Shown here piece by piece: positions 1-64,000 of a stretch of DNA of 64,000 nucleotides. Each line of letters opens with the position of its first letter. Positions within the stretch are counted from its first letter, which is position 1. Source of the stretch: Synergistota bacterium (lineage in GTDB: Bacteria; Synergistota; GBS-1); the NCBI GenBank assembly GCA_025060595.1, contig JANXBX010000001.1:84459-148458 (forward strand). The letters are read 5' to 3'. The notes under the pieces were generated by a model. It worked only from the letters and a program-made list of their open reading frames with translations. It made no database searches and was not told the origin of the DNA. The position numbers were made by a program, and so were the translations under genes.

Positions 1-3218
<3,218 letters not shown>

Positions 3219-3241
<23 letters not shown>

Positions 3242-4178
3242 TCCCCCCTATCTTTGACTTTAAGGAGTATAAAACCTCCATAATGCCATTAAGGCTGCTG
3301 AGCCTAAGAATGTACCCTCTAAGCCAGCTTGCCCCTTTAATATCTCTCAATACCCAAGGAACTAAGGTTTTAACATATTTAGCCCCCCTCGTATCACTAT
3401 AACACTCCTTAACTTTTGAACAAAACCTTAAAAGCCACTCTAATTTATCTAAAGCTGTCTCCTTTAAATAAAATCCCTTGCTTTCAAGCTCTCTTACCTG
3501 CCTTAAAAGTAAAGGATTTCTCAAAACGCCACTTGCAAGCATGATACCATCACATTTAGTGATCTCTACCATCCTAATTGCATCCTCAGGTCGATTTATC
3601 CCACCATTACCGATAACGGGAACAGAAACCTCCCCTTTTAGGGTTTTTATACTATCCCAGTCAGCCGGACCAGAGGATCCATCTTCAACGTATCTTGCAT
3701 GAAGAGTTATCCAGGAAACCCCTTCCCTTTCAAGTTTTTTAGCAAGCTCAAGAAAAACCTCTTTACCCTTCCACCCCTTTCTAATCTTAACGCTAACGGG
3801 GATAGAAACTCTTTCCTTAACCTCGCAAAAAAGCCTTACAGCCTTATCTATGCTTAAAAGGAGAGATGCTCCTCCTCCGCTCTTTAATATCTTTCTAGCA
3901 GGACAACCCATGTTTATATCTATACTTGAGGCTCCCCACTTCTCAGCTATTATTGCCCCTTGAGCTACTTTTTCAGGATCCCCTCCCACTATCTGAACCC
4001 CTACAGGACCTTCCCAGGAAGCAATGTCTATCAAACTCAGTGCTTTTGGATCTCTATGATATAAAGCAACGCCACTTATCATCTCAGTATACGCATAGTC
4101 AAGCCCATCTTCCCAAAAAAGGCCTCTAAAAGGAAGCTTTGTTATACCCGCTATAGGAGCTAGGAAAATCCTTATCAC
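3219..4178 (-). CDS. dusB: tRNA-dihydrouridine synthase (DusB-like)
   Basis: An FMN-dependent TIM-barrel enzyme that reduces uridines in tRNA to dihydrouridine. It begins with the family pattern LAPIAGITKLPFR, and the catalytic cysteine is Cys92 in INMGCPARKILKSGGGASLL. VPVSVKIRKGW, TLHARYVEDGSSG and VPVIGNGGI are FMN/phosphate-binding segments. The length of 319 residues is usual. The start is a GTG overlapping the coaX stop by 4 bp (GTGA). Which Dus subgroup (A/B/C) it belongs to is inferred from overall pattern; DusB is the usual bacterial type. Confidence 0.92.
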
Positions 4179-4939
4179 GAGTTTCTTTCGTAAATTATTC
4201 TAAGTCCTTCAAGGGTTAACCAAGGGTTAACAAGATTAATTTCCTTAGATTCTTCCGCAACCAGATCTATCAAACCGCCCGTTGCAACAACAAAGGCATG
4301 TTCTCCTATCTCCCTTTTAATTCTTCTTACCATACCATCTATCATAGAAGCATAGCCAAAAATCAAACCCGATTGAATATTTTCTTCCGTGTTTTTACCA
4401 ATAGAAGATCTAGGTTTCTTTAACTCTACCCTAGGAAGCAAAGCAGTTTTGGCAAACAGAGCTTCCGAAGCCACTTTAATCCCAGGAAATATTGCCCCTC
4501 CAAGCCAATTACCATTCTCATCTATAGCACACCACGTCAAGGCTGTTCCCATATCTATTACTATAACAGGAGCTCCATATAAAAAATAGGCCCCTACAGC
4601 GTTTGCTATCCTATCAGCTCCAACGCTTGCAGGATTATCAACCGCTATCCTTATACCCAAATCAAGCTTATAAGAAACCCAGAGAATATTAAGAGAAAGC
4701 ATTTCTTTAACTACCTTTGTTATAGGCTCTACTAAGGGTGGAACTACACTAGAACCAACTGCTCCTTTAATGTCGCCTGAAGCTATATCAGACATTTTCA
4801 ATATAGAATTCAATAAAATTGCATACTCATCTTTAGTTTTATCCCTATCAGTAGCCAACCTCCATGCTCGAAGAAGCTCGCTATCTTTGTAAAAACCCAA
4901 GACTATATTAGTGTTACCCACATCTACAGTTAAAAGCAT
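4175..4939 (-). CDS. coaX: Type III pantothenate kinase
   Basis: Phosphorylates pantothenate in the first committed step of coenzyme A synthesis. Family motifs are LTVDVGNTNIVLGFY at the start, GADRIANAVGAY in the middle and DMGTALTWCAI near residue 125. I place the start at the ATG at 4939, giving 254 residues, because GAGGGAAGAGC directly precedes it and the protein then begins with the conserved nucleotide-binding strand. A longer reading to 4993 adds 18 residues unlike the family. It heads a four-gene overlapping operon with dusB, lysS and ligA. The pantothenate synthetase gene panC also occurs in this window at 46094-46966. Confidence 0.94.
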   Translation of the reverse strand: MLLTVDVGNTNIVLGFYKDSELLRAWRLATDRDKTKDEYAILLNSILKMSDIASGDIKGAVGSSVVPPLVEPITKVVKEMLSLNILWVSYKLDLGIRIAVDNPASVGADRIANAVGAYFLYGAPVIVIDMGTALTWCAIDENGNWLGGAIFPGIKVASEALFAKTALLPRVELKKPRSSIGKNTEENIQSGLIFGYASMIDGMVRRIKREIGEHAFVVATGGLIDLVAEESKEINLVNPWLTLEGLRIIYERNS

Positions 4940-5044
4940 GCTCTTCCCTCCTCTAGAAAACAAGCAATCTAAACTAAATTTTAGAGTTAGCATTTAAAAG
5001 TGTCAAGAAAAGAATACCAAGATATAGTAATTATCTATTAGACC

Positions 5045-5074
5045 TTGACAAAATGATACATAAAATAATATACT
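5045..5074 (+). promoter_or_regulatory. Predicted sigma-70 promoter of the leuCD-leuB operon
   Basis: TTGACA at 5045-5050 and TATACT at 5069-5074 are separated by 18 bp. Transcription would begin near 5081 and leave a leader of about 45 bases before the TTG start of leuC. That leader is too short for a leader-peptide attenuator or T-box, and no hairpin stands out in it. Confidence 0.75.
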
Positions 5075-5126
5075 TAATCCGGAAATATTGAAACATCATT
5101 TTCTAAAAAAAGAGAGGTGAGCTCTC

Positions 5127-6389
5127 TTGGGGAAAACCATAGTAGAAAAGATACTCCAAAACCATACAAGCGACGAAGTTAAGCCAGATAGACTAATAGA
5201 AGCAAGTATAGATCTCGCATTTGCAAATGACATAACAGCACCATTAGCCATAGAGGATTTCAAACTTATGGGAGCAAAGAAAGTATTTGACCCAGAAAAG
5301 GTAGCCCTGATATCAGATCACTTTACTCCTAATAGAGATGTTAAATCAGCAGAACAAGCTAAACTTATGAAAGAATTTGCCAAAGAATATGGCATTAAAT
5401 ACTATTTTGAAATAGGTAGGGGAGGAATAGAACACGTCCTTTTACATGAGGAAGGTTTAACCTTACCAGGTGATGTCGTTATTGGGGCGGATTCCCATAG
5501 TTGCACTTATGGCGCACTCGGATGTTTTGCTACCGGCGTAGGCAGTACAGATCTTGCTGCAGCTTGGGCTCTAGGAAAGCTGTGGTTTAAGGTCCCAAGA
5601 TCATTAAAGTTTATATATGAAGGAAAGCTAAGAAAATGGGTGGGAGGAAAAGATCTTATACTTTTCACTATAGGACAAATAGGTGTAGATGGTGCCCTCT
5701 ATAGAGCGATGGAGTTTTCAGGAAATGTAATAAGAGAACTGCCGATGGATGATCGCTTCACAATATGCAACATGGCAATAGAAGCAGGAGCAAAATGTGG
5801 GATAATAGAACCCGATGAAAAGACTATAGAATACGTAAAGGGAAGAGCGAAAAGAAATTATAAGATATTTAAGAGCGATCCTGATGCAGAATATGAAAAG
5901 ATATACGAGTGGGACGTAAGCGATCTTGAACCTCAGGTAGCGCTTCCACATCTGCCATCTAACGTAAAGGGGGTAAGCCAGGTCAGAGGAGTTAAAGTAG
6001 ATCAAGTTGTTATAGGTTCTTGTACTAACGGAAGGCTAAGCGACTTAGCTATAGCTGCTCAAATATTAAAAGGGAAAAAGGTCCACCCTGATGTCAGAAT
6101 GCTGGTCTTTCCTGGAACACAAAAGGTTTACATGGAAGCCATGAAATTGGGATATATAGAAACTTTCATAGAAAGCGGAGCAGCGGTATCAACCCCCACC
6201 TGTGGTCCATGTTTAGGCGGACATATGGGAGTACTAGCAAAAGGAGAAGTTTGTATATCTACTACAAATAGAAACTTCATAGGTAGAATGGGGCATAAAG
6301 ATAGCTATGTATATCTATCTTCACCAGCAGTAGCCGCAGCAAGCGCAATAGCCGGTGAAATAATTAGCCCAGAAGAGGTGATGAAGTAA
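5127..6389 (+). CDS. leuC: 3-isopropylmalate dehydratase (aconitase family) large subunit
   Basis: The large subunit of the heterodimeric [4Fe-4S] hydro-lyase that isomerises 2- to 3-isopropylmalate in leucine synthesis. At 420 residues it belongs to the shorter LeuC/HacA type, where the small subunit is a separate protein. Cluster ligands are Cys299 (VIGSCTNG), Cys359 and Cys362 (PTCGPCLGG). The start is TTG at 5127 behind AGAGAGGTGA. The stop overlaps the leuD start by 1 bp (TAATG). Because this subfamily also includes homoaconitase and citramalate-pathway enzymes, the exact substrate is inferred from the neighbours. Confidence 0.9.
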
Positions 6390-6883
6390 TGCTAAGGGGT
6401 AAAGCTTGGAAGTTTGGAGATGACATTGACACAGATGTTATAATACCAGCCACTTACCTTAATACTACTGATCCAGGAGAGCTAGGTAAGCATTGCTTTG
6501 AGCCCATATTCCCCAACTTTAAGGAAAAAGTTAACAAAGGTGACATAATAGTTGCAGGTAAAAACTTCGGATGTGGCAGTTCAAGACAGCACGCTCCTAT
6601 AGCAATAAAAGCTTGTGGGATATCTTGTGTAATAGCATCTTCCTTTGCAAGGATATTTTTTAGAAACGCTATAAACATAGGATTACCAATATTAGAATGT
6701 GAAGAAGCTTCAAAAAATATAGAAAATGGAGACGAACTTGAGGTAAATCTAGAAAAAGGAATCATAAAAGATCTAACTAAGGGAATGGAATTCAAGGCTG
6801 AACCCATACCTGAATCTATTCTTGAAATACTTTCAAGTGGGGGCCTTGTAGAATATGTCAGAAAAAAGCTTGGAGGTGATTAA
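6389..6883 (+). CDS. leuD: 3-isopropylmalate dehydratase small subunit
   Basis: The swivelling small subunit that pairs with the LeuC-type protein encoded just upstream. At 164 residues it matches the compact LeuD form. Recognisable segments are [18 protein letters not shown] at the start and [19 protein letters not shown], the substrate-binding loop of the family. The ATG shares a base with the leuC stop and the next gene starts 3 bases after its stop, so the three genes are one translational unit. Substrate choice (isopropylmalate versus homoaconitate or citramalate) cannot be settled from the sequence by eye. Confidence 0.9.
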
Positions 6884-6886
6884 GTT

Positions 6887-8014
6887 TTGTATAAGATCGC
6901 TGTTATACCTGGTGATGGAATAGGTGAAGAAATAATAAGAGAGGGAGTAAAAGTACTTGATGCTGCAGCAAGAAAGTATGGTTTTTCTATCGAATGGATA
7001 TGGTATCCATGGGGAGCGGATCACTATCTTAAAACTGGCGAACTTCTCCCTGACAGCGCTATAGAAGAGATGAAAAGTATGGATGCTATATACCTCGGCG
7101 CTGTTGGAGATCCAAGAGTTGCACCTGGAATACTTGAAAAAGAAATACTTCTTAAGCTTAGGTTTGAGCTTGACCTTTATGTAAATTTACGACCTATAAA
7201 GTTACTTCCTGGAGTTCCCACCCCACTAAAAGATAAAGGACCTGAACACATAAACTTCTACGTTGTTAGAGAAAATACCGAAGACTTCTATGTAGGGCTT
7301 GGAGATCGCTGGAAGGGACCAAAAAGAGAGAGCTCTTTTAACCTTAAGAGAAACCTTTATAAAGCAAAGATAAATGTTTCCATAGACATAAACCCAGATG
7401 ATGAATATGCTTATCAGATAGGGATAAACTCAAGAAGAGGCTGCGAAAGGATAATAAGGTATGCTTTCGAGCTAGCCAAAAGGAAAGGACTAAACAAAGT
7501 AACAGCCGTGGATAAGGCCAATGTTCTTACAAACGTTTACTCCCTATGGAGAGATGTGTTTGAAAAAGTTGGGAGCGAATACCCAACTATAGAAAAAGAC
7601 TATGCCTTTGTAGATGCCATAACTATGTGGATGGTAAAAAGTCCAGAGAATTATAAGGTTATAGTTGCACCAAACATGTTTGGCGACATAATAACTGACC
7701 TTGGAGCCATGATTCAAGGAGGATTAGGATTAGCCGCAGGTGGAAACATAAATCCTGGGAAGGTTTCAATGTTTGAACCTATTCATGGATCCGCACCGAA
7801 ATACAAAGGAACAGGAAAGGCTAACCCCTTAGCCACAATCATGGCAGGAGCAATGCTTCTTGATCATATAGGAGAAGAAGAAGCTGCCAAAGCAATAGAA
7901 AAAACCATAGGAAAAGCATTAATAGAAGGCAGAATCAAAACATATGATCTTGGCGGAGAAACAAAAACCTGGGAGGTTGGAGATATACTAGTTAAAATGA
8001 TAGAGGAGAGCTAA
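6887..8014 (+). CDS. leuB: Isopropylmalate/isocitrate dehydrogenase family protein, probable LeuB
   Basis: An NAD(P)-dependent decarboxylating dehydrogenase for 2-hydroxyacids. Start is TTG at 6887, SD GGAGG within the leuD end. Visible motifs are AVIPGDGIGEEI, the substrate loop LLKLRFELDLYVNLRP, VVRENTEDFYVGLG, VDKANVLTN and NMFGDIITDLGAMIQGG, with FEPIHGSAP binding the cofactor. The substrate loop has YVNLRP rather than the FANLRP typical of classical LeuB, so isocitrate, homoisocitrate or D-malate/tartrate activity are alternatives. Position after leuC and leuD favours 3-isopropylmalate; leuA is not in the window. The 3' end lies in a palindrome shared with the convergent DedA gene. Confidence 0.75.
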   Translation: MYKIAVIPGDGIGEEIIREGVKVLDAAARKYGFSIEWIWYPWGADHYLKTGELLPDSAIEEMKSMDAIYLGAVGDPRVAPGILEKEILLKLRFELDLYVNLRPIKLLPGVPTPLKDKGPEHINFYVVRENTEDFYVGLGDRWKGPKRESSFNLKRNLYKAKINVSIDINPDDEYAYQIGINSRRGCERIIRYAFELAKRKGLNKVTAVDKANVLTNVYSLWRDVFEKVGSEYPTIEKDYAFVDAITMWMVKSPENYKVIVAPNMFGDIITDLGAMIQGGLGLAAGGNINPGKVSMFEPIHGSAPKYKGTGKANPLATIMAGAMLLDHIGEEEAAKAIEKTIGKALIEGRIKTYDLGGETKTWEVGDILVKMIEES

Positions 8015-8027
8015 AAGGCTCTCCTCT
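8002..8027. terminator. Palindromic bidirectional terminator between convergent genes
   Basis: A perfect 10-bp stem, AGAGGAGAGC at 8002-8011 and GCTCTCCTCT at 8018-8027, with a 6-base loop. The stop codons of both convergent genes fall in or against the loop (TAA 8012-8014 on plus, TAG 8013-8011 on minus). The T-tract on either side is weak, so termination efficiency is uncertain. Confidence 0.6.
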
Positions 8028-8574
8028 TCTTTAAGTAAAAGATAATAAGTAAAACTCCTCCTATAGCTGCCCCCATACCAAATTCATTAGAGTACTTAAG
8101 TATGAGCTCTTTATTATCACCCGCATAATATCCTATTAAAGCGAGAACAAATACCCATACACCAGCTCCTAAGAGAGTATAAACAGTAAATGGCAAAGCC
8201 TTCATCTTAGCCACACCTGCAGGTAAAGAGATATATTGCCTTACTACTGGAATGAGTCTCCCTATAAAAGTACTTATTCCTCCATACTTTTCAAAGAATT
8301 CTTCTGCCCTCTTTAAGCTCTTCTCAGAAATCATCAGATATCTCCCATATCTGACCAAAAAGGGTCTTCCAAGCTTGTAGCCTAAAATATAATTAAACCA
8401 GGCTCCAGCAAGACTTCCTACGGTTCCCCAAATGATGATGAACTCAAGATCCATCTTCCCTTGAGAAGCAAGATAAGCTGCAGGAGGAACCACAATCTCA
8501 CTCGGGAAAGGAAAACACGAAGATTCAACAGCCATTAATAAAAAAACCCCAAAGTATCCCCATTTATAAATCAA
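8011..8574 (-). CDS. DedA family membrane protein
   Basis: A small inner-membrane protein of the DedA/VTT superfamily, linked in other bacteria to undecaprenyl-phosphate and phospholipid flipping. At 187 residues it is complete. The re-entrant segment carries ESSCFPFPSEIVVPPAAYLA and the second half has the conserved GRLIPVVRQYISLPAGVAKM, which resembles the family F/Y-x3-R-x2-P-x2-R motif. Several hydrophobic helices follow to the C-terminus (VFVLALIGYYAG). Start is TTG at 8574 with AGAGGAAG upstream. It lies alone, 40 bp downstream of an unrelated secreted protein gene, and may be cotranscribed with it. Confidence 0.88.
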   Translation of the reverse strand: MIYKWGYFGVFLLMAVESSCFPFPSEIVVPPAAYLASQGKMDLEFIIIWGTVGSLAGAWFNYILGYKLGRPFLVRYGRYLMISEKSLKRAEEFFEKYGGISTFIGRLIPVVRQYISLPAGVAKMKALPFTVYTLLGAGVWVFVLALIGYYAGDNKELILKYSNEFGMGAAIGGVLLIIFYLKKRRAF

Positions 8575-8614
8575 AGAAGCAGCTTCCTCTAAAATATAAT
8601 AAAGAAGCTCTATT

Positions 8615-9487
8615 TTACTTCAAAGCCTCCTCCTTAGGAACTATGACATTTAAATTAGTAAATTTAACCTTAACGCTACCCATAGCAATAACCCCTATAC
8701 CACCAGAAGGAATAGAAGAGTCACGAACATCAAAGATCTTTCTCTCTCCTTCTCCTGGCACAAGAACATAACAGGATATTCTATCACCCTTTACAACTAC
8801 CTTCATAGTACTAAAGCTTAAAGGTCCCTTGGTCCAGTCTCTTATCACACGCGGTTTGTTATTATGTAAGACCTGTAGAGAAAAAACTCCGTCCTCCCTA
8901 TGAAGAAACATATAAAAGTTATTTAGATCCTTAACTCTAAACATAATTCCATAAATAAGCCATGGAGCTGTATATCCGCTTTCCTTAACAGCTACATCCG
9001 CGGTATAAATATAATCTGGATATCTATTTATATAGGGCTGAACTTTTGCTGGAATACATAAAGCTGTCAGGTCTTGACGCTCCATCTGAATATAAAGTCC
9101 ATTATTAGCTACATAAATCTTCCTCTCATATGTATCCACATGAGGCCAACCGTTTCTATTATCTACAAAATCCTCATAAAGAAGATGTAGATCCGGCAAG
9201 GATTCTATTTCTGCTTCAGTTATCTTCCCATCCATAGCTAAGTTAAAAAACTTATGCTGAAGCTTTGAATCCACTTGAGCTAAATAGTTAATATAAATCT
9301 TCTCGAGCTCGTCAAGCTTTCTATCATCGCCGAGCTTTTTGATAAAGGAAAAGACCTCTGGATTAGGTTGTCTCTCTTCTGCAAACACTCTTTCAGCATA
9401 GTTAAGAGCAGGATTTCCAACAGCCCAGGCGAAAGAAACTATTCCAAAAACCATCCAAAGGGTCACAAATACCAAAAATCTTCTCAA
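8615..9487 (-). CDS. Secreted protein with C-terminal lectin-like beta-sandwich
   Basis: I do not recognise a named family. The TTG start at 9487 follows GGGGGTG. A signal peptide (about residues 1-22, hydrophobic then ending SFAWA) lacks a lipobox cysteine, so the protein is probably periplasmic. Residues 25-105 look helical. From about 105 to the end the pattern EDFVDNRNGWP, YGIMFRVKDLNNFYMFLH and GGIGVIAMGSVKVKFTNLNV resembles concanavalin-type domains of the DUF1080/DUF1349 kind, which bind glycans or serve as adhesion modules. A similar N-terminal sandwich occurs in the exported protein at 54679-56163. Function is unknown. Confidence 0.6.
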   Translation of the reverse strand: MRRFLVFVTLWMVFGIVSFAWAVGNPALNYAERVFAEERQPNPEVFSFIKKLGDDRKLDELEKIYINYLAQVDSKLQHKFFNLAMDGKITEAEIESLPDLHLLYEDFVDNRNGWPHVDTYERKIYVANNGLYIQMERQDLTALCIPAKVQPYINRYPDYIYTADVAVKESGYTAPWLIYGIMFRVKDLNNFYMFLHREDGVFSLQVLHNNKPRVIRDWTKGPLSFSTMKVVVKGDRISCYVLVPGEGERKIFDVRDSSIPSGGIGVIAMGSVKVKFTNLNVIVPKEEALK

Positions 9488-9490
9488 ATT

Positions 9491-9519
9491 TTGACACCCC
9501 CTTTAAGTTTATTATAACA
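9491..9519 (+). promoter_or_regulatory. Predicted promoter of the threonine/aspartate-family operon
   Basis: TTGACA at 9491-9496 and TATAAC at 9514-9519 with 17 bp between them. The resulting leader would be about 80 bases before 9609. I saw no terminator hairpin or run of Thr/Ile/Lys codons in it. The promoter overlaps the ribosome-binding region of the divergent gene at 8615-9487. Confidence 0.55.
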
Positions 9520-9608
9520 CAATTTAGCATAAAAATCTTCTCATAAAGGCAACTCTGTGGTATCATTTATTAAACGTAAAACTTCCTTAAAAGGGGTGGA
9601 TATGAAAG

Positions 9609-10340
9609 ATGAAGAAAGCTTTGTTCGCTTTGAAACCACGGGAGTCCAAGAGGTTAATAGCTAAAGCTGTAGCAAACCTGCCGGAGGTAAAGCGAGCGCT
9701 CGAAGAGGGCTACATAGTTATAAACCCAGGATCTACAAATGGATATGTAGCTGAAGAGCTCCTCGGAAGGGAAATAGAAAAAGAACGGTTCATAATAGGT
9801 TACATAGAAGGAGGAAAACTTTGTATAAATCCTCCTGAAAAGAGAATTCCCCCAATAATACTTTACAAAGGAAAGGAAACAGATGAACCTTATGATAGCG
9901 TTTTAGACAAGCTTGGGAAAAATGATGTAATGATAAAGGGAGCAAATGCTATAGATTTTGAAGGCAATGTGGGAATAATGCTCGGAAATAAAGTAGGAGG
10001 AACCATAGGAAAGATAATCGGACCGGTAGTCTCAAGAGGGGTAAAGTTAATAATACCGGTTAGCTTAGAAAAGCTCATACCATCAGTTAAGCTTGCCTCC
10101 TCAGTCTTAGGTATAGAGGAACTCGACTATTCTGATGGACTTAAAATAGGGCTTATGCCTGTAGCTTACGGAAAAATTATAACTGAGATAGAAGCTTTCT
10201 TTATACTTTCTAATGTCGAAGCTTTCCTAGTAGCAAAGGGTGGTCTTAACGATTCTCAAGGGGCTTCAATTATAGCTATATGGGGAGAAGACAAAGATGT
10301 GGAAAAAGCCATAGAGATAGTAAACAACTTAAAGGAGTAG
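9609..10340 (+). CDS. Conserved-looking protein of unknown function heading the thr operon
   Basis: 243 residues, soluble, no signal peptide and no motif I can name. It has a nucleotide- or ligand-binding look: YIVINPGSTNGYVAEELLG near the start, then KNDVMIKGANAIDFEGNVGIMLGNKVGGTIG, a Gly-rich segment, and VSRGVKLIIPVSLEKLIP. The start at ATG 9609 is favoured by AAGGGGTGG about 10 bases upstream; an ATG at 9602 is in another frame. It is followed 9 bp later by thrC and then thrB, lysC, asd and an aminotransferase, all the same direction. A role tied to aspartate-family amino acids is inferred only from this position. Confidence 0.7.
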   Translation: MKKALFALKPRESKRLIAKAVANLPEVKRALEEGYIVINPGSTNGYVAEELLGREIEKERFIIGYIEGGKLCINPPEKRIPPIILYKGKETDEPYDSVLDKLGKNDVMIKGANAIDFEGNVGIMLGNKVGGTIGKIIGPVVSRGVKLIIPVSLEKLIPSVKLASSVLGIEELDYSDGLKIGLMPVAYGKIITEIEAFFILSNVEAFLVAKGGLNDSQGASIIAIWGEDKDVEKAIEIVNNLKE

Positions 10341-10349
10341 ATATAAACC

Positions 10350-11405
10350 ATGGATTCAGAAGGTGTGATGCAAAGGTGGCGTGAATTTTTACCTATCACG
10401 GAAAAGACACCCATTATTACTCTAGGAGAAGGAAACACTCCTTTGATAAGGGCAAGAAATATCGAAAGAGAGTTTAACTTAAAATTTGAACTTTACCTAA
10501 AATATGAGGGAACAAACCCTACAGGATCATTTAAAGATAGAGGAATGGTTATGGCTGTAGCTAAAGCTTTAGAGGAAGGAGCTGTTGCTATAGCTTGTGC
10601 ATCTACTGGTAACACATCAGCTTCAGCCGCGGCTTACGCAGCAAGGGCGGGATTGAAATGTATAGTTATTATACCTAAAAGAGCCATAGCCTTAGGAAAG
10701 TTAGCTCAGGCTTTAGCAGCAGGAGCAACCGTAATAGCTATAGAGGGAAACTTCGACGACGGATTAAAGATAATAAAGGAACTAACTCAAAAATATCCTA
10801 TAACGCTTGTAAATTCTCTAAATCCCTACAGACTTGAAGGGCAGAAAACAGCAGCTTTTGAGGTCTGTGAAAAGCTGGGAGATGCTCCAGATTACTTAGC
10901 AATACCTGTAGGAAACGCAGGAAATATAAGCGCTTATGGAATGGGCTTTAAGGAGTTCAAAAACATCGGTAGAATAAATAAACTACCCAAGATGCTTGGC
11001 TTTCAAGCGGAAGGAGCAGCTCCAATTATCGAAAACAAGGTAATAGAAAATCCCGAAACCATAGCAACAGCAATAAGAATAGGTAATCCCGCACATTGGC
11101 AAAGAGCTGTAAATACTGTAAAAGAGCTTGGAGGAGGTTTCTACAAAGTTAGCGATGAAGAGATCTTAGAAGCTTATAAAATAGTTGTCAAAAAAGAAGG
11201 AGTTTTTGCAGAGCCTGCTTCAGCAGCACCAATAGCCGGCGTATTAAAGCTAAATAACGTCAACTTTTTCCAAAAAGGTGCAAAGGTCGTGTGTGTTCTA
11301 ACAGGACATGGATTAAAAGATCCAAACTTAGCTATTAGGGTGGTTGGTGAACCACCTTCATGCCCTCCGCTTTTGGAGGAGGTGATAAGGTTAGTTAAAC
11401 TTTAA
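10350..11405 (+). CDS. thrC: Threonine synthase
   Basis: A PLP enzyme converting O-phosphohomoserine to threonine. At 351 residues it is the short fold-type II form. The PLP lysine is Lys62 in [35 protein letters not shown] is the substrate/phosphate-binding loop and [16 protein letters not shown] contains the cofactor-phosphate loop. The ATG at 10350 is 11-12 bases beyond AAAGGAG; an internal ATG at 10368 preceded by AAGGTG is an alternative start. ThrB, the enzyme for the preceding step, is encoded immediately downstream. Confidence 0.95.
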
Positions 11406-11422
11406 GGAGGTGATATTTAGGG

Positions 11423-12331
11423 TTGATAAGGGTAAGGGTTCCAGCAACCTCTGCGAATTTGGGGCCAGGTTTTGACATTATTGGAGCAGCATGGAATATT
11501 TATAATATCTTTGAATGCGAAGAAATCGAAGAAGGAGTTGAAATCAACGTCGAGGGAGCTCCAGACATAAGTAAAGAGGAAGATAACGCCGTATATAAGG
11601 CCTTCAAAAAAGCTTTCGAGTACAAGGGAGAAAAACCACCAAAGGGCATAAGAATAAACATAAGGGTCAACATTCCTACTAAAAGGGGGCTAGGCTCAAG
11701 CGCAACAGCTTACTTAGGTGGCTTACTATTAGCTAACAGATTTCTAAGCAAACCTTTAAAGAGAAAGGAGCTTCTTTCCCTTGCAGTTGAGCTTGAAGGA
11801 CACCCTGATAACGTTTATCCAGCGTTCTTTGGCGGCATAACTTTAGCTTACAACAAAGAAAATTCTTTAGAGCCTTATAGACTAAGAGTAAGAGGATTTC
11901 CTGCTGAGACGTTTGTCCTTGTTCCACCTTTTGGAGTTCCTACAGAAGAAGCAAGAAAGGTTCTTCCTAAAAGCTATTCTAAAGAAGAAGTAATATTCAA
12001 TATGCGCCAGGTTAGCTTACTTATAACCGCTCTCGAAGAAAGAGAACCCGAATTACTAAGATGGGCTTTCGAGGATAGAATACATCAACCTTATCGAGCC
12101 TCTCTTGTTCCAGGAATGTACGAACTTTTTGAAGAATCTATAAGCTTAGGGGCATATGGCGGTGTATTAAGTGGAGCAGGACCGAGCCTTCTCTTTTTCG
12201 CTCCTTTAGGGAAAGGAAGAACGATAGCATCCAAGTTAGCTGAAAAATGGAGTAACATAATTAACGGAGAAGTGAAAATCATTGTTACCGATATAGACTA
12301 TAGGGGTGCTACCCTAATGGAGGTATCATAA
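11423..12331 (+). CDS. thrB: Homoserine kinase
   Basis: A GHMP-family kinase that phosphorylates homoserine with ATP to give the substrate of threonine synthase. The N-terminus [21 protein letters not shown] and the ATP loop [16 protein letters not shown] are characteristic, and [20 protein letters not shown] near the C-terminus is GHMP motif 3. Length is 302 residues. The start is TTG at 11423 behind TAAGGAGGTG. It ends 1 base before lysC. Homoserine dehydrogenase, needed between asd and thrB, is not in this window. Confidence 0.95.
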
Positions 12332-12332
12332 G

Positions 12333-13547
12333 ATGCTTGTAGTCCAGAAGTATGGTGGATCGTCAGTAGCGACCTTAGATTTAATAAGAAATGTAGCCCA
12401 AAGAGTTAAAAGAACGAAAGAAGAAGGACATGACGTAATAGTGGTTGTCTCCGCAATGGGAAAAACTACAGATGAACTATTGAAGATGGCTTATTCGCTT
12501 TCCTCTTCTCCACCAGAAAGAGAGCTCGACATGCTTGCGTCTACTGGTGAGCAAGTTTCTATAGCTCTTCTTTCTATAGCCTTGCATGAGCTTGGATGTC
12601 CAGCCATATCTTTAACTGGAGCTCAAGCAGGTATAATTACTGATAGCTGGTTCACAAGAGCAAGAATAATCAGAATGGATACATGGAAAATAAACGAAGA
12701 ACTAAGCAAAGGGAAAGTCGTCATTGTAGCAGGATTCCAGGGAATGAATGAAAAGGGAGAAATAACAACCCTTGGAAGAGGAGGATCTGACACCACAGCA
12801 GTAGCTTTAGCAGCTGCAATGAAAGCAGATGTATGTGAAATATACACCGATGTAGATGGCGTTTACACAGCGGATCCAAGAATAGTACCTGAAGCGAGAT
12901 TGCTTAAAGAGATTACTTATGATGAAATGCTCGAGATGGCTATCGCAGGAGCTAAAGTTCTACAACACAGAGCAGTAGAATTCGCCAAGAGATTTTCAGT
13001 CCCATTAAAAGTAAGGTCTTCATTTAATTATAATGAGGGAACGTGGGTGAAGGAGGAGATAAGCGTGGAAAGAAAGGGTGTCGTCACCGGAGTAACTGTT
13101 GACAAAAAGATAGCAAAGGTAACATTACTTGGGGTTCCAGATGTTCCTGGAATAGCCCATAAATTTACAAAAGCCCTGGCAGACTCCGGAATAAATATAG
13201 ATATGATAATTCAAAGCGAACCAAGAGGAGGATACAATGATATCTCCTTCACGATAGCCGAGGGGGATCTGGAAAAGGCTATTAAAATACTGAAGGAAAT
13301 GTCTGACGAAATAGGAGCAGAAGGAGTGACGGGAGACAGAGATGTGGCAAAGGTATCAATAGTAGGCGCAGGGGTATGCTCTAATCCAGAAATTCCCGCT
13401 ATCATGTTTGGAACGTTAGCTGAAAATAATATAAACATAGAGCTTATAAGCACCTCGGAAGTCCGTATATCTTGCGTTATAAGAGAGGCTAAAGCAGATA
13501 CAGCAGTGAGAGCTCTTCATAAAGCTTTCAGACTTGAGGAGGAATAA
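12333..13547 (+). CDS. lysC: Aspartokinase
   Basis: Phosphorylates aspartate, the entry step to lysine, threonine, methionine and diaminopimelate. The kinase domain (about 1-245) starts [10 protein letters not shown] and contains [18 protein letters not shown] and [15 protein letters not shown]. Two ACT regulatory domains follow, beginning near [17 protein letters not shown] and [21 protein letters not shown], so feedback control by lysine and/or threonine is likely. The length of 404 residues matches the monofunctional enzyme. It sits between thrB and asd with gaps of 1 and 5 bp. Confidence 0.96.
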
Positions 13548-13552
13548 TAAAA

Positions 13553-14548
13553 ATGTACAGTATATCCGTCGTAGGGGCTACTGGAGCTGTTGGAAGGGAA
13601 ATACTTAAAGTTCTTGAGGAAAGGAGCTTTCCCGTAAAAGAACTTTACCTTTTTGCATCGGAAAAATCGGAAGGCACAGAACTTACTTTTATGGGAGAAA
13701 GAGTAAAAGTTAAAGCCTTATCTGAAGAAAATCTTAAAAGCATTAAAACAGACTTTACATTCTTTTCAGCTGGAACCTCAATAAGCCAAAAGTTTGCTCC
13801 AATAGCAGCTTCGACGGGAAGCGTAGTAATAGACAACAGCAGAGCTTTCAGATATGAGGATTGGGTTCCATTAGTAGTTCCAGAGGTCAATCCAAGAGCA
13901 GCCTTCAAGCATAAAGGAATAATAGCTAATCCAAACTGTTCAACCATACAAATGGTGGTAGCCCTAAAACCCTTACACGACTACGCAAGAGTCAAAAGGG
14001 TGGTAGTAACAACATTTCAGTCAGTGTCTGGAGCCGGATGGAGGGCAGTTTTAGAACTTCAAAACCAAATTAAAAACCCAGATGAACCTTCTTACGTAAT
14101 TCCTAAAAAGATAGCATATAATGTGGTTCCTCAAATAGATGTTTTTCTTGAGGATCTTTATACTCGAGAAGAGGATAAAATGAGAAGAGAAACAATAAAA
14201 ATAATGGAAGATCCTTTTATAAAAGTAACTGCCACTACGGTCAGGGTGCCAGTAATTAGAGGGCATTCGGAATCTATAAATATAGAGTTCGAAAGAGAGA
14301 TAAGCGTTGAGAAAGCAAGAGAACTCCTTAAAAATGCACCAGGAGTGATACTAATGGATGACCCTAAAAACGGGGTTTATCCAACCGCTCTAGATGTAGA
14401 CGGAAAAGACGAGGTTTTCGTAGGTAGAATAAGAAAAGATGAAACTATAGAGCACGGACTTAATATGTGGGTTGTAGCCGACAACCTAAGAAAGGGAGCA
14501 GCCACAAACGCTGTTCAGATAGCCCAGCTTTTAATAAAAGGAGGTTAA
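13553..14548 (+). CDS. asd: Aspartate-semialdehyde dehydrogenase
   Basis: Reduces aspartyl phosphate to the semialdehyde with NADPH. The NADP-binding loop is VVGATGAVGREILKVLEE at the start, the catalytic cysteine is Cys129 in IIANPNCSTIQMV, and VRVPVIRGHSESINIEFE carries the active-site histidine. 331 residues is the normal length. It directly follows aspartokinase, the preceding enzyme in the pathway, and precedes an aminotransferase gene by 6 bp. Confidence 0.96.
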   Translation: MYSISVVGATGAVGREILKVLEERSFPVKELYLFASEKSEGTELTFMGERVKVKALSEENLKSIKTDFTFFSAGTSISQKFAPIAASTGSVVIDNSRAFRYEDWVPLVVPEVNPRAAFKHKGIIANPNCSTIQMVVALKPLHDYARVKRVVVTTFQSVSGAGWRAVLELQNQIKNPDEPSYVIPKKIAYNVVPQIDVFLEDLYTREEDKMRRETIKIMEDPFIKVTATTVRVPVIRGHSESINIEFEREISVEKARELLKNAPGVILMDDPKNGVYPTALDVDGKDEVFVGRIRKDETIEHGLNMWVVADNLRKGAATNAVQIAQLLIKGG

Positions 14549-14554
14549 ACTTTC

Positions 14555-15757
14555 ATGGATTGGGAAAACAGATTTACAAGCTTAGCAAGAGATCGGATTA
14601 AACCTTCTGGCATTGAAAAGATGCTAAAATTAATGAGAAGCCCTGGAACGATATCTTTAGCAGCAGGCGAACCCTATCCTAAACTCTATCCAACAGAGGA
14701 ATTTAAGAAAGCCATAGCTGAAGTGATAGAAGACCAAGGGCCTCACTCTCTAAGATATACTATAGCGGGAGGTTTACCCGAACTTAAAACGTTTACAATA
14801 AACTGGTTTAAAGACTGGGGAATAATAAATAAGAACTTGACAGAGGAAAATATCCTCTTTACCCTTGGCTCTCAGCAAGCTCTCGAGATACTGGGACAAA
14901 CTTTTATTGAAAAAGGAGATGTTATTGCAGTAGAGGCTCCTACATACGCTGAAGCTATGCTCATATTCAAAAAATACCAGGCTCGCTTATTATCTATACC
15001 TATGGATGAAAACGGCATGGTGGTAGAAGACCTTGAAGATAAACTTAAAAAGGAAAAGATCAAATTTGTATATACCATTACCAACTTCCATAATCCAGCA
15101 GGCGTTACACTATCCTGGGAGAGGAGAGAAAAGCTTGTTGAACTTGCGAAAAAATATGATTTCTTCATCGTTGAAGATGATCCTTATCACTTTATGAGTT
15201 ATGAGGGAGAGGCTCTTCCATCAATTACTAAGATAGATGTTGAAAGAGTTGTATCCTTAGGAAGCTTCTCTAAAGTAATGGTTCCTGGATTAAGAATAGG
15301 TTGGATAATTGGTCCAAAAGAAGTGATTGAAAAAACGACCTTAGTTAAGTACTCTATGGAGCTTTGTCCGCCTATGATACTACAGAATGCTCTTTACAAA
15401 ATACTTATAAAGAAAGACCTTAAAGAGCATGTAAATAAACTCAGAAGCGCTTATAAGGAAAAAAGAGATGCTTTAGCTAAAGGATTAAATGAGCATCTTA
15501 AACCACTTGGAACAGAATATACCATACCTAAAGGAGGCTTTTTCTTCTGGATTAAGCTTCCCAAAGGAATCGACTCAGAAGAGCTAACACTTAAAGCTGT
15601 ACAAGAATATAAGGTAGGAATAGTTCCTGGAACAGGTTTCTTCGTAGAACCAGAAAATGGCAAAAGTTATGCGCGCTTAGCTTTTTCCCTACTTGAACCA
15701 GACCAGTTAATAGAGGGAGCCTTAAGGCTCGGTAAGGCTTTAAGCAGCTTGCTTTAA
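14555..15757 (+). CDS. PLP-dependent aminotransferase, class I/II (LysN/ARO8-like)
   Basis: A fold-type I aminotransferase of about 400 residues. The PLP lysine lies in VVSLGSFSKVMVPGLRIGW. The segments SLAAGEPYPKLYPT, YTIAGGLPELK and TITNFHNPAGVTLSWERR are typical of the 2-aminoadipate/multi-substrate branch related to MocR catalytic domains. Substrates in that branch include 2-aminoadipate, aromatic and branched-chain amino acids, and the sequence alone does not decide among them. A ribosome site (AAAGGAGG) precedes the ATG. It is the last gene of the aspartate-family operon and ends just before a strong hairpin. Confidence 0.85.
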   Translation: MDWENRFTSLARDRIKPSGIEKMLKLMRSPGTISLAAGEPYPKLYPTEEFKKAIAEVIEDQGPHSLRYTIAGGLPELKTFTINWFKDWGIINKNLTEENILFTLGSQQALEILGQTFIEKGDVIAVEAPTYAEAMLIFKKYQARLLSIPMDENGMVVEDLEDKLKKEKIKFVYTITNFHNPAGVTLSWERREKLVELAKKYDFFIVEDDPYHFMSYEGEALPSITKIDVERVVSLGSFSKVMVPGLRIGWIIGPKEVIEKTTLVKYSMELCPPMILQNALYKILIKKDLKEHVNKLRSAYKEKRDALAKGLNEHLKPLGTEYTIPKGGFFFWIKLPKGIDSEELTLKAVQEYKVGIVPGTGFFVEPENGKSYARLAFSLLEPDQLIEGALRLGKALSSLL

Positions 15758-15761
15758 AAAA

Positions 15762-15788
15762 AAGGGCTACCTCTTAAGGGTAGCCCTT
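15762..15788. terminator. Bidirectional rho-independent terminator
   Basis: Arms AAGGGCTACC (15762-15771) and GGTAGCCCTT (15779-15788) with a 7-base loop. Read on the minus strand, the stem is followed by eight T residues, ideal for ending the chemoreceptor gene. On the plus strand the following CCTCTTT is weaker and would serve the aminotransferase operon. Confidence 0.85.
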
Positions 15789-15793
15789 CCTCT

Positions 15794-17287
15794 TTATACC
15801 TTAGCTGCGATTCTTTTTTCCTCTAAAGAAGAAAGCTTCGCTAAGATCTTATTTAAGATCCCAACCATATCATTAGAAAGTCTTTCAGCCTCTTCATAAT
15901 ATTTAGAGGCGGCCTTTTTATCCTTAACTTTAACAGCTTCTATAGCTCTTTTCCCAGCATCATGAAATCTCCTATGAATATCCTCTATAGATTTCCACTC
16001 AGAAGCTATAGCTTCTATAGTAATAGGAACGGCATAGTAAAAGTGACCGAAGGCACATTTTGTATGGTCTACCTGTAATGGAAGGAGCTCCTCTTTTTCT
16101 ACAATATTCTTTAAAGTCTTAAGCCAATTTCTATGAGCCTCTATAGCTTTATTTATGATATCCATAAGCTCTCTAATAGAAATAGTATAATAGCACTCTT
16201 TTAACTTATCAAAAAGTTCTCTTATAATACCAGAAATTATGCTATCAACTTCAGAAATATATTTGGACTGCTCCATAAGATTTTGCGAAACTTTTTCCGT
16301 ACTTTCAGCAAGAGCACTTAGATGTTCAGCATCCTTAGCTAAAGAATCCATAGCGGCTTTAACCTCCTCAGAAGAAGCAGTTATAGTCTCAGCAGACTGA
16401 CTTATCTCTTCTATGCTCTTTGAAATATCATAAAACATATCAATATTCTTCTTAATAGTGTCACTGACCACATCTATTTTCTCACTCATCCTATTAGTTG
16501 CGTTTGTCGTTTCCTTCAAGCTCTTTTCGCTCTCTCCAGCTTTTTCCTGAATGCTCTTGGTAAACTGACGCATCTCATTAAGATTATTCTTAGTGCTTTC
16601 AGCGAGCTTCCTTATCTCATCAGCAACAACAGCAAAGCCTCTTCCCGCTTCTCCAGCACGAGCAGCTTCTATCGCAGCATTAAGGGCAAGAAGGTTCGTC
16701 TGTTCTGCAACCTGTTCGACACTCCCCACGATGTCCTCTACCCTTCGTATCAATTTTATTAATTCTCCCATAGTATTAGCCATAGATTCAGCCTGAGAAA
16801 CAAGAGCCTCCTTAAGCGAATTAATCTCGAAAAGAAGCTTTATACTTTCGTCGTTCTTCTGTTGAAGTGTTTCAGCTCCTTCCCTCAAACTTGCAAGCTT
16901 ATTAGTTATAACTTGTATAGATCGAGTGACCTCATCCATACCTGCGGTAGTTTCCTCAACAACAGCTAAGTTAGATTGACTCAAAGAGGACATATCCTGT
17001 ACAAGCTCCTTCAAACGATTGGAAATATGACTCGTTTCTAAATCAAACCTGCTCATATCAGTTACAGTAGAAAGTAGCTTTCGAGCTATTTCTCCAGCTT
17101 TACTTTCCACCTCAAAAATTGATTCGAATGTCTTAAAAAGCCTCTCATGAGGAGCATAACCTATTCTAGGCTTCTCCATCGCCTTTCCTTTCCTCAATGC
17201 ATCAACATATTCTAATACTCTCAAAGCCTCCTTACAACGAGGAGAAAGACCCCCAAAACCTAAAATCTCTCTTAACCTACCAAGCAT
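15794..17287 (-). CDS. Cytoplasmic methyl-accepting chemotaxis protein with CZB zinc-binding domain
   Basis: A chemoreceptor without membrane segments. The signalling hairpin tip [20 protein letters not shown] followed by [19 protein letters not shown] is unmistakable. The last 140 residues look like a chemoreceptor zinc-binding (CZB) domain: His in AHRNWLKTL, Cys in [15 protein letters not shown] and a His pair in [11 protein letters not shown] domains elsewhere sense zinc or oxidants such as hypochlorite. The start is taken as ATG 17287 because GGAGGTG lies 9 bases before it; a GTG at 17299 is part of that ribosome site. It follows four nucleoside-type ABC transporter genes in the same direction, and the gap to the last one is 15 bp. 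Confidence 0.9.
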
Positions 17288-17302
17288 ACCTTTTAACACC
17301 TC

Positions 17303-18226
17303 CTAATACTCCCTCTCCTCTCTCGCGTAAGGCTTCATCAAAGCAGTAGGAGCTCCTATCCTTTTCCTAACGCTTTCACTAGATATAAACGAAAGGACAA
17401 CTATGGTTAACACATAAGGAAGCATCATAAGCAGATGAGGAGAAATTTCTGCTCCCATAGCTTGTATCCTAAGCTGAAGAGAAGCCATTCCACCAAACAA
17501 ATAGGAAGCTAACAAAGCCCTTAATGGATCCCATGCAGAAAATATAACTAATGCTACAGCTATCCAACCTCGTCCCGCACTCATGTTCTCTATCCACATA
17601 GAAGTGTAAGCTAAGGAAAGATAAGCTCCACCCAAGGCTGTAAGCATTCCTCCCAGGGTGACATGTAAATATCTAACCTTAGCAACATTTATACCAACAG
17701 CATCAGCGCTCCTAGGATCTTCACCAACGGCCCTTAAACTCATCCCTAACTTTGTCTTAAAAATATAAAACCAAGATAGAGGAACGAGAAAGTATGTTAA
17801 ATACACCAATGGATCATGGCTAAACAAAACTTTTCCGATAAAAGGAACATGACTTAGAAACGGTATATATAGAGAAGAAAACTGTGGGGCCGTTTTACCT
17901 ATAAAAGCCTGTCCATAATAACCGCTTATCCCCATTCCCAACATGGTCAAAGCTAACCCAGCAACAACTTGATTAACCCTAAAACTCACGGTTAGAAAAG
18001 CAAAAAGCAGAGCCAAAGCCCCACCAGTTAAAAGAGCCAGTAATACACCAAACCAAACCGAAGATGCAAGATAAGAGCCAATAAATCCAGCCAAAGCTCC
18101 AACAAGCATAAGCCCTTCTAACCCTAAATTAAGGACTCCAGATCTTTCAGCAAAAATCTCTCCTAATGTAGCATAAAGAAGGGGTGTTCCTGCCCTAATA
18201 GCAGCAGTAAAAATAGCCTCAAGCAA
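17303..18226 (-). CDS. BMP-family ABC transporter permease (nucleoside type), second permease
   Basis: An inner-membrane permease of the nucleoside/BMP importer family (NupQ/YufQ-like). 307 residues with about eight to nine hydrophobic helices; the N-terminus GTPLLYATLGEIFAERSGVLNLGLEGLML is diagnostic, as is LRAVGEDPRSADAVGINV, which forms the coupling loop to the ATPase. TTG start at 18226 behind GAGGTGAG. It pairs with the permease encoded 11 bp upstream. Ligand is probably a nucleoside, inferred from family members. Confidence 0.9.
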   Translation of the reverse strand: MLEAIFTAAIRAGTPLLYATLGEIFAERSGVLNLGLEGLMLVGALAGFIGSYLASSVWFGVLLALLTGGALALLFAFLTVSFRVNQVVAGLALTMLGMGISGYYGQAFIGKTAPQFSSLYIPFLSHVPFIGKVLFSHDPLVYLTYFLVPLSWFYIFKTKLGMSLRAVGEDPRSADAVGINVAKVRYLHVTLGGMLTALGGAYLSLAYTSMWIENMSAGRGWIAVALVIFSAWDPLRALLASYLFGGMASLQLRIQAMGAEISPHLLMMLPYVLTIVVLSFISSESVRKRIGAPTALMKPYAREEREY

Positions 18227-18237
18227 AATATCTCACC

Positions 18238-19293
18238 TCACAAATTCAATCTAATTCTATATCTTATCAGAACATCTCCTATTAAAACACAGAAAAACAA
18301 TATCCCTTGAAATATGTAAACCACAGAAGTAGGCACTTTCATAACAATTTGTAATATTTCACATCCAACAAAGATACCACCTAAGAAGAAGGAGACAAAA
18401 AGCGCCGCTATAGGATTTAACCTCGAAAGCCATGCTACTATTATAGCTGTATAGCCATAGCCGGGTGAGAAAGCATGTTGAAGCCTGTGCTGAACTCCCA
18501 TAGCATAAAGCGCTCCAGAAAGCCCTGCTATTCCACCACTAAGCACAAGAGTTAATATAATGTTTCTTTTAACATTCATACCTGAACAAAAAGCCACGTC
18601 AGGATTATCTCCTATCACCTTTATTTCATACCCCAATTTTGTGCGTTCCAAAACCACTCTCAGAACAATAGCTAAAACTATGGGAACTAAAACACCGATA
18701 TGAACCTTCCCCCACAGGTAAGGAAGCTTAGCTGACTCAGGAAAGATAGCGGTCATAGGAAATCCAAAACTAGCAGGATCTCTCCAAGAACCATAAACTA
18801 AATAATCGACCCATAGCATAGCTATATAGTTAAGCATTAAAGTTACTACTATCTCATCTGCACCAAGACAAACTTTCATAAGAGCAGGTATAAGAGCCCA
18901 CAAGCTTCCACCAATAAAACCCCCTAAAGGCAAAAGAAACAACAAAAAAATATGCGGAAGATGAGGAAACCAAAACAAAGCTAATAAAGTCGTAACCATA
19001 GCCCCTAAATAAAACTGACCCTCTCCACCTATATTCCAAACCTTCATCCTAAAAGCCAATATTAGTCCCAGACCTATCGTAGAAAGGGCTGAGAATTTTA
19101 TTAAACTTCCCTCTAATCCCACCTTCTTAGCAAAGGCCCAAAAGAACATAGTCTTATAAGCACCAAAAGGATCTCTCCCAGTAATAAGCATAAACAGAGT
19201 GAATATTAAAAAAGCTAAGATAACTGACATAAACATAATTGAAACTTCTAAAACCTTACTGCTTTCAATCCTCGGTTCGAATTTCAATTTCAT
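18238..19293 (-). CDS. BMP-family ABC transporter permease (nucleoside type), first permease
   Basis: A NupP/YufP-like permease of 351 residues. Its helices include GRDPFGAYKTMFFWAF early on and FRMKVWNIGGEGQFYLGAM, the conserved motif of this permease class. EIKVIGDNPDVAFCSGMNV is the cytoplasmic coupling loop. The ATG overlaps the stop of the ATPase gene by 4 bp. Together with the companion permease it forms the transmembrane channel of the importer. Confidence 0.9.
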   Translation of the reverse strand: MKLKFEPRIESSKVLEVSIMFMSVILAFLIFTLFMLITGRDPFGAYKTMFFWAFAKKVGLEGSLIKFSALSTIGLGLILAFRMKVWNIGGEGQFYLGAMVTTLLALFWFPHLPHIFLLFLLPLGGFIGGSLWALIPALMKVCLGADEIVVTLMLNYIAMLWVDYLVYGSWRDPASFGFPMTAIFPESAKLPYLWGKVHIGVLVPIVLAIVLRVVLERTKLGYEIKVIGDNPDVAFCSGMNVKRNIILTLVLSGGIAGLSGALYAMGVQHRLQHAFSPGYGYTAIIVAWLSRLNPIAALFVSFFLGGIFVGCEILQIVMKVPTSVVYIFQGILFFCVLIGDVLIRYRIRLNL

Positions 19294-20840
19294 CCTTCCT
19301 TCTCCCCTAACCCAGCCATAAGCATTCCAATTTCATAAATACACTCCTCTTTTGGAGGAAAGTCACCATAGAGCTTGCCTTCATAAATAACTTTCACTCT
19401 ATCGGATAAATCAAATATCTCATCCAAATCTCCAGCTAAGAGTAAAACAGCCGCTCCAGCAGATGCCACATCAAGTATTTTCTCATAAACAAATTCAGTA
19501 GCACCCACATCGAGCCCCCATGTCGGGTGAAAAGCTATCAAAAGCTTTACTTTGCCTTCAAGCTCCCTCGCAAGGATTAATCTCTGAAGATTCCCTCCAG
19601 AAAGAAGCTTAGCAGGCGCATTTTTATCAGTAACCTTAATATCATATTTTTCTATCAAGGAATCAGCAACCTCTTCCATACGCTCAAGATTCAAGAAAAA
19701 CTTTCTTGAAAAATAAGGCCTTCTATAGCTCTTAAGGAAAAGATTTTCAATAACCGTCAAATTAGGAGCTATCCCATGCTTTATTCTGTCCTCTGGAATG
19801 AAACTCCCACCTTTATCTATAAAAACCCTTGCACCTTTGTTAGTGATATCCTCTCCATCTAAAATTACTTTGCCACTTGAAGCTTTTCTTAGACCCACTA
19901 AAACTTCAGCAAGCTCCCTCTGCCCGTTACCTGTAACACCAGCTATACCAAGTATCTCTCCCTGTCTTATTGAAAAAGATACCCCTTTTAAAGCTTTAAC
20001 CCCCTTATCATTATAAGCCTCAAGGCCTTCAACCTGAAAAACTACATCTCCAAAGCTTTTTAACCTCTTTTTAACCTTAAAAAGTACCTCCCTACCCACC
20101 ATCATCTTAGCAAGTTCAGGCGGAGACGTTTTCTGCTTATCCACAGTATCTACAACCAATCCCTTTCTCATAACTGTTACTCTATCAGATATTCTCATAA
20201 CCTCATTAAGCTTATGAGAAATAAAGATAATTGCTTTACCTTCTTCTTTAAACTTACTTAACATAGAAAAAAGAGCCTCTACCTCCTGAGGTGTTAAAAC
20301 AGCAGTAGGCTCATCTAAAATTAATATATCTACATCTCTAACAAGAAGCTTAAGAATCTCAACCTTTTGCATCTCCCCCACGGAAAGTTGCCAAACTTTA
20401 GCATTGGGATCAATAGAAAGCCCATAAACTTGAGAGATCTCTTTTAATCTTGAAGCTACTTCCTTAGAAGAAACCCCTTTAAGGCCTAAGGCAATATTTT
20501 CAACCACAGAAAAAGAGGGAACAAGAGTAAAATTTTGTTGTACCATACCTATACCAAGGGAGAGCGCCTTAGCAGGAGAAGATATTTCTTCTTTCTTACC
20601 CTTTACCCAGATCTCTCCTGCATCAGGTTGATACAATCCATAAAGTACATTAACAAGCGTAGTTTTCCCTGCCCCATTTTCCCCTAAAAGAGCATGGACT
20701 TCACCGAACTTGAGGTCAAAATTAACTCCCCTATTAGCTATAACCCCAGGAAATTTCTTAACTATTCCTTTAAGTACTACAGCAAAAGAATTAGGGGAAG
20801 GAATGCTTTTCCTTCCTTCCCCTTTAATTTGAGCTTCCAT
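19290..20840 (-). CDS. BMP-family ABC transporter ATP-binding protein
   Basis: A tandem ATPase with two ABC domains, 516 residues, as in NupO/YufO and sugar importers. The first half has Walker A LLGENGAGKTT, signature QLSVGEMQKVEILK and Walker B DILILDEPTAVLTP. The second half has a modified Walker A (GVTGNGQRELAEVLVG), signature LSGGNLQRLILAREL and a degenerate Walker B (LLIAFHPTWGLD), the normal asymmetry of this class. The start shares a base with the stop of the binding-protein gene, and the end overlaps the first permease by 4 bp. Confidence 0.93.
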   Translation of the reverse strand: MEAQIKGEGRKSIPSPNSFAVVLKGIVKKFPGVIANRGVNFDLKFGEVHALLGENGAGKTTLVNVLYGLYQPDAGEIWVKGKKEEISSPAKALSLGIGMVQQNFTLVPSFSVVENIALGLKGVSSKEVASRLKEISQVYGLSIDPNAKVWQLSVGEMQKVEILKLLVRDVDILILDEPTAVLTPQEVEALFSMLSKFKEEGKAIIFISHKLNEVMRISDRVTVMRKGLVVDTVDKQKTSPPELAKMMVGREVLFKVKKRLKSFGDVVFQVEGLEAYNDKGVKALKGVSFSIRQGEILGIAGVTGNGQRELAEVLVGLRKASSGKVILDGEDITNKGARVFIDKGGSFIPEDRIKHGIAPNLTVIENLFLKSYRRPYFSRKFFLNLERMEEVADSLIEKYDIKVTDKNAPAKLLSGGNLQRLILARELEGKVKLLIAFHPTWGLDVGATEFVYEKILDVASAGAAVLLLAGDLDEIFDLSDRVKVIYEGKLYGDFPPKEECIYEIGMLMAGLGEKEG

Positions 20841-21922
20841 TATTTCTTTGGGATCTTTCCTATCACTCCTTCAACAAAGTAGTTCATCTCGCGAAGTTCG
20901 CTATCTGTGGCAACCTTACCATCAGGAATTCTTACTTTACCATCCTGATCAACTATTGGACCAGTAAAAGGATTAAACTTGCCCGAAACGATAAGCTCCT
21001 TATATTTTAAAACCTCATTTCTTACGTCTTCAGGAACCATAGGGCCAAAGGGAGCTAAACCAACTACACCCTTATCCATCCCCCACCATATATCCTCGCT
21101 TTTCCATTTACCTTCTAAAACATTTTTAATAACATAAGCATATATTACGCCCCAGTTCCATACAGGAGCAGTTAAGTGTGCCTTCGGCGCAAAAGCGCTC
21201 ATATCAGAATTATAACCTATAGAGTATACCCCCTTTTCCTGCGCTGCTTGTTGAGGAGCTGGTGAGTCCTGATGTTGAGCTATAACGTCACAACCAGCTT
21301 CTATTAAACTTAAGGCTGCTTCCTTCTCCGTAGCTGGGTCATACCAAGTGTTAGTCCAAACCACATGAACCGTAACTTTAGGGTTAACCTTCCTCGCACC
21401 CAAGGTAAAAGCATTTATTCCTCTTATAACCTCAGGTATAGGGTGAGCTGCAACATAGCCAAGCTTATTGCTCTTAGTCATTCTACCAGCTACAATACCA
21501 CTCAAAAAGCGAGCTTCCTCAATCTTCCCAAAATAAATACCAACATTTGGAGCCATCTTAAATCCAGAACAGTGCATAAAGACTACATTGGGGTACTTTT
21601 TCGCTACCTCAATCGTAGGATCCATAAAACCGTAACTTGTTGTAAATATAACCTTACATCCCATGGCTACAAGATGCTCTATGGCTCTTGCAGCTTCAGC
21701 TCCTTCAGGAACCGATTCAAGATATACAGTTTCAACGTTCGGAAACTGCTTCTCAAGGTACTTCCTCCCTTGATCATGAGCGTAAGTCCAACCAGCATCA
21801 CCAACAGGGCCAACATAAACAAACCCAACCTTAAGCTTCTCCTGAGCAGCAAGAACCGACACACCGAAAGAGCCAAAAGACAAAGCAAAAACCAATAAAC
21901 CTACTAACCATAACTTTTTCAA
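20840..21922 (-). CDS. BMP-family periplasmic nucleoside-binding protein
   Basis: The solute receptor of the importer. The mature part begins around AAQEKLKVGFVYVGPVGDAGWTYAHDQG, a hallmark of the BMP family. The signal peptide has no lipobox cysteine, so it is likely a soluble periplasmic protein. I start it at TTG 21922, six bases after GGAGGTG; a GTG at 21931 lies within the ribosome site. First gene of SBP-ATPase-permease-permease-chemoreceptor. Nucleosides are the expected ligands from characterised relatives. Confidence 0.9.
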   Translation of the reverse strand: MKKLWLVGLLVFALSFGSFGVSVLAAQEKLKVGFVYVGPVGDAGWTYAHDQGRKYLEKQFPNVETVYLESVPEGAEAARAIEHLVAMGCKVIFTTSYGFMDPTIEVAKKYPNVVFMHCSGFKMAPNVGIYFGKIEEARFLSGIVAGRMTKSNKLGYVAAHPIPEVIRGINAFTLGARKVNPKVTVHVVWTNTWYDPATEKEAALSLIEAGCDVIAQHQDSPAPQQAAQEKGVYSIGYNSDMSAFAPKAHLTAPVWNWGVIYAYVIKNVLEGKWKSEDIWWGMDKGVVGLAPFGPMVPEDVRNEVLKYKELIVSGKFNPFTGPIVDQDGKVRIPDGKVATDSELREMNYFVEGVIGKIPKK

Positions 21923-22156
21923 GAGATACACCTCCTTTGTTATTTTATTTTATCACCTCAAACTAAGATAGATATTCCACCTGCTTTATTCTCTTCTAAA
22001 TCAGAAGAAATACGAAAATAACCCTTCCTATCTATAAAGTTAGCTATCCTTCTAAAATAAAGATAACGACAAACAGCATAAAATTTAGGAACCCTTTCAC
22101 ACTTACGTTAGCGTATACACTTTCTTTTCAACAAATGAAGCTTTAAACACCTTCAA
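21923..22156 (-). other. Leader region of the nucleoside transporter operon, no gene seen
   Basis: About 230 bases between the orphan binding-protein gene and the transporter operon. It contains a small stem, TCTTCT/AGAAGA (near 21990-22010), and no purine-riboswitch core, intrinsic terminator or consensus promoter that I can defend. Expression of the operon must start here or upstream. Confidence 0.4.
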
Positions 22157-23170
22157 TCAAAGCTTTTCTGGAGGAAATAAATTAAGTAACTCCTCCATTG
22201 TAGATGGAACCAGTATCTTTCCAGCTATAAGTTTCTCCTTGATATTTTCGATTAAACTAAGAATTTCCTGTGGTATAACCCTTTTCAGAGCAGGTATCCC
22301 TTCTACGCTGAAAACTCCCTCACGTAAACCCATATAACAAACCTCACTATTAAAACCCACCTTAGCTAAACTAATTATAGCTAAATAAGTTGCTAAGTCC
22401 ACTCTTCTTACTATATTTAACACGTTACTGTTTGTATTTACCAAGCCCCTATCAAGATCTACACCAATAACAAAAAATTCTTTTTCTCTCTCTTTGGCTA
22501 CTTCCAGAATACCAAGCCCGCTTTTTCCAGCCACTTGAAAAATTACATCTACCCCCTGACCGAACAAGAATTTCCCTGCTTCCTTTCCCTTTTCAGGATC
22601 ATTAAATGTACCAACATAGGATTCCAAAACCTCCACATCTTTTCCAACTAGTTTAGAATAAATTTTAATCCCAGCTTTATACCCTATGAGAAACTTATCA
22701 TTTCGAGATGCTTTTACCCCTCCTAAATATCCAACTTTATTAACTTTAGTGATCGCAGATGCAAGAAGCCCGGCAAGAAAACCTATCTCTTCATCTTTAA
22801 ACAATATCGATTTCACATTTGCTGATTCCACTTCCCCATCAATTAAGAGGAACTTTTTCCCAGGACACAGAGATGCGACCTTAAGAAGAGGGTCAGACAT
22901 CAAAAAACCAGCAGTTACGATTATATTCCCCTCACTTGCGCTTTCATAGAGATTTAAGAAATAATCATCCTGTTTAAAAGATTGAACAACTTTTGCCTTT
23001 AAACCAAGTTCCCTTGCAGCCTGTTGAATTCCAAGCCAGCATCTATCGTTAAGTCCGTTATCTCCAAGACCACATATATCCGTCACCAAAACTATATCAA
23101 AGGAAGATGCCAAAGCAGAAAAAGGGGAAATATATAAAAAACAAAGAAAAAATACTAAAAATCTCACCAA
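22157..23170 (-). CDS. Orphan BMP-family solute-binding protein
   Basis: 337 residues with a signal peptide (to about residue 21, SALA) and no lipobox. The pattern SFDIVLVTDICGLGDNGLNDRCWLGIQQAARELG, the DEEIGFLAGLLASAITKVNKVGYLGG hinge segment and GVDVIFQVAGKSGLGILEVA place it in the BMP family beside the receptor at 20840-21922, but the two are divergent. TTG start at 23170 preceded by GGGAGGG. No dedicated permease or ATPase accompanies it, so it may feed the adjacent transporter with a different ligand. Confidence 0.82.
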   Translation of the reverse strand: MVRFLVFFLCFLYISPFSALASSFDIVLVTDICGLGDNGLNDRCWLGIQQAARELGLKAKVVQSFKQDDYFLNLYESASEGNIIVTAGFLMSDPLLKVASLCPGKKFLLIDGEVESANVKSILFKDEEIGFLAGLLASAITKVNKVGYLGGVKASRNDKFLIGYKAGIKIYSKLVGKDVEVLESYVGTFNDPEKGKEAGKFLFGQGVDVIFQVAGKSGLGILEVAKEREKEFFVIGVDLDRGLVNTNSNVLNIVRRVDLATYLAIISLAKVGFNSEVCYMGLREGVFSVEGIPALKRVIPQEILSLIENIKEKLIAGKILVPSTMEELLNLFPPEKL

Positions 23171-23213
23171 AAGCGATCCCTCCCATAAGAAAGCTTAAAG
23201 CGAGAAAATAAAG

Positions 23214-23238
23214 AGGGCACTCCCTTAAGGAGCGCCCT
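23214..23238 (-). terminator. Terminator of tRNA-Val(GAC)
   Basis: Arms AGGGCACTCC (23214-23223) and GGAGCGCCCT (23229-23238) with one mismatch and a 5-base loop. On the minus strand it lies just past the tRNA 3' end and is followed by CTTTATTTTC. Confidence 0.7.
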
Positions 23239-23250
23239 TCTTGAGGTCAG

Positions 23251-23325
23251 TGGTGGGTGGTGCTGGAATTGAACCAGCGGCCTCTTCCGCGTCAGGGAAG
23301 CGCTCTCCCACTGAGCTAACCACCC
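23251..23325 (-). tRNA. tRNA-Val (anticodon GAC)
   Basis: 75 bases with CCA encoded. Acceptor GGGTGGT pairs with ACCACCC; the anticodon arm CTTCC-CTGACGC-GGAAG shows anticodon GAC, reading GTC/GTT valine codons. The T arm CTGGTTCAATTCCAG is intact. It has its own consensus promoter and terminator and is transcribed as a single tRNA. Confidence 0.96.
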
Positions 23326-23335
23326 TGCTGGTCTC

Positions 23336-23364
23336 ATTATATCCAAGCTTCCTCTATCTGTCAA
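23336..23364 (-). promoter_or_regulatory. Consensus promoter of tRNA-Val(GAC)
   Basis: On the minus strand TTGACA (23364-23359), 17 bp, TATAAT (23341-23336), an exact sigma-70 consensus. The tRNA begins 10 bases past the -10 box. Confidence 0.9.
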
Positions 23365-23600
23365 GAAAAAAGATCGATTATAAGCTCCTCTCATCTTTCT
23401 TATATACTATCAAAAACACATCTTTAATCCTCTTTAAAGAACATTCCCATAATCTCTTAAGCTTACCCCCTCAGAAAGAGAAAACTCTCTCCTTATAACA
23501 TTAATCCATCTCATTATAGTATCCTTACCATAAAGTATAAAAATACACCGCTTTTTCACATATTTCTCTAACACAAGCACTCTAAGCTATTTCATTCCAT
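23365..23600. other. Intergenic region with no gene seen
   Basis: About 235 AT-rich bases between the tRNA-Val promoter and the rubredoxin stop codon. No convincing ORF, hairpin or repeat was found; short ORFs here lack ribosome sites. It may hold the 3' trailer of the rubredoxin transcript. Confidence 0.5.
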
Positions 23601-23759
23601 TTATTCTGCTGGTTCAAACTCCTCCTTTGGAGCCCCACATAAAGGACAAACCCAATCATCAGGAAGATCTTCAAAAGGCGTTCCTGGAGCAATATCGTTT
23701 TCTGGATCACCCTTCCTCGGATCATAAACGTAGCCACAAACTATACACCTATACTTCAT
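23601..23759 (-). CDS. Rubredoxin
   Basis: A 52-residue mononuclear iron electron carrier. Iron ligands are the two CxxC pairs, [10 protein letters not shown] near the start and [12 protein letters not shown] near the end; the middle has [20 protein letters not shown], the classical rubredoxin core. The ATG at 23759 follows GAGGTGAGAAAG. The gene is 10 bp downstream of the superoxide reductase gene, and rubredoxin is the usual electron donor to that enzyme, so the two form an oxygen-defence unit. Confidence 0.96.
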
Positions 23760-23769
23760 CTTTCTCACC

Positions 23770-24159
23770 TCACTCTACTGATATATCAAAACTACTCTCC
23801 CAAAGGCCATGAATGTTACAATAGGATAAAGCTATAAGCTTTCCACTCTTATTAAGTTTAAGAAGATTAACCACTATTGGTTCACAATAGACAGCACCAG
23901 TATTAGGTCCCTGAACGTGTTCAGCATGAGCACTAAATTCGTAATTACCTACCTCATAAACGTAAGGATCTCCCTCAGGATGGAAAAAGAGCTTAATCCA
24001 CCTTATATGATGCTCAGTAGTATTAGGATGAGGTATCTCCTTACCTACTGTAACCTTAACTTCAAAAATCTTGCCTTTCTCGACTTTAGCTGGAGCTTCT
24101 ATGACAGGAACATGCTTCTCCTTTTTAAAATCCTCCGACTTTATGAAATTAGATAACAT
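23770..24159 (-). CDS. Superoxide reductase (desulfoferrodoxin/neelaredoxin type)
   Basis: Reduces superoxide to hydrogen peroxide without making oxygen, typical of anaerobes. The 129-residue protein is the one-iron form lacking the N-terminal desulforedoxin cysteines. Predicted iron ligands are His16 (EKHVPVI), His44, His50 ([12 protein letters not shown]), Cys114 and His117 (YCNIHGLWE), with Glu14 as the usual sixth-site residue. GGAGGTG lies before the ATG. A TATAAT box at 24215-24210 suggests a promoter of its own downstream of the NikR-like gene. Confidence 0.95.
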
Positions 24160-24247
24160 AAAACATGCACCTCCATTCCTTATAAAGATTTAAAATAATT
24201 TCACCTTTCATTATAACACAAACTCAAATTTTTTTAAATAATAAAAA

Positions 24248-24655
24248 CTAAAGAGGAACTTCACCAACTACAGCTGGAATAAGTTTGGCATACTTAACTC
24301 CCTTTTGAGAACCAATTTTCGAGGCTATATCCTTAAGATCTTGAACATCACCCTTAAGCAATATCACCTCTAGACAGTTATCTTCATCTACGTGCAAGTG
24401 TAAAGTAGAAACTATCTCTTTCAGATATCCATGCTGCATCTCTGTAACATCTTTCTTATGGTGATCATAAACTATTACTAAAACTGCCATGGCCTTCCCA
24501 GTAGTTTTTTCCCACTCTTCTTCAAGTATAAAGTTCCGCATAAGATCCCTAATAGCTTCTGAGCGATTTTCATATCCCTTTAAAGCTATAATTTTATCAA
24601 ATCTCTCAAGTAAGTCTTCCTCCATAGAAACACCAAATCTAACAAGCTTACTCAA
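24248..24655 (-). CDS. nikR: NikR-like nickel-responsive transcription regulator
   Basis: A ribbon-helix-helix DNA-binding domain (residues 1-45, VRFGVSMEEDLLERFDKII and NRSEAIRDLMRNFI) joined to an ACT-like metal domain. The four high-affinity nickel ligands appear conserved: His75, His86, His88 and Cys94 in QHGYLKEIVSTLHLHVDEDNC. Length 135 matches the family. In known cases nickel-loaded NikR represses nickel uptake. It is divergent from the MoaE-like gene 107 bp away and upstream of the superoxide reductase gene; no classical GTATGA palindrome was found in the gap, so its target is open. Confidence 0.9.
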   Translation of the reverse strand: MSKLVRFGVSMEEDLLERFDKIIALKGYENRSEAIRDLMRNFILEEEWEKTTGKAMAVLVIVYDHHKKDVTEMQHGYLKEIVSTLHLHVDEDNCLEVILLKGDVQDLKDIASKIGSQKGVKYAKLIPAVVGEVPL

Positions 24656-24761
24656 AGATTTCCCTCCTTTCGGAGTGGAAGTTATGAGAATATATTACAC
24701 CTTTTGAGAGAATCAATCAATATGTTAAAATTTAATATATCCAAAGAGGAGGTGATATTAC

Positions 24762-25124
24762 TTGAAACCTTCCATTGAAAACTGGATCAAAGAAGTAAAA
24801 GAAACAGCTAATCCTGAAAATTTAGGAATGATATTAATTCACAATGGAATAGTAAGAGAAACCTCCAAAAGAGAGGATAAAAAGGTAAAGGGGATTAACC
24901 TTTCATATAATAAAGAGCTCCTTGAAAAAACTATTGAAGATTTCTCAAAAAAGGAAGGTATTGAAAAGATAAAAGCTTGGATAAATGAAGGAGTACTTAA
25001 GGTTGGAGATGATATAATGCTTGTCCTTGTAGCAGGAAGATATAGAACGGATATCCTACCAACCTTTGAAGCACTAATAGAAAAAATTAAGAAAGAGATA
25101 GTAAACGAAGAAGAAATATTCTAA
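24762..25124 (+). CDS. MoaE-like protein, probably lacking molybdopterin synthase activity
   Basis: 120 residues matching the molybdopterin synthase large-subunit fold: LGMILIHNGIVRE aligns with the MoaE GAVVTFTGKVR strand and VGDDIMLVLVAGRYRTD with its GDEIVFVGVTSAHRSS strand. By hand alignment to E. coli MoaE, Arg39 and Lys119 have counterparts, but His103 is Tyr and Lys126 is Glu, and the tail after it is missing. No MoaD or other cofactor genes are nearby. TTG start at 24762 behind AGAGGAGGTGA. The fold assignment is good; enzymatic role is doubtful. Confidence 0.65.
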   Translation: MKPSIENWIKEVKETANPENLGMILIHNGIVRETSKREDKKVKGINLSYNKELLEKTIEDFSKKEGIEKIKAWINEGVLKVGDDIMLVLVAGRYRTDILPTFEALIEKIKKEIVNEEEIF

Positions 25125-25128
25125 AAAT

Positions 25129-25163
25129 AAAAGGGGAAAGGTTTTTTAAACCTTTCCCCTTTT
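25129..25163. terminator. Bidirectional terminator between moaE-like and cold-shock genes
   Basis: A perfect 16-bp stem, AAAAGGGGAAAGGTTT (25129-25144) and AAACCTTTCCCCTTTT (25148-25163), with a three-base loop. The outer A/T ends provide U-runs in both directions. It ends the plus-strand MoaE-like gene and the minus-strand cold-shock gene. Confidence 0.85.
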
Positions 25164-25182
25164 GCTCCCCTTATCATCAATC

Positions 25183-25383
25183 TTAAATACGTCTTACTTT
25201 AGAGGCTTGTGGACCCTTTTTCCCAGAGGTTACTTCAAAAACAACCCTATCGCCCTCATCAAGGCTCTTAAAGCCATTCATCTCAATCCCAGTATAGTGC
25301 ACAAAAACATCCTCCCCACTCTCTGTGGTGATAAAACCATAACCTTTTGTTGGGTTAAACCACTTAACAGTTCCTTTTACCAT
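25183..25383 (-). CDS. Cold-shock domain protein
   Basis: A 66-residue single OB-fold RNA/DNA chaperone. It shows [19 protein letters not shown] (RNP1 KGYGFI) and [10 protein letters not shown] (RNP2 VFVHY). The start is ATG 25383, 9 bases after GGAGG; a longer reading to 25524 crosses the promoter and adds unrelated sequence. It has its own promoter, and the 50-base leader holds a small CTGCA/TGCAG stem that could influence translation. Confidence 0.96.
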
Positions 25384-25441
25384 CTTTCTTTTCCTCCAGC
25401 TTTCTTTAAAATTACTGCAAACTTTTTCCTGCAGCGTGCAT

Positions 25442-25470
25442 AGTATAACACCTATAGATGAAAAAGTCAA
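25442..25470 (-). promoter_or_regulatory. Promoter of the cold-shock gene
   Basis: TTGACT (25470-25465), 17 bp, TATACT (25447-25442) on the minus strand. The same two hexamers with the same spacing occur before the attenuator at 46056-46084. Confidence 0.8.
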
Positions 25471-25507
25471 GAAAAATTTTATAATAACTATGAAAGGAGG
25501 GATAAAA

Positions 25508-26536
25508 TTGAAAGCTTGGATCATCCATAGAATTACTGAAGTATCTTCAGATCCTGAGCCTTTGAAACTAATAGAGACAGAAGATCCGCAAATCGGGGAA
25601 GACGAGATACTAATTAAGGTAAAGGCTTGTGGAATCTGCCATACTGAGATAGATGAAATCGAAGGGCGTGCTCTCCCTACAATTTTACCAGTAATACCAG
25701 GACATCAAGTCGCTGGAGAAATAATACAAGTTGGAAGAAAAGTAGGGAAATTTAAAATAGGAGATAGAGCTGGGGCAGGCTGGATATATTCATCGTGTGG
25801 CAAGTGTGAATTTTGCTTAAAGGATTTGGAAAACCTTTGTCCAGAGTTTAAAGCAACGGGCAAAGATGCTCATGGTGGATACGCTGAATTATTTAAGATA
25901 AAAGAGGCTTTTGCCTTTAATCTTCCCAACAATCTAACTTACGAAGAAGTAGCTCCTCTCTTTTGCGCTGGAGCTATAGGTTATAGATCACTAAAACTCA
26001 CAAATCTAAAGAATGGAGAAAATCTTGGCCTTATAGGCTTTGGAGCATCAAACCACCTGGTTTTAAAAATAGTTCAAATCCTTTATCCTGACTCTAAAAC
26101 CTTCGTCTTTTCAAGATCTGCGCAGGAAAGAAGCCACGCCTTAGAGCTTGGGGCACACTGGGCAGGAAATATTGGAGATGAACCTCCAGAAAGCCTAAAT
26201 TCGGCATTGGATACAACACCTGTATGGAGCCCACCACTAAAAGTGCTTAGATACATTAAACCCGGTGGAAGGTTAGTAATAAATGCAATAAGAAAGGAAT
26301 CTATCGATAAAGAAGCTCTCTTAGAAATGGACTATCCTAGAGATCTCTGGCTCGAAAAGGAGATAAAGTCTGTAGCTAATATAACAAGAAAAGACATCGA
26401 GGAGTTTCTTTCTTTGGTTGAAAAAACTTCCTTAAAACCAACAATAGAAGTCTACCCATTTGAGAAAGCAAACCAAGCCTTAAAGGACATAAAAGAAAGA
26501 AAAATCAAAGGAGCAAAAGTATTAAAGATAGGTTAA
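25508..26536 (+). CDS. Zinc-dependent alcohol dehydrogenase family protein
   Basis: A medium-chain dehydrogenase/reductase of 342 residues resembling AdhA. Catalytic zinc ligands are in [11 protein letters not shown] and PGHQVAGE, and the structural zinc is bound by the four cysteines of [30 protein letters not shown] is the nucleotide-binding loop, where the usual GxGxxG is GFGASN. Start is TTG 25508 following AAAGGAGGGATAAAA; an upstream ATG at 25436 lies in the cold-shock promoter region and is unlikely. A TATAAT at 25480-25485 may be the -10 box. Substrate unknown. Confidence 0.88.
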
Positions 26537-26555
26537 AATTTGGGAGGGATCCTTC

Positions 26556-27107
26556 GTGATGAAAAGCGTTATAGGAATAGTAGGAAGTCCTAGACGAGGA
26601 GGTAACACAGATATATTAGTAGATGAAGTTTTAAAAGGCGCATCTTTAAAAGGAGCCAAAATTAAAAAATATTTTTTAAATGAGCTCAACATCAAAGGAT
26701 GTCAAGGGTGTTTCGCTTGTCAAAAGGATGGCAAATGTGTACAGAGTGATGACATGAAGTTAATTTACGAAGACCTAATAAGCGAAGAAGCTTTTGTAAT
26801 TGGCTCTCCTATATATATGAATTACGTGACAGCCCAGACGAAGCTCTTTCTCGATCGCCTACTACCTTTCTTTAAAATAGGAGTCGGAACAAGATTAGAT
26901 AAAGAGAAGAAATGCATTTTAGTTTACTCTCAAGGTGGGGGAAAGAATGGGCTAGAAATAATGAAGGGCTTATCGCTATTTCTTGAAGCACTGGGGATCA
27001 AAGTCTTAGACATAATTGGAGGGAACGGTTTAAATGAAATAGGAGCGGTAAAACGATATGAGGATCTCCTTAGAAGAGCTTTCCAATGTGGTCAAAAGCT
27101 AATTTAA
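26556..27107 (+). CDS. Iron-sulfur flavoprotein / NADPH-dependent FMN reductase family
   Basis: 183 residues with a flavodoxin fold. The FMN phosphate loop is VGSPRRGGNTDILVDEV and VIGSPIYMNYVTAQTKLFLDR is typical of the family. Cys49, Cys52, Cys55 and Cys61 form the compact CX2CX2CX5C motif that binds a [4Fe-4S] cluster in archaeal and clostridial iron-sulfur flavoproteins. It starts at GTG 26556 or ATG 26559 behind GGGAGGG, 20 bp after the alcohol dehydrogenase gene and likely cotranscribed. Proposed roles of relatives are electron transfer or oxygen/peroxide protection. Confidence 0.85.
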   Translation: MMKSVIGIVGSPRRGGNTDILVDEVLKGASLKGAKIKKYFLNELNIKGCQGCFACQKDGKCVQSDDMKLIYEDLISEEAFVIGSPIYMNYVTAQTKLFLDRLLPFFKIGVGTRLDKEKKCILVYSQGGGKNGLEIMKGLSLFLEALGIKVLDIIGGNGLNEIGAVKRYEDLLRRAFQCGQKLI

Positions 27108-27111
27108 ATTA

Positions 27112-27140
27112 TTGCCTTTTAGGGGAAATAAGGGTATAAT
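27112..27140 (+). promoter_or_regulatory. Promoter of tRNA-Val(CAC)
   Basis: TTGCCT at 27112-27117, 17 bp, TATAAT at 27135-27140. The tRNA starts 12 bases past the -10 box. Confidence 0.8.
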
Positions 27141-27152
27141 ATAAAAAGTGGT

Positions 27153-27227
27153 GGGCGCTTAGCTCAGCGGGAGAGCGCTTCCCTCACACGGAAGAGGCCG
27201 CTGGTTCGATCCCAGCAGCGCCCACCA
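27153..27227 (+). tRNA. tRNA-Val (anticodon CAC)
   Basis: 75 bases including CCA. Acceptor GGGCGCT pairs with AGCGCCC; anticodon arm CTTCC-CTCACAC-GGAAG gives CAC, which reads GTG valine codons. D and T arms are intact (T arm CTGGTTCGATCCCAG). It closely resembles tRNA-Val(GAC) at 23251-23325. Its 3' end is 2 bases from the convergent rimI stop codon. Confidence 0.96.
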
Positions 27228-27229
27228 TT

Positions 27230-27673
27230 TTATATATTTAACTTCATTAAAAGTGCATCTTCACCATTATCCATATAGTAGTTAGGTATAACTCCTATAA
27301 CTTTAAAGCCGTATTTCTCATAGAGACCTATAGCAACTCTATTAGATGGTCTAACTTCCAAAATTACCTCCCTGACCTTTCTCTCTTTAGCTATTTCAAG
27401 AATAGCTAATAACAGCTGCTCACCTATTTGGTTCCCCCTCCATCGAGATGCTACAGCTATAGTAGTAATATGTCCTTGTCTACCATAAAATCTTATCCCT
27501 GCATATCCAACTACCTTATCTTTTAAACGCGCTACTAAGTAAACATTCTCAGGGAAACTTAACTCATTCAAAAAGGTCCTTTTACTCCAAGGTATACTAA
27601 ATGATTCTCTCTCTATCTCAAGAACTTCATCAATGTCTCCCAAGTTCATAAAATCAATATCTACCAGAATCAT
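27230..27673 (-). CDS. rimI: Ribosomal protein S18-alanine N-acetyltransferase (RimI-like)
   Basis: A GNAT acetyltransferase of 147 residues. The acetyl-CoA loop is ASRWRGNQIGEQLL, preceded by HITTIAV and followed by VREVILEVRPSNRVAIGLYEKYGF, the RimI pattern; the C-terminal YYMDNGEDALLMKL is also typical. RimI acetylates the N-terminus of ribosomal protein S18 in E. coli. The ATG at 27673 is only one base from GGAG, so ATG 27649 is an alternative start. Last gene of the glycosyltransferase-ctpA-deacetylase-purA-rimI operon. Confidence 0.88.
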   Translation of the reverse strand: MILVDIDFMNLGDIDEVLEIERESFSIPWSKRTFLNELSFPENVYLVARLKDKVVGYAGIRFYGRQGHITTIAVASRWRGNQIGEQLLLAILEIAKERKVREVILEVRPSNRVAIGLYEKYGFKVIGVIPNYYMDNGEDALLMKLNI

Positions 27674-27677
27674 ACTC

Positions 27678-28940
27678 CTAAATGAGAATCACATCTCCTC
27701 TTCCCGGACCAACACCTATAAAGAAAACCTTACATCCAGATATCTCTTCTATAAGCTTAATGTAGTTTCTAGCCTCAGATGGCAATTCCGAGAAGTTTTT
27801 TACCTTGCTTATATCTTTACTCCAACCGTCTACCTCTTCATAAACAGGTAAAACTTCATCAAGAAATGGAGTAAACTCCTCCGTCATCCTCCCATTAACT
27901 TTATAAGCTACACATATTTTTATTTTTTCAAGCCCTGTCAACACATCAAGCTTAGTAAGAGCAATTTTGTCAATACCGTTAATCTTAACGGAGTATTTCA
28001 TCATAACACCATCAAGCCATCCACACCTTCTCGGCCTACCTGTCGTAGCTCCAAACTCCCCACCTTTTTCTCTTATAATAGATCCAAGAGGTTCTTCCAT
28101 CTCAGTCGGAAATGGTCCCATACCAACCCTTGTAGTATAAGCTTTTAGAACTCCTATCACCTCATCTATATCTTTTGGAGATATACCAGAACCGATACAG
28201 GCCCCACCCGATATAGGATTAGACGAAGTAACGTAAGGATAAGTTCCATAGGTTATATCGAGAAGTGTACCCTGAGCTCCCTCAAGAAGAATAGTTTTAC
28301 CCTCATTTATAAGGCTTCTTAAAAGATGAACAGTGTTACAAACTTTGTCCTTTAAAAATCCAACATAGCCAAGATAAGAATCCCTTATCTCTTCAAAACC
28401 GAGAGGGGCCTCCCCGAATATCTTAGTTATCATCTCGTTTTTTCTTTGAAGTACAAACCGTAACTTCTCCTCGAAAATAGAAGGCCTTAAAAGATCACCC
28501 ACACGTATTCCAGTTCTTTCAGCCTTATCAGCATAAGCAGGCCCTATCCCCCTTTTAGTAGTCCCTATCCTTTGACTCCCCCTCTTTCTCTCCTCAAGCT
28601 CATCTATCAACTTATGATAAGGCATAACAAGATGAGCAAGCTCACTTATCTTAAGCTTACCAATGCTCCCAACCTCTTTCTTTAAAGCCTCATACTCTTC
28701 CACTAAAAGAGGAAGATCGATAACAACCCCATCTCCTACAATACAAAGCTTGTCAGGATAAAGCATACCAGAAGGAAGTAGATGAAAAATATACTTTTTA
28801 CCATTAAGAACCACAGTGTGTCCTGCATTACTTCCCCCTTGATACCTTAAAACCACATCAGCATCCTTAACTAAAAAATCTACTATTTTCCCTTTTCCCT
28901 CATCTCCCCATTGCATACCAACTATTGCAATTACGCTCAT
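27678..28940 (-). CDS. purA: Adenylosuccinate synthetase
   Basis: Joins IMP and aspartate using GTP in AMP synthesis. The start VIAIVGMQWGDEGKGKIVDFL is the P-loop of the family. NAGHTVVLNGKKYIFHLLPSG, RGIGPAYADKAERTGIRV and EGAQGTLLDITYGTYPYVTS follow in the usual order, and TTGRPRRCGWLD is the IMP-binding region. 420 residues is normal. The start overlaps the deacetylase stop by 4 bp. Confidence 0.97.
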   Translation of the reverse strand: MSVIAIVGMQWGDEGKGKIVDFLVKDADVVLRYQGGSNAGHTVVLNGKKYIFHLLPSGMLYPDKLCIVGDGVVIDLPLLVEEYEALKKEVGSIGKLKISELAHLVMPYHKLIDELEERKRGSQRIGTTKRGIGPAYADKAERTGIRVGDLLRPSIFEEKLRFVLQRKNEMITKIFGEAPLGFEEIRDSYLGYVGFLKDKVCNTVHLLRSLINEGKTILLEGAQGTLLDITYGTYPYVTSSNPISGGACIGSGISPKDIDEVIGVLKAYTTRVGMGPFPTEMEEPLGSIIREKGGEFGATTGRPRRCGWLDGVMMKYSVKINGIDKIALTKLDVLTGLEKIKICVAYKVNGRMTEEFTPFLDEVLPVYEEVDGWSKDISKVKNFSELPSEARNYIKLIEEISGCKVFFIGVGPGRGDVILI

Positions 28941-29872
28941 TTTTTAACAACCTCACCCCTATGGTAGACTATCTCGGAGGCAAAAACTACCTCCACATAC
29001 TTGCTTATCACAGGTAAAAGCTTGTTTAAGGCATTAAACGTCTCACTTTTAGCATGACCTATTCCTATAGTCATCGTCCTTCTTCTAGCCAAGGAGACAA
29101 GCTTAAGGATATACTCCTCAACTCTGTTTTCTCCACTATATCTATCTATGAACAAAGAATTATAAAAACATGGTAACCCCACATCCAACGCAATATGATA
29201 AGCTACGCTATCAGGAGTAGTATAGCTGTCCACAAAAAATAATCCTTTTTCCTTCAAAACGCTCATAACCTTTCTCATAAGTACCGGATCAGTAGTAGCC
29301 AGAGAACCCATATGATTATTAACGCCAACAGCATAATCAACACTCGAAAGAGCTCTATTTATTAAATCCCTTATTTCCTCCATATCCATACCTAAACTCA
29401 CAACATCCCGATTAACAACATGCTTGTAGGCTTGCATTGGAAGATGAAGAATAATCTCTTTTCCACCCCTGTAGCCTTTCTCCGAAACAAAATTTGACCA
29501 TCTAAGAAACGGAAGCACCGCCAGATTCACCTTATAAGGAAGAGATATAAACTTTGAGGCCAAGTGAGCATCATAACCAAGATCATCTATTATTATGGCA
29601 AGCTTTGGAAGACCGCTCTTCCTTCTATCTGGTTCAAGAAAACCAGCAAAATGTAAGCTACCCCTTTTCCCCACACCACCACTAATATCGAGCTTCAAAT
29701 CTCGAGATCTGATCTCAACAAAAGTTGAAAGAAAAGCATACTTCTTCTTCAACTTGGACCATATTTCATGCTCTGCATGAAACTCACTTATTTCCAAGTA
29801 AAGAATTTCGGTTCCGACCAGGAGTACTAAACCAACTACGGCTATAATAAATAGATATGTTGAAAACCTCAT
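28937..29872 (-). CDS. Divergent polysaccharide deacetylase family protein (YibQ-like)
   Basis: 311 residues. One N-terminal membrane anchor (about residues 5-25) precedes a divergent NodB-like domain: KLAIIIDDLGYDAHLASKF, VNLAVLPFLRW, GKEIILHLPMQA, VGVNNHMGSLATTD and LFFVDSYTTPDSVAYHIA. These segments match the divergent polysaccharide deacetylase group (YibQ), often beside CtpA-type protease genes and presumed to act on envelope glycans. Here it lies immediately after the S41 protease gene with a one-base overlap. Activity is not demonstrated for this group. Confidence 0.87.
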   Translation of the reverse strand: MRFSTYLFIIAVVGLVLLVGTEILYLEISEFHAEHEIWSKLKKKYAFLSTFVEIRSRDLKLDISGGVGKRGSLHFAGFLEPDRRKSGLPKLAIIIDDLGYDAHLASKFISLPYKVNLAVLPFLRWSNFVSEKGYRGGKEIILHLPMQAYKHVVNRDVVSLGMDMEEIRDLINRALSSVDYAVGVNNHMGSLATTDPVLMRKVMSVLKEKGLFFVDSYTTPDSVAYHIALDVGLPCFYNSLFIDRYSGENRVEEYILKLVSLARRRTMTIGIGHAKSETFNALNKLLPVISKYVEVVFASEIVYHRGEVVKK

Positions 29873-31062
29873 TAAATCCTTTTCATCTCTTTTAGAAGGA
29901 TTTCCTTAGCTTTTTCAAGCTGTAAATCCTTCTTAGAATCCTCTGATTGCTCAACTACCACATCAGGATTAAGCCCCTTATCATGAATTAATCTACCGCT
30001 AGGGGTATAATAATAAGCAACTGTAATGTGAAGAGCAGAACCATCATTAAAAGGTATAACTGTCTGAACAGAACCTTTGCCAAACGTCTTAACCCCGACA
30101 AGCTTTGCCCTACCATGATCTTGTAAAGCTCCTGCGACTATCTCTGAAGCGCTTGCGCTCCCTTTATTAACAAGAACTACCATCGGACAATAGGGAATAG
30201 CGGTCCCATCAGCCTCATAAACAACCGTATGCCATGGATACCTTCCCTTAGTACTAACTATAACACCCTTATCTATAAACATTTTAGCTACAGAAATAGC
30301 TTCGTTTAAAAGGCCACCTGGATTATTTCTTAAATCCAGAATTATTCCCTTAAAGCCATTTTTCTTTAACCCTTCTAATGCAGCTTTAAGTTCCTGAGTA
30401 GTATTTTGATTAAAATAGGTTATTCTTAAGTAAGCTATATTCTTATCAATTAATTCACTTTTAACAGCTTTAAGCTTCACTTTTGCCCTTGTTATCGTAA
30501 ACTTCAAAAGTTTATCTTCCCCAGCTCTTCTTATCCAAATAGTAACTTGAGTACCAGGCTCTCCTCTAAGAAGTTTAACAACCTTAGAAAGTCCCATCCC
30601 TTGCGTAGGCTCATCTCCAATCCTCACTATCTCATCATCAGCTTTTAAACCCAATTTATATGCAGGGGTATCCTCTATAGGAGATACAATTACAATCTTC
30701 TCGTCTTTCTTAGTTATTATTATCCCTATGCCACCATACTGCCCCTCCAATTGAATCTGCTCTTCCTTATATTCTTGAGGATCCTCGTATCTTGTATATG
30801 GATCACCCAAAGCTTCAACTAAACCTTTTAAGGCACCGTATTTGAGCTTTTCAGAATCTATTTTACTAGGATCTACGTAATAATTTCTTATTATATTCCA
30901 GAGCTGAATCAAATTCCCCATAAGATCAGTAGGTATAGCATTCTGAGGAAGGGGAACAGAAGGCGTAACAGAACTTGAAGGACTCTCCTGCCCAAAAGCA
31001 AAAGAGCTAGACAAAATAGAAAGAAATACTAAAAAGAAAACTACTTTAACCCTAAATTTCAC
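29872..31062 (-). CDS. ctpA: Carboxyl-terminal processing protease, S41 family
   Basis: A periplasmic serine protease of 396 residues. A signal peptide (to about residue 24) precedes a CtpA N-terminal helical part, a PDZ domain (about 95-195, GGIGIIITKKDEKIVIVSP) and the S41 catalytic domain. The probable catalytic Ser304 is in VLVNKGSASASEIVAGAL and Lys329 in KTFGKGSVQTVIPF. The start overlaps the glycosyltransferase stop by 4 bp and the stop overlaps the deacetylase start by one base. A role in envelope protein or peptidoglycan-hydrolase turnover is inferred from the family. Confidence 0.95.
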   Translation of the reverse strand: MKFRVKVVFFLVFLSILSSSFAFGQESPSSSVTPSVPLPQNAIPTDLMGNLIQLWNIIRNYYVDPSKIDSEKLKYGALKGLVEALGDPYTRYEDPQEYKEEQIQLEGQYGGIGIIITKKDEKIVIVSPIEDTPAYKLGLKADDEIVRIGDEPTQGMGLSKVVKLLRGEPGTQVTIWIRRAGEDKLLKFTITRAKVKLKAVKSELIDKNIAYLRITYFNQNTTQELKAALEGLKKNGFKGIILDLRNNPGGLLNEAISVAKMFIDKGVIVSTKGRYPWHTVVYEADGTAIPYCPMVVLVNKGSASASEIVAGALQDHGRAKLVGVKTFGKGSVQTVIPFNDGSALHITVAYYYTPSGRLIHDKGLNPDVVVEQSEDSKKDLQLEKAKEILLKEMKRI

Positions 31063-32792
31063 CTTTTTTCACTCCCTTTCAAAAAATTTAATATTAAAAA
31101 CCAAGCAAGCTTATAGAGCTTTATTATCTTCTTCCACCTCCAAGGTTCCTTAAAAGCCCTATAAAGCCATTCCAATCCCATCTTCCTAAACAGATACGGA
31201 GCCCTCTTAATATCACCAGCCCAAACATCAAAGCTTCCACCAACCCCCATCATTACTGGAACTCCAAGCTCATCCCTATTTCTGTGCATCCACTTTTCTT
31301 GTTTAGGAACACCCATTGCAACGAAAAGATAATCTGGCTTAGCCTCTTTTATCTTAGCTATTACCTCCTTTTCCTCATGCTCATTGAAGTAACCGTGATA
31401 AACACCCACTATGTTTATACCAGGAAAAGCAAGTTCTATATTCTTAGCAGCCCTCTCAGCCACCCCCTCCTTAGCTCCCAAGAGAAAAACCCTTCTTCCA
31501 TAAAAAGCCGCTCTCTCAAGCATAGCATTCATAAGCTCTATACCAGGTAGTCTTCTTTTCACAGGCTGTCCGATTAGCCTGGATAGAATAACTATACCAA
31601 CCCCATCAGGAACTACTACATCCGCTTGATCAAGAACCTTTTTATAATCGCTATCTTCAAGAGCTGTAACAATAGCCGGACTATCAGGAGTAACTATTAT
31701 ATGACTAAGACCATCTCTTAAGAAAGCCTCTATCCTACCTAAGGCATAGTCAAGGGATATATCATCAACCCTAACCCCTAATATATTTCTTTTCATCCCC
31801 ATCTCAAAAGAAGAGGTACCTACCAACATCATCAATCTTATATATACCTTAACAAACAAAAACGCTCCTAGAAGAACAGCTAAAACTATATAGGTTTTCG
31901 GATATTTAAATACAAGAACAGCTCCTATAGCAAAATAAAGGCTTAAAAGATTTATCAAAGCAGCGATTTCTCTCTCCCCAAGACCAAAAGATAGAAGGTA
32001 ACTATACAAACCACTATTCTTAGAGAAGTTTGAGGAAAGCGGATGAACATAACCTGATATAACAGCATAGGAAATATTTATAATGGGAACACCTAAAACA
32101 AACATAGGAACAAGTAAGGTTAAAAGAGCAGTTCTTTTCAAGACACCAAGAATAGCCACAGATGCTAAAAGGAAACCTATCATTGTGGAAAGCTCTTCAC
32201 CAAGTTGATCGTCTCCTTTAATCCAAAATAAAGCAAGACAAAATAAAAATACAAATACTGATAAAGCAACAGCATCCCACAACTCTTGATCTTGAATATA
32301 CGCTACAACACTAAAAACAAAGGAAGCTATAGAAGAAACCCCTAAAGCAGCACCCTTTACCTCATCAAGCACTACCAAGGAGTTTGAAACCACAATAAAC
32401 CATAATATCGTTAGAGGGAGAGATAGAAAGCTTAAGTAACGATAACCTCCGCTTGGAGAACTTAAAAAGTGAATACAAACCCCGCTATTTGCTAAATATA
32501 AAGCTATCCCACAAAGCAAAAGAAGCCTTAATCCCCTCAAAGCAGGATATGCCTTTAAGGAAAACTCTACCAAAAAAACAAGAATAGAAGAAAGCAAAAC
32601 TACAGAAAGATCAGGAAATTGCATGACAAAAAGCAGAGAAGAAGAAGCAAAAAGAAGTATAGAAAAAAGAATTCTTAAAAAGTCAATTTTTTTTCTTTCA
32701 CTTAAAGCTAAGGGATTTCTCCCGAATTTTGGTAGAACGACAAAAAGAAAAGATAAACTTGCAATGAAAAGAGCAACAAAAGTATATTTCAT
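31059..32792 (-). CDS. WecG/TagA-family glycosyltransferase fused to a degenerate WecA/MraY-like membrane domain
   Basis: 577 residues. Residues 334-577 form a WecB/TagA/CpsF glycosyltransferase (MKRNILGVRVDDISLDYAL, ADVVVPDGVGIVILSRLIGQ, FLLGAKEGVAERAAKNI, FVAMGVPKQEKWMHRN). Residues 1-330 are about ten membrane helices resembling polyprenyl-phosphate sugar-1-phosphate transferases, but the catalytic DGLDGLA-type motif reads LDEVKGAALG (142-151) and the later MGDxGS and His-rich loops are also lost. I start at ATG 32792, directly behind AAGGGGGG; ATG 32810 precedes that site. First gene of its operon. The lipid-linked acceptor is unknown. Confidence 0.85.
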   Translation of the reverse strand: MKYTFVALFIASLSFLFVVLPKFGRNPLALSERKKIDFLRILFSILLFASSSLLFVMQFPDLSVVLLSSILVFLVEFSLKAYPALRGLRLLLLCGIALYLANSGVCIHFLSSPSGGYRYLSFLSLPLTILWFIVVSNSLVVLDEVKGAALGVSSIASFVFSVVAYIQDQELWDAVALSVFVFLFCLALFWIKGDDQLGEELSTMIGFLLASVAILGVLKRTALLTLLVPMFVLGVPIINISYAVISGYVHPLSSNFSKNSGLYSYLLSFGLGEREIAALINLLSLYFAIGAVLVFKYPKTYIVLAVLLGAFLFVKVYIRLMMLVGTSSFEMGMKRNILGVRVDDISLDYALGRIEAFLRDGLSHIIVTPDSPAIVTALEDSDYKKVLDQADVVVPDGVGIVILSRLIGQPVKRRLPGIELMNAMLERAAFYGRRVFLLGAKEGVAERAAKNIELAFPGINIVGVYHGYFNEHEEKEVIAKIKEAKPDYLFVAMGVPKQEKWMHRNRDELGVPVMMGVGGSFDVWAGDIKRAPYLFRKMGLEWLYRAFKEPWRWKKIIKLYKLAWFLILNFLKGSEKR

Positions 32793-32874
32793 TCTTACCC
32801 CCCCTTGCATTAATTCAAACCTTATTATAAGCTAATTATACTCACAGAGTCAAACCCTTAAGAGGTGATACAAA

Positions 32875-35343
<2,469 letters not shown>

Positions 35344-35344
<1 letters not shown>

Positions 35345-36582
35345 CACCCCTTATATCTAAGACATATTAAGTGACCTAATTTCTCTGCTTTAGCCTTAAG
35401 ATAACCTTCATTATAAGCATTCGGCTCAATCTCTATAGGAACCCTCTCCACTACTTTCAACCCATACCCTTCTAGACCAACTATCTTCCTTGGGTTGTTC
35501 GTTATAAGCCTTATAGTAGAAAGTCCAAGATCCGCAAGTATTTGGGCTCCTATACCGTAATCCCTTAAGTCAGGGGAAAAGCCCAAAGCTATATTAGCAT
35601 CAACAGTATCAAGTCCTCTCTCTTCCTGAAGCTTATATGCCTTAAGTTTATTTATTAATCCTATTCCTCTACCCTCTTGTCGCATGTAAAGCAAAACTCC
35701 TCTCCCCTCTTGCTCTATTATCTGCATAGCCCTATGAAGCTGATCCCCACAATCACATCTCAATGAGTTAAAGACATCACCAGTTAAACACTCAGAGTGA
35801 ACCCTAACTAAAACATTTTCTCTACCAGCAACATCTCCTTTAACCAAAACCAAGTGAATAAGATGATCATCATCCTTATCCAAAATAGACCTATAAGCCA
35901 AAGCCTTAAAGTGTCCCCATCTAGTAGGAAGATCAACCCCATCCACAATTCTCTTAACCAACTTTTCCCTTTTAAAGCGATAAGCTATCAAGTCTTTTAT
36001 AGTTATTATCTTTAAACCATGTTCCTTAGCAAATCTAAAAAGCTCAGGCAAGCGAGCCATCGTTCCATCATCGTTCATTATTTCACATATAACTCCAGCA
36101 GGATATAGTCCAGCTAATCTCGCTAGATCAACAGAGGCTTCAGTATGTCCAGCTCGCTTTAAAACTCCTCCTTCACGAGCCATGAGAAGAAACAGATGCC
36201 CTGGTCTCCTTAAGTCCTCAGGTTTAGTTTTAGGGTCAAGAATCGTCTTAACAGTTACAGCTCTATCGTAAGCTGAAATTCCAGTAGTAGTACCATATTT
36301 TGCATCCACAGTGACGGTAAAAGCAGTTTCATGGGGATCTGTATTTTCAGAAACCATAAGGGGTATTTTCAGCTCTTCAAGGCGTTCCTTTATTATAGGC
36401 ATACATATCAATCCTCTCCCATATTTTGCCATAAAGTTTATAGCTTCTGGGGTAACCTTTTCAGCAGCTATCACCAAATCTCCCTCATTTTCCCTGTCCT
36501 CATCATCAACAACTATTATCATTTTTCCTTGTTTTATATCTTCTATAGCTTCTTCTATAGTGTTAAACTTGAACTCCTCCAT
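35344..36582 (-). CDS. ribBA: Bifunctional 3,4-dihydroxybutanone-4-phosphate synthase / GTP cyclohydrolase II
   Basis: The N-terminal half (about 1-200) is DHBP synthase ([53 protein letters not shown]). The C-terminal half is GTP cyclohydrolase II with zinc cysteines in [20 protein letters not shown] and the substrate loop [20 protein letters not shown]. The start is taken at ATG 36582, 412 residues; a GTG at 36591 lies inside the AGAGGTG ribosome site. It supplies both branches of riboflavin synthesis. Confidence 0.97.
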
Positions 36583-36599
36583 CCTAAACACCTCTCGCT

Positions 36600-37229
36600 T
36601 TAAAGGAATCCGTACTTTTTCAAAAGATCCAAAGTAACTCCCTTTTCTTCTTCACCCTTCAACATCTTACGAATATATTTTCCAATAATATCAAATTCTA
36701 TATTGAGAAGATCTCCCACCTTCCGTAAACTAAGAGTGGTAACCTTAAGAGTATGAGGTATTAACACAACTGAAAAAGAAGATCCCTTAACCCCAGCTAT
36801 AGTTAAACTCACTCCATCAATAGCAATAGAGCCTTTAGAAACCACATACTCTGTATACTCTTCCGGGATAGATATCCACATCCTTCGGGAACCGCTCTCG
36901 GGAATAACCTCAATAACTTTACCCATACAGTCCACATGCCCTAACACAAAATGCCCCTCTAATCTATCTCCTATCCTTAAGGGCCTTTCTAAGTTAACCT
37001 CATCCCCGATCCTTAAGAGGGATAAGTTACTTCTTTCCAAAGTTTCTCTCATAACCTCAACGTTAAAAAGGTTCTTTCTTGAAAAAACAACAGTCAAACA
37101 TACACCATTAACAGCAATACTTGAACCTACTTCCATTTGAGGAAGCTCAGAAGCTATAGCAAGCCTCCAAACGCCCTTTTTTTCTATTTCAACTACTTTT
37201 CCAGTAGCTTCTATAAGCCCAGTAAACAT
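36600..37229 (-). CDS. ribE: Riboflavin synthase alpha subunit
   Basis: Dismutates two lumazine molecules to riboflavin. The 209 residues contain two lumazine-binding repeats: [12 protein letters not shown]...[14 protein letters not shown] and [16 protein letters not shown]...[15 protein letters not shown] at 37229. It lies between ribD and ribBA with small gaps, in the common ribD-E-BA-H order. Confidence 0.96.
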
Positions 37230-37247
37230 TTCTTTCCAGAGATTTTA

Positions 37248-38321
37248 TTATATCATATATCCCTCAAGGAGAATATCTTCCCCAACCTTTCTTAAGGTAA
37301 ACTCGTTAATTTTTATTGAGGAATCTAAGGAACTAACTTCAAGCTCATCAAAAGGACCTATACCTTTACCAATTATTTTGGGAGCGATAAAATAAAGAAG
37401 CTTATCCACCAATCCCTCTCTTAAGAAAGAAGAAAAGATTTTCCTGCCCCCTTCAACCATAACGCTCGCTATACCAAGTTCTCCAAGCTTCTTTAAGACA
37501 TCCCTTAATTCGATAATTCCGTTTTCTGAAGAAACTTTATAAAGCTCTACACCAACAGCCTCAAGCTCTTTAACTTTCTCTCTTGAAGCAACCTCTGAGT
37601 AGAATATGATTTTCCTCCCAGGAGAAGTCAGAATTTTTGCGTGAGATGGAACTCTCAAATAAGTATCCAGGACCACTCTCACCGGGTTTCTCCCCTTAAC
37701 CAACCTTACAGTAAGCTCAGGATCGTCTCTTAAAACCGTTTCCACCCCTACCAAAACAGCATCATATAGGGATCTAAATTTATGAACTAACCTCCTTGAA
37801 CTTAAGGAGGTTATCCATTTCGATTCCCCTAAGGCATTAGCTATCTTACCATCAAGGCTCACTGCAATCTTCAAAATCACAAAAGGGATTCCCTTGGTTA
37901 TCCATTTAAAAAAGGCTTCGTTAAGCCTCCTTGCTTCTCTTTCAAGTACCCCAGTTACTACTTCTATGCCTGCCTTTTTAAGAAGATCCACCCCTTTCCC
38001 TGAAACGAGAGGATTAGGGTCAAGAGTGGCAATAACAACTCTTCTTATCCCCGCTTCTATTATTCTCGGAGCACAAGGAGGAGTTTTACCAAAGTGAACA
38101 CATGGCTCTAGATTAACATATAATGTAGCCCCTTTAGCTTCTCCTTTAGCGTTATCTAAAGCAACCACTTCAGCGTGAGGTCCACCATAATACTCGTGAT
38201 AACCTGTAGCTACTACCTTTCCATCTTTAACCAAAACTGCTCCTACCATAGGATTAGGGCTAACTCTTCCAGCACCCTTCAAAGCCAGCTTCAGAGCTTT
38301 TTTCATAAAATATTCATCCAA
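37248..38321 (-). CDS. ribD: Bifunctional riboflavin deaminase/reductase
   Basis: An N-terminal cytidine-deaminase-like domain with the zinc site HAEVVAL and EPCVHFGKTPPCAPRIIEAG deaminates the pyrimidine. The C-terminal reductase (about 145-357, FVILKIAVSLDGKIANALGESKWITS) reduces the ribosyl side chain. 357 residues is normal. TTG start at 38321 behind GGGGGTG. First gene of the rib operon. The region upstream to the divergent HDOD gene is only 57 bp, so there is no room for an FMN riboswitch. Confidence 0.97.
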   Translation of the reverse strand: MDEYFMKKALKLALKGAGRVSPNPMVGAVLVKDGKVVATGYHEYYGGPHAEVVALDNAKGEAKGATLYVNLEPCVHFGKTPPCAPRIIEAGIRRVVIATLDPNPLVSGKGVDLLKKAGIEVVTGVLEREARRLNEAFFKWITKGIPFVILKIAVSLDGKIANALGESKWITSLSSRRLVHKFRSLYDAVLVGVETVLRDDPELTVRLVKGRNPVRVVLDTYLRVPSHAKILTSPGRKIIFYSEVASREKVKELEAVGVELYKVSSENGIIELRDVLKKLGELGIASVMVEGGRKIFSSFLREGLVDKLLYFIAPKIIGKGIGPFDELEVSSLDSSIKINEFTLRKVGEDILLEGYMI

Positions 38322-38343
38322 CTTTCTACACCCCCAACTAATA

Positions 38344-38367
38344 AGTATACTATCATTATGTTATAAT
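38344..38367. promoter_or_regulatory. Divergent -10 boxes for ribD and the HDOD operon
   Basis: TATACT on the minus strand (38349-38344) would serve ribD, and TATAAT on the plus strand (38362-38367) would serve the HDOD gene. The -35 regions are poor and each overlaps the other promoter, so activator dependence or mutual exclusion is possible. The HDOD ATG lies 11 bases after its -10 box with no ribosome site, indicating a leaderless or nearly leaderless mRNA. Confidence 0.5.
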
Positions 38368-38378
38368 TATATGTTAAG

Positions 38379-39242
38379 ATGAAGGGGTTAGAATTAAAAG
38401 ATAGGATTTTATCAAAATTGAGAGACCTTCCAACCTTGCCTGAGGTAGCAGCTAAAGTTATGGAAATAGCTAATAATCCTCGATCCTCAGCAGCAGATAT
38501 GGCAAAGGTCATCTCTCAAGATCAAGCTCTTACTGCTAAAATTCTTAAGCTCGTTAACTCAGCGTACTATGGCTTCCCGAGAAAGATATCTACCATAACA
38601 CAAGCCATAGTTATACTAGGTTTTAGAACCGTAAGGGATCTTGTATTAAACATTTCTATATCTGATATGTTCAACTCGAAAAACGTTGGAGGACTTAATG
38701 CAGAAAGCTTATGGCTACATAATTTAGGGGTAGCCATAACAGCTAAGATCTTAGCTAAAAGGATAGGTTACGATCCTCCAGAAGAGGCCTTTACATGCGG
38801 TCTTCTTCATGATTTAGGAAAGCTTGTCTTTATAAAGCTCTTCCCTCAAGAATATGAAAAGGTTGCTACCATAGCAAGAGATGGAGATAAATGGATAAGG
38901 GACGTAGAGGAAGCCATCTTTGAGATAGACCACTCTGTTGTTGGCAAATGGGTAGCAGATTACTGGAAATTTCCCCACCAACTCGTTCAAGCTATACAGA
39001 TGCACCACCAACCTAACCTTGACAACGAATACCCTGAGCTAACCTCTATAATTCACGGTGCGGACATATTAACAAGAATTAAAAAGATAGGAAGCGGAGG
39101 AGATAATCAGATTCCATCCTTTAGAAAGGAGGCTTGGATGATTCTAAAACTTAAACCACAAGATCTAAATGACATATATAATGAAATAGAAAAAGATATT
39201 GAAGGAGCCCTAGCCTTCTTACATGTCTTAAGAGGAAAATAA
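38379..39242 (+). CDS. HDOD domain signalling protein
   Basis: 287 residues. The HDOD core spans about 15-215: LRDLPTLPEVAAKVMEIANN, ISQDQALTAKILKLVNSAYYG and ITQAIVILGFRTVRDLVL, then FTCGLLHDLGKLVFIK, where HD residues survive, and WKFPHQLVQAIQMHHQPN. HDOD proteins act as signalling adaptors. Here it is the first gene of an operon with a histidine kinase and a double receiver. The ATG at 38379 has no Shine-Dalgarno sequence and lies just beyond a TATAAT. The stop overlaps the kinase start. Confidence 0.92.
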   Translation: MKGLELKDRILSKLRDLPTLPEVAAKVMEIANNPRSSAADMAKVISQDQALTAKILKLVNSAYYGFPRKISTITQAIVILGFRTVRDLVLNISISDMFNSKNVGGLNAESLWLHNLGVAITAKILAKRIGYDPPEEAFTCGLLHDLGKLVFIKLFPQEYEKVATIARDGDKWIRDVEEAIFEIDHSVVGKWVADYWKFPHQLVQAIQMHHQPNLDNEYPELTSIIHGADILTRIKKIGSGGDNQIPSFRKEAWMILKLKPQDLNDIYNEIEKDIEGALAFLHVLRGK

Positions 39243-40795
39243 TGAGCATGGAAGATTTTGAGAGAAAGATTAAAGATCTGAGAGAAGCTTATGAAGAAGT
39301 AATAAGGCTCTACAGGATTACCGAAGAAGTAGGGCTTGCTCCATCTATAGAAGCTATAAAGAATCTGTTCTTAAACTACGTGACCAAACTCGCACCTTCC
39401 ATAAACGAAAAGTATCTAATCTTAGGTAGTGAAATACCAGAAAAAATTTCAGAAAAGTGGAAAATCTGGGAAGAAGAAGGATTAATAGAATGGGTCAAAA
39501 ATCGAGGAAAAACAACAATAATACCTGAGGATAATTTAACTTACGTATTAACCCCTCTTGTCGTTAGAAATAAGATCATAGGAATGTCATTAGTATCTAC
39601 ATCAGTATGTCCCGAAGGTTTTAACCAGCAGGTTTTAAACCTACTTGACACCATAGCACATCAGTGTGCCGTAGGAATAGAGAATATTCGACTTCATAAA
39701 GAGATTGACGACATTAGAAAGTTTCTCCAAGAGCTATTTGATCAACTTCCCCATGGAATTTTAGTGCTCGAAATAAACGGGAAGATTAAAAGCGCAAATA
39801 GAAAGCTACTTGAACTAATCGAGCTAAAAGACAAAGAACCTCGTGATGTATTAGGAAAGCGAGTGGAAGAAGTCCTGCCAGACATATTATCTTTAAAGAT
39901 AAGAGAAGTGCTTACGGAAACCGTGATCAAGGTTAGGGTATCAGAAGAGGAAGTTAGCTATATAGAAAACGACAGAGAGATCACGCTGGGTATAAGCTCC
40001 ACATTATTTAGACAAAATGAAGATCAAGGAATCATTCTTATAGTAAGAGACCTTTCAGAAAGCAAAGAGCTAGAAAAATTAAGGAGATTAGATAAGCTTA
40101 AAAGTGAATTTATCTCTTCGGTTAGTCATGAACTTAAAACGCCCCTTACAGCTATCAAAGGTTTTATCGAATTACTACTTGACAACCCTGAAAGCATTCC
40201 CTCAGAAACAGCTAAGGCATATCTATCTTTTATGAATGAGGAGGTTAACAACCTAACACGATTGATAAATGACCTTCTCGACTTTTCGAGACTTGAAACT
40301 AGCAAGTTATATCTTGAACTTGAAGAATTTGATATAAACGAACTAATAGAAAGAGCAGTCTCCATGTTTGAAAGAGATCTAAAGGAAAAGGAGCTGTTTA
40401 TTTATAAGGAGCTAAACGGGGATCTCCCCTTAGTAAAAGGAGACAAAGGGAAGCTTCTTCAAGTACTCATAAATTTGATAGACAACGCTATAAAATATAT
40501 AGGAAATGGGAAAAGAATATGGATAAGAGCAAACGCTGATGATGGAAAAGGCATAACTATATGTGTGGAAGATGAAGGAATAGGCATTCCTCCGGAAAGT
40601 CTGCCCTATATCTTCGATAAATTCTATAGAGTAGAAAGCGACTATACTCACAAAATAAGAGGACTTGGATTAGGCCTTTCTATAGCCAAACAAATTATAG
40701 AGGCCCATAAAGGTAAGATATGGGCTGAAAGCAAACCTGATAAGGGATCCAAGTTTTTCTTCTATCTACCAATTATAGAGAAGGAGGAAAGCTAA
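39242..40795 (+). CDS. Soluble sensor histidine kinase with GAF-like and PAS domains
   Basis: 517 residues without membrane segments. Residues 20-155 look GAF-like, 160-275 PAS-like (LPHGILVLEINGKIKSANRK). The HisKA domain has phosphoacceptor His296 in FISSVSHELKTPLTAIKG. The ATPase domain shows the N box (LINLIDNAIKYI), G1 (VEDEGIGIPPES), F box (IFDKFYRV) and G2 (GLGLGLSIAKQIIEAH). ATG overlaps the HDOD stop (TAATG). The double-receiver gene 6 bp downstream is its obvious partner. The signal is unknown but cytoplasmic. Confidence 0.94.
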   Translation: MSMEDFERKIKDLREAYEEVIRLYRITEEVGLAPSIEAIKNLFLNYVTKLAPSINEKYLILGSEIPEKISEKWKIWEEEGLIEWVKNRGKTTIIPEDNLTYVLTPLVVRNKIIGMSLVSTSVCPEGFNQQVLNLLDTIAHQCAVGIENIRLHKEIDDIRKFLQELFDQLPHGILVLEINGKIKSANRKLLELIELKDKEPRDVLGKRVEEVLPDILSLKIREVLTETVIKVRVSEEEVSYIENDREITLGISSTLFRQNEDQGIILIVRDLSESKELEKLRRLDKLKSEFISSVSHELKTPLTAIKGFIELLLDNPESIPSETAKAYLSFMNEEVNNLTRLINDLLDFSRLETSKLYLELEEFDINELIERAVSMFERDLKEKELFIYKELNGDLPLVKGDKGKLLQVLINLIDNAIKYIGNGKRIWIRANADDGKGITICVEDEGIGIPPESLPYIFDKFYRVESDYTHKIRGLGLGLSIAKQIIEAHKGKIWAESKPDKGSKFFFYLPIIEKEES

Positions 40796-40801
40796 TTTGC
40801 T

Positions 40802-41629
40802 ATGGGGACAGCAAAAGAAAAAATAATAGTTGCTGAAGATGATAGCAAAATTCAGATGGTTATTAAGGGAGCTCTTGAGAAGGAAGGATATGAAATACTT
40901 CTTGCCAAGGACGGACTTGAAGCCATAAAGCTACTTCAGGAGAATCCAGATGTTGTAAGCATTGTAACTGATATAGCCATGCCACGAATGACAGGCTTAG
41001 AATTGGTAGAGGAAATAAGGAAAAACGGTCCTAACCCGGATATCCCGATACTTATGCTCAGCGCACATCATACTAAGGAAAACATACTAAAGGCAACAGA
41101 ATTAGGAATAAATGACTTTTTAATAAAACCCTTCTCTATTAAAGATCTTGTAATAAGACTAAATAGAATGTTAGGGAAGGAAACCCCTACGCTTCCTCCC
41201 AAAAGGGAGGAAACCGCACCTCCCCCAGAGAAAACCTCCAATAATAATTTCAAGAAGAAGATTCTTGTAGTTGATGACTCTACAATAATTCTAAAAATTA
41301 TAGAAAGCACTTTAACAAATGCTGGTTTCCACGTAATAACGAGTGATAATGGGAAGCAAGCTCTTCTTAAAGCAAAAACGGAAAAACCTGATCTTATTCT
41401 TACAGACATAATGATGCCTGAAATGGATGGTCTAACACTATGCGAAGAAATAAGAAAAGACCCTTACACCCAAAGAATACCTATAATTATAGTATCTGCT
41501 AAAGGACAAAAGAAAGACGTACTCGAAGCCTTAAAAAGAGGAGCTAACGGATACATAGTAAAACCTTTCAGTTCGAAAGACCTCATTCTTCGCGTAAAAA
41601 ACATCCTTGGATTGAGCCAGACTACTTAA
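40802..41629 (+). CDS. Double-receiver response regulator without output domain
   Basis: 275 residues made of two CheY-like receivers: residues 1-125 (phosphoacceptor Asp in SIVTDIAMPRMTGLELV, switch Lys in FLIKPFSI) and 155-275 (LILTDIMMPEMDGLTLCEE, YIVKPFSSKD). A Pro/Glu-rich linker (PTLPPKREETAPPPEKTSNN) joins them. No DNA-binding or enzymatic output domain follows, so signalling probably works by protein contact, perhaps with the HDOD protein or chemotaxis machinery. Its end overlaps the convergent CBS-ACT gene by 8 bp. Confidence 0.93.
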   Translation: MGTAKEKIIVAEDDSKIQMVIKGALEKEGYEILLAKDGLEAIKLLQENPDVVSIVTDIAMPRMTGLELVEEIRKNGPNPDIPILMLSAHHTKENILKATELGINDFLIKPFSIKDLVIRLNRMLGKETPTLPPKREETAPPPEKTSNNNFKKKILVVDDSTIILKIIESTLTNAGFHVITSDNGKQALLKAKTEKPDLILTDIMMPEMDGLTLCEEIRKDPYTQRIPIIIVSAKGQKKDVLEALKRGANGYIVKPFSSKDLILRVKNILGLSQTT

Positions 41630-42257
41630 AGTCGCAGATAGATATTTCAACACCCTTAAGAGCATCTAAAAATCTGGTTTCATCAATTTCATCAACTCTT
41701 ACCATGACTCTTGCTTTTCCCTCATGAGGTGATGGATAAGTTGCAAGCGCTATTATGTTCCCCCCATATCTTGCTATAAGCTGAGTTAGCTGGGCTAATG
41801 TGCCTTTCTTATCAGGAACTTCGAAAACGAATCTACGCCCATCCCTTCCCGCACCAAGAAGCTTAAGAAGCACCTTGAAGATATCTGTTTCTGTAACTAT
41901 CCCTACGAGCTCACCGTTGCGCATAACAGGTAGAGCTCCTACTTTCTTATCTACCATTATCTTAGCAGCTTCCTCAATAGGAACATCCTCAGATACAGTT
42001 ATAACGTTACGAGACATTATATCCCTAACTGCAAGCTTACTTAAAAGATAATTCAACTCCCAAATATCAAGACTCGTAGCCTTAGAGGGAGACGCATAAA
42101 GAAGATCCTTCTCTGTGACTATACCTATAAGCTTACCCCCATCGACCACAGGAAGCCTCCTTATCCCCTTATCTCTCATCAACTTAAGCGCATCCTGAAA
42201 GGATACATCCGGGCTTACAATTATAGGATTAGGAGTCATAACATCCTTAACAAGCAA
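41622..42257 (-). CDS. CBS domain pair plus ACT domain protein (AcuB-like)
   Basis: 211 residues: two CBS motifs (MTPNPIIVSPDVSFQDALK and MSRNVITVSEDVPIEEAAK, each ending in GIVTE) then an ACT domain (about 140-211, FEVPDKKGTLAQLTQLIARYGGN). Such proteins bind adenine nucleotides and an amino acid, and are likely regulators; AcuB of Bacillus is the closest named type. TTG start behind GGAGGTG, 6 bp after the DUF4139 gene. Confidence 0.88.
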   Translation of the reverse strand: MLVKDVMTPNPIIVSPDVSFQDALKLMRDKGIRRLPVVDGGKLIGIVTEKDLLYASPSKATSLDIWELNYLLSKLAVRDIMSRNVITVSEDVPIEEAAKIMVDKKVGALPVMRNGELVGIVTETDIFKVLLKLLGAGRDGRRFVFEVPDKKGTLAQLTQLIARYGGNIIALATYPSPHEGKARVMVRVDEIDETRFLDALKGVEISICDFK

Positions 42258-42263
42258 CTTTAT

Positions 42264-43790
42264 TCACCTCCACGATAACTCTATGTCCTCCTCCTGGGGA
42301 TAAATTATCCTGTAAGAAAAGATAATCTTCCTTTCTTCTCCAGCATCAAGCTTGAGCCTCCATTTAAGGTGTCCGGTTTCAGTCTTCTCTTTCTCTTTAG
42401 GTTCTACTTTCAAAAGTTCAACCTTTATCCTAGAATCCATAGAAATGGGGAAAACCTCCTCTAAAAGAAGATCGATTCCCTCTTTAGTTAGGTTTTTGAT
42501 CTTTAGCTCATAGGCATACTCCCTAACACTCGATTTGTCAATTATCCCCTTTGCAGTTTCTCCAAGCTTTGTTGTCTTTCTTTCAACTTCCACTCTCTCA
42601 TCACTACCAAAACAAATTTCATATACTCCATCACGACTCATACCTTCTATTTCACTTCCACCTATAAAAGTCTCCCCCACGAAAAGTTCCGTTTGTCCAG
42701 GTAAAAAATCAAATGGAGAAGAAAGCTTAAGAGAAATCATTCTATATACAGAGGTATCTAAATAAGATCTACAAAGGTAAAAGCTCTCACGAATGGGTAT
42801 ACTACCTCTCCAAATCAAAACTCTCTTTCTTTCCCCCGTGGATGGAACAGAGATAACCTGATTTATGCTAACTTTTACACCCAGCTCCTCTTCTTTAAAG
42901 GCAACTTTTTCCTCCTGCGGTAAAGCTGCCGTAGGAGCCATCATTTTCATCATTGCGGGCTTTTTCACAGATTCTTTTTTAACTATATCAACAATAAGAT
43001 TTTGCTCTTTCGGTGGAACCAGAGAAAGCCCCTCTCTAATCGAAGATAAGGTTACTTCAGATTCTGTCCAATCTTTCCCAGTTCTCTGCCAAATATTAGC
43101 ATAAACCTCAATATCAACTTTTTTATCAGCAGGCTTTAAAGCAAACCTATAGGATGGAGCCCATCCAGCTTGAGAAGAATAATAGGAATAAGTTAATTTA
43201 CCCCCTCTATCATTACCGCTTAATTTCAAAAAAGCGACAATTCTTCTTCTTGAATCAGGGGTATCTATATCCTTCAGTTTCTCCTTAAGAAGATTTATCT
43301 TAAGATCGATCTCTTTAACCTTTTTATCTATTCCCTCTACTTCATTTAAATACCGCGTAGTTCTGTCTTCAATCAAGCTCATCCAAGCGTGAGCGTCACT
43401 TGGACTATCCATCTGTACTTTGCTCAACATAATCTTAAGAAGTTCAAAAGATAACTCAGCACCTTTTCTTTTACTTAAGGCTTTCCCCTTCTCTTCCTCG
43501 AGCTCTCTTATCTTATCCTTTATCTCTTTTATAGCAGGAACCTCATCATCAGAAAGATATATATTTGTGAAGGAAAGAGAATCCACTGAAAAACCCTCTG
43601 GAATCACCTTAAAGCTTTCGAGAGAAACGTTATAAGGGATTTCAATTTTAAGCTCTGAGACCTTAGGTGGCACATTCATCTCTTCCTTTATAATCGCTCC
43701 TTGAGGGTAGATCTCTATCTTCATAGAAGCAAGAGAGATATTGGTAAAAACCCACAAAGACAGGACTAGAACTAGAAGCGCCCTAATCAC
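42264..43790 (-). CDS. Exported DUF4139 family protein
   Basis: 508 residues with a signal peptide (to about residue 21). A coiled coil at about 90-165 (IKEIKDKIRELEEEKGKALSK) is followed by the DUF4139 beta-rich region from about 195 (LTYSYYSSQAGWAPSYRFAL) to the end (EEDIELSW). This family includes the so-called mucoidy inhibitor A proteins; no biochemical function is established. The GTG start overlaps the phoU stop by 4 bp, so the two are cotranscribed. Confidence 0.85.
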   Translation of the reverse strand: MIRALLVLVLSLWVFTNISLASMKIEIYPQGAIIKEEMNVPPKVSELKIEIPYNVSLESFKVIPEGFSVDSLSFTNIYLSDDEVPAIKEIKDKIRELEEEKGKALSKRKGAELSFELLKIMLSKVQMDSPSDAHAWMSLIEDRTTRYLNEVEGIDKKVKEIDLKINLLKEKLKDIDTPDSRRRIVAFLKLSGNDRGGKLTYSYYSSQAGWAPSYRFALKPADKKVDIEVYANIWQRTGKDWTESEVTLSSIREGLSLVPPKEQNLIVDIVKKESVKKPAMMKMMAPTAALPQEEKVAFKEEELGVKVSINQVISVPSTGERKRVLIWRGSIPIRESFYLCRSYLDTSVYRMISLKLSSPFDFLPGQTELFVGETFIGGSEIEGMSRDGVYEICFGSDERVEVERKTTKLGETAKGIIDKSSVREYAYELKIKNLTKEGIDLLLEEVFPISMDSRIKVELLKVEPKEKEKTETGHLKWRLKLDAGEERKIIFSYRIIYPQEEDIELSWR

Positions 43791-44461
43791 CTTATATCAC
43801 TGCTCCTCACAAGCTCACCAGTTATCATATATATGACCTTCTCTGCAAGATTAGTAGTATGATCACCTACCCTCTCAAGATGCCTTGCCACAAACATTAA
43901 CTGAACACCTTGCTTCAGAGTCCTGCCAGGATTTTCAAGCATCAAGAAAAACAACTCACTTACTATCTGCCTTTCCAAATCGTCAAGAAAGTTATCCATC
44001 TTGCAAACCTCATAAGCCTTTCCCATGTCTCTCTTTAAGAAAGCATCTATAGCCATATCAAGCATCTTTTGTGCATGCTCTGCCATTCTTGGAAGATCAA
44101 TAAGAGGCTTTATAAAAGGCTCCTTACCTATAGCTAAGACTATGCGTGCTATGTTAACCGCTAAATCTCCAACCCTTTCTAAATCCACTATCATCTTCAT
44201 AATTGTCGTTATAGTCCTAAGATCCCTTGCTAAAGGATGCCTTCTTGCAATAACCTCAACACAAGTCTTATCCAACTCTATCGTAAGATCGTCCAAAAGA
44301 TCATCCCTATTTATCACTTCTTTTGCTAAATCCAAATCCTGATGAACAAGTGCCCTCATAGCTTGATCTAAAGCCTCCTTAGACAGAGAGGCGAGCCTAA
44401 GCATCTTCTCTTCTAGGTCTCTTAAATCTTCCTCTAAGCTTGCTCTTATATTAAAAGCCAA
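43787..44461 (-). CDS. phoU: PhoU-like phosphate signalling protein
   Basis: 224 residues forming two three-helix PhoU repeats: LEEKMLRLASLSKEALDQAM...DDLTIELDKTCVEVIARRHP with LRTITTIMKMIVDLERVGDLAVNIARI, and the second with MLFVARHLERVGDHTTNLAE. PhoU links phosphate transport to the PhoR/PhoB system and binds metals through the E/DxxxD motifs. I use TTG 44461, six bases after GGAGGTG; GTG 44470 overlaps that site. No pst transporter or phoB/R genes are in the window. Confidence 0.92.
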   Translation of the reverse strand: MAFNIRASLEEDLRDLEEKMLRLASLSKEALDQAMRALVHQDLDLAKEVINRDDLLDDLTIELDKTCVEVIARRHPLARDLRTITTIMKMIVDLERVGDLAVNIARIVLAIGKEPFIKPLIDLPRMAEHAQKMLDMAIDAFLKRDMGKAYEVCKMDNFLDDLERQIVSELFFLMLENPGRTLKQGVQLMFVARHLERVGDHTTNLAEKVIYMITGELVRSSDIR

Positions 44462-44519
44462 CTTTTTCACCTCCCAATACCATTTTATACTACCCCTTTT
44501 TCTTTGAAAAGAGCTATGG

Positions 44520-44525
44520 TATAAT
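44520..44525 (+). promoter_or_regulatory. -10 box of tRNA-Leu
   Basis: TATAAT at 44520-44525, 15 bases before the tRNA start. A -35 hexamer at the expected distance is poor. Confidence 0.55.
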
Positions 44526-44540
44526 TTAAAAACGAAAGGT

Positions 44541-44630
44541 GCCGAGATGGCGGAATAGGAAGACGCGCCGGACTCAAAATCCGGTGGGGTTTAAAGCCCC
44601 ATGCGGGTTCAACTCCCGCTCTCGGCACCA
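44541..44630 (+). tRNA. tRNA-Leu (anticodon CAA)
   Basis: 90 bases including CCA, a class II tRNA with a long variable arm (TGGGGTTTAAAGCCCCA). Acceptor GCCGAGA pairs with TCTCGGC. The anticodon arm CCGGA-CTCAAAA-TCCGG gives CAA, reading TTG leucine codons. It is convergent with the aryl-CoA ligase gene, 8 bases away. Confidence 0.96.
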
Positions 44631-44638
44631 TTAATTTT

Positions 44639-45871
44639 TTAAGCACTAACTATCCTCTTTGCCTTCCCAGCCGTCCTCTCAATACTTCCGGGAGGAAGTA
44701 TAACTAAATCTACACTTATACCAAGTTTATCTTTTAGAGCCTTAGAGACTCTTGCTGTAAGCTCATTTATATCACCTTTAAAGCCGTTAGCAAATTCACA
44801 TCTTACCTCAAGCCTTTTAAGATGTTTTCTTTCACCAACCACAAGCTGGTAGTTTAAACTAAGCTCACTAAAGCTTCCCAAAACAGACTCTACTTGCTTT
44901 GGAAACACATTAACACCACGAATTATAAGCATATCATCGCTTCTTCCCTTTATCCTATCTATCCTATAGCCATGAACACCACAAGGACAATCCCCATTTA
45001 CAAGCCTAGTTACATCCCTGGTTCTATATCTTATCATCGGTGTTGCTTCCCTGTTCAAAGTGGTCAGAACAAGCTCCCCCTCTTTACCAAACGGTAGAGG
45101 CTTTAAAGTTTCGGGGTCTATTATCTCAACAATAAAGTATTCATCATTTATATGAAGACCGTTCTTATAGGGGCACTCCATAGCCACACCAGGTCCCCAT
45201 ATCTCACTCAACCCATATATATCTAAAGCTTTCATTCCCAAGCCCTTTTCTATTTGAGACCTCATCTCCTCACTCCAAGGCTCGGCTCCTAATATTCCTA
45301 AGCGAAGTTTAAGCTCACTAGGAGATATCCCCTTTTCGATCAAAACTTCAGCAAGATAAAGAGCATAACTAGGAGTACAAGCCAAAACCGTAGTTCCAAG
45401 ATCCCTCATTAGTTCTATTTGCCTTTCAGTGTTACCACCAGATACAGGAATTACACAGCAACCAAGCTTCTCAGCTCCATAATGAAGCCCCAAACCACCG
45501 GTAAAAAGCCCATAACCATAAGCAACCTGAACTGTGTCATTCTCCGTCACCCCAGCAATTTTAAGACACCAAGCAACAAGATTAGCCCATTTTTCAATGT
45601 CCCCTTTAGTATAACTAACCACTGTAGGCTTCCCTGTAGTCCCTGAAGAGCAGTGAACTCTAACTACATCTTTCAAATCCGAAGCGGTAGCACCCCAAGG
45701 ATATCCCTTTCTAAGATCATCCTTAATCATAAACGGCAAATACTGAATATCCTCAAAGCTTCTCACATCTTCAGGCTTAATACCAATCTCATCCATCCTT
45801 TCCCTATACCAAGGATATCTCTCATAAGCTCTTCTCAAGCTCCCCCTTAAAGCTAGTAACCTCTTATCCAT
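44639..45871 (-). CDS. paaK: Phenylacetate-CoA ligase (aryl-acid CoA ligase, PaaK family)
   Basis: An AMP-forming ligase of about 410 residues that activates phenylacetate or related aryl acids to CoA thioesters. Motifs are VRVHCSSGTTGKPTVVSYT (P-loop), VAYGYGLFTGGLGLHYGAE, DIYGLSEIWGPGVAMEC and the C-terminal RIKGRSDDMLIIRGVNVFPKQVE. Anaerobes and archaea use such ligases with indolepyruvate:ferredoxin oxidoreductase, in either direction. ATG 45871 is 5 bases after GGAGGTG; GTG 45874 is less likely. A terminator hairpin and aromatic-rich leader ORF lie between its promoter and start, suggesting control by aromatic amino acid supply. Confidence 0.92.
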   Translation of the reverse strand: MDKRLLALRGSLRRAYERYPWYRERMDEIGIKPEDVRSFEDIQYLPFMIKDDLRKGYPWGATASDLKDVVRVHCSSGTTGKPTVVSYTKGDIEKWANLVAWCLKIAGVTENDTVQVAYGYGLFTGGLGLHYGAEKLGCCVIPVSGGNTERQIELMRDLGTTVLACTPSYALYLAEVLIEKGISPSELKLRLGILGAEPWSEEMRSQIEKGLGMKALDIYGLSEIWGPGVAMECPYKNGLHINDEYFIVEIIDPETLKPLPFGKEGELVLTTLNREATPMIRYRTRDVTRLVNGDCPCGVHGYRIDRIKGRSDDMLIIRGVNVFPKQVESVLGSFSELSLNYQLVVGERKHLKRLEVRCEFANGFKGDINELTARVSKALKDKLGISVDLVILPPGSIERTAGKAKRIVSA

Positions 45872-45904
45872 CACTACACCTCCCTAAAAATAAGGATAAA
45901 AATA

Positions 45905-45944
45905 AAGGCCGGAGGCTCCATTTTAAAATGGAGCCTCCGGCCTT
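45905..45944 (-). terminator. Attenuator terminator hairpin before paaK
   Basis: A perfect 20-bp inverted repeat with arms AAGGCCGGAGGCTCCATTTT and its complement. On the minus strand the stem is followed by TTTATTTTTA. It lies between the promoter at 46084-46056 and the paaK start at 45871, so any transcript from that promoter must pass it. In practice the AT centre forms the loop. Confidence 0.88.
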
Positions 45945-45991
45945 ACTCAGCCAAAACCCTGGCTTTACCCCACAGGGCTCAAACCGGAGAC
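45933..45991 (-). promoter_or_regulatory. Predicted antiterminator pairing in the paaK leader
   Basis: Segment GTCTCCGGTT (45991-45982), which is codons 18-21 of the leader peptide, can pair over 10 positions (seven Watson-Crick, three G-U) with GGCCGGAGGC (45942-45933) in the 5' arm of the terminator. The two pairings exclude each other. Between them, CCCTG/CAGGG (45957-45961 with 45973-45977) and AGCCA/TGGCT (45949-45953 with 45960-45964) are further competing stems. Confidence 0.6.
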
Positions 45992-46044
45992 CCTAAACAT
46001 CTAAAGTAGAAGACAAACAGATAAACAACATAATGTTGCCTCAT
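45979..46044 (-). CDS. Aromatic-rich leader peptide of the paaK attenuator
   Basis: A 21-codon ORF from ATG 46044 to TGA 45979. Residues 5-14 are YVVYLFVFYF, six aromatic residues in ten (three Tyr, three Phe); no Trp codon is present. The stop codon lies just past the antiterminator strand (codons 18-21), so a ribosome finishing the peptide would cover it, while one stalled at codons 5-14 would leave it free. There is no ribosome site: the ATG is 11 bases beyond the -10 box, implying a leaderless start. This is the design of Phe/Tyr attenuators such as the pheA leader, although the sequence is unrelated. Confidence 0.65.
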   Translation of the reverse strand: MRQHYVVYLFVFYFRCLGSPV

Positions 46045-46055
46045 CTTGATTCTAA

Positions 46056-46084
46056 AGTATATCATTCCAACAAAACCTAGTCAA
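46056..46084 (-). promoter_or_regulatory. Promoter of the paaK leader transcript
   Basis: TTGACT (46084-46079), 17 bp, TATACT (46061-46056) with TG one base upstream of the -10 (extended -10). The start point is predicted near 46050, giving a leader of about 180 bases before paaK. Confidence 0.85.
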
Positions 46085-46093
46085 TAAGTTCAT

Positions 46094-46966
46094 TTAAGAT
46101 AACAATTCTCCATCCTTACCCAATACAGCATTATCAACTATTCGCGCCAAACCTACATAAGCGGCTAATGCGAGAAGGGTAGGTCCCTTAATTTCCCTGA
46201 CCTCTTCCAAAGTTTCGGGATCTACAAATTCAACGTAATCAACCCTTGTATAGGGGTGAGATTGTATAAGATTTATAAGGTTCTTTTTAATCTCCAGCGT
46301 ATCCTTAATCCCAGAAGATATCAACTCCTTAGCCTTAATTATAGCTCTATAAAGAGACAGAGCTGACTCCCTTTCCTCGGGAGAAAGATAAACATTCCGA
46401 GAGCTCATGGCCAAACCATCAGGCTCTCTAACAGTTGGATGCCCTACGATCTCGATATCAAGGTTAAGATCCTTAACCATTCTCTTAATCACTGCAAACT
46501 GCTGATAATCCTTAAGCCCAAAGATACTAACATGCGGCTTAACTATGTTAAAGAGCTTTAAAACAACCGTAGTTATACCTCGGAAAAGCCAAGGTCTAGA
46601 AATGCCACACAGAGGCTTCGATAGTTTTTCAACCTCCACATAAGTTTGAAACCCTTGAGGATACATCTCACCAGAGGAAGGAACAAATAAAACATCGACA
46701 CCCGCATCCTCTGCCATCTTCCTATCCCTCTCCAAATCACGAGGATACCTATGATAACCCTCTTTCATATCAAACTGAAGAGGATTAACAAATATGCTTA
46801 CTACTACCCTATCACCCAATCTCCTACCCATTCTCATTAAAGAGAGATGTCCCTCATGGAAATATCCCATCGTGGGAATGAGAATGATTCGCTTCCCATC
46901 CCTCCGAAAACTTTCGGAAAGAGAAGACATCTCTTGGACCGATTGAACCAGTCTTAAGCTACCCAT
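46094..46966 (-). CDS. panC: Pantothenate synthetase
   Basis: Joins pantoate and beta-alanine with ATP. Motifs are IILIPTMGYFHEGHLSLMR (HIGH-like), FVNPLQFDMKEGYHRYPRD, FGLKDYQQFAVIKRMVKDLN and GLAMSSRNVYLSPEERE. About 290 residues. I prefer ATG 46966, about 10 bases from AAAGGGAAG; a TTG at 46972 is possible. Its product is the substrate of the kinase encoded by coaX at the left of the window, but panB and panD are absent here. It ends just before the paaK leader promoter. Confidence 0.95.
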   Translation of the reverse strand: MGSLRLVQSVQEMSSLSESFRRDGKRIILIPTMGYFHEGHLSLMRMGRRLGDRVVVSIFVNPLQFDMKEGYHRYPRDLERDRKMAEDAGVDVLFVPSSGEMYPQGFQTYVEVEKLSKPLCGISRPWLFRGITTVVLKLFNIVKPHVSIFGLKDYQQFAVIKRMVKDLNLDIEIVGHPTVREPDGLAMSSRNVYLSPEERESALSLYRAIIKAKELISSGIKDTLEIKKNLINLIQSHPYTRVDYVEFVDPETLEEVREIKGPTLLALAAYVGLARIVDNAVLGKDGELLS

Positions 46967-47044
46967 CTTCAACCACTTCCCTTTATAAAGTATCTTCTTT
47001 TAGCTTTTTCTTAATTTTAAAATAAAGGAAGATGTCCTTCAAGA

Positions 47045-47461
47045 TCATTTTAGAAACTTTCTTGCCTTTTCTATTATTTTTAGGGCTATTTCTTCCGCAT
47101 CTTTAGAATCACGAGCTGTAAAAGCCTCCTCTGGAGTAAGTTCTGGAAGCCCATTGGGATATCTCGTGGGGATGTAAAACCTATCAAGATATGTAGCTTC
47201 TTCTAAAAGATACCTAAACTCAGAATATAAATTCTCATTAATTTCCTTAAGATGCTCAATTAGCTTTCTTACAGAATGTCCCCATGGATCAAGACCATGA
47301 AGGTAAAACAAGGATTTTAAGGCTTTTTCCGCAGATTGCTGGAAGAAAAAACAAGCATGAGCATGCTTCCCCTCTCTCCTAAGCAAAGAGGCCGCCTCAA
47401 GATCGCTTTCCGCTGTTTTAATCCACCTTAAAGCCTCCTTTTTAGCCTTTTCCTCGCTCAT
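47045..47461 (-). CDS. HEPN domain protein, partner of adjacent nucleotidyltransferase
   Basis: 138 residues of the COG2250-type HEPN fold: ALRWIKTAESDLEAASLLRR, HACFFFQQSAEKALKSLFYLHG and YLDRFYIPTRYPNGLPEL. HEPN proteins paired with minimal nucleotidyltransferases form toxin-antitoxin-like modules or regulators. Two RX4H strings are present (RREGKH and RKLIEH), but neither is clearly at the ribonuclease site of HepT toxins, so RNase activity is unproven. ATG overlaps the nucleotidyltransferase stop by 20 bp. Confidence 0.87.
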   Translation of the reverse strand: MSEEKAKKEALRWIKTAESDLEAASLLRREGKHAHACFFFQQSAEKALKSLFYLHGLDPWGHSVRKLIEHLKEINENLYSEFRYLLEEATYLDRFYIPTRYPNGLPELTPEEAFTARDSKDAEEIALKIIEKARKFLK

Positions 47462-47753
47462 ATATTATCTTTCCCTCTTCTAAAATCTTTTTAAAAAACG
47501 TTCTCTCCTTAATCTCCTCCCACTCTAAAGGGGTATAAATTAGCAGGTCAAGCTCCTCTTGAAAAATCTCATATAGTTCCAAAAAATCTCGATGCCTTCT
47601 AAAAAAGGTTTCTTCCGTTTCACAAACTATTAGAAGATCTATATCGCTTTTCCTGCTCTGGGTACCCCGAGCGTAAGAGCCAAACAAAATAACCTTATAA
47701 ACGTTACTTTTGGATTCAAAATAACTTCTTAAAATTTCCTCAATACTACTTAT
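47442..47753 (-). CDS. Minimal nucleotidyltransferase (MNT) with apparent AUA start
   Basis: A Pol-beta-fold nucleotidyltransferase. The active-site motif GSX10DXD is intact in FGSYARGTQSRKSDIDLLIV. A TTG at 47687 would start the protein at MFGSYARG and delete the first helix and strand of the fold. In frame upstream the sequence reads SSIEEILRSYFESKSNVYKV, as expected for the family, back to the stop of the preceding gene. The only plausible starts there are ATA 47753, seven bases beyond GAGGGGTG, or ATT 47744. I annotate ATA, giving 103 residues. In MntA/HepT systems the nucleotidyltransferase modifies and silences the HEPN toxin. Confidence 0.75.
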   Translation of the reverse strand: MSSIEEILRSYFESKSNVYKVILFGSYARGTQSRKSDIDLLIVCETEETFFRRHRDFLELYEIFQEELDLLIYTPLEWEEIKERTFFKKILEEGKIIYERGKG

Positions 47754-47756
47754 ATC

Positions 47757-49280
47757 TTAGCACCCCTCTTTAAATCTAAGCGAAACACCCTCTCTTTCCT
47801 TTCTAAAAATTATATGTTTAAACCAGGAATCCGATAAAAAAGGATAATCTATTCTATAGTGAGCTCCTCGAGACTCTTTTCTTTCCAAGGAAGCTTTAAA
47901 GAGAAGCTCTGAAAGCTCAAGCATGCCTTTAAGCTTTAACCACTTATCTAATCTAGCCGGTTTCTTACCTCTAATTATCTCCCTAAGATCATGAATTTCA
48001 TTAACTCCCTTAGACAAAGTCTCCCCACTTCTTATTATACCTCCGTATTCCCATACTATACTACTTAATTTCTTTTCTTCATATGTAAGAGAATCGCTTC
48101 CCATTTTAGGAAAATTAAGATAGTCTAATTCTAGCTTGACAAAGTCAACGTCCATAGCATGCAAAGCAGCCTCCCTACCAGCTATAGGACCGAAAACAGC
48201 ACACTCTGTTAAAGCCATCCCCCCTACACGATTCGCTCCATGAGTACCTCCTGCACACTCTCCACATGCGAATAAACCAGGAACCCCAGTGAAACATTTA
48301 TCATTTATTTTAACTCCACCCATAGTAAAGTGAGCAACAGGTTTAACTTCAAGTCCCTCCCTGCCATGTTTCTTAAGAATTTTAAAGAGAAGCGGATTTA
48401 GATCATCTATAACTTCATCGCTTAAAGCGGAAAGATCTAAAAATACCTTTCCCTGAAGAAATATCTCTCGAGAAAGGATGTCTCTGGTTTCAAGCTCAGC
48501 CTTGGGATATTTATTCAAAAAATATTCTCCCCTTTCGTTTTTAAGTTTAGCACCGTGAGCAAAAAGCGAGGCATATATTCCTATCCATGCTGGTTTAACA
48601 AGCCAATAAGGATAAAACTGAACAAATTCTAGATCCATAAGATCCGCACCAGCATCTAAAGCATAGATCAGGCTTTCTCCCGTAGTATCAATAGAATTAT
48701 CACTATAAGCATAAATCTTAGCGAATCCACCGGTAGCCAATATGGTAGCCTTAGCCTTGACCAGAAAAAGCTTTCCATCTTTTAAGAAAAGGCCACCTCC
48801 AACCCCTCCATCTCCCCTTACAAAACCTATAAAATAAAAGCCTTCCTTCAAGGAAATATCATTAGATAAAAGATGTCTTCTTAATGGAATGGTTAACTCG
48901 CTACTTTTCCATTTCAAGATTTTGTAATACCTAGACCCATTCTCATTGAGTTTTCCTCCAAACAGAGGAACTCCATACTCTTGAAGTCTCTTTATAGCAA
49001 AAGAGCTCTCATCAACAACCCTTTCAAGTAAGTTAAGCTCGTTAAGTTTTCCACCAGCTTCCCATATCTCTGACAAAAATGATCTTCTCTCGCTTTCTTT
49101 GCCTTCGAAAACAAGAAACATCGTTTGAGATATAGCTGATGAACCAGAAAGCCCAGCCCTACCTTTTGTAAAAAGCGAGACAGAGACCCCTGTCTTTTTA
49201 GCTTCAATAGCAGCAAGAACACCAGCTAATCCACCGCCTATAACAAGGACATCACTTTCAAATGTAACCTCAATATTCAT
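47757..49280 (-). CDS. FAD-dependent oxidoreductase of the fumarate reductase / L-aspartate oxidase family
   Basis: 507 residues. FAD loop VLVIGGGLAGVLAAIEAKK, the SGSSAISQT segment, ATGGFAKIYAYSDNSIDTTGE and HFTMGGVKIN...GLFACGECAGGTHGANRVGG are hallmarks of the succinate dehydrogenase/aspartate oxidase flavoproteins. No iron-sulfur or membrane subunit genes adjoin it and NAD genes nadA/nadC are absent, so fumarate reductase, aspartate oxidase or adenylylsulfate reductase-like roles remain open. ATG behind AAGGGGGGTGAGG, overlapping the HD-GYP gene by 4 bp or more. Confidence 0.85.
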   Translation of the reverse strand: MNIEVTFESDVLVIGGGLAGVLAAIEAKKTGVSVSLFTKGRAGLSGSSAISQTMFLVFEGKESERRSFLSEIWEAGGKLNELNLLERVVDESSFAIKRLQEYGVPLFGGKLNENGSRYYKILKWKSSELTIPLRRHLLSNDISLKEGFYFIGFVRGDGGVGGGLFLKDGKLFLVKAKATILATGGFAKIYAYSDNSIDTTGESLIYALDAGADLMDLEFVQFYPYWLVKPAWIGIYASLFAHGAKLKNERGEYFLNKYPKAELETRDILSREIFLQGKVFLDLSALSDEVIDDLNPLLFKILKKHGREGLEVKPVAHFTMGGVKINDKCFTGVPGLFACGECAGGTHGANRVGGMALTECAVFGPIAGREAALHAMDVDFVKLELDYLNFPKMGSDSLTYEEKKLSSIVWEYGGIIRSGETLSKGVNEIHDLREIIRGKKPARLDKWLKLKGMLELSELLFKASLERKESRGAHYRIDYPFLSDSWFKHIIFRKEREGVSLRFKEGC

Positions 49281-50485
49281 CGCCTCACCCCCCTTAAAAG
49301 GGAGAGCATTTCTTTATAGTTTTCCTTCAATACCTTAAAAACGCTTTTATCAATAGGCATTTCCCCCATAATTTTAATAGCTTCTTCAGGAGACAAAGCA
49401 GAGCGATAGGGCCTTTCACTTATAAGAGCATCAAAAATATCAGCCACAGCTATTATCCTTGATAAAAGAGGTATTTCCTCCCCTTTTAAACCATCAGGAT
49501 AACCATTACCATCGACTCTCTCATGATGATGCCTTACAACTTTAGCTATTACTTCAGCTCCTTTTATGTCGGAAAGAATAGAGAAAGCTATTTCAGGGTG
49601 TTTTTTCACCACTTCAAATTCCTCGGGAGAAAGCTTTCCTCTCTTATTCAGAATCTCATCAGAAATTCCGATTTTACCTATATCATGAAGAAGCGATGCT
49701 TCTTCTAAAAGCTCCTTTTCCTTCCTACTTAAACCTAAACGATCAGCTAAATAAAGAGAGATAAAAGCTACATTTTTTGAATGATCCCGAGTATAGGGAT
49801 CTTTTTCTTCCATGATAAAAGATATCTTCTCAAGCAACTTAATCTTGGTCAACCTCTCACTATGGGAAGCCACCATTAGCATGAATATTAGCGCTATAAG
49901 AATACTAAAAGAAAAAGAAAAAAGAATTTGAGACGGTTTTAGAAATGGTATCAAAGATTTAAACTTAACTTCTGAAATTTTCACATCCCCCCTAAGATCA
50001 GGAACAAAATACTTATCTATTCCTAAGCTTTGAATCAATTTAGGTAAATCTATTTCAACCTTAACTAGCCAGTCTTCAATAACTCTCTTAACTTTTGAAT
50101 CCCAAACGTTAAAGTAGATGATGATATTATTATCTATAGCTCTCATATAATAAAGACCTTCCGAAGCTATATCCTTAGGCCTCTTCACAACTTCAGCCCT
50201 TTTAACATAAGAGAAATCCTTCTCCACATAACTAAGGTTCTCTCTTATAAACTCCTCATCAGATAAGACAAAGGCATTGTAAAAATCATCCCATTGAAAG
50301 TAACCTGTAGAAATGGAACGCATGAAACCATCCAGAAAAACATCTATAACCTGGGAGCTTCTTCTAAGTTCAGAGACAAATTTCAACCTTTGAATATTCT
50401 GAAAATAAACTAAATTAACGGAAATGGTTACTATAAAAATTAATATAATCCACCACCTAAGCTCTTTCAAAATAGAGATTTTTAT
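49277..50485 (-). CDS. Membrane-anchored HD-GYP domain phosphodiesterase
   Basis: About 402 residues. One helix near the N-terminus and another at about residues 190-210 (ILFSFSFSILIALIFMLMVA) bracket an extracytoplasmic sensor region of about 160 residues. The C-terminal HD-GYP domain has EASLLHDIGKIGI, VVRHHHERVDGNGYPDGLKG and ADIFDALISERPYR, and should hydrolyse cyclic di-GMP. A TTG at 50470 has no ribosome site nearby, whereas in-frame ATA 50485 lies 6 bases beyond GGGGAGGAG and yields the plausible N-terminus (M)KISILKELRWW. I annotate that start. Confidence 0.85.
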   Translation of the reverse strand: MKISILKELRWWIILIFIVTISVNLVYFQNIQRLKFVSELRRSSQVIDVFLDGFMRSISTGYFQWDDFYNAFVLSDEEFIRENLSYVEKDFSYVKRAEVVKRPKDIASEGLYYMRAIDNNIIIYFNVWDSKVKRVIEDWLVKVEIDLPKLIQSLGIDKYFVPDLRGDVKISEVKFKSLIPFLKPSQILFSFSFSILIALIFMLMVASHSERLTKIKLLEKISFIMEEKDPYTRDHSKNVAFISLYLADRLGLSRKEKELLEEASLLHDIGKIGISDEILNKRGKLSPEEFEVVKKHPEIAFSILSDIKGAEVIAKVVRHHHERVDGNGYPDGLKGEEIPLLSRIIAVADIFDALISERPYRSALSPEEAIKIMGEMPIDKSVFKVLKENYKEMLSLLRGVRR

Positions 50486-50509
50486 CTTGATCTCCTCCCC
50501 TAAAATTCC

Positions 50510-51499
50510 TCATAGCATTCTCTTTCTAATAACATCGTTTATGAAAACATCCAGAATCTTAGGATCAAATAACTTTTCAGAAAGCTTTTCCAATCTTGAA
50601 ACAGCTTCCTCTACCGTTGGGAGAAAACCAAGCCTGCCCGAAAGTAAAGCATCAAAATAATTACACAACCCTATTATGCGAGCTTGCCCTATTATCTCTC
50701 CCCTCTCTAAACCTTGAGGATAACCACTCCCATCAAAGCTTTCATGATGCTGGTAAACAGCATGAGAAATGCTAATGGCTAAGTTTCTCATATTTCTTAA
50801 AAGACCGTAACCCAACAAAGGATGCATAGCTATAGTAAAGTCAATCTCACCCTTACTTAGAAAGGAGTTTAAGAAAAAATCCTCAACACTGAGAAAAAGC
50901 TTCCCTATATCGTGAAAAAGAGCAGCTGTTCCTATATCCCATATCCTTTTGACTTTGTAACCTAAGCTAAAGGCTGTAAACATCGATAAAACCGCTACAT
51001 TAAGCCAATGTTCCCAAAGCATACCTCCATCCTCATAACTAAAACTTCCCAGACTTATAAGCTTTCTTTCTCCTTTAAAGATCTCCCTTAAAAGCGCTAA
51101 GGTTATCTTCCTACCTAATTCAATAAAGAAAGCGATCTTAGATCTTTCCCACTGAACAGCCTTATCGAATCTCTTCAATATTAACTCACTATCTTCCCAA
51201 CTAACAATTCCAAAAGAAGCTTTCCTAAACACGCTTAAGTTTTTTCTTAATCCTGTGTAAATTTCCCTAACCTTATTCAAAAAGGGGTTCTCGAGAAGAT
51301 CGCCTGACTTTTCGTAAATTTCCCTCTCGTCTTCGCTTTCAAAAACTGCAACATGAGATATACTAAATCTCTTAATACTATCTATATGCTTCTTCTCGAG
51401 AGAAACCCCCCTCTTTAAAAGAGAATATCCCTCAGGGGTATATATACTTCTTCCAAGAAGCTCTCCCCCCTTAAGCTCATCAACTCTGACTATTTTCAA
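50510..51499 (-). CDS. Soluble HD-GYP domain protein
   Basis: 329 residues without membrane segments. Residues 1-140 are a helical N-terminal region (EGYSLLKRGVSLEKKHIDSIKRF); the HD-GYP domain follows with IGTAALFHDIGKLFLSVEDF, AVYQHHESFDGSGYPQGLERGEIIG and CNYFDALLSGRLGFLP. It probably degrades cyclic di-GMP in the cytoplasm. TTG start at 51499, about 10 bases from GAGGTG, within the end of the PseG-like gene (20 bp overlap). Adjacent to a second, membrane-bound HD-GYP gene. Confidence 0.9.
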   Translation of the reverse strand: MKIVRVDELKGGELLGRSIYTPEGYSLLKRGVSLEKKHIDSIKRFSISHVAVFESEDEREIYEKSGDLLENPFLNKVREIYTGLRKNLSVFRKASFGIVSWEDSELILKRFDKAVQWERSKIAFFIELGRKITLALLREIFKGERKLISLGSFSYEDGGMLWEHWLNVAVLSMFTAFSLGYKVKRIWDIGTAALFHDIGKLFLSVEDFFLNSFLSKGEIDFTIAMHPLLGYGLLRNMRNLAISISHAVYQHHESFDGSGYPQGLERGEIIGQARIIGLCNYFDALLSGRLGFLPTVEEAVSRLEKLSEKLFDPKILDVFINDVIRKRML

Positions 51500-52349
51500 G
51501 TATCTTTAACACCTCTTTCATTGCATCATCTACAGAATAAGCAAGTTTAACAAAGTTAAAATTATCAAAATAAAACTTTATCCTCCTTTCCTCCATCCCA
51601 CTTTGAGGAATACCAATGGTGAACCTCTCAAGAAAGACAGAATATGCAAAAGAAAGGCCCCCAGAGGAAATAACTATAGAAGAGCACTCGTATAAAAATG
51701 CGAGATCCTTTAAAGACTTATAAAGTTTAATATTAGAAGGAAGAGAGGTCTTCGAAAAAATGGAGTAGTCAGAATTAAGGGGACCAAAGATAATATGAAC
51801 ATTTATGTTTTCCTTAATAGGGTTTTCCTGAATAAGATGAAGAAACTGTCTTGTAAATTTCCTCGGATCTGCCCCACCAAACGTAACGAGAATATCTCTT
51901 CCTCTAGGGGGAAGCCCCTTCAAACGTCTTATTTCTAAAGGGGGGTAAACATAATCCCAACCAGTTAAAACCTCTTTAGCTTTAAAGCTCATATAACTAG
52001 AGAAGATAAAATCAGGATAAACTAGGACATCAACTTCAAAATTATTCATAGTACCATCGTTATCAAAGAGAACAACGAATTTCCTATCTTTGAGAGAGCC
52101 TAAGATTTCCAATACCTCCTCTTTACTAGGAAGATCTATGACAACCCCGGAAGATTCTGCAAGTTTGGTATTAAAGGCCGTTTTTATACCTTCCCTCCAT
52201 AAATCTCTTGCTATATATATAGACCTATATACGTGACCAAGACCTTTCTCTTTAGACCCCTTACAAAATAAGGTAATCAAAGGACTCCTATAATCTTTAA
52301 GCTTTAAAGCTATCAAAGAAACAAGGTTAGTTCTTTCCTCAAACCCCAC
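51480..52349 (-). CDS. PseG/SpsG-like glycosyltransferase-fold protein
   Basis: 289 residues with a GT-B fold pattern: CKGSKEKGLGHVYRSIYIARDL (GxGHxxR), ILVTFGGADPRKFTRQFLHL and SSIVISSGGLSFAYSVFLERFTIGIPQ. This set matches nucleotide-sugar hydrolases or transferases of the PseG (pseudaminic acid) and SpsG (spore coat) group. GTG start at 52349 immediately follows the dcd stop. The first 25 residues are not conserved in the family, so an internal start is possible. No other pseudaminic acid genes are nearby; the substrate is unknown. Confidence 0.8.
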   Translation of the reverse strand: MGFEERTNLVSLIALKLKDYRSPLITLFCKGSKEKGLGHVYRSIYIARDLWREGIKTAFNTKLAESSGVVIDLPSKEEVLEILGSLKDRKFVVLFDNDGTMNNFEVDVLVYPDFIFSSYMSFKAKEVLTGWDYVYPPLEIRRLKGLPPRGRDILVTFGGADPRKFTRQFLHLIQENPIKENINVHIIFGPLNSDYSIFSKTSLPSNIKLYKSLKDLAFLYECSSIVISSGGLSFAYSVFLERFTIGIPQSGMEERRIKFYFDNFNFVKLAYSVDDAMKEVLKILENSQS

Positions 52350-52967
52350 CTATAATTTATCCTTTCCTTCTTTCATCTTTTTAAGTATCTCCCACTCTGG
52401 ATCCTTCCACAGAAAACCAATCTCTGGAAGAAGAGAACCTATATATTTACTTGAAGCTTTAGAATAATCCTTAACCTCCCTATCCTTGACCTCGTGGAAA
52501 ACAAGTTGAGCAATTCTTGTACCAGGATAAAGATAGAGAGGAGCTATCCCAAGGTTAGCAAGCTCAAGGGTTATTACTCCCCTGTAGCCAGGGGAAACAA
52601 CAGTAGCTGTTGCTACCACAAGGCCAAGCCTTCCCCATGAAGACCTCCCTTCAACATAAGCCATATATTTTTCACTTAAAGCCACATATTCAAGGGTGCT
52701 TGATAGAGCAAAATCTCCCGGATGAAGAACAAATGCCTGCCCCGGCTCTAAAAATATTCTTTCTCCAACCATGGGAAGAAAAGGAGCATCCCCACTTAAT
52801 GGATCGAATGCTCCCATGACTCTCTTCCTGAAGAGAATAAAATCAAGGCCAAGCCTTACATCTAGGCTCCCCTTACCGATCTGAACAGCAGGATCCAAAA
52901 GAGGTATGATCTTTATTTCACCACTTTCTATCGCCCTCAATATCTCCTGAGAAGGTATCACTCCCAT
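52350..52967 (-). CDS. dcd: dCTP deaminase
   Basis: Converts dCTP to dUTP (or directly to dUMP in some lineages). 205 residues. The trimeric dUTPase-like fold shows GSLDVRLGLDFILF, VLHPGDFALSSTLEYVALS and YVEGRSSWGRLGLVVATATVV, with SPGYRGVITLELANLG as the nucleotide-binding hairpin. The ATG lies 50 bp inside the 3' end of the upstream unknown gene, an unusually long overlap. Mono- versus bifunctional type cannot be told by eye. Confidence 0.93.
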   Translation of the reverse strand: MGVIPSQEILRAIESGEIKIIPLLDPAVQIGKGSLDVRLGLDFILFRKRVMGAFDPLSGDAPFLPMVGERIFLEPGQAFVLHPGDFALSSTLEYVALSEKYMAYVEGRSSWGRLGLVVATATVVSPGYRGVITLELANLGIAPLYLYPGTRIAQLVFHEVKDREVKDYSKASSKYIGSLLPEIGFLWKDPEWEILKKMKEGKDKL

Positions 52968-53676
52968 GCTTAAACTTATACCACTCCTTTCTAAACGCTC
53001 TCAGCTTTAAAGCAGTCATAAGAAGTTCACTAATATTTCTCCTATCTGTTCCCTCTTTAATTAAAATCCAACCAGCGTTAAAAAGCTCAGGAAGAGAGCA
53101 ATCTATAGGAGGAAGAGAGTCTTTGAGCTGATTGATTGCAAAGCTTATATTCTCCATCACAGGGTTATCTATATCTTTATAGAACTTCAATCTAGACTCC
53201 CCTTTAGGAAACAAAACCTCTCCTAAAGCAAACTTATAAGCTTCTCCATATCTTTTTATAGCCATCTTATCAGAGGAAGGAATGTCCAATCCAATCCATC
53301 TCAAATATAAACCATAAAGATATGGATAAAGAAGAGGCTCCTCCAGGAAAAACTCCGGAAGCAGAAGGAGAAAGAAGTCTTTCATAGGATAATAAGTGGG
53401 AAACCAACCATCATAAGTGGAAACTATAGGTTTGATACCGCTTTCCTCTTCCAGGTAGGCCTTTAGAGCCCAGGGTATATCCATCCGAGAACTTCTTAAG
53501 AGGTATCTAAAAAGACGTTCAAGAAAAAGTAAATCTTTCTCATTAGGTTTAAGAGAAAGTCTCCCTTTCAGGAATTCCAAAACCTTTAAAACCTGAGGAG
53601 ATATAGAAGGAAGACTCTCAAAGCTTTCTATTTCAAGCCTGAGGCGCTCTATTCTATAAGACATTATTTCTATCAT
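52918..53676 (-). CDS. Protein of unknown function, likely leaderless mRNA
   Basis: About 252 residues from ATG 53676 (or ATG 53664). I recognise no family. It is mostly helical, with an acidic and aromatic middle (GWFPTYYPMKDFFLLLLPEFFLEEPLLYPYLYGLYLRW region, positions about 95-135) that could be a membrane-associated or helical-repeat surface. A TATAAT box at 53691-53686 is only 9 bases before the ATG and no ribosome site exists, so translation is probably leaderless. A longer reading to 53745 runs through the promoter and tRNA terminator. Its last 50 bp overlap dcd. Confidence 0.7.
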   Translation of the reverse strand: MIEIMSYRIERLRLEIESFESLPSISPQVLKVLEFLKGRLSLKPNEKDLLFLERLFRYLLRSSRMDIPWALKAYLEEESGIKPIVSTYDGWFPTYYPMKDFFLLLLPEFFLEEPLLYPYLYGLYLRWIGLDIPSSDKMAIKRYGEAYKFALGEVLFPKGESRLKFYKDIDNPVMENISFAINQLKDSLPPIDCSLPELFNAGWILIKEGTDRRNISELLMTALKLRAFRKEWYKFKHGSDTFSGDIEGDRKW

Positions 53677-53685
53677 CTTGTATTT

Positions 53686-53691
53686 ATTATA
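53686..53691 (-). promoter_or_regulatory. -10 box for the dcd-panC gene run
   Basis: TATAAT on the minus strand, 9 bases before ATG 53676. The -35 region is poor (TTCTCC at the expected place, inside the tRNA-Ala terminator). All genes from here to panC point the same way with small gaps or overlaps. Confidence 0.5.
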
Positions 53692-53705
53692 ACATAAAAA
53701 AATAA

Positions 53706-53737
53706 AAGGGAGAAAACTCTTCTTGAGCTTCTCCCTT
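53706..53737 (-). terminator. Terminator of tRNA-Ala
   Basis: Arms AAGGGAGAA (53706-53714) and TTCTCCCTT (53729-53737), 14-base loop. On the minus strand the stem is followed by TTATTTTTTT. Confidence 0.8.
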
Positions 53738-53746
53738 GCTATCAAC

Positions 53747-53821
53747 TGGTGGAGCTGACGGGAGTCGAACCCGTGACCTCTTCCATGCCAAGGAAGCGCG
53801 CTCCCACTGCGCTACAGCCCC
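53747..53821 (-). tRNA. tRNA-Ala (anticodon GGC)
   Basis: 75 bases with encoded CCA. The acceptor GGGGCTG pairs with CAGCTCC and shows the G3-U70 wobble that identifies alanine tRNAs. Anticodon arm CTTCC-TTGGCAT-GGAAG gives GGC, reading GCC/GCT. T arm ACGGGTTCGACTCCCGT is intact. Confidence 0.96.
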
Positions 53822-53833
53822 AAGCTATGGGAT

Positions 53834-53862
53834 ATTATAAAAGCACAACCTGAAATTGTCAA
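53834..53862 (-). promoter_or_regulatory. Consensus promoter of tRNA-Ala
   Basis: TTGACA (53862-53857), 17 bp, TATAAT (53839-53834), an exact consensus. The tRNA starts 12 bases past the -10 box. Confidence 0.9.
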
Positions 53863-54043
53863 GGAACCAAAAATAGAAAAATACAGGAACACCTTAACCT
53901 CATTTATGGCATTTCAAAAGGCTAAAACAGGTATATGCATTCTACCTACCCTCAAGGAAGCAAAAGTCAAACTAAAGGCATAATTACGATTAAAGCAATC
54001 TAAATCTTACCACTATGGGGATCCTTTGCTAGTAATAATAAAG
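53863..54043. other. Intergenic region with no gene seen
   Basis: About 180 bases between the tRNA-Ala promoter and the nth stop codon. No ORF with a ribosome site, no strong hairpin and no repeat were found. Confidence 0.5.
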
Positions 54044-54682
54044 TCAAGTTAACTTTTTACATGCGTCTTTAAGAGGACAAGCATGACAATTAGGCTTACT
54101 AGGTCTGCAGTAAGTTCTCCCTATGAGTATCAACAGTTTATGAGCTATTAATCTGTCTTCGGGCGGGAAAACCTCCATTAGTTTCAGTCTAATAATTTCA
54201 TAGCTATCTTTTTGATTTACTAAACCAAATCTTTTTACAACCCTTTCAATATGCCTATCAATCGCAAATGTTTCATTATATCCAATGTGAAGAAGTATAA
54301 CATCTGCAGTTTTAGGACCTATCCCATAAATGCTCATTAAAGACTTTCTAGGGTCTTCTTCCTCAAGAACCTTTCTTATATCCCCATTCCAAAAATTTAT
54401 AACTTTATTAGCAAGATTTAAAATATATCTGGACTTGCTCTTCTTTAAACCTGATAAGGATATAACCGACTCTAAAACTTCCGATTCAAGAGAGAGAATA
54501 CCATGAGGAGTGACCCTGCCACCAAGCTCCTCTTTTAAACAAATAAAAGCTTTAATAGCATTCACATCAGAGGTATTCTGAGAGAGAATTGTAGCAACTG
54601 CCACCTCAAAAGGATCAGAGGAAATAGAACTAGAGAAAACCCCTTTAAGATTAAGTCCCTTGAGAATATCTCTCAAATTCAT
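54044..54682 (-). CDS. nth: Endonuclease III-family DNA glycosylase/lyase
   Basis: 212 residues. The helix-hairpin-helix is LMSIYGIGPKTADVILLHIG with the catalytic lysine in GPKTAD, and the catalytic aspartate follows in TFAIDRHIERVVKRFG. A [4Fe-4S] cluster is bound by CRPSKPNCHACPLKDAC (CX6CX2CX5C). It removes oxidised or mismatched bases; whether it acts on oxidised pyrimidines or T/G mismatches is not clear from the motif (GPK rather than the E. coli GRK). ATG overlaps the preceding gene by 4 bp. Confidence 0.92.
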   Translation of the reverse strand: MNLRDILKGLNLKGVFSSSISSDPFEVAVATILSQNTSDVNAIKAFICLKEELGGRVTPHGILSLESEVLESVISLSGLKKSKSRYILNLANKVINFWNGDIRKVLEEEDPRKSLMSIYGIGPKTADVILLHIGYNETFAIDRHIERVVKRFGLVNQKDSYEIIRLKLMEVFPPEDRLIAHKLLILIGRTYCRPSKPNCHACPLKDACKKLT

Positions 54683-56163
54683 GACTTATCACATAAACCC
54701 TTAACTGGAGCCATTATTTTCATACCATTAGATAAGGTCAAAACAATCCTTAAAACGCCCAAGTCCAGAGATTTTGAGTCTTCCCAATGACACCACAAAT
54801 TGTAAACCTTACGGCCATAGACTTTAAGATAAAGAGAACCATCATACGCGCTTAAAAGCCTTCCATTTTCATCAGTGACTGCTATAACAGGACAACCATC
54901 TCCAAGATAAGTATTCCAACTAGCTAAAGAATTGGTAGTGGAATAAAGTTCTATACCAGTTATAATACCGTTTCCCTCAAGTACAAGCTTTAGATGAAGG
55001 TCTGGTTTAGAATCTCCCTTTATCTCCTCAGAAACTGAAACATAATCCTCTGATCCAATTCCTGAAATAGCACATTCCCTTACAGTAATTGGATATTTAT
55101 AAATTTCTTCTTTCTTAACAGGAAAATCTACCTTCCTTCCGTCAGAAAGCCAGAGAAAAACTTTATATGAATATTCTTCGCGCGTCATTACTCCAGAATC
55201 ACAAACATAAAGATTAAGAGTATCTTCCCCTTTGACTGGAATGTTTATACTTCCTGAAGGAAGGTTCAGAAACTTACCTGACTTATCTAAAACAGCTATA
55301 GCTGGTATCCCATCACCAGGGATTGTATTCCAAGAGGTAATGTTGTTTTTACCATACCCTCTTACTTCAATAGCTTTTATAGCAACTCCAACCCCTTCAA
55401 CCTCTATCAAAAATCTCCCATCTCTAAAACCATCAGGGCCAATCTCTTCAGAAAAATTAACATGATCATAATCAGAAATGCCATAAAATAAAGCATCCTT
55501 AATCCTAAAGAAGCTTTTCTCAGGCAAAGCTGGTTTCAGTTCCCAGCTATAAAACTCAGCAGCTGATGAATACTCACCAATCGACTTAGCAAAAAAGCCT
55601 ATATATTTAAATAGTTCTTCCTTAAGGTTAAGCTTACCAAGAAATTCCCAATCTCCATCTAAATCAGCTTTAAAATAAAAACTGATTTCATTCTTGCTTT
55701 TCCTAACTTTCAAAAGACCTTCTTTAGACTTAAACGGAACTTCAAAAGCATATCCTAAGCTACACTTTTTGGGAAGGCTTCCCGCAAGAACAAGTTTATC
55801 CCTATCGTGTGGACCAAACAAAAGATGATAAGTTTTAGACTCACCGCCATCCCAAAGAATTAGGCCGAAAGAGGAACCAGGATACCTTTTCTTAGCTTTA
55901 AAATGAGAGGTAAATTCCCAATCTCCCAAAGGAACCTCTTTAACTAAAAGTGGGGCTCCCTTTTTTGTCTCTCCTTTTCTATAACAAAGGCTAATATCCT
56001 GATAAGGATTCGAATAAAGAAATAAATGATAAGAAGTATAAAAGAAATAAAGGTCATTACCTTCAGGGTCACTCCAGAACCATCCCTGAGCCTGTGAGTG
56101 AATACAACTAAGAAAAGTAAAAACTATACAAAAAACAGTTAGAAGAATTTTTATAACACTCAT
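54679..56163 (-). CDS. Exported protein with lectin-like N-terminus and two tandem C-terminal repeats
   Basis: 494 residues, no named family recognised. The signal peptide ends near FLSCIHSQAQG; the Cys could be a weak lipobox. Residues about 28-210 resemble a concanavalin-type sandwich (LGDWEFTSHFKAKKRYPGSS, FGLILWDGGESKTYHLLFG). Two repeats follow, about 222-355 and 363-490, each with a SEE-xx-D start, a V/LEG-G-I strand, then SWNT-x2-GDG-x-P-x-IAV-x-D and a G-x-L...SDG or SNG end. ATG behind GGAAG, with a TATAAT box nearby. A surface or periplasmic binding role is a guess. Confidence 0.65.
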   Translation of the reverse strand: MSVIKILLTVFCIVFTFLSCIHSQAQGWFWSDPEGNDLYFFYTSYHLFLYSNPYQDISLCYRKGETKKGAPLLVKEVPLGDWEFTSHFKAKKRYPGSSFGLILWDGGESKTYHLLFGPHDRDKLVLAGSLPKKCSLGYAFEVPFKSKEGLLKVRKSKNEISFYFKADLDGDWEFLGKLNLKEELFKYIGFFAKSIGEYSSAAEFYSWELKPALPEKSFFRIKDALFYGISDYDHVNFSEEIGPDGFRDGRFLIEVEGVGVAIKAIEVRGYGKNNITSWNTIPGDGIPAIAVLDKSGKFLNLPSGSINIPVKGEDTLNLYVCDSGVMTREEYSYKVFLWLSDGRKVDFPVKKEEIYKYPITVRECAISGIGSEDYVSVSEEIKGDSKPDLHLKLVLEGNGIITGIELYSTTNSLASWNTYLGDGCPVIAVTDENGRLLSAYDGSLYLKVYGRKVYNLWCHWEDSKSLDLGVLRIVLTLSNGMKIMAPVKGLCDKS

Positions 56164-56198
56164 TTTCTTCCGTAATCAAATTATAACATAGAATAAAA

Positions 56199-56230
56199 AG
56201 GGACATCCCCTCCCTTGAGGATGTCCCCTT
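56199..56230 (-). terminator. Terminator of the kor operon
   Basis: AAGGGACATCC (56199-56209) pairs with GGATGTCCC...TT (56219-56230). On the minus strand the stem is followed by TTTTTATTC. It lies 45 bp after the korC stop and just before the promoter of the exported-protein gene. Confidence 0.85.
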
Positions 56231-56275
56231 TAGGCAAAGCCTAACAATGAACATATAAATTAATTATGCTCTTTT

Positions 56276-56824
56276 CTAAGCTACCATCTTACCTAATTCA
56301 TATCCTATATTAAAAGCTTTAAGGTTTTTATCCTCTGTACCTTGGGGAACTCTAGCAAGTATAGCCTTTTCAAAGGATTCCTTCTTGACTATATTTTCTA
56401 TTAAAGCACATAATACTCCTAATGCAATTATATTAGCAAAAAGAGGAGTTCCAAAGCTATCCACGCTCGTTTTCACTATCGGAAGATGCAAAAGCTTTCC
56501 CTTAACCTGAGGAAGCTTTCTAACAAAAAAATCGTCCACTATAAGTATACCGCCCTCTTTAAGATCAGTACCATGCTTATCCGCAGACTCTTGAGTCAAA
56601 GCTATAACTATATCAGGAGAGGCAACTTTGGGATAATCTATCTCCACATCACTTATTACCACCTCAGATTTACTTGCACCACCTCTTGCTTCCGGACCAT
56701 AAGACTGAGTCTGAACTGCATTCTTTCCCTCATAAACAGCCACTGCCTCTCCAAGGATTACCCCAGCAAGGACTATACCTTGTCCCCCCGCCCCTGAAAA
56801 TCTAACCTCAAAGCGCCCTATCAT
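56276..56824 (-). CDS. korC: 2-oxoacid:ferredoxin oxidoreductase gamma subunit (KorC)
   Basis: The gamma-type subunit (182 residues) of a four-subunit 2-oxoacid:ferredoxin oxidoreductase. It starts VRFSGAGGQGIVLAGVILGEA, followed by QTQSYGPEARGGASKSEVVIS, the conserved motif of the family, which binds the CoA/pyruvoyl pocket region. ATG overlaps the korB stop by 4 bp. Last gene of korDABC. Confidence 0.93.
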   Translation of the reverse strand: MIGRFEVRFSGAGGQGIVLAGVILGEAVAVYEGKNAVQTQSYGPEARGGASKSEVVISDVEIDYPKVASPDIVIALTQESADKHGTDLKEGGILIVDDFFVRKLPQVKGKLLHLPIVKTSVDSFGTPLFANIIALGVLCALIENIVKKESFEKAILARVPQGTEDKNLKAFNIGYELGKMVA

Positions 56825-57651
56825 TCTTCAGTCCCCTCCTCCTGAGCCACCTTGCACAGATCCTGATAGAGCTGGGTGTATTCTATCATCTCCTTATCCG
56901 CAAACTCCCCGATAACTATTTTGCCTTCAAGCTCTTGAGGAGACATCTCCTTAGCCTTAGATATAGGAAAACTATTATTTTTTAGCCATTCCATCATCTC
57001 AACTGGTCCTCTAAGTCTATTCCTTCTCCCAAACTGAGTAGGACAAACCGATACAATTTCAACGAAGGAAAAGCCCTTCTTTTCCAAAGCCCTCTTTATA
57101 AACTTTTCTGTCTGAGGAACGTGAAATACCGTAGCCCTGGCTACATAAACCGCTCCAGCTGCAATAGCAAGATTACATAAATCAAACTGGCGTTCAATAA
57201 AACCATAAGGCGCTGTGGATCCCTTAGCCCCATGGGGAGTAGTTGGTGAAGCTTGCCCACCTGTCATTCCATATATGTAGTTATTTAAGACTATCGCAGT
57301 CATATCTAGATTTCTTCTTGCCGCATGAATAAAGTGATTTCCTCCTATGGCAGCACAATCTCCGTCACCCATGACAGCTACAACCTTTAACTTAGGATTA
57401 GCAAGTTTAATTCCAGTAGCAAAAGCCAAAGCTCTTCCGTGAGTAGTATGAAGGGTGTTGGCATTGATATATCCAGGAATCCTTGAAGAACAACCTATTC
57501 CTGAAACTACCATGACCTCTTCAGGATTATATCCCATAGAATCGAAAGCCCTGACTAAAGCATGAAGGGCAATACCATGGCCGCAACCAGCACAAAATAT
57601 ATGTGGGAAAAGCCCCAACCTTAAAAACCGAGCGATATTTCCGCGGGGCAT
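56821..57651 (-). CDS. korB: 2-oxoacid:ferredoxin oxidoreductase beta subunit (KorB)
   Basis: The thiamine-pyrophosphate subunit. Motifs are FCAGCGHGIALHALVRAF (cluster and TPP site), GIGCSSRIPGYINANTLHTTHGR and VAVMGDGDCAAIGGNHFIHAARRN, the GDG...N TPP-Mg motif, then NNYIYGMTGGQASPTTPHG. I start at ATG 57651 (276 residues), 9 bases after AAAGGAGG; a TTG at 57660 abuts that site. One base separates it from korA. Confidence 0.95.
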   Translation of the reverse strand: MPRGNIARFLRLGLFPHIFCAGCGHGIALHALVRAFDSMGYNPEEVMVVSGIGCSSRIPGYINANTLHTTHGRALAFATGIKLANPKLKVVAVMGDGDCAAIGGNHFIHAARRNLDMTAIVLNNYIYGMTGGQASPTTPHGAKGSTAPYGFIERQFDLCNLAIAAGAVYVARATVFHVPQTEKFIKRALEKKGFSFVEIVSVCPTQFGRRNRLRGPVEMMEWLKNNSFPISKAKEMSPQELEGKIVIGEFADKEMIEYTQLYQDLCKVAQEEGTEE

Positions 57652-57652
57652 C

Positions 57653-58786
57653 TTAGACAACCTCCTTTATCTTTTCTAATATTTGGCCTGGGGTTATCAT
57701 CTCGGTATCAAGTCTAAGTAAACTGTATACTTCACATTTGCCACGAATAGCCCTCTCAACCTCCCTAACCATAAGCCCAGGATTCATCTCGGGAACTATA
57801 ATCGCTTTAACCTTAGAAGCTGCTTCCCTTAAAGGTTCGTCCGGAAAAGGCCAAAGCATGACTGGTCTAAACAAACCTACCTTATATCCTAATTTCCGAG
57901 CCTCTCTTATGGCTCCCATGGCAGACCTAGCTACACAACCGAAAGCCACAACAAGAACATCTGCATCATCAGTAGCAAAGGTAGAAAACTTTACAAGAAG
58001 ATCTTTCCCTTTTTCAAACTTCCTTAACAACCTTAAATTCAAGGCTTCTATTACCTTAGGATCATTAGTGGGAAGCCCATATTCATCATGAACAAGCCCA
58101 GTAACATGGAAACAGTATCCTTCCCCATATGCTGCCATAGGAGGAATATCATCTTCAGGATCCGCTCTATAAGGACGATAATCTAAAAAAGAGGTTGACG
58201 GTTTTTTCCTATTAACTATTTTTACCTCGTATTCTTCAGGTATCTCCATTTTTTCCCTCATATGCCCCACAATCTCATCGGTTAATAAAATCACAGGACT
58301 TCTAAAGCGTTCAGCAAGATTAACAGCTTCAATTGTCAAATCAAAACATTCTTTAACAGTTGAAGGAGAAAGAACTATTAAAGGAAAGCCACCGTGAGAT
58401 CCCCACCTTGCCTGCATGAAATCTCCCTGGAAAGGTTTCGTAGGGGTACCTGTGGATGGACCTCCTCTTTGAACATCGACTACAACAACAGGCACCTCAG
58501 CCATTATTGCAAAACCTATATTCTCCTGCTTGAGAGAAAAACCAGGTCCACTTGTAGCAGTCATGCTTTTCAATCCAGCTAAAGAAGCACCTATAGCAGC
58601 AGCCATACTTCCTATCTCGTCTTCCATCTGTATGAAGATTCCACCTACTTTCGGAAGCTCAGCAGAAAGTATTTCCGCGATCTCAGATGAAGGAGTTATA
58701 GGGTAACCGGCATAAAACCTAACACCAGCCATTATAGCTCCCATTGCAACTGCACGATTCCCTTGCCAAAATACAATTTTACCCAA
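57653..58786 (-). CDS. korA: 2-oxoacid:ferredoxin oxidoreductase alpha subunit (KorA)
   Basis: The alpha subunit (about 377 residues) carrying FWQGNRAVAMGAIMAGVRFYAGYPITPSSEI, MEDEIGSMAAAIGASLAG and TATSGPGFSLKQENIGFAIMAE, as in 2-oxoglutarate:ferredoxin oxidoreductases. The start is placed at TTG 58786, 9 bases after AGGAGG; ATG 58804 overlaps that site. Overall similarity favours 2-oxoglutarate, used for succinyl-CoA formation or reductive synthesis, but branched-chain 2-oxoacids cannot be excluded. Confidence 0.93.
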   Translation of the reverse strand: MGKIVFWQGNRAVAMGAIMAGVRFYAGYPITPSSEIAEILSAELPKVGGIFIQMEDEIGSMAAAIGASLAGLKSMTATSGPGFSLKQENIGFAIMAEVPVVVVDVQRGGPSTGTPTKPFQGDFMQARWGSHGGFPLIVLSPSTVKECFDLTIEAVNLAERFRSPVILLTDEIVGHMREKMEIPEEYEVKIVNRKKPSTSFLDYRPYRADPEDDIPPMAAYGEGYCFHVTGLVHDEYGLPTNDPKVIEALNLRLLRKFEKGKDLLVKFSTFATDDADVLVVAFGCVARSAMGAIREARKLGYKVGLFRPVMLWPFPDEPLREAASKVKAIIVPEMNPGLMVREVERAIRGKCEVYSLLRLDTEMITPGQILEKIKEVV

Positions 58787-58988
58787 CCCTCTCCGCCTCC
58801 TCAACTATTATAGCCAAATCAGGACAATAATACTCACATCTTCTACAGCCTATACAATTTTCCTGAAACTTTACCTCTGCCTTTAGTCTATCCCCCATAA
58901 TAAGCACGTTCTTAGGACAAAAAGCTACACACAAACCACATCCCTTACACCACTTCTCATTTATCCTAACCACAAATTGCCCAGCCAC
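58779..58988 (-). CDS. korD: 2-oxoacid:ferredoxin oxidoreductase ferredoxin-like delta subunit (KorD)
   Basis: 69 residues with two [4Fe-4S] motifs: CKGCGLCVAFCP and CIGCRRCEYYCP. It carries electrons out of the enzyme to ferredoxin. The start is GTG 58988, eight bases after AGAGGGGGG and downstream of a good promoter; a longer reading to 59099 would begin upstream of that promoter. First gene of korDABC, overlapping korA by 8 bp. Confidence 0.92.
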   Translation of the reverse strand: MAGQFVVRINEKWCKGCGLCVAFCPKNVLIMGDRLKAEVKFQENCIGCRRCEYYCPDLAIIVEEAERVG

Positions 58989-59036
58989 TCCCTCTGCCCC
59001 CCTCTTGAAGCAATATATGTTGCTTCTGTATTTTAG

Positions 59037-59065
59037 ATTATATACTTTCACTATAAAACAATCAA
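59037..59065 (-). promoter_or_regulatory. Promoter of korDABC
   Basis: TTGATT (59065-59060), 17 bp, TATAAT (59042-59037). Transcription should begin near 59030, leaving a leader of about 40 bases. Confidence 0.8.
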
Positions 59066-59082
59066 TCCTAATAGGCAAAAAT

Positions 59083-59120
59083 AAAGAGAGGAAACCCAAT
59101 ATATTGGGTTTCCTCTCTTT
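59083..59120 (-). terminator. Terminator of the ABC export operon
   Basis: A perfect 19-bp palindrome (arms AAAGAGAGGAAACCCAATA and complement) followed on the minus strand by TTTATTTTTG. It separates the export module from the kor promoter. Confidence 0.9.
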
Positions 59121-59143
59121 AAAATTCTCAGATGCAAAAATGT

Positions 59144-60427
59144 TTACTTCTTAGCAAGATTTGGAAGAAGCTCTTCCAAAAGCTTACCTAGCTTATAAAC
59201 TATAGGATAATCTAAATCCTTAGCCCAACCACTATCAATACCCTCATAGTATTCCACTTTAACTTCCTTAAGAGCATCTTTCGCAATCACTTTAAGAACC
59301 GGCTTTACGTCAGGTGGAAGCTCTCCATTATAAACAATCTTTTCAGCTTCTATATCGCAAAGCTCCCTTGCTATGCTATCTGCATTTTCGGTACCAGTCC
59401 ACTTTCCACCCTCTTCCTTTATCGAAACTTTATTGCCATTTGGATACTCTATCTCTATAAAGTTAAGAGAATAATAGCTACCCCTCAGAGGTCTTTTATC
59501 AAGCAAATCATTTATAGAGGTTACCCTCAAAGTCTTAGGAATATGCTTCCCAAATTTATATACACTTACACCACCCTTAAGCATTCCCCAAAGGGTCCTT
59601 TCATCCTTAGACCAGGAGTAAAGGACTTCATATTCTTTACCCTTCTCAGTTTTAAGTTTAACTATAAGTTGGGGAGAGTCTAACCCATATTCTTTCAGAT
59701 CCTTAGGGTTATCTATTATCTCCTCAGCTTTTCCCTCAACTACATCCCAAAGTACATCAGTAACCTTATCCTGACTTATAGGAACATTTACAGGAGATGT
59801 AATATTCCAAAGGCTTTGCTCACCCCTTTTGAAGGAAAACTCTCTAGCAGGCCTAAGATAAGACAAAGAAAATTCCTGAATAGCTATGGTATTCTCAGGA
59901 ATAAGGTCTTTTTTGCGGAGAGAGTAAAGACTTTGATCAATTTGTTTAAAAACGTAGGAGCCAATAAGATAAATAGCCTTGTCCCCTTCAACCATTAAAT
60001 ACCTTTCAGCAGTGATTGGATTTTCCTTCCCTAATAAAAAGGTCACCTTTTCTCCCTTTTTATTTTCAACCTTAAACACTACCTCAGGTTTATCAAGACC
60101 ATAATCTTTAGGATCACCAGAATCAGCTACTTTTTCTTTAGTAGCATCCTTAATGGAAGAAAACATCAGACTGATCGTAAAGTCGTCTGCCAATGTATTA
60201 ACAGGAGAAGTTATCTCCCATGAATCTTTTCCCGTTCTTACCACCCTTGCATTTAGATTCTTTGAGTCAACTTTAAGCTCAAAGGCTACTACCTCCTCCT
60301 CAGGCCAGGGAATAAACTTAGACTCTTCCCTTTTTCTCCTTTCTGATGGAACATCTATAACAAATATGTAAAATAAAAGAGAAGCAAGGATTATCGAAAG
60401 AATAAAAGTACTCCTTCTCATCTTCAT
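59144..60427 (-). CDS. DUF4340 domain protein of the gliding-type ABC export module
   Basis: About 427 residues with one N-terminal membrane helix (RRSTFILSIILASLLFYIFVI) and a large exported part. Two related stretches (ITSPVNTLADDFTISLMFSSI and ITSPVNVPISQDKVTDVLWDV) are the repeated DUF4340 pattern. Such genes accompany GldG-type auxiliary proteins. I start at ATG 60427, which shares a base with the previous stop (TGATG) and follows GGAGGAG. Function unknown; the partner genes suggest an envelope export complex. Confidence 0.87.
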   Translation of the reverse strand: MKMRRSTFILSIILASLLFYIFVIDVPSERRKREESKFIPWPEEEVVAFELKVDSKNLNARVVRTGKDSWEITSPVNTLADDFTISLMFSSIKDATKEKVADSGDPKDYGLDKPEVVFKVENKKGEKVTFLLGKENPITAERYLMVEGDKAIYLIGSYVFKQIDQSLYSLRKKDLIPENTIAIQEFSLSYLRPAREFSFKRGEQSLWNITSPVNVPISQDKVTDVLWDVVEGKAEEIIDNPKDLKEYGLDSPQLIVKLKTEKGKEYEVLYSWSKDERTLWGMLKGGVSVYKFGKHIPKTLRVTSINDLLDKRPLRGSYYSLNFIEIEYPNGNKVSIKEEGGKWTGTENADSIARELCDIEAEKIVYNGELPPDVKPVLKVIAKDALKEVKVEYYEGIDSGWAKDLDYPIVYKLGKLLEELLPNLAKK

Positions 60428-61737
60428 CACAATCTCCTCCTTATGATCCAAGCCATTCCTCCCAGAAGAAACAGAACTCCAGGAACTATGACAAGTGAAA
60501 GCCATAAACTAAGGTTACCAAGCCATGAGGGAATCATGAAGGCGGTGTACTTACCCTTCATGATAGGTATGTCAACAAGCTTAATCTCCTTAGCAAGATA
60601 AAACGTAAATCTCTGTGCTAGATCTCCATTACCAGATATTCTAAAATTAGCGTTTCTCAAGAAGTCACTATCCCCAATTACTATAGCTTCTCCCTCCCTC
60701 TGAGTATCTCTAACTAGATAAGCTAAGGTTAAAGGCCCCTTTATATCTTTCCCCTCATCAAACTCAACAACAGTTGTATCAGGTTTAATATCCATCTCAA
60801 GCCAACTTGAAGCGCCGGCCTCGAACAATTTATCCTCGCTAAGCCTGCCTTTTTCCTTACTTAAAGCAGTAGCAAGCGGGAAAAAGGTAGCCAAATTAAA
60901 ATCTGAAAGAACCTTAGTATAGGGATAATTGACAATTACTGGAGTTAAAGCATTTGCTCCAAAAGCCTTAGCCAAAGGATCAATAATTACTCCATCATGG
61001 ACAAAAACCTCAAAGTTTTCCAAACACCATGTTTTCCATATCTTTGGAGAATCATACTCTAAAGCTACGAGGATTCTCCCCCCACTTCTAAAGTATTCGG
61101 TAAGAGCATTAAGCTCCACCCCCAAAGGTTCCCTTTGAGGGCCAATTAAAATTACACATAAGGCATCAGGAGGAACTTTAGTAGTTGAGAGCAAGTTAAG
61201 AGCCTTTGGTGTAAATCCTTTCCCCTTAAGAGCATCCCTTAGAGCAGTTATGCCTTGGTCAGAAGCATCATCAAGAGAAGGCTCTCCATGCCCAGTAACA
61301 AAGTAAACAACCCTCTCTCCTATCATCTGAACTTTTATTATGGCATTAGTGATGTTCTCCTCATCAAAATAATCTACCTTAACTTGCCTGTCACCTTGAA
61401 CCACTACAGCTTGGCCATAGAAATCTATACCGTACTTCTTAGCCTCAAGGGGTTGCTTGCTAGCATCTATTATAGAGTAAACTATTTTAGGGCAATAATA
61501 CTTATAGGTATCAAGAAGAGTCTTAAATCTATCTACATCATCTCTCGCAGGAAAAGCATAAATTTCTATTTTATCTTTAACTTGACGAAGAACCTCTAAG
61601 GTCTTTTCATCTAACGTATTTTCTCTCCACATAGTTAAATCCCATCTATGATAGTGCTTATCAACAATATAATTTATTGCAACTAAAATACAAACCAAAA
61701 GTATGAAATTTATTATTAGAGTTCTTTTCTCTGTCAT
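60427..61737 (-). CDS. GldG-like auxiliary protein of ABC-2 transporter
   Basis: About 436 residues. An N-terminal helix (TLIINFILLVCILVAINYI) and a C-terminal helix (LWLSLVIVPGVLFLLGGMAWIIRRRL) flank a periplasmic domain with DLTMWRENTLDEKTLEVLRQ and VVYFVTGHGEPSLDDASDQG, typical of GldG/DUF4350-like proteins. I use ATG 61737, which overlaps the permease stop by one base; GTG 61746 lies in the GGAGGTG ribosome site. Substrate of the system is unknown. Confidence 0.87.
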   Translation of the reverse strand: MTEKRTLIINFILLVCILVAINYIVDKHYHRWDLTMWRENTLDEKTLEVLRQVKDKIEIYAFPARDDVDRFKTLLDTYKYYCPKIVYSIIDASKQPLEAKKYGIDFYGQAVVVQGDRQVKVDYFDEENITNAIIKVQMIGERVVYFVTGHGEPSLDDASDQGITALRDALKGKGFTPKALNLLSTTKVPPDALCVILIGPQREPLGVELNALTEYFRSGGRILVALEYDSPKIWKTWCLENFEVFVHDGVIIDPLAKAFGANALTPVIVNYPYTKVLSDFNLATFFPLATALSKEKGRLSEDKLFEAGASSWLEMDIKPDTTVVEFDEGKDIKGPLTLAYLVRDTQREGEAIVIGDSDFLRNANFRISGNGDLAQRFTFYLAKEIKLVDIPIMKGKYTAFMIPSWLGNLSLWLSLVIVPGVLFLLGGMAWIIRRRL

Positions 61738-62498
61738 TACTTCCACCTCCTTGAGGCAAGAGAAATAACAGAAAGATAAAGAAAGAGCACTATCAAACTA
61801 ACAAAGAAAACTATATTCCTCAGATCGATAACTCCCTCCGAGAAAGCTCTTACCCTATTGAATAGAGCAAGCCTCCAAAGTATACCACCTAAAACAGGAT
61901 AAGTTGTTCCAACATTTGAAGCGGCCCAGTTGATAAACCACAACAAAATAAGAAGTGCAAAAGCAAGCATTGAAGCCGTGGCTTGCCTCCTAGTCAAAGA
62001 TGCAGCAAATATACCTGCTGAAAAGAAAGCAGCACCTGCAAGAAGCATACCTATATAACCGGAAACTATCAAACCTATATCGAGTTCCCCAGCTCTGCTT
62101 AGAGTAAAAGGTATATAAAGGAAGATAACCAAAGCAATACCATAGATGAAGTAAGAGGCAAGGAACTTCCCCATAACTATCTGAAACTCAGTTATAGGAG
62201 AAGTCAGAAGTAGCTCAAAGGTCCCAGCGGCTTCCTCCTCTGGAAAGCTCCTCATAGTTAAAACGGGAACAAGAAAAATCAACAGAAACAGTATATTCTG
62301 AAAGAGTGGATAAAGAATAAACTTCGTAGAGTTAAGACCATATCCTCCCCACCTACTTACCTGAAGCATATAGTAAGCAAGGACGTTTATATAGAAGTAG
62401 CCCACTACAAGAAGAAAAGCCCCCACTACTGTATATGCCAATGGAGAAAGAAGATAAATCTTCAGGTCTTTTCTAAATATAGAAAGTATCATCTTCAT
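61737..62498 (-). CDS. ABC-2 type permease (GldF-like)
   Basis: 253 residues with six membrane helices. LSPLAYTVVGAFLLVVGYFY and the conserved VLTMRSFPEEEAAGTFELLLTSPITEFQIVMGKF segment define the GldF/NosY-like ABC-2 permeases. ATG at 62498 overlaps the ATPase stop by 4 bp. Works with the ATPase encoded upstream. Confidence 0.92.
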   Translation of the reverse strand: MKMILSIFRKDLKIYLLSPLAYTVVGAFLLVVGYFYINVLAYYMLQVSRWGGYGLNSTKFILYPLFQNILFLLIFLVPVLTMRSFPEEEAAGTFELLLTSPITEFQIVMGKFLASYFIYGIALVIFLYIPFTLSRAGELDIGLIVSGYIGMLLAGAAFFSAGIFAASLTRRQATASMLAFALLILLWFINWAASNVGTTYPVLGGILWRLALFNRVRAFSEGVIDLRNIVFFVSLIVLFLYLSVISLASRRWK

Positions 62499-63430
62499 GC
62501 CCTTCCCGCCTCCTCTTCAGTAACAAGCTGCAAGAACACTTCTTCTAATGTCATGCTGACCGGCTTCAATTCAAGTAAACCGGCACCAAGTCCAACAACA
62601 ACTCTAGCTATATCCTCTCTAAGGTCAAGGCTTTGAGGATACTCAATAAGAATAGTATCATCTCTAGAAGGAACAACGCTTATTACGCTTGGAAGTTTAG
62701 AAAGCTCTTGAGAAACTTTATCCCTATAGCGAGCAACTTTAACCTCAACCTTTTTAGATGGTCTTAGACGAGCTTCCAGCCCTTCAAGAGTGTCCTCAGC
62801 AGCGATTCTTCCATTACTTATTATTATCACCCTGTCGCATGTAGCTGTTACCTCAGGCAATATATGAGTAGAAAGTATTACCGTGTGTCTCCCCTTCAAA
62901 GACTTAATTAAAGATCTAATCTCAACTATCTGAACAGCATCAAGTCCACTTGTAGGCTCATCAAGTATGAGCAAATCTGGATCTGATATCAGTGCCTGAG
63001 CTAACGCAACCCTTTGCCTATATCCGCGAGAAAGGTTTCCTATAAGCCTACCATAAACTTCCTTAAGGCCACAGTATTCTATAACCTCAGAGAGCCTTTC
63101 CTTCCTTCTATTTCTTGGAACATCTTTTATCTCCATCACAAACTTAAGATACTCCTTAACAGTAAGCTCCCTATATATAGGTGGGCTTTCAGGTAAATAT
63201 CCTATTCTTCTTTTAACTTCAAGAGGATTTTCAGTTACATCATAACCAGCCACCTTAACTTTCCCTACGGAAGGAGGAAGATAACCGGTGATTATCCTCA
63301 TGGTTGTCGTCTTCCCCGCTCCGTTCGGACCAAGAAAACCTAAAATCTCCCCCTCCCTTACAGTGAAATTTACATCGCGTAAAACCCATCTTCCGTGAAA
63401 TTCCTTACCAAGATCTTGAACATCCACCAA
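62495..63430 (-). CDS. ABC-2 type transporter ATP-binding protein (GldA-like)
   Basis: 311 residues. Walker A FLGPNGAGKTTTMRII, signature NLSRGYRQRVALAQAL, Walker B LLILDEPTSGLDAVQ and H-loop VILSTHILPEV are intact. The C-terminal 90 residues form the extra domain usual in this exporter class. TTG start at 63430 about 10 bases from GAGGGGGTGA. Gliding-motility names come from Bacteroidetes relatives; here the role is probably general export. Confidence 0.93.
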   Translation of the reverse strand: MVDVQDLGKEFHGRWVLRDVNFTVREGEILGFLGPNGAGKTTTMRIITGYLPPSVGKVKVAGYDVTENPLEVKRRIGYLPESPPIYRELTVKEYLKFVMEIKDVPRNRRKERLSEVIEYCGLKEVYGRLIGNLSRGYRQRVALAQALISDPDLLILDEPTSGLDAVQIVEIRSLIKSLKGRHTVILSTHILPEVTATCDRVIIISNGRIAAEDTLEGLEARLRPSKKVEVKVARYRDKVSQELSKLPSVISVVPSRDDTILIEYPQSLDLREDIARVVVGLGAGLLELKPVSMTLEEVFLQLVTEEEAGRA

Positions 63431-63438
63431 GGCTTAGA

Positions 63439-63930
63439 TCACCCCCTCTTATACTTCGTCACCTCTCTTAAGAATTTCTTCCTTTTCTTTATATCCTCTT
63501 CCTCCTCCACGCCCTTGCTTGGGAATCCATCAATAACACCAATTATACCCCTTCCCTGCTCCGTCTGAGCGACTATAATCTCAAGAGGGTTAGCAGTTGC
63601 AGTGAATATCCTACAAACTTCCTGGCAATTTTTAATAGCATTAAGCACATTGATAGGATAACCATCCTTAATCATTATAACGAAGGCATGACCTGCACTT
63701 AATTTTCTAGCATTCTCCACTGCAACTTTAATAAGCTCCTCATTATTCCCTTCGTATCTTATAAGACATGGCCCAGAAGCCTCACAAAAGGCTATACCAA
63801 ATTTAAGATAAGGGGAACTAGTTATTAATATCTCATATAAATCTTCAACTGTTTTAATGAAATGACTGTGCCCAACTATTATATTACACCCTTCAGGTAT
63901 TTCCATTCTAACAACCTCAAAATTAATCAA
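63439..63930 (-). CDS. Adenosine-specific kinase (DUF355 family)
   Basis: 163 residues. [48 protein letters not shown] and the C-terminal [19 protein letters not shown] match the adenosine-specific kinase family first described from Pyrobaculum, found mainly in thermophiles. I start at TTG 63930, which follows AAGGGGGTGG; GTG 63939 lies within that site. 8 bp upstream of the ABC ATPase gene. Confidence 0.88.
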
Positions 63931-63948
63931 AAGACCCACCCCCTTTTT

Positions 63949-64000
63949 TCAAAGCCTATTAGCGATTTCCTCTGCCATCCTTAAGGTGGAAACCGCTTTC
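63949..64000 (-). CDS. C-terminal end of a further gene, cut off by window edge
   Basis: In the same direction as the genes to its left, an open frame enters at 64000 and ends at TGA 63951-63949, giving KAVSTLRMAEEIANRL as the last 16 residues. It precedes the adenosine kinase-like gene by 18 bp. Too short to identify; other frames cannot be excluded. Confidence 0.4.
   Translation of the reverse strand, partial: KAVSTLRMAEEIANRL

Follow-up and report, generated by a model that had tools for sequence, protein, structure and literature searches.

Putative near-leaderless genes behind extended -10 promoters in a family of Synergistota

Background

Leaderless starting is known from other bacteria. 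According to the main text of Zheng et al. (2011), TA-led genes lack a Shine-Dalgarno (SD) sequence and have a box resembling TATAAT some 12 bases upstream of the start codon; the RNA starts 8 to 14 bases after the second position of this box, and in several low-GC genomes the box is preceded by TG, which is said to replace the -35 element (PMC3160421). In Deinococcus-Thermus, a -10 box about 6-7 bases before the open reading frame is described as common and as conserved in homologues (PMC12340547), and the bidirectional promoters of Escherichia coli are described as pseudo-symmetric sequences between divergent genes (PMC12825309). The term 'Synergist' is absent from the main text of PMC3160421. 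In our literature search, no description of leaderless genes was found for the lineage studied here; what is new in the present study is the members in this family, and comparative evidence for leaderless genes in the lineage is added. Mycobacteria reportedly use leaderless short open reading frames for polycysteine peptides, which respond to amino acids and attenuate operonic genes, as the title of a 2020 report by Canestrari et al. has it.

We analyzed a stretch of 64,000 nucleotides from a Synergistota bacterium (contig JANXBX010000001.1; hereafter, the window). A first-pass annotation had singled out three sites, the HDOD signalling operon, the gene at 53676 and a leader peptide before paaK, as leaderless genes with TATAAT shortly before an AAG-ATG start, and had suggested that they may be differently regulated. 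This observation was confirmed in part, and its interpretation was partly supported. We consider it likely that extended -10 promoters near the start codon drive the HDOD operon as well as the gene at 53676, and that the near-leaderless mRNAs of these genes belong to a small class in this family.

For comparison, three genomes of the same family (G001, G002 and G003) and one of another family in the phylum (G005) were used together with the own genome (G000). From the latter, a sample of 841 kb, with 763 called genes of which 152 lack an SD-like match of at least 4 bases, replaced a first pass over 464 kb of this genome and 400 kb of G003.

Results

The HDOD operon and the facing ribD gene have the following features.

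38359..38367, + strand: extended -10 box TGTTATAAT of the HDOD operon, overlapping an opposite-strand TATAAT (38371-38366) aimed at ribD
38368..38378, + strand: 11-base spacer between box and ATG, with TTAAG at its 3' end; predicted place of the RNA start
38379..39242, + strand: HDOD gene, ATG without SD (PF08668, E 2.2e-70)
39242..40795, + strand: PAS-histidine kinase, its start sharing one base with the HDOD stop
40802..41629, + strand: response regulator with two receiver stretches, 3' of the kinase
37248..38321, - strand: ribD, divergent from HDOD (kept so in relatives), the rival owner of the symmetric -10 box

The arrangement reported earlier is present: TATAAT at 38362-38367 is followed by 11 bases, ending in AAG, and by the ATG at 38379, and the SD score is 0, as at the other two starting sites. 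In the own genome, a TG lies one base 5' of this TATAAT, and a simple scan of the + strand gave no passing -35 element for HDOD. The ATG can be taken as sound, since the PF08668 match starts at residue 17 and the first residues (MKGLELKDRILSKLRDLPTLPEV) are alike in G001 (MGGLSLKNKILTKVKDLPTLPEV), G003 (MRGLEIKDKILSKLIDLPTLPEV) and, after its ATG, G002 (ERFKLKETILSKLRDLPTLPDV). The distance from TATAAT to ATG is 11 bases in G000 and G001, 9 in G003 and 39 in G002. The upstream sequences read TATAATTATATGTTAAG-ATG in G001 and TATAATCATTTTAAG-ATG in G003, both lacking the TG before the box. The 39 bases in G002 contain GGGAGG, an SD, and make a longer leader; the near-leaderless layout is thus found in three of the four family genomes, and the exception keeps the box. 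Just 3' of the ATG, the near-leaderless HDOD genes have a purine-rich, SD-like stretch (AAGGGG, GGGAGG or AGAGG; 38379-38395 in the window, and relatives); in G002, where HDOD is leadered, the SD stands 5' of the ATG instead.

The second site lies on the opposite strand.

53686..53694, - strand: extended -10 box TGTTATAAT, directly 3' of a hairpin with T run located behind tRNA-Ala
52918..53676, - strand: 252-aa gene of a family without match, SD-less, with 9 bases between box and ATG

Here too the description stands, with TATAAT at 53691-53686 (- strand), 9 bases, AAG and an ATG without SD. The gene caller used in this study placed the start 69 bases further upstream, and it misplaced the start of a histidine kinase (L153) as well, which shows that start calling tuned to SD sequences can err. 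The protein had no match in Pfam and NCBIfam at E 0.001. The layout is kept in all three family genomes that have the gene, as TATAAT-N7-ATG in G003 and TGCTATAAT-N9-ATG in G002, and a homologue search gave no match in G001. In each of the three, tRNA-Ala is upstream; among 61 phylum genomes searched, the own included, the protein was found in 3, always behind tRNA-Ala(GGC).

Besides these two genes and the leader of the first paaK paralogue (paaK1, see below), five further genes have the layout in other genera. The spacing is 6, 6, 7 and 6 bases for a DUF362 gene (L140:16383) in G000, G001, G003 and G002 (4/4), and 7 bases in each of G000, G002 and G003 for L141:10779 (3/3). A histidine kinase starting with GTG (L153:8290) has 10 and 8 bases, and a cation efflux gene (L192:3026) 6 and 7 bases, in the own genome and G003, respectively (2/2 each). 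The NAGPA gene (L188:1335) has 7 bases in both G000 and G003 and keeps the layout in two of the three genomes with its N-terminus, which the G001 gene lacks; G002 has a leader with AAAGGGGG before TTG. At both HDOD and NAGPA, what seems to be the same box is followed by a longer leader in G002. For a T2SSK-like gene (L144:3604), no family orthologue with the N-terminus was found.

Two other loci may be mentioned. The near-leaderless candidates at L144:3540-3603 and L144:16390-16451 are 13 kb apart and have TTGACAAGGGG-N4-GCTTAAAA in common upstream of TGATATAAT; the TTGACA of this pair is too distant from the -10 box for a normal spacer. At L140:16308-16383, the DUF362 gene and a short-chain dehydrogenase gene form a divergent pair with 74 bases between them, each with a -10 box 6-8 bases before its ATG.

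The candidate list from which such cases were taken is loose, and several of its failures are clearly internal codons. In the own genome, 18 of 40 candidates had a match and 12 were readable; 4 of these keep the layout, 1 (L134:8513) lies inside conserved coding sequence and 7 do not keep it. In G003, the corresponding numbers were 16 of 23 with a match and 13 readable, of which 4 keep the layout, 1 is inside coding sequence and 8 do not keep it. Plausible starts that failed are L149:2361 (ABC1, compared with G002) and L192:8778. Outside the family, four homologues in G005 were inspected by eye, and none had a box adjoining its start codon.

Orthologue pairs were tested for a shared signature. 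The signature in this test (a full TATAAT, or five of its six bases plus TG, at a distance of 5-12 bases from an ATG or GTG that lacks an SD) was fixed only after candidates were known. Among 226 reciprocal best pairs between G000 and G003, it occurred in 6 and 8 genes, in 5 pairs in both at aligned starts (Fisher, 7e-8). Removal of L134/L172, which lies inside conserved coding sequence, leaves 4 common cases, with 5 and 7 genes carrying the signature singly (p = 1.6e-6), and removal of HDOD and the gene at 53676 as well leaves 2, with 3 and 5 carrying it singly, among 224 pairs (p = 0.0012).

In the own sample, 7 of the 152 genes without SD and none of the 611 with SD have TATAAT at a distance of 5-12 bases from the start codon; in G003, the counts are 4 of 93 and 0 of 456, respectively. 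The zeros are partly forced, since the SD occupies that space. The pattern TATAAT-N9..11-ATG is in excess in the window (8 against 2.9 +- 1.5 in shuffled sequence), but six of the eight are at other places. With TG included, the 841 kb contain 22 cases of TGnTATAAT-N5..11-ATG against 4.9 +- 2.4 in shuffled sequence (10 in the highest of 40 shuffles); only nine of them coincide with a possible start codon of an open reading frame longer than 100 aa, and one of these nine frames is uncalled. In a crude control with the reversed pattern in 61 phylum genomes, TATAAT-N5..11-ATG was in excess in many genomes and not in all (302 against 176 in the own genome, 106 against 115 in G012). Among hexamers of the same composition, the counts were 7 for TATAAT, 5 for TTATAA and 1.7 on average for the 19 others, a weakly informative control because TTATAA overlaps TTATAAT. 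The former statement that nearly all other genes have strong GGAGG sites went too far: of 61 window genes, 43 have an SD-like match of at least 5 bases, 49 one of at least 4, and 12 none.

The box-to-start spacing is 9-11 bases at the three starting sites and 6-10 at the others. From the distance rule given in the main text of PMC3160421, we infer that the RNA should have a leader of about 2-8 nt at the 11-base sites and 0-6 nt at the 9-base site. For the three starting sites, 'near-leaderless' is hence the safer term; a spacing of six or seven bases agrees with an RNA that begins at the ATG itself. Among 15 listed promoters of G000 and G003, the TG is present in 13 and a -35 element matching at least 5 of 6 bases in 3, where TG had counted in the ranking of some of the 15.

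The third starting site belongs to a putative attenuator.

46056..46084, - strand: promoter of the paaK leader, with TTGACT (46084-46079), 17 bases, TATACT (46061-46056) and TG before the box
45979..46044, - strand: leader peptide MRQHYVVYLFVFYFRCLGSPV, ATG at 46044, 11 bases after the box
45984..45993, - strand: GGGTCTCCGG, 5' arm of the antiterminator, identical in all four paaK leaders
45907..45942, - strand: terminator hairpin 5' of paaK, followed by a T run
44639..45871, - strand: paaK-like phenylacetate-CoA ligase (best model TIGR02155, 508.8 bits, below the cut-off of 646.3)

The 11 bases, the AAG and the ATG at 46044 are as claimed before, but the box reads TATACT and not TATAAT. The same layout, TTGACT-N17-TATACT-N11-ATG with AAG before the ATG, precedes the peptide MKVSMNLCVFRFYFSWKGSPA in G003 and is thus kept in both readable genomes; the G002 contig breaks off 35 bases short of paaK, and a homologue search found no paaK1 in G001. 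Short open reading frames precede paaK1 and its paralogue paaK2 in both G000 and G003 (MRQHYVVYLFVFYFRCLGSPV, MKVSMNLCVFRFYFSWKGSPA, MRKLKMCYYVYYYSFIGSPALRPP and MKEIICVYSFVYYYYKE). The four leaders occur at 45895-46084 (- strand) in the window, L199, L183 and L208, in two paralogues and two genera. Their ATGs follow the -10 box after 11, 11, 14 and 11 bases, TTGACT or TTGACA lies 17-18 bases above the box, and all four peptides have runs of Phe and Tyr codons. The antiterminator can form between GGGTCTCCGG and CCGG(A/G)GGCTC, a sequence otherwise engaged in the terminator. All four leaders fold both ways, depending on the part of the RNA given, with -31.2 to -37.3 kcal/mol for the antiterminator. 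The leader peptides and interchangeable hairpins before the two paralogues are probably attenuators.

By eye, no such leader was seen before the third paaK homologue (G000 C2, G003 C3) or before G002 C50. A scan for near-leaderless short open reading frames before terminators returned three in the own sample, two of which are the paaK leaders, and none in G003; as it missed both paaK leaders there, the scan is not exhaustive. At the gathering score, Rfam matched only the four tRNAs in the whole window.

Discussion

The layout is real, is kept across the family and belongs to a kind already known. Its conservation across genera supports leaderless or near-leaderless mRNA at these genes, a reading which, for sequence comparison, is well supported. 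In the mechanism we propose, the HDOD operon and the gene at 53676 would be transcribed from TGnTATAAT promoters without a good -35 element, and the RNA would begin 0 to about 8 bases before the start codon. Since a near-leaderless mRNA has no room for an SD, ribosomes would start at or next to the 5' end, as on known leaderless mRNAs. We estimate that the class comprises 1-2% of the genes in this bacterial family.

There was no sign of the different regulation that had been suggested. Leadered genes in the window, and one tRNA gene, likewise have TGnTATAAT upstream; the layout therefore looks like an ordinary promoter placed close to its gene. The genes with the layout are the HDOD operon, the histidine kinase, the DUF362 and short-chain dehydrogenase genes, PAP2, the T2SSK-like gene, V-ATPase I subunit, NAGPA, cation efflux, an ABC1 kinase and two without family. 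As no common theme or function is evident among them, a dedicated regulon was rejected.

One alternative is that the HDOD box is the -10 element of the divergent ribD, and that HDOD is transcribed from inside ribD with an ordinary leader lacking an SD. In each of the four family genomes, overlapping TATAAT sequences occupy the two strands between the genes, and ribD is divergent from HDOD in G000 as well as in G001, G002 and G003 (70-72% identity); an SD-like GGGGG or GGAGG precedes ribD, as seen by eye. Against this, three genomes also keep TATAAT at 9-11 bases from the ATG of HDOD, the + strand box has TG in the own genome, and an SD near HDOD is missing in those three genomes and present in G002, where the ATG is 39 bases off. 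We regard this explanation as unlikely. Our confidence is lower for HDOD taken alone, because a symmetric box could be one retained for ribD; it is possibly a bidirectional promoter that would serve both genes. More generally, the boxes could be chance TATAAT sequences in AT-rich spacers, with SD-less initiation through S1, coupling or an unstructured leader. Shuffled window sequence does yield 2.9 cases of TATAAT-N9..11-ATG, and coupling is possible for L141:10779 and L192:3026, each of which follows a gene of its own strand after 13-14 bases. Against this, the boxes occur jointly at orthologous starts and the L141 box is kept in G002 despite a different upstream sequence, so that chance seems very improbable.

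The AAG before the ATG had been noted as a shared pattern, and all three starting sites do read AAGATG. Some figures are in favor of a separately regulated subset with this mark: AAG precedes 4 of 12 leaderless ATGs in a hand-made list from the own genome against 42 of 498 ATG starts (p = 0.014), TATAAT-N6..8-AAG-ATG occurs 5 times in the 841 kb (3 at gene starts) against 1.0 +- 1.0 in shuffled sequence (at most 4), and TATAAT-N5..15-AAGATG occurs 26 times in the whole own genome against 5 for the reversed pattern. By eye, AAG is found in 6 of 21 leaderless alleles over eight conserved cases; it is kept at HDOD (3/3) and the paaK1 leader (2/2), whereas the gene at 53676 has it in 1 of 3 alleles, without it in G002 and G003, and the other five cases in 0 of 13. 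AAG also occurs before SD-led ATG starts (31/379 against 11/119 non-SD ATG starts in the own sample, 29/301 against 6/67 in G003), where it is the first or second commonest triplet, and AAGATG alone is in excess across the window (84 against 49.2). Because 8-10% of SD-led ATGs have it, AAG-ATG was rejected as a mark of the leaderless class, and a separately regulated AAG subset is hardly credible. AAG is merely what precedes some of these ATGs, with a weak enrichment remaining at the leaderless ones.

Returning to near-leaderless mRNA as the preferred reading, HDOD and NAGPA form natural pairs, near-leaderless in two or three genomes and, in G002, leadered with an SD behind seemingly the same -10 box. 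Such pairs make the evolution of leaderless starts testable.

For the paaK leaders, a more specific function can be put forward tentatively, with slightly more doubt than belief on our part. Each near-leaderless leader peptide, Phe/Tyr-rich for paaK1 and Tyr-rich for paaK2, would control one paaK by reading the supply of charged tRNA and switching between antiterminator and terminator. The ligases would rebuild Phe and Tyr from aryl acids via indolepyruvate oxidoreductase in shortage, and the leaderless start would load the ribosome as the RNA emerges. That the leaders sense these two amino acids, and that PaaK acts anabolically, are proposals. There is an aryl-acid route to Phe and Tyr via phenylacetate-CoA ligase and indolepyruvate oxidoreductase. 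The alpha subunit of the latter is present, but prephenate dehydratase occurs too, and the three window genes searched downstream of paaK code for PhoU-like, MuiA-like and CBS-domain proteins. Literature searches found neither this route nor a report combining phenylacetate-CoA ligase with a leader peptide and attenuation.

The leaderless short open reading frames suggested by the title of Canestrari et al. resemble the paaK leaders, which here combine Phe/Tyr codons with a terminator and antiterminator before paaK. The gap between ribD and HDOD, with -10 boxes on both strands, is like the bidirectional promoters described for E. coli, here from sequence only (PMC12825309). As in the account of Deinococcus-Thermus, a conserved -10 box lies beside the open reading frame; in the present family, in contrast, the arrangement is rare, its spacing is 6-11 bases, and it is known from sequence (PMC12340547). 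The TA-led genes, as presented in the main text of Zheng et al., are like those found here in the box near the start, the lack of SD and the TG before the box, and their share is 18.9% in Streptomyces coelicolor against the 1-2% estimated for this family (PMC3160421).

Follow-up and report, generated by a model that had tools for sequence, protein, structure and literature searches.

A putative Phe/Tyr-sensing leader-peptide attenuator upstream of a PaaK-type ligase gene in Synergistota

The window, a 64,000-nucleotide stretch of DNA from a Synergistota bacterium whose closest named relative is bacterium GBS-1, carries on its minus strand a gene for a 410-aa PaaK-family aryl-acid CoA ligase (44639..45871; ATG at 45871), and between this gene and the upstream panC lies a short open reading frame (ORF) rich in Tyr and Phe codons, followed by a terminator. 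This arrangement raises the question of whether a stand-alone ligase gene could be switched by the supply of aromatic amino acids, and what such a switch would serve. Attenuators of the pheL, trpL and hisL type control the phe, trp, his and ilv operons of proteobacteria, and a first-pass annotation of this DNA had proposed the same logic here. We consider it very likely, from sequence and folding analysis, that the element is a transcription attenuator of the ribosome-mediated kind, responding to charged Phe- and Tyr-tRNA and turning the ligase gene on upon starvation. The leader combines a cluster of Phe/Tyr codons, an intrinsic terminator between ORF and gene, an antiterminator that is freed by ribosome stalling (in silico only) and a codon choice that matches the pathway.

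Leader anatomy at the paaK locus

The extended -10 sigma-70 promoter claimed by the annotation was borne out as a promoter-like site (46056..46084; this and all features below are on the minus strand), in which TTGACT (46084-46079) is followed after 17 nt by TATACT (46061-46056), with TG at 46064-46063 before the -10 element and 10 of 12 positions matching. The site sits between panC and the leader. Its arrangement is the same in three related leaders, and in the four members of this leader family with upstream DNA examined (the window's, L114, L115 and L122) the -10 element lies 11–14 nt 5′ of the leader ATG. Since the distance in the window is only 11 nt and the leader has no Shine-Dalgarno sequence, its ORF would be almost leaderless; most other leader families, unlike this one, have GGAGG or AGGAG. 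In the window (-10 to ATG, 46056-46044), L114, L115 and L122, the RNA from which the sensor ORF is translated may have almost no leader of its own.

The 21-codon ORF, MRQHYVVYLFVFYFRCLGSPV, occupies 45979..46044 (ATG 46044-46042, TGA 45981-45979) and, as claimed, has three Tyr and three Phe codons between codons 5 and 14, namely Tyr at 5, 8 and 13 and Phe at 10, 12 and 14. This control region (46003..46032) ends with codon 14 at 46005-46003 and is separated by a 9-nt spacer (45994..46002), similar in size to that of other leaders, from strand A, GGGTCTCCGGTTT (45981..45993), which lies within the end of the ORF and forms the 5′ arm of the antiterminator. An intervening segment (45945..45980) with small hairpins inside the antiterminator leads to strand T (45927..45944), which is both the 5′ arm of the terminator and the 3′ arm of the antiterminator. 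Strand T′ (45905..45922), the terminator 3′ arm, follows across a loop at 45926-45923, and the U-tract TATTTTTA (45897..45904) completes the intrinsic terminator. The perfect 20-bp inverted repeat described in the annotation was found at 45944-45905, directly before TATTTTTA; it is 20 bp long as DNA and folds as RNA into 18 bp around a UUAA loop. The pairing proposed between the last codons of the ORF and the terminator 5′ arm could likewise be located, at GGGTCTCCGGTTT (45993-45981), and the paaK ATG stands beyond the terminator as claimed, preceded by its Shine-Dalgarno sequence AGGGAGGTG (45877..45885). The leader RNA folds with a z-score of -7.2 against dinucleotide shuffles, to which the terminator contributes most. 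A tRNA-Leu gene lies on the opposite strand after paaK, so the transcript is probably a single-gene one.

Competing pairings in the leader RNA

The annotation had held that a ribosome at the stop codon blocks strand A and that one held at the aromatic codons leaves it free, and this behaviour was reproduced in silico in the 32 leaders analysed. We folded only the RNA downstream of a ribosome with its A site on the last control codon, to the end of the terminator 5′ arm. Pairing of A with T then amounted to a mean of 8.4 expected pairs, versus 3.7 in dinucleotide shuffles of the intervening segment, and lay above its own shuffle control in 32 of 32 leaders, which are related, so that the Wilcoxon p overstates the evidence. 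With the ribosome at the stop codon there are no A:T pairs by construction, A being covered or behind and pairing across the ribosome disallowed. Full-length folds with just the ribosome footprint masked were discarded: they failed to distinguish the states, since bases on either side of the ribosome could still pair and since the terminator is mostly the favoured structure of the complete RNA.

The geometry is shared by these 32 leaders. Strand A begins about three codons past the last control codon, with a gap that is mostly 4–9 nt (9 in the window), which is about the reach of a ribosome beyond its A-site codon. The antiterminator forms 9–17 bp between the end of the ORF and the terminator 5′ arm; together with its nested hairpins it reaches -24 to -52 kcal/mol, versus -20 to -41 for the terminator, which it equals or exceeds in most leaders (-31.7 versus -35.9 kcal/mol in the window). 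The folds of the free RNA in 22 leaders, drawn from paaK, transporter, POR-type and ilv loci, are alike: each is a single extended hairpin that carries the stop codon in its tip or close to it.

The annotation had recommended looking for compensatory changes. The central pair of the GGGNCCC antiterminator core is U-A, A-U, U-G or G-U depending on the leader, with both sides changed and pairing kept; alignment-based RNAalifold recovered only a hairpin internal to the ORF, A:A′, and missed A:T because T is misaligned between families in the mixed alignments. The A:T pairings were accordingly read sequence by sequence, so they carry no formal covariation statistic. The A:A′ hairpin shows some two-sided changes, and stalling weakens it modestly on average and not at all in several leaders; on these models it could act as a 1:2 (anti-antiterminator) hairpin.

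From these pairings we infer how the switch would behave. Transcription would start just 5′ of the leader ORF. With enough Phe and Tyr, the ribosome would reach the stop codon and cover strand A, the T:T′ terminator would form and paaK would be off. Were Phe- or Tyr-tRNA short, the ribosome would wait on codons 5–14, its leading edge not quite reaching strand A; A would pair with T before T′ is made, and polymerase would read into paaK. In the window, the complete RNA favours the terminator at equilibrium in every state, that with a stalled ribosome included, and therefore the switch must be kinetic, as antitermination in classical attenuators is also thought to be. Without any ribosome, RNA made up to T likewise forms the antiterminator, which makes it doubtful that untranslated transcripts are off.

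Leaders on ligase and other genes across Synergistota

A ligase search over 81 genomes with extraction of upstream DNA revealed an F/Y-rich leader ORF and a terminator before many paaK copies. Scoring of 84 distinct upstream regions from Synergistota picked out 32 with a leader, and we added four second copies (L015, L017, L018 and L019) whose FSFIGAGP leader the automatic pick had missed; a contig-edge copy in G002, the leader of which is apparently on another contig (L265), was left out. The resulting 36 PaaK-type ligase genes have an F/Y run in 34 cases and a Trp run in two. The two paaK leaders of the window's genome (G000) read FYF and, at the second copy, YYVYYY; the corresponding runs are FRFYF and VYYYY in G003, and SFFFFF and FYFYYF occur in G019 (Thermovirga lienii DSM 17291, a species that NCBI places in Synergistota; over the 8 kb compared, its second contig matches CP003097.1 with 100% identity). 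Runs of YYYVYG and FSF are found in the g14 genomes and CFFEYYY in G023 and G047. The annotation had singled out loss of the ORF or of its aromatic codons, with the hairpin kept, as the outcome that would speak against it; F/Y runs were retained in two related genomes and phylum-wide, while sequence, length and stop position vary, which favours the attenuator reading. Tandem paaK pairs at L146, L148 and L152 have a separate leader for each gene, with Phe codons (FSF) in one and Tyr codons (VYSY) in the other.

A quick tree placed 31 leader-bearing ligases and one leaderless row in a single group (SH-aLRT 91) and the remaining leader-bearing ligases in two others, of which one is the Trp-leader pair; leader and ligase have therefore been joined or parted more than once. 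This pair consists of a divergent paaK paralogue in G033 and G020 preceded by WWWF and WWWY runs. At L172 and L174, the third paaK paralogue of G020 and G033, the leaders read WWWYRNRR and WWWFRDRR before the divergent PaaK-like ligase, which is possibly a candidate indole-3-acetate ligase. None of the 34 iorAB-adjacent paaK copies in Synergistota has a leader, and 0 of the 32 scored leader-bearing copies adjoin iorAB; these iorAB-paaK operons hold the same enzyme pair but are leaderless, and are presumably fermentative or otherwise regulated.

We then asked which genes lie behind similar RNAs, using a covariance model (R1) trained on 20 paaK leaders, all aromatic, and run over the 81 genomes. 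Forty sites beyond the known paaK leaders were read with their downstream genes, and domains were assigned for nine representatives. At twelve sites, Ile/Leu/Val runs precede ilvN, the gene for the small subunit of acetolactate synthase; wherever the DNA beyond it was read, ilvB or ilvC came next. Ile runs precede a POR gamma subunit gene at nine sites, with the ferredoxin, alpha and beta subunits also present in L254, and at three they lie upstream of, or close to, the gene for a PLP-dependent enzyme of threonine/serine dehydratase type. Aromatic runs precede transporter-like proteins or a solute-binding protein at thirteen sites; one further site probably belongs to the paaK gene of G002, and two more leaders with Ile/Leu/Val runs lack a clear gene. 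Among the sites read, paaK never follows an Ile/Leu/Val leader, and ilv never follows an aromatic one. This match between codon and gene was not built in, because the training set held aromatic leaders only, and the presence of Ile or Ile/Leu/Val codons on the same core before matching genes means that the codon run is very probably the sensor. The POR-type Ile leaders (IIIIIINAAP) are L254, L255, L256, L266, L267, L269, L273, L274 and L278.

The window's genome itself has the two paaK leaders (on C1 and C3), an ilvN leader (C1:5862-5995) and, on the minus strand of C2 from 8032 (L213), a leader MNIWADRIRDFGYYYFFFE with a YYYFFF run before an aro operon. The aro leader differs in sequence from the paaK leader and has a terminator and a competing pairing. 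Behind it lie genes for DAHP synthase, EPSP synthase, chorismate synthase and shikimate kinase/DHQ synthase, the last three named by eye from sequence and by search. With aromatic leaders on both the aro operon and the ligase, Phe/Tyr synthesis and the ligase appear to share the same signal.

Judged by sequence, the same core with an exchanged codon run, across paaK, ilvN, POR-type, PLP enzyme and transporter genes, is a portable phylum-wide module. The Ile leaders on POR-type 2-oxoacid:ferredoxin oxidoreductases suggest that Ile may be made via reductive carboxylation of a branched-chain acid and, more generally, the leaders suggest that amino acids may be rebuilt from organic acids in Synergistota. 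We are evenly divided on a broader reading, in which an antiterminator hairpin around the leader stop codon, retuned by its codon run, would control ilv biosynthesis together with the rebuilding of amino acids from carboxylic acids: Phe/Tyr from aryl acids by PaaK-type ligases, Ile from a branched-chain acid by POR-type enzymes, and a third ligase under a Trp leader of other sequence, so that fermenters would run degradation backwards when an amino acid is short. One core with exchangeable codons would also provide a natural attenuator set for testing core function. Outside the phylum, R1 matched nothing in the 12 genomes scanned, a negative result that is uninformative. In Syntrophobacterales (L066, L067, L083 and L087), paaK is preceded by short ORFs rich in Phe (e.g., MCGRLFPFRFFFFSGFSF) with hairpins after them, which may be an independent case.

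Role of the ligase and alternative readings

As to what the ligase is used for, we infer that it probably serves the salvage of aryl acids into Phe and Tyr. It would convert phenylacetate or 4-hydroxyphenylacetate to the arylacetyl-CoA, which an IorAB-type oxidoreductase would carboxylate to the aryl pyruvate, and transamination would give Phe or Tyr. Several observations argue for this role. Prephenate dehydratase (PDT) and prephenate dehydrogenase (PDH) are missing in G003, a 98% complete genome with two leader-controlled paaK genes, and both are likewise missing in several further leader-paaK genomes, among them seven (G009, G049, G063, G064, G070, G073 and G076) that also lack chorismate synthase. 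Five Clostridial paaK orthologues (L035, L036, L037, L048 and L106) are preceded by a T-box (RF00230), and with the specifier position read from the alignment, given the known T-box layout, four have UUC (Phe) and L106 is ambiguous by one base. Rumen anaerobes are reported to make phenylalanine from phenylacetate (Allison, 1965, as cited in PMC7356843); this is the pathway that the Synergistota regulation would serve, reported there for rumen bacteria and not for Synergistota. An iorA-like match, present in 81 of 81 genomes and above the family cut-off in 71, also fits this role. Against it, the scan of iorA loci turned up no leader. The window's genome has both PDT and PDH, so salvage here would be supplementary. 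If the salvage reading is true, a direction is assigned to a reversible step: a ligase usually annotated as degradative would build Phe and Tyr and be made only in shortage, and leader codons would predict the anabolic paralogues and the amino acid served, in a phylum with little described regulation.

The same starvation-on attenuator might instead control a ligase that activates another aryl acid, the aromatic amino acids merely serving as a signal. The window's ligase scores 508.8 bits against the PaaK equivalog TIGR02155, below the cut-off of 646.3, so an arylacetate is its putative substrate, even though the solved structures nearest to it are PaaK; the family covers a broad range of substrates, and IOR is without visible co-regulation. 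Such a substrate is nonetheless rather unlikely, given that the paralogues carry three codon types (Phe, Tyr and Trp), that the ligase and the aro operon share their sensing, that the Clostridial orthologues have Phe T-boxes and that leader-paaK is retained in genomes without PDT/PDH. Synergistota are amino-acid fermenters, which would fit the inverse logic, with the gene on in Phe/Tyr plenty and ATP gained from arylacetyl-CoA by fermentation of aromatic amino acids; in many leaders, moreover, strand A lies upstream of the stop-codon ribosome, and pairing across the ribosome shows when only its footprint is masked. Against this, the same RNA core precedes the biosynthetic ilvN/ilvB and ilvC, the iorAB-paaK operons expected for fermentation are the leaderless ones, the ribosome would occupy the entire loop between A and T, and in the window's leader family the stop-codon ribosome masks A itself. 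We regard the inverse logic as very improbable.

Two further readings would deny a ribosome-sensing leader altogether. That the hairpin is the ordinary intrinsic terminator of the upstream panC transcript, next to a chance ORF, would agree with its strength and its position downstream of panC, but a promoter-like site intervenes, copies in unrelated neighbourhoods keep the ORF, the spacing and the antiterminator pairing, and retuned codon runs precede other amino-acid genes; we rejected this combination on the ground of conservation, as an exceedingly slim chance. Slimmer still is that of a T-box, riboswitch or other Rfam-class leader: T-boxes do exist on the Clostridial paaK orthologues, where Stem I, specifier loop and T-box sequence are present, but the window leader matched neither the T-box nor any other Rfam family at gathering score.

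The starvation-on attenuator is of a textbook kind. Like the pheL/trpL/hisL type, it has a short ORF in which codons for the regulated amino acid are clustered, overlapping alternative pairings and an intrinsic terminator, and it is predicted to switch on upon starvation. It differs in that it occurs in Synergistota and targets a stand-alone aryl-CoA ligase, that its antiterminator has its 5′ arm inside the ORF and in most leaders forms a single extended hairpin tipped by the stop codon, and that one core is common to Phe/Tyr, Ile and Ile/Leu/Val versions. The uORFC-13-1 motif before aroF (Acholeplasma) and uORFC-8-2 before cysS are likewise leader-ORF attenuators predicted by comparative genomics outside the textbook operons (PMC8632094), but in other phyla and on other genes, and the likeness is one of description. 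The Clostridial paaK T-box also senses tRNA charging and controls an orthologous ligase, but binds the tRNA directly, without a leader ORF, whereas the Synergistota leader uses one. In the open-access literature, outside which most subscription papers lie, we found neither attenuation or T-box control of a phenylacetate-CoA ligase nor a description of such leaders in Synergistota; on this weak literature basis, the novelty would lie in the target gene, the phylum and the portable module. The 32-kb plasmid of Thermovirga lienii (CP003097.1; L291) carries genes for EPSP synthase, DHQ synthase, chorismate synthase, DAHP synthase and prephenate dehydrogenase.
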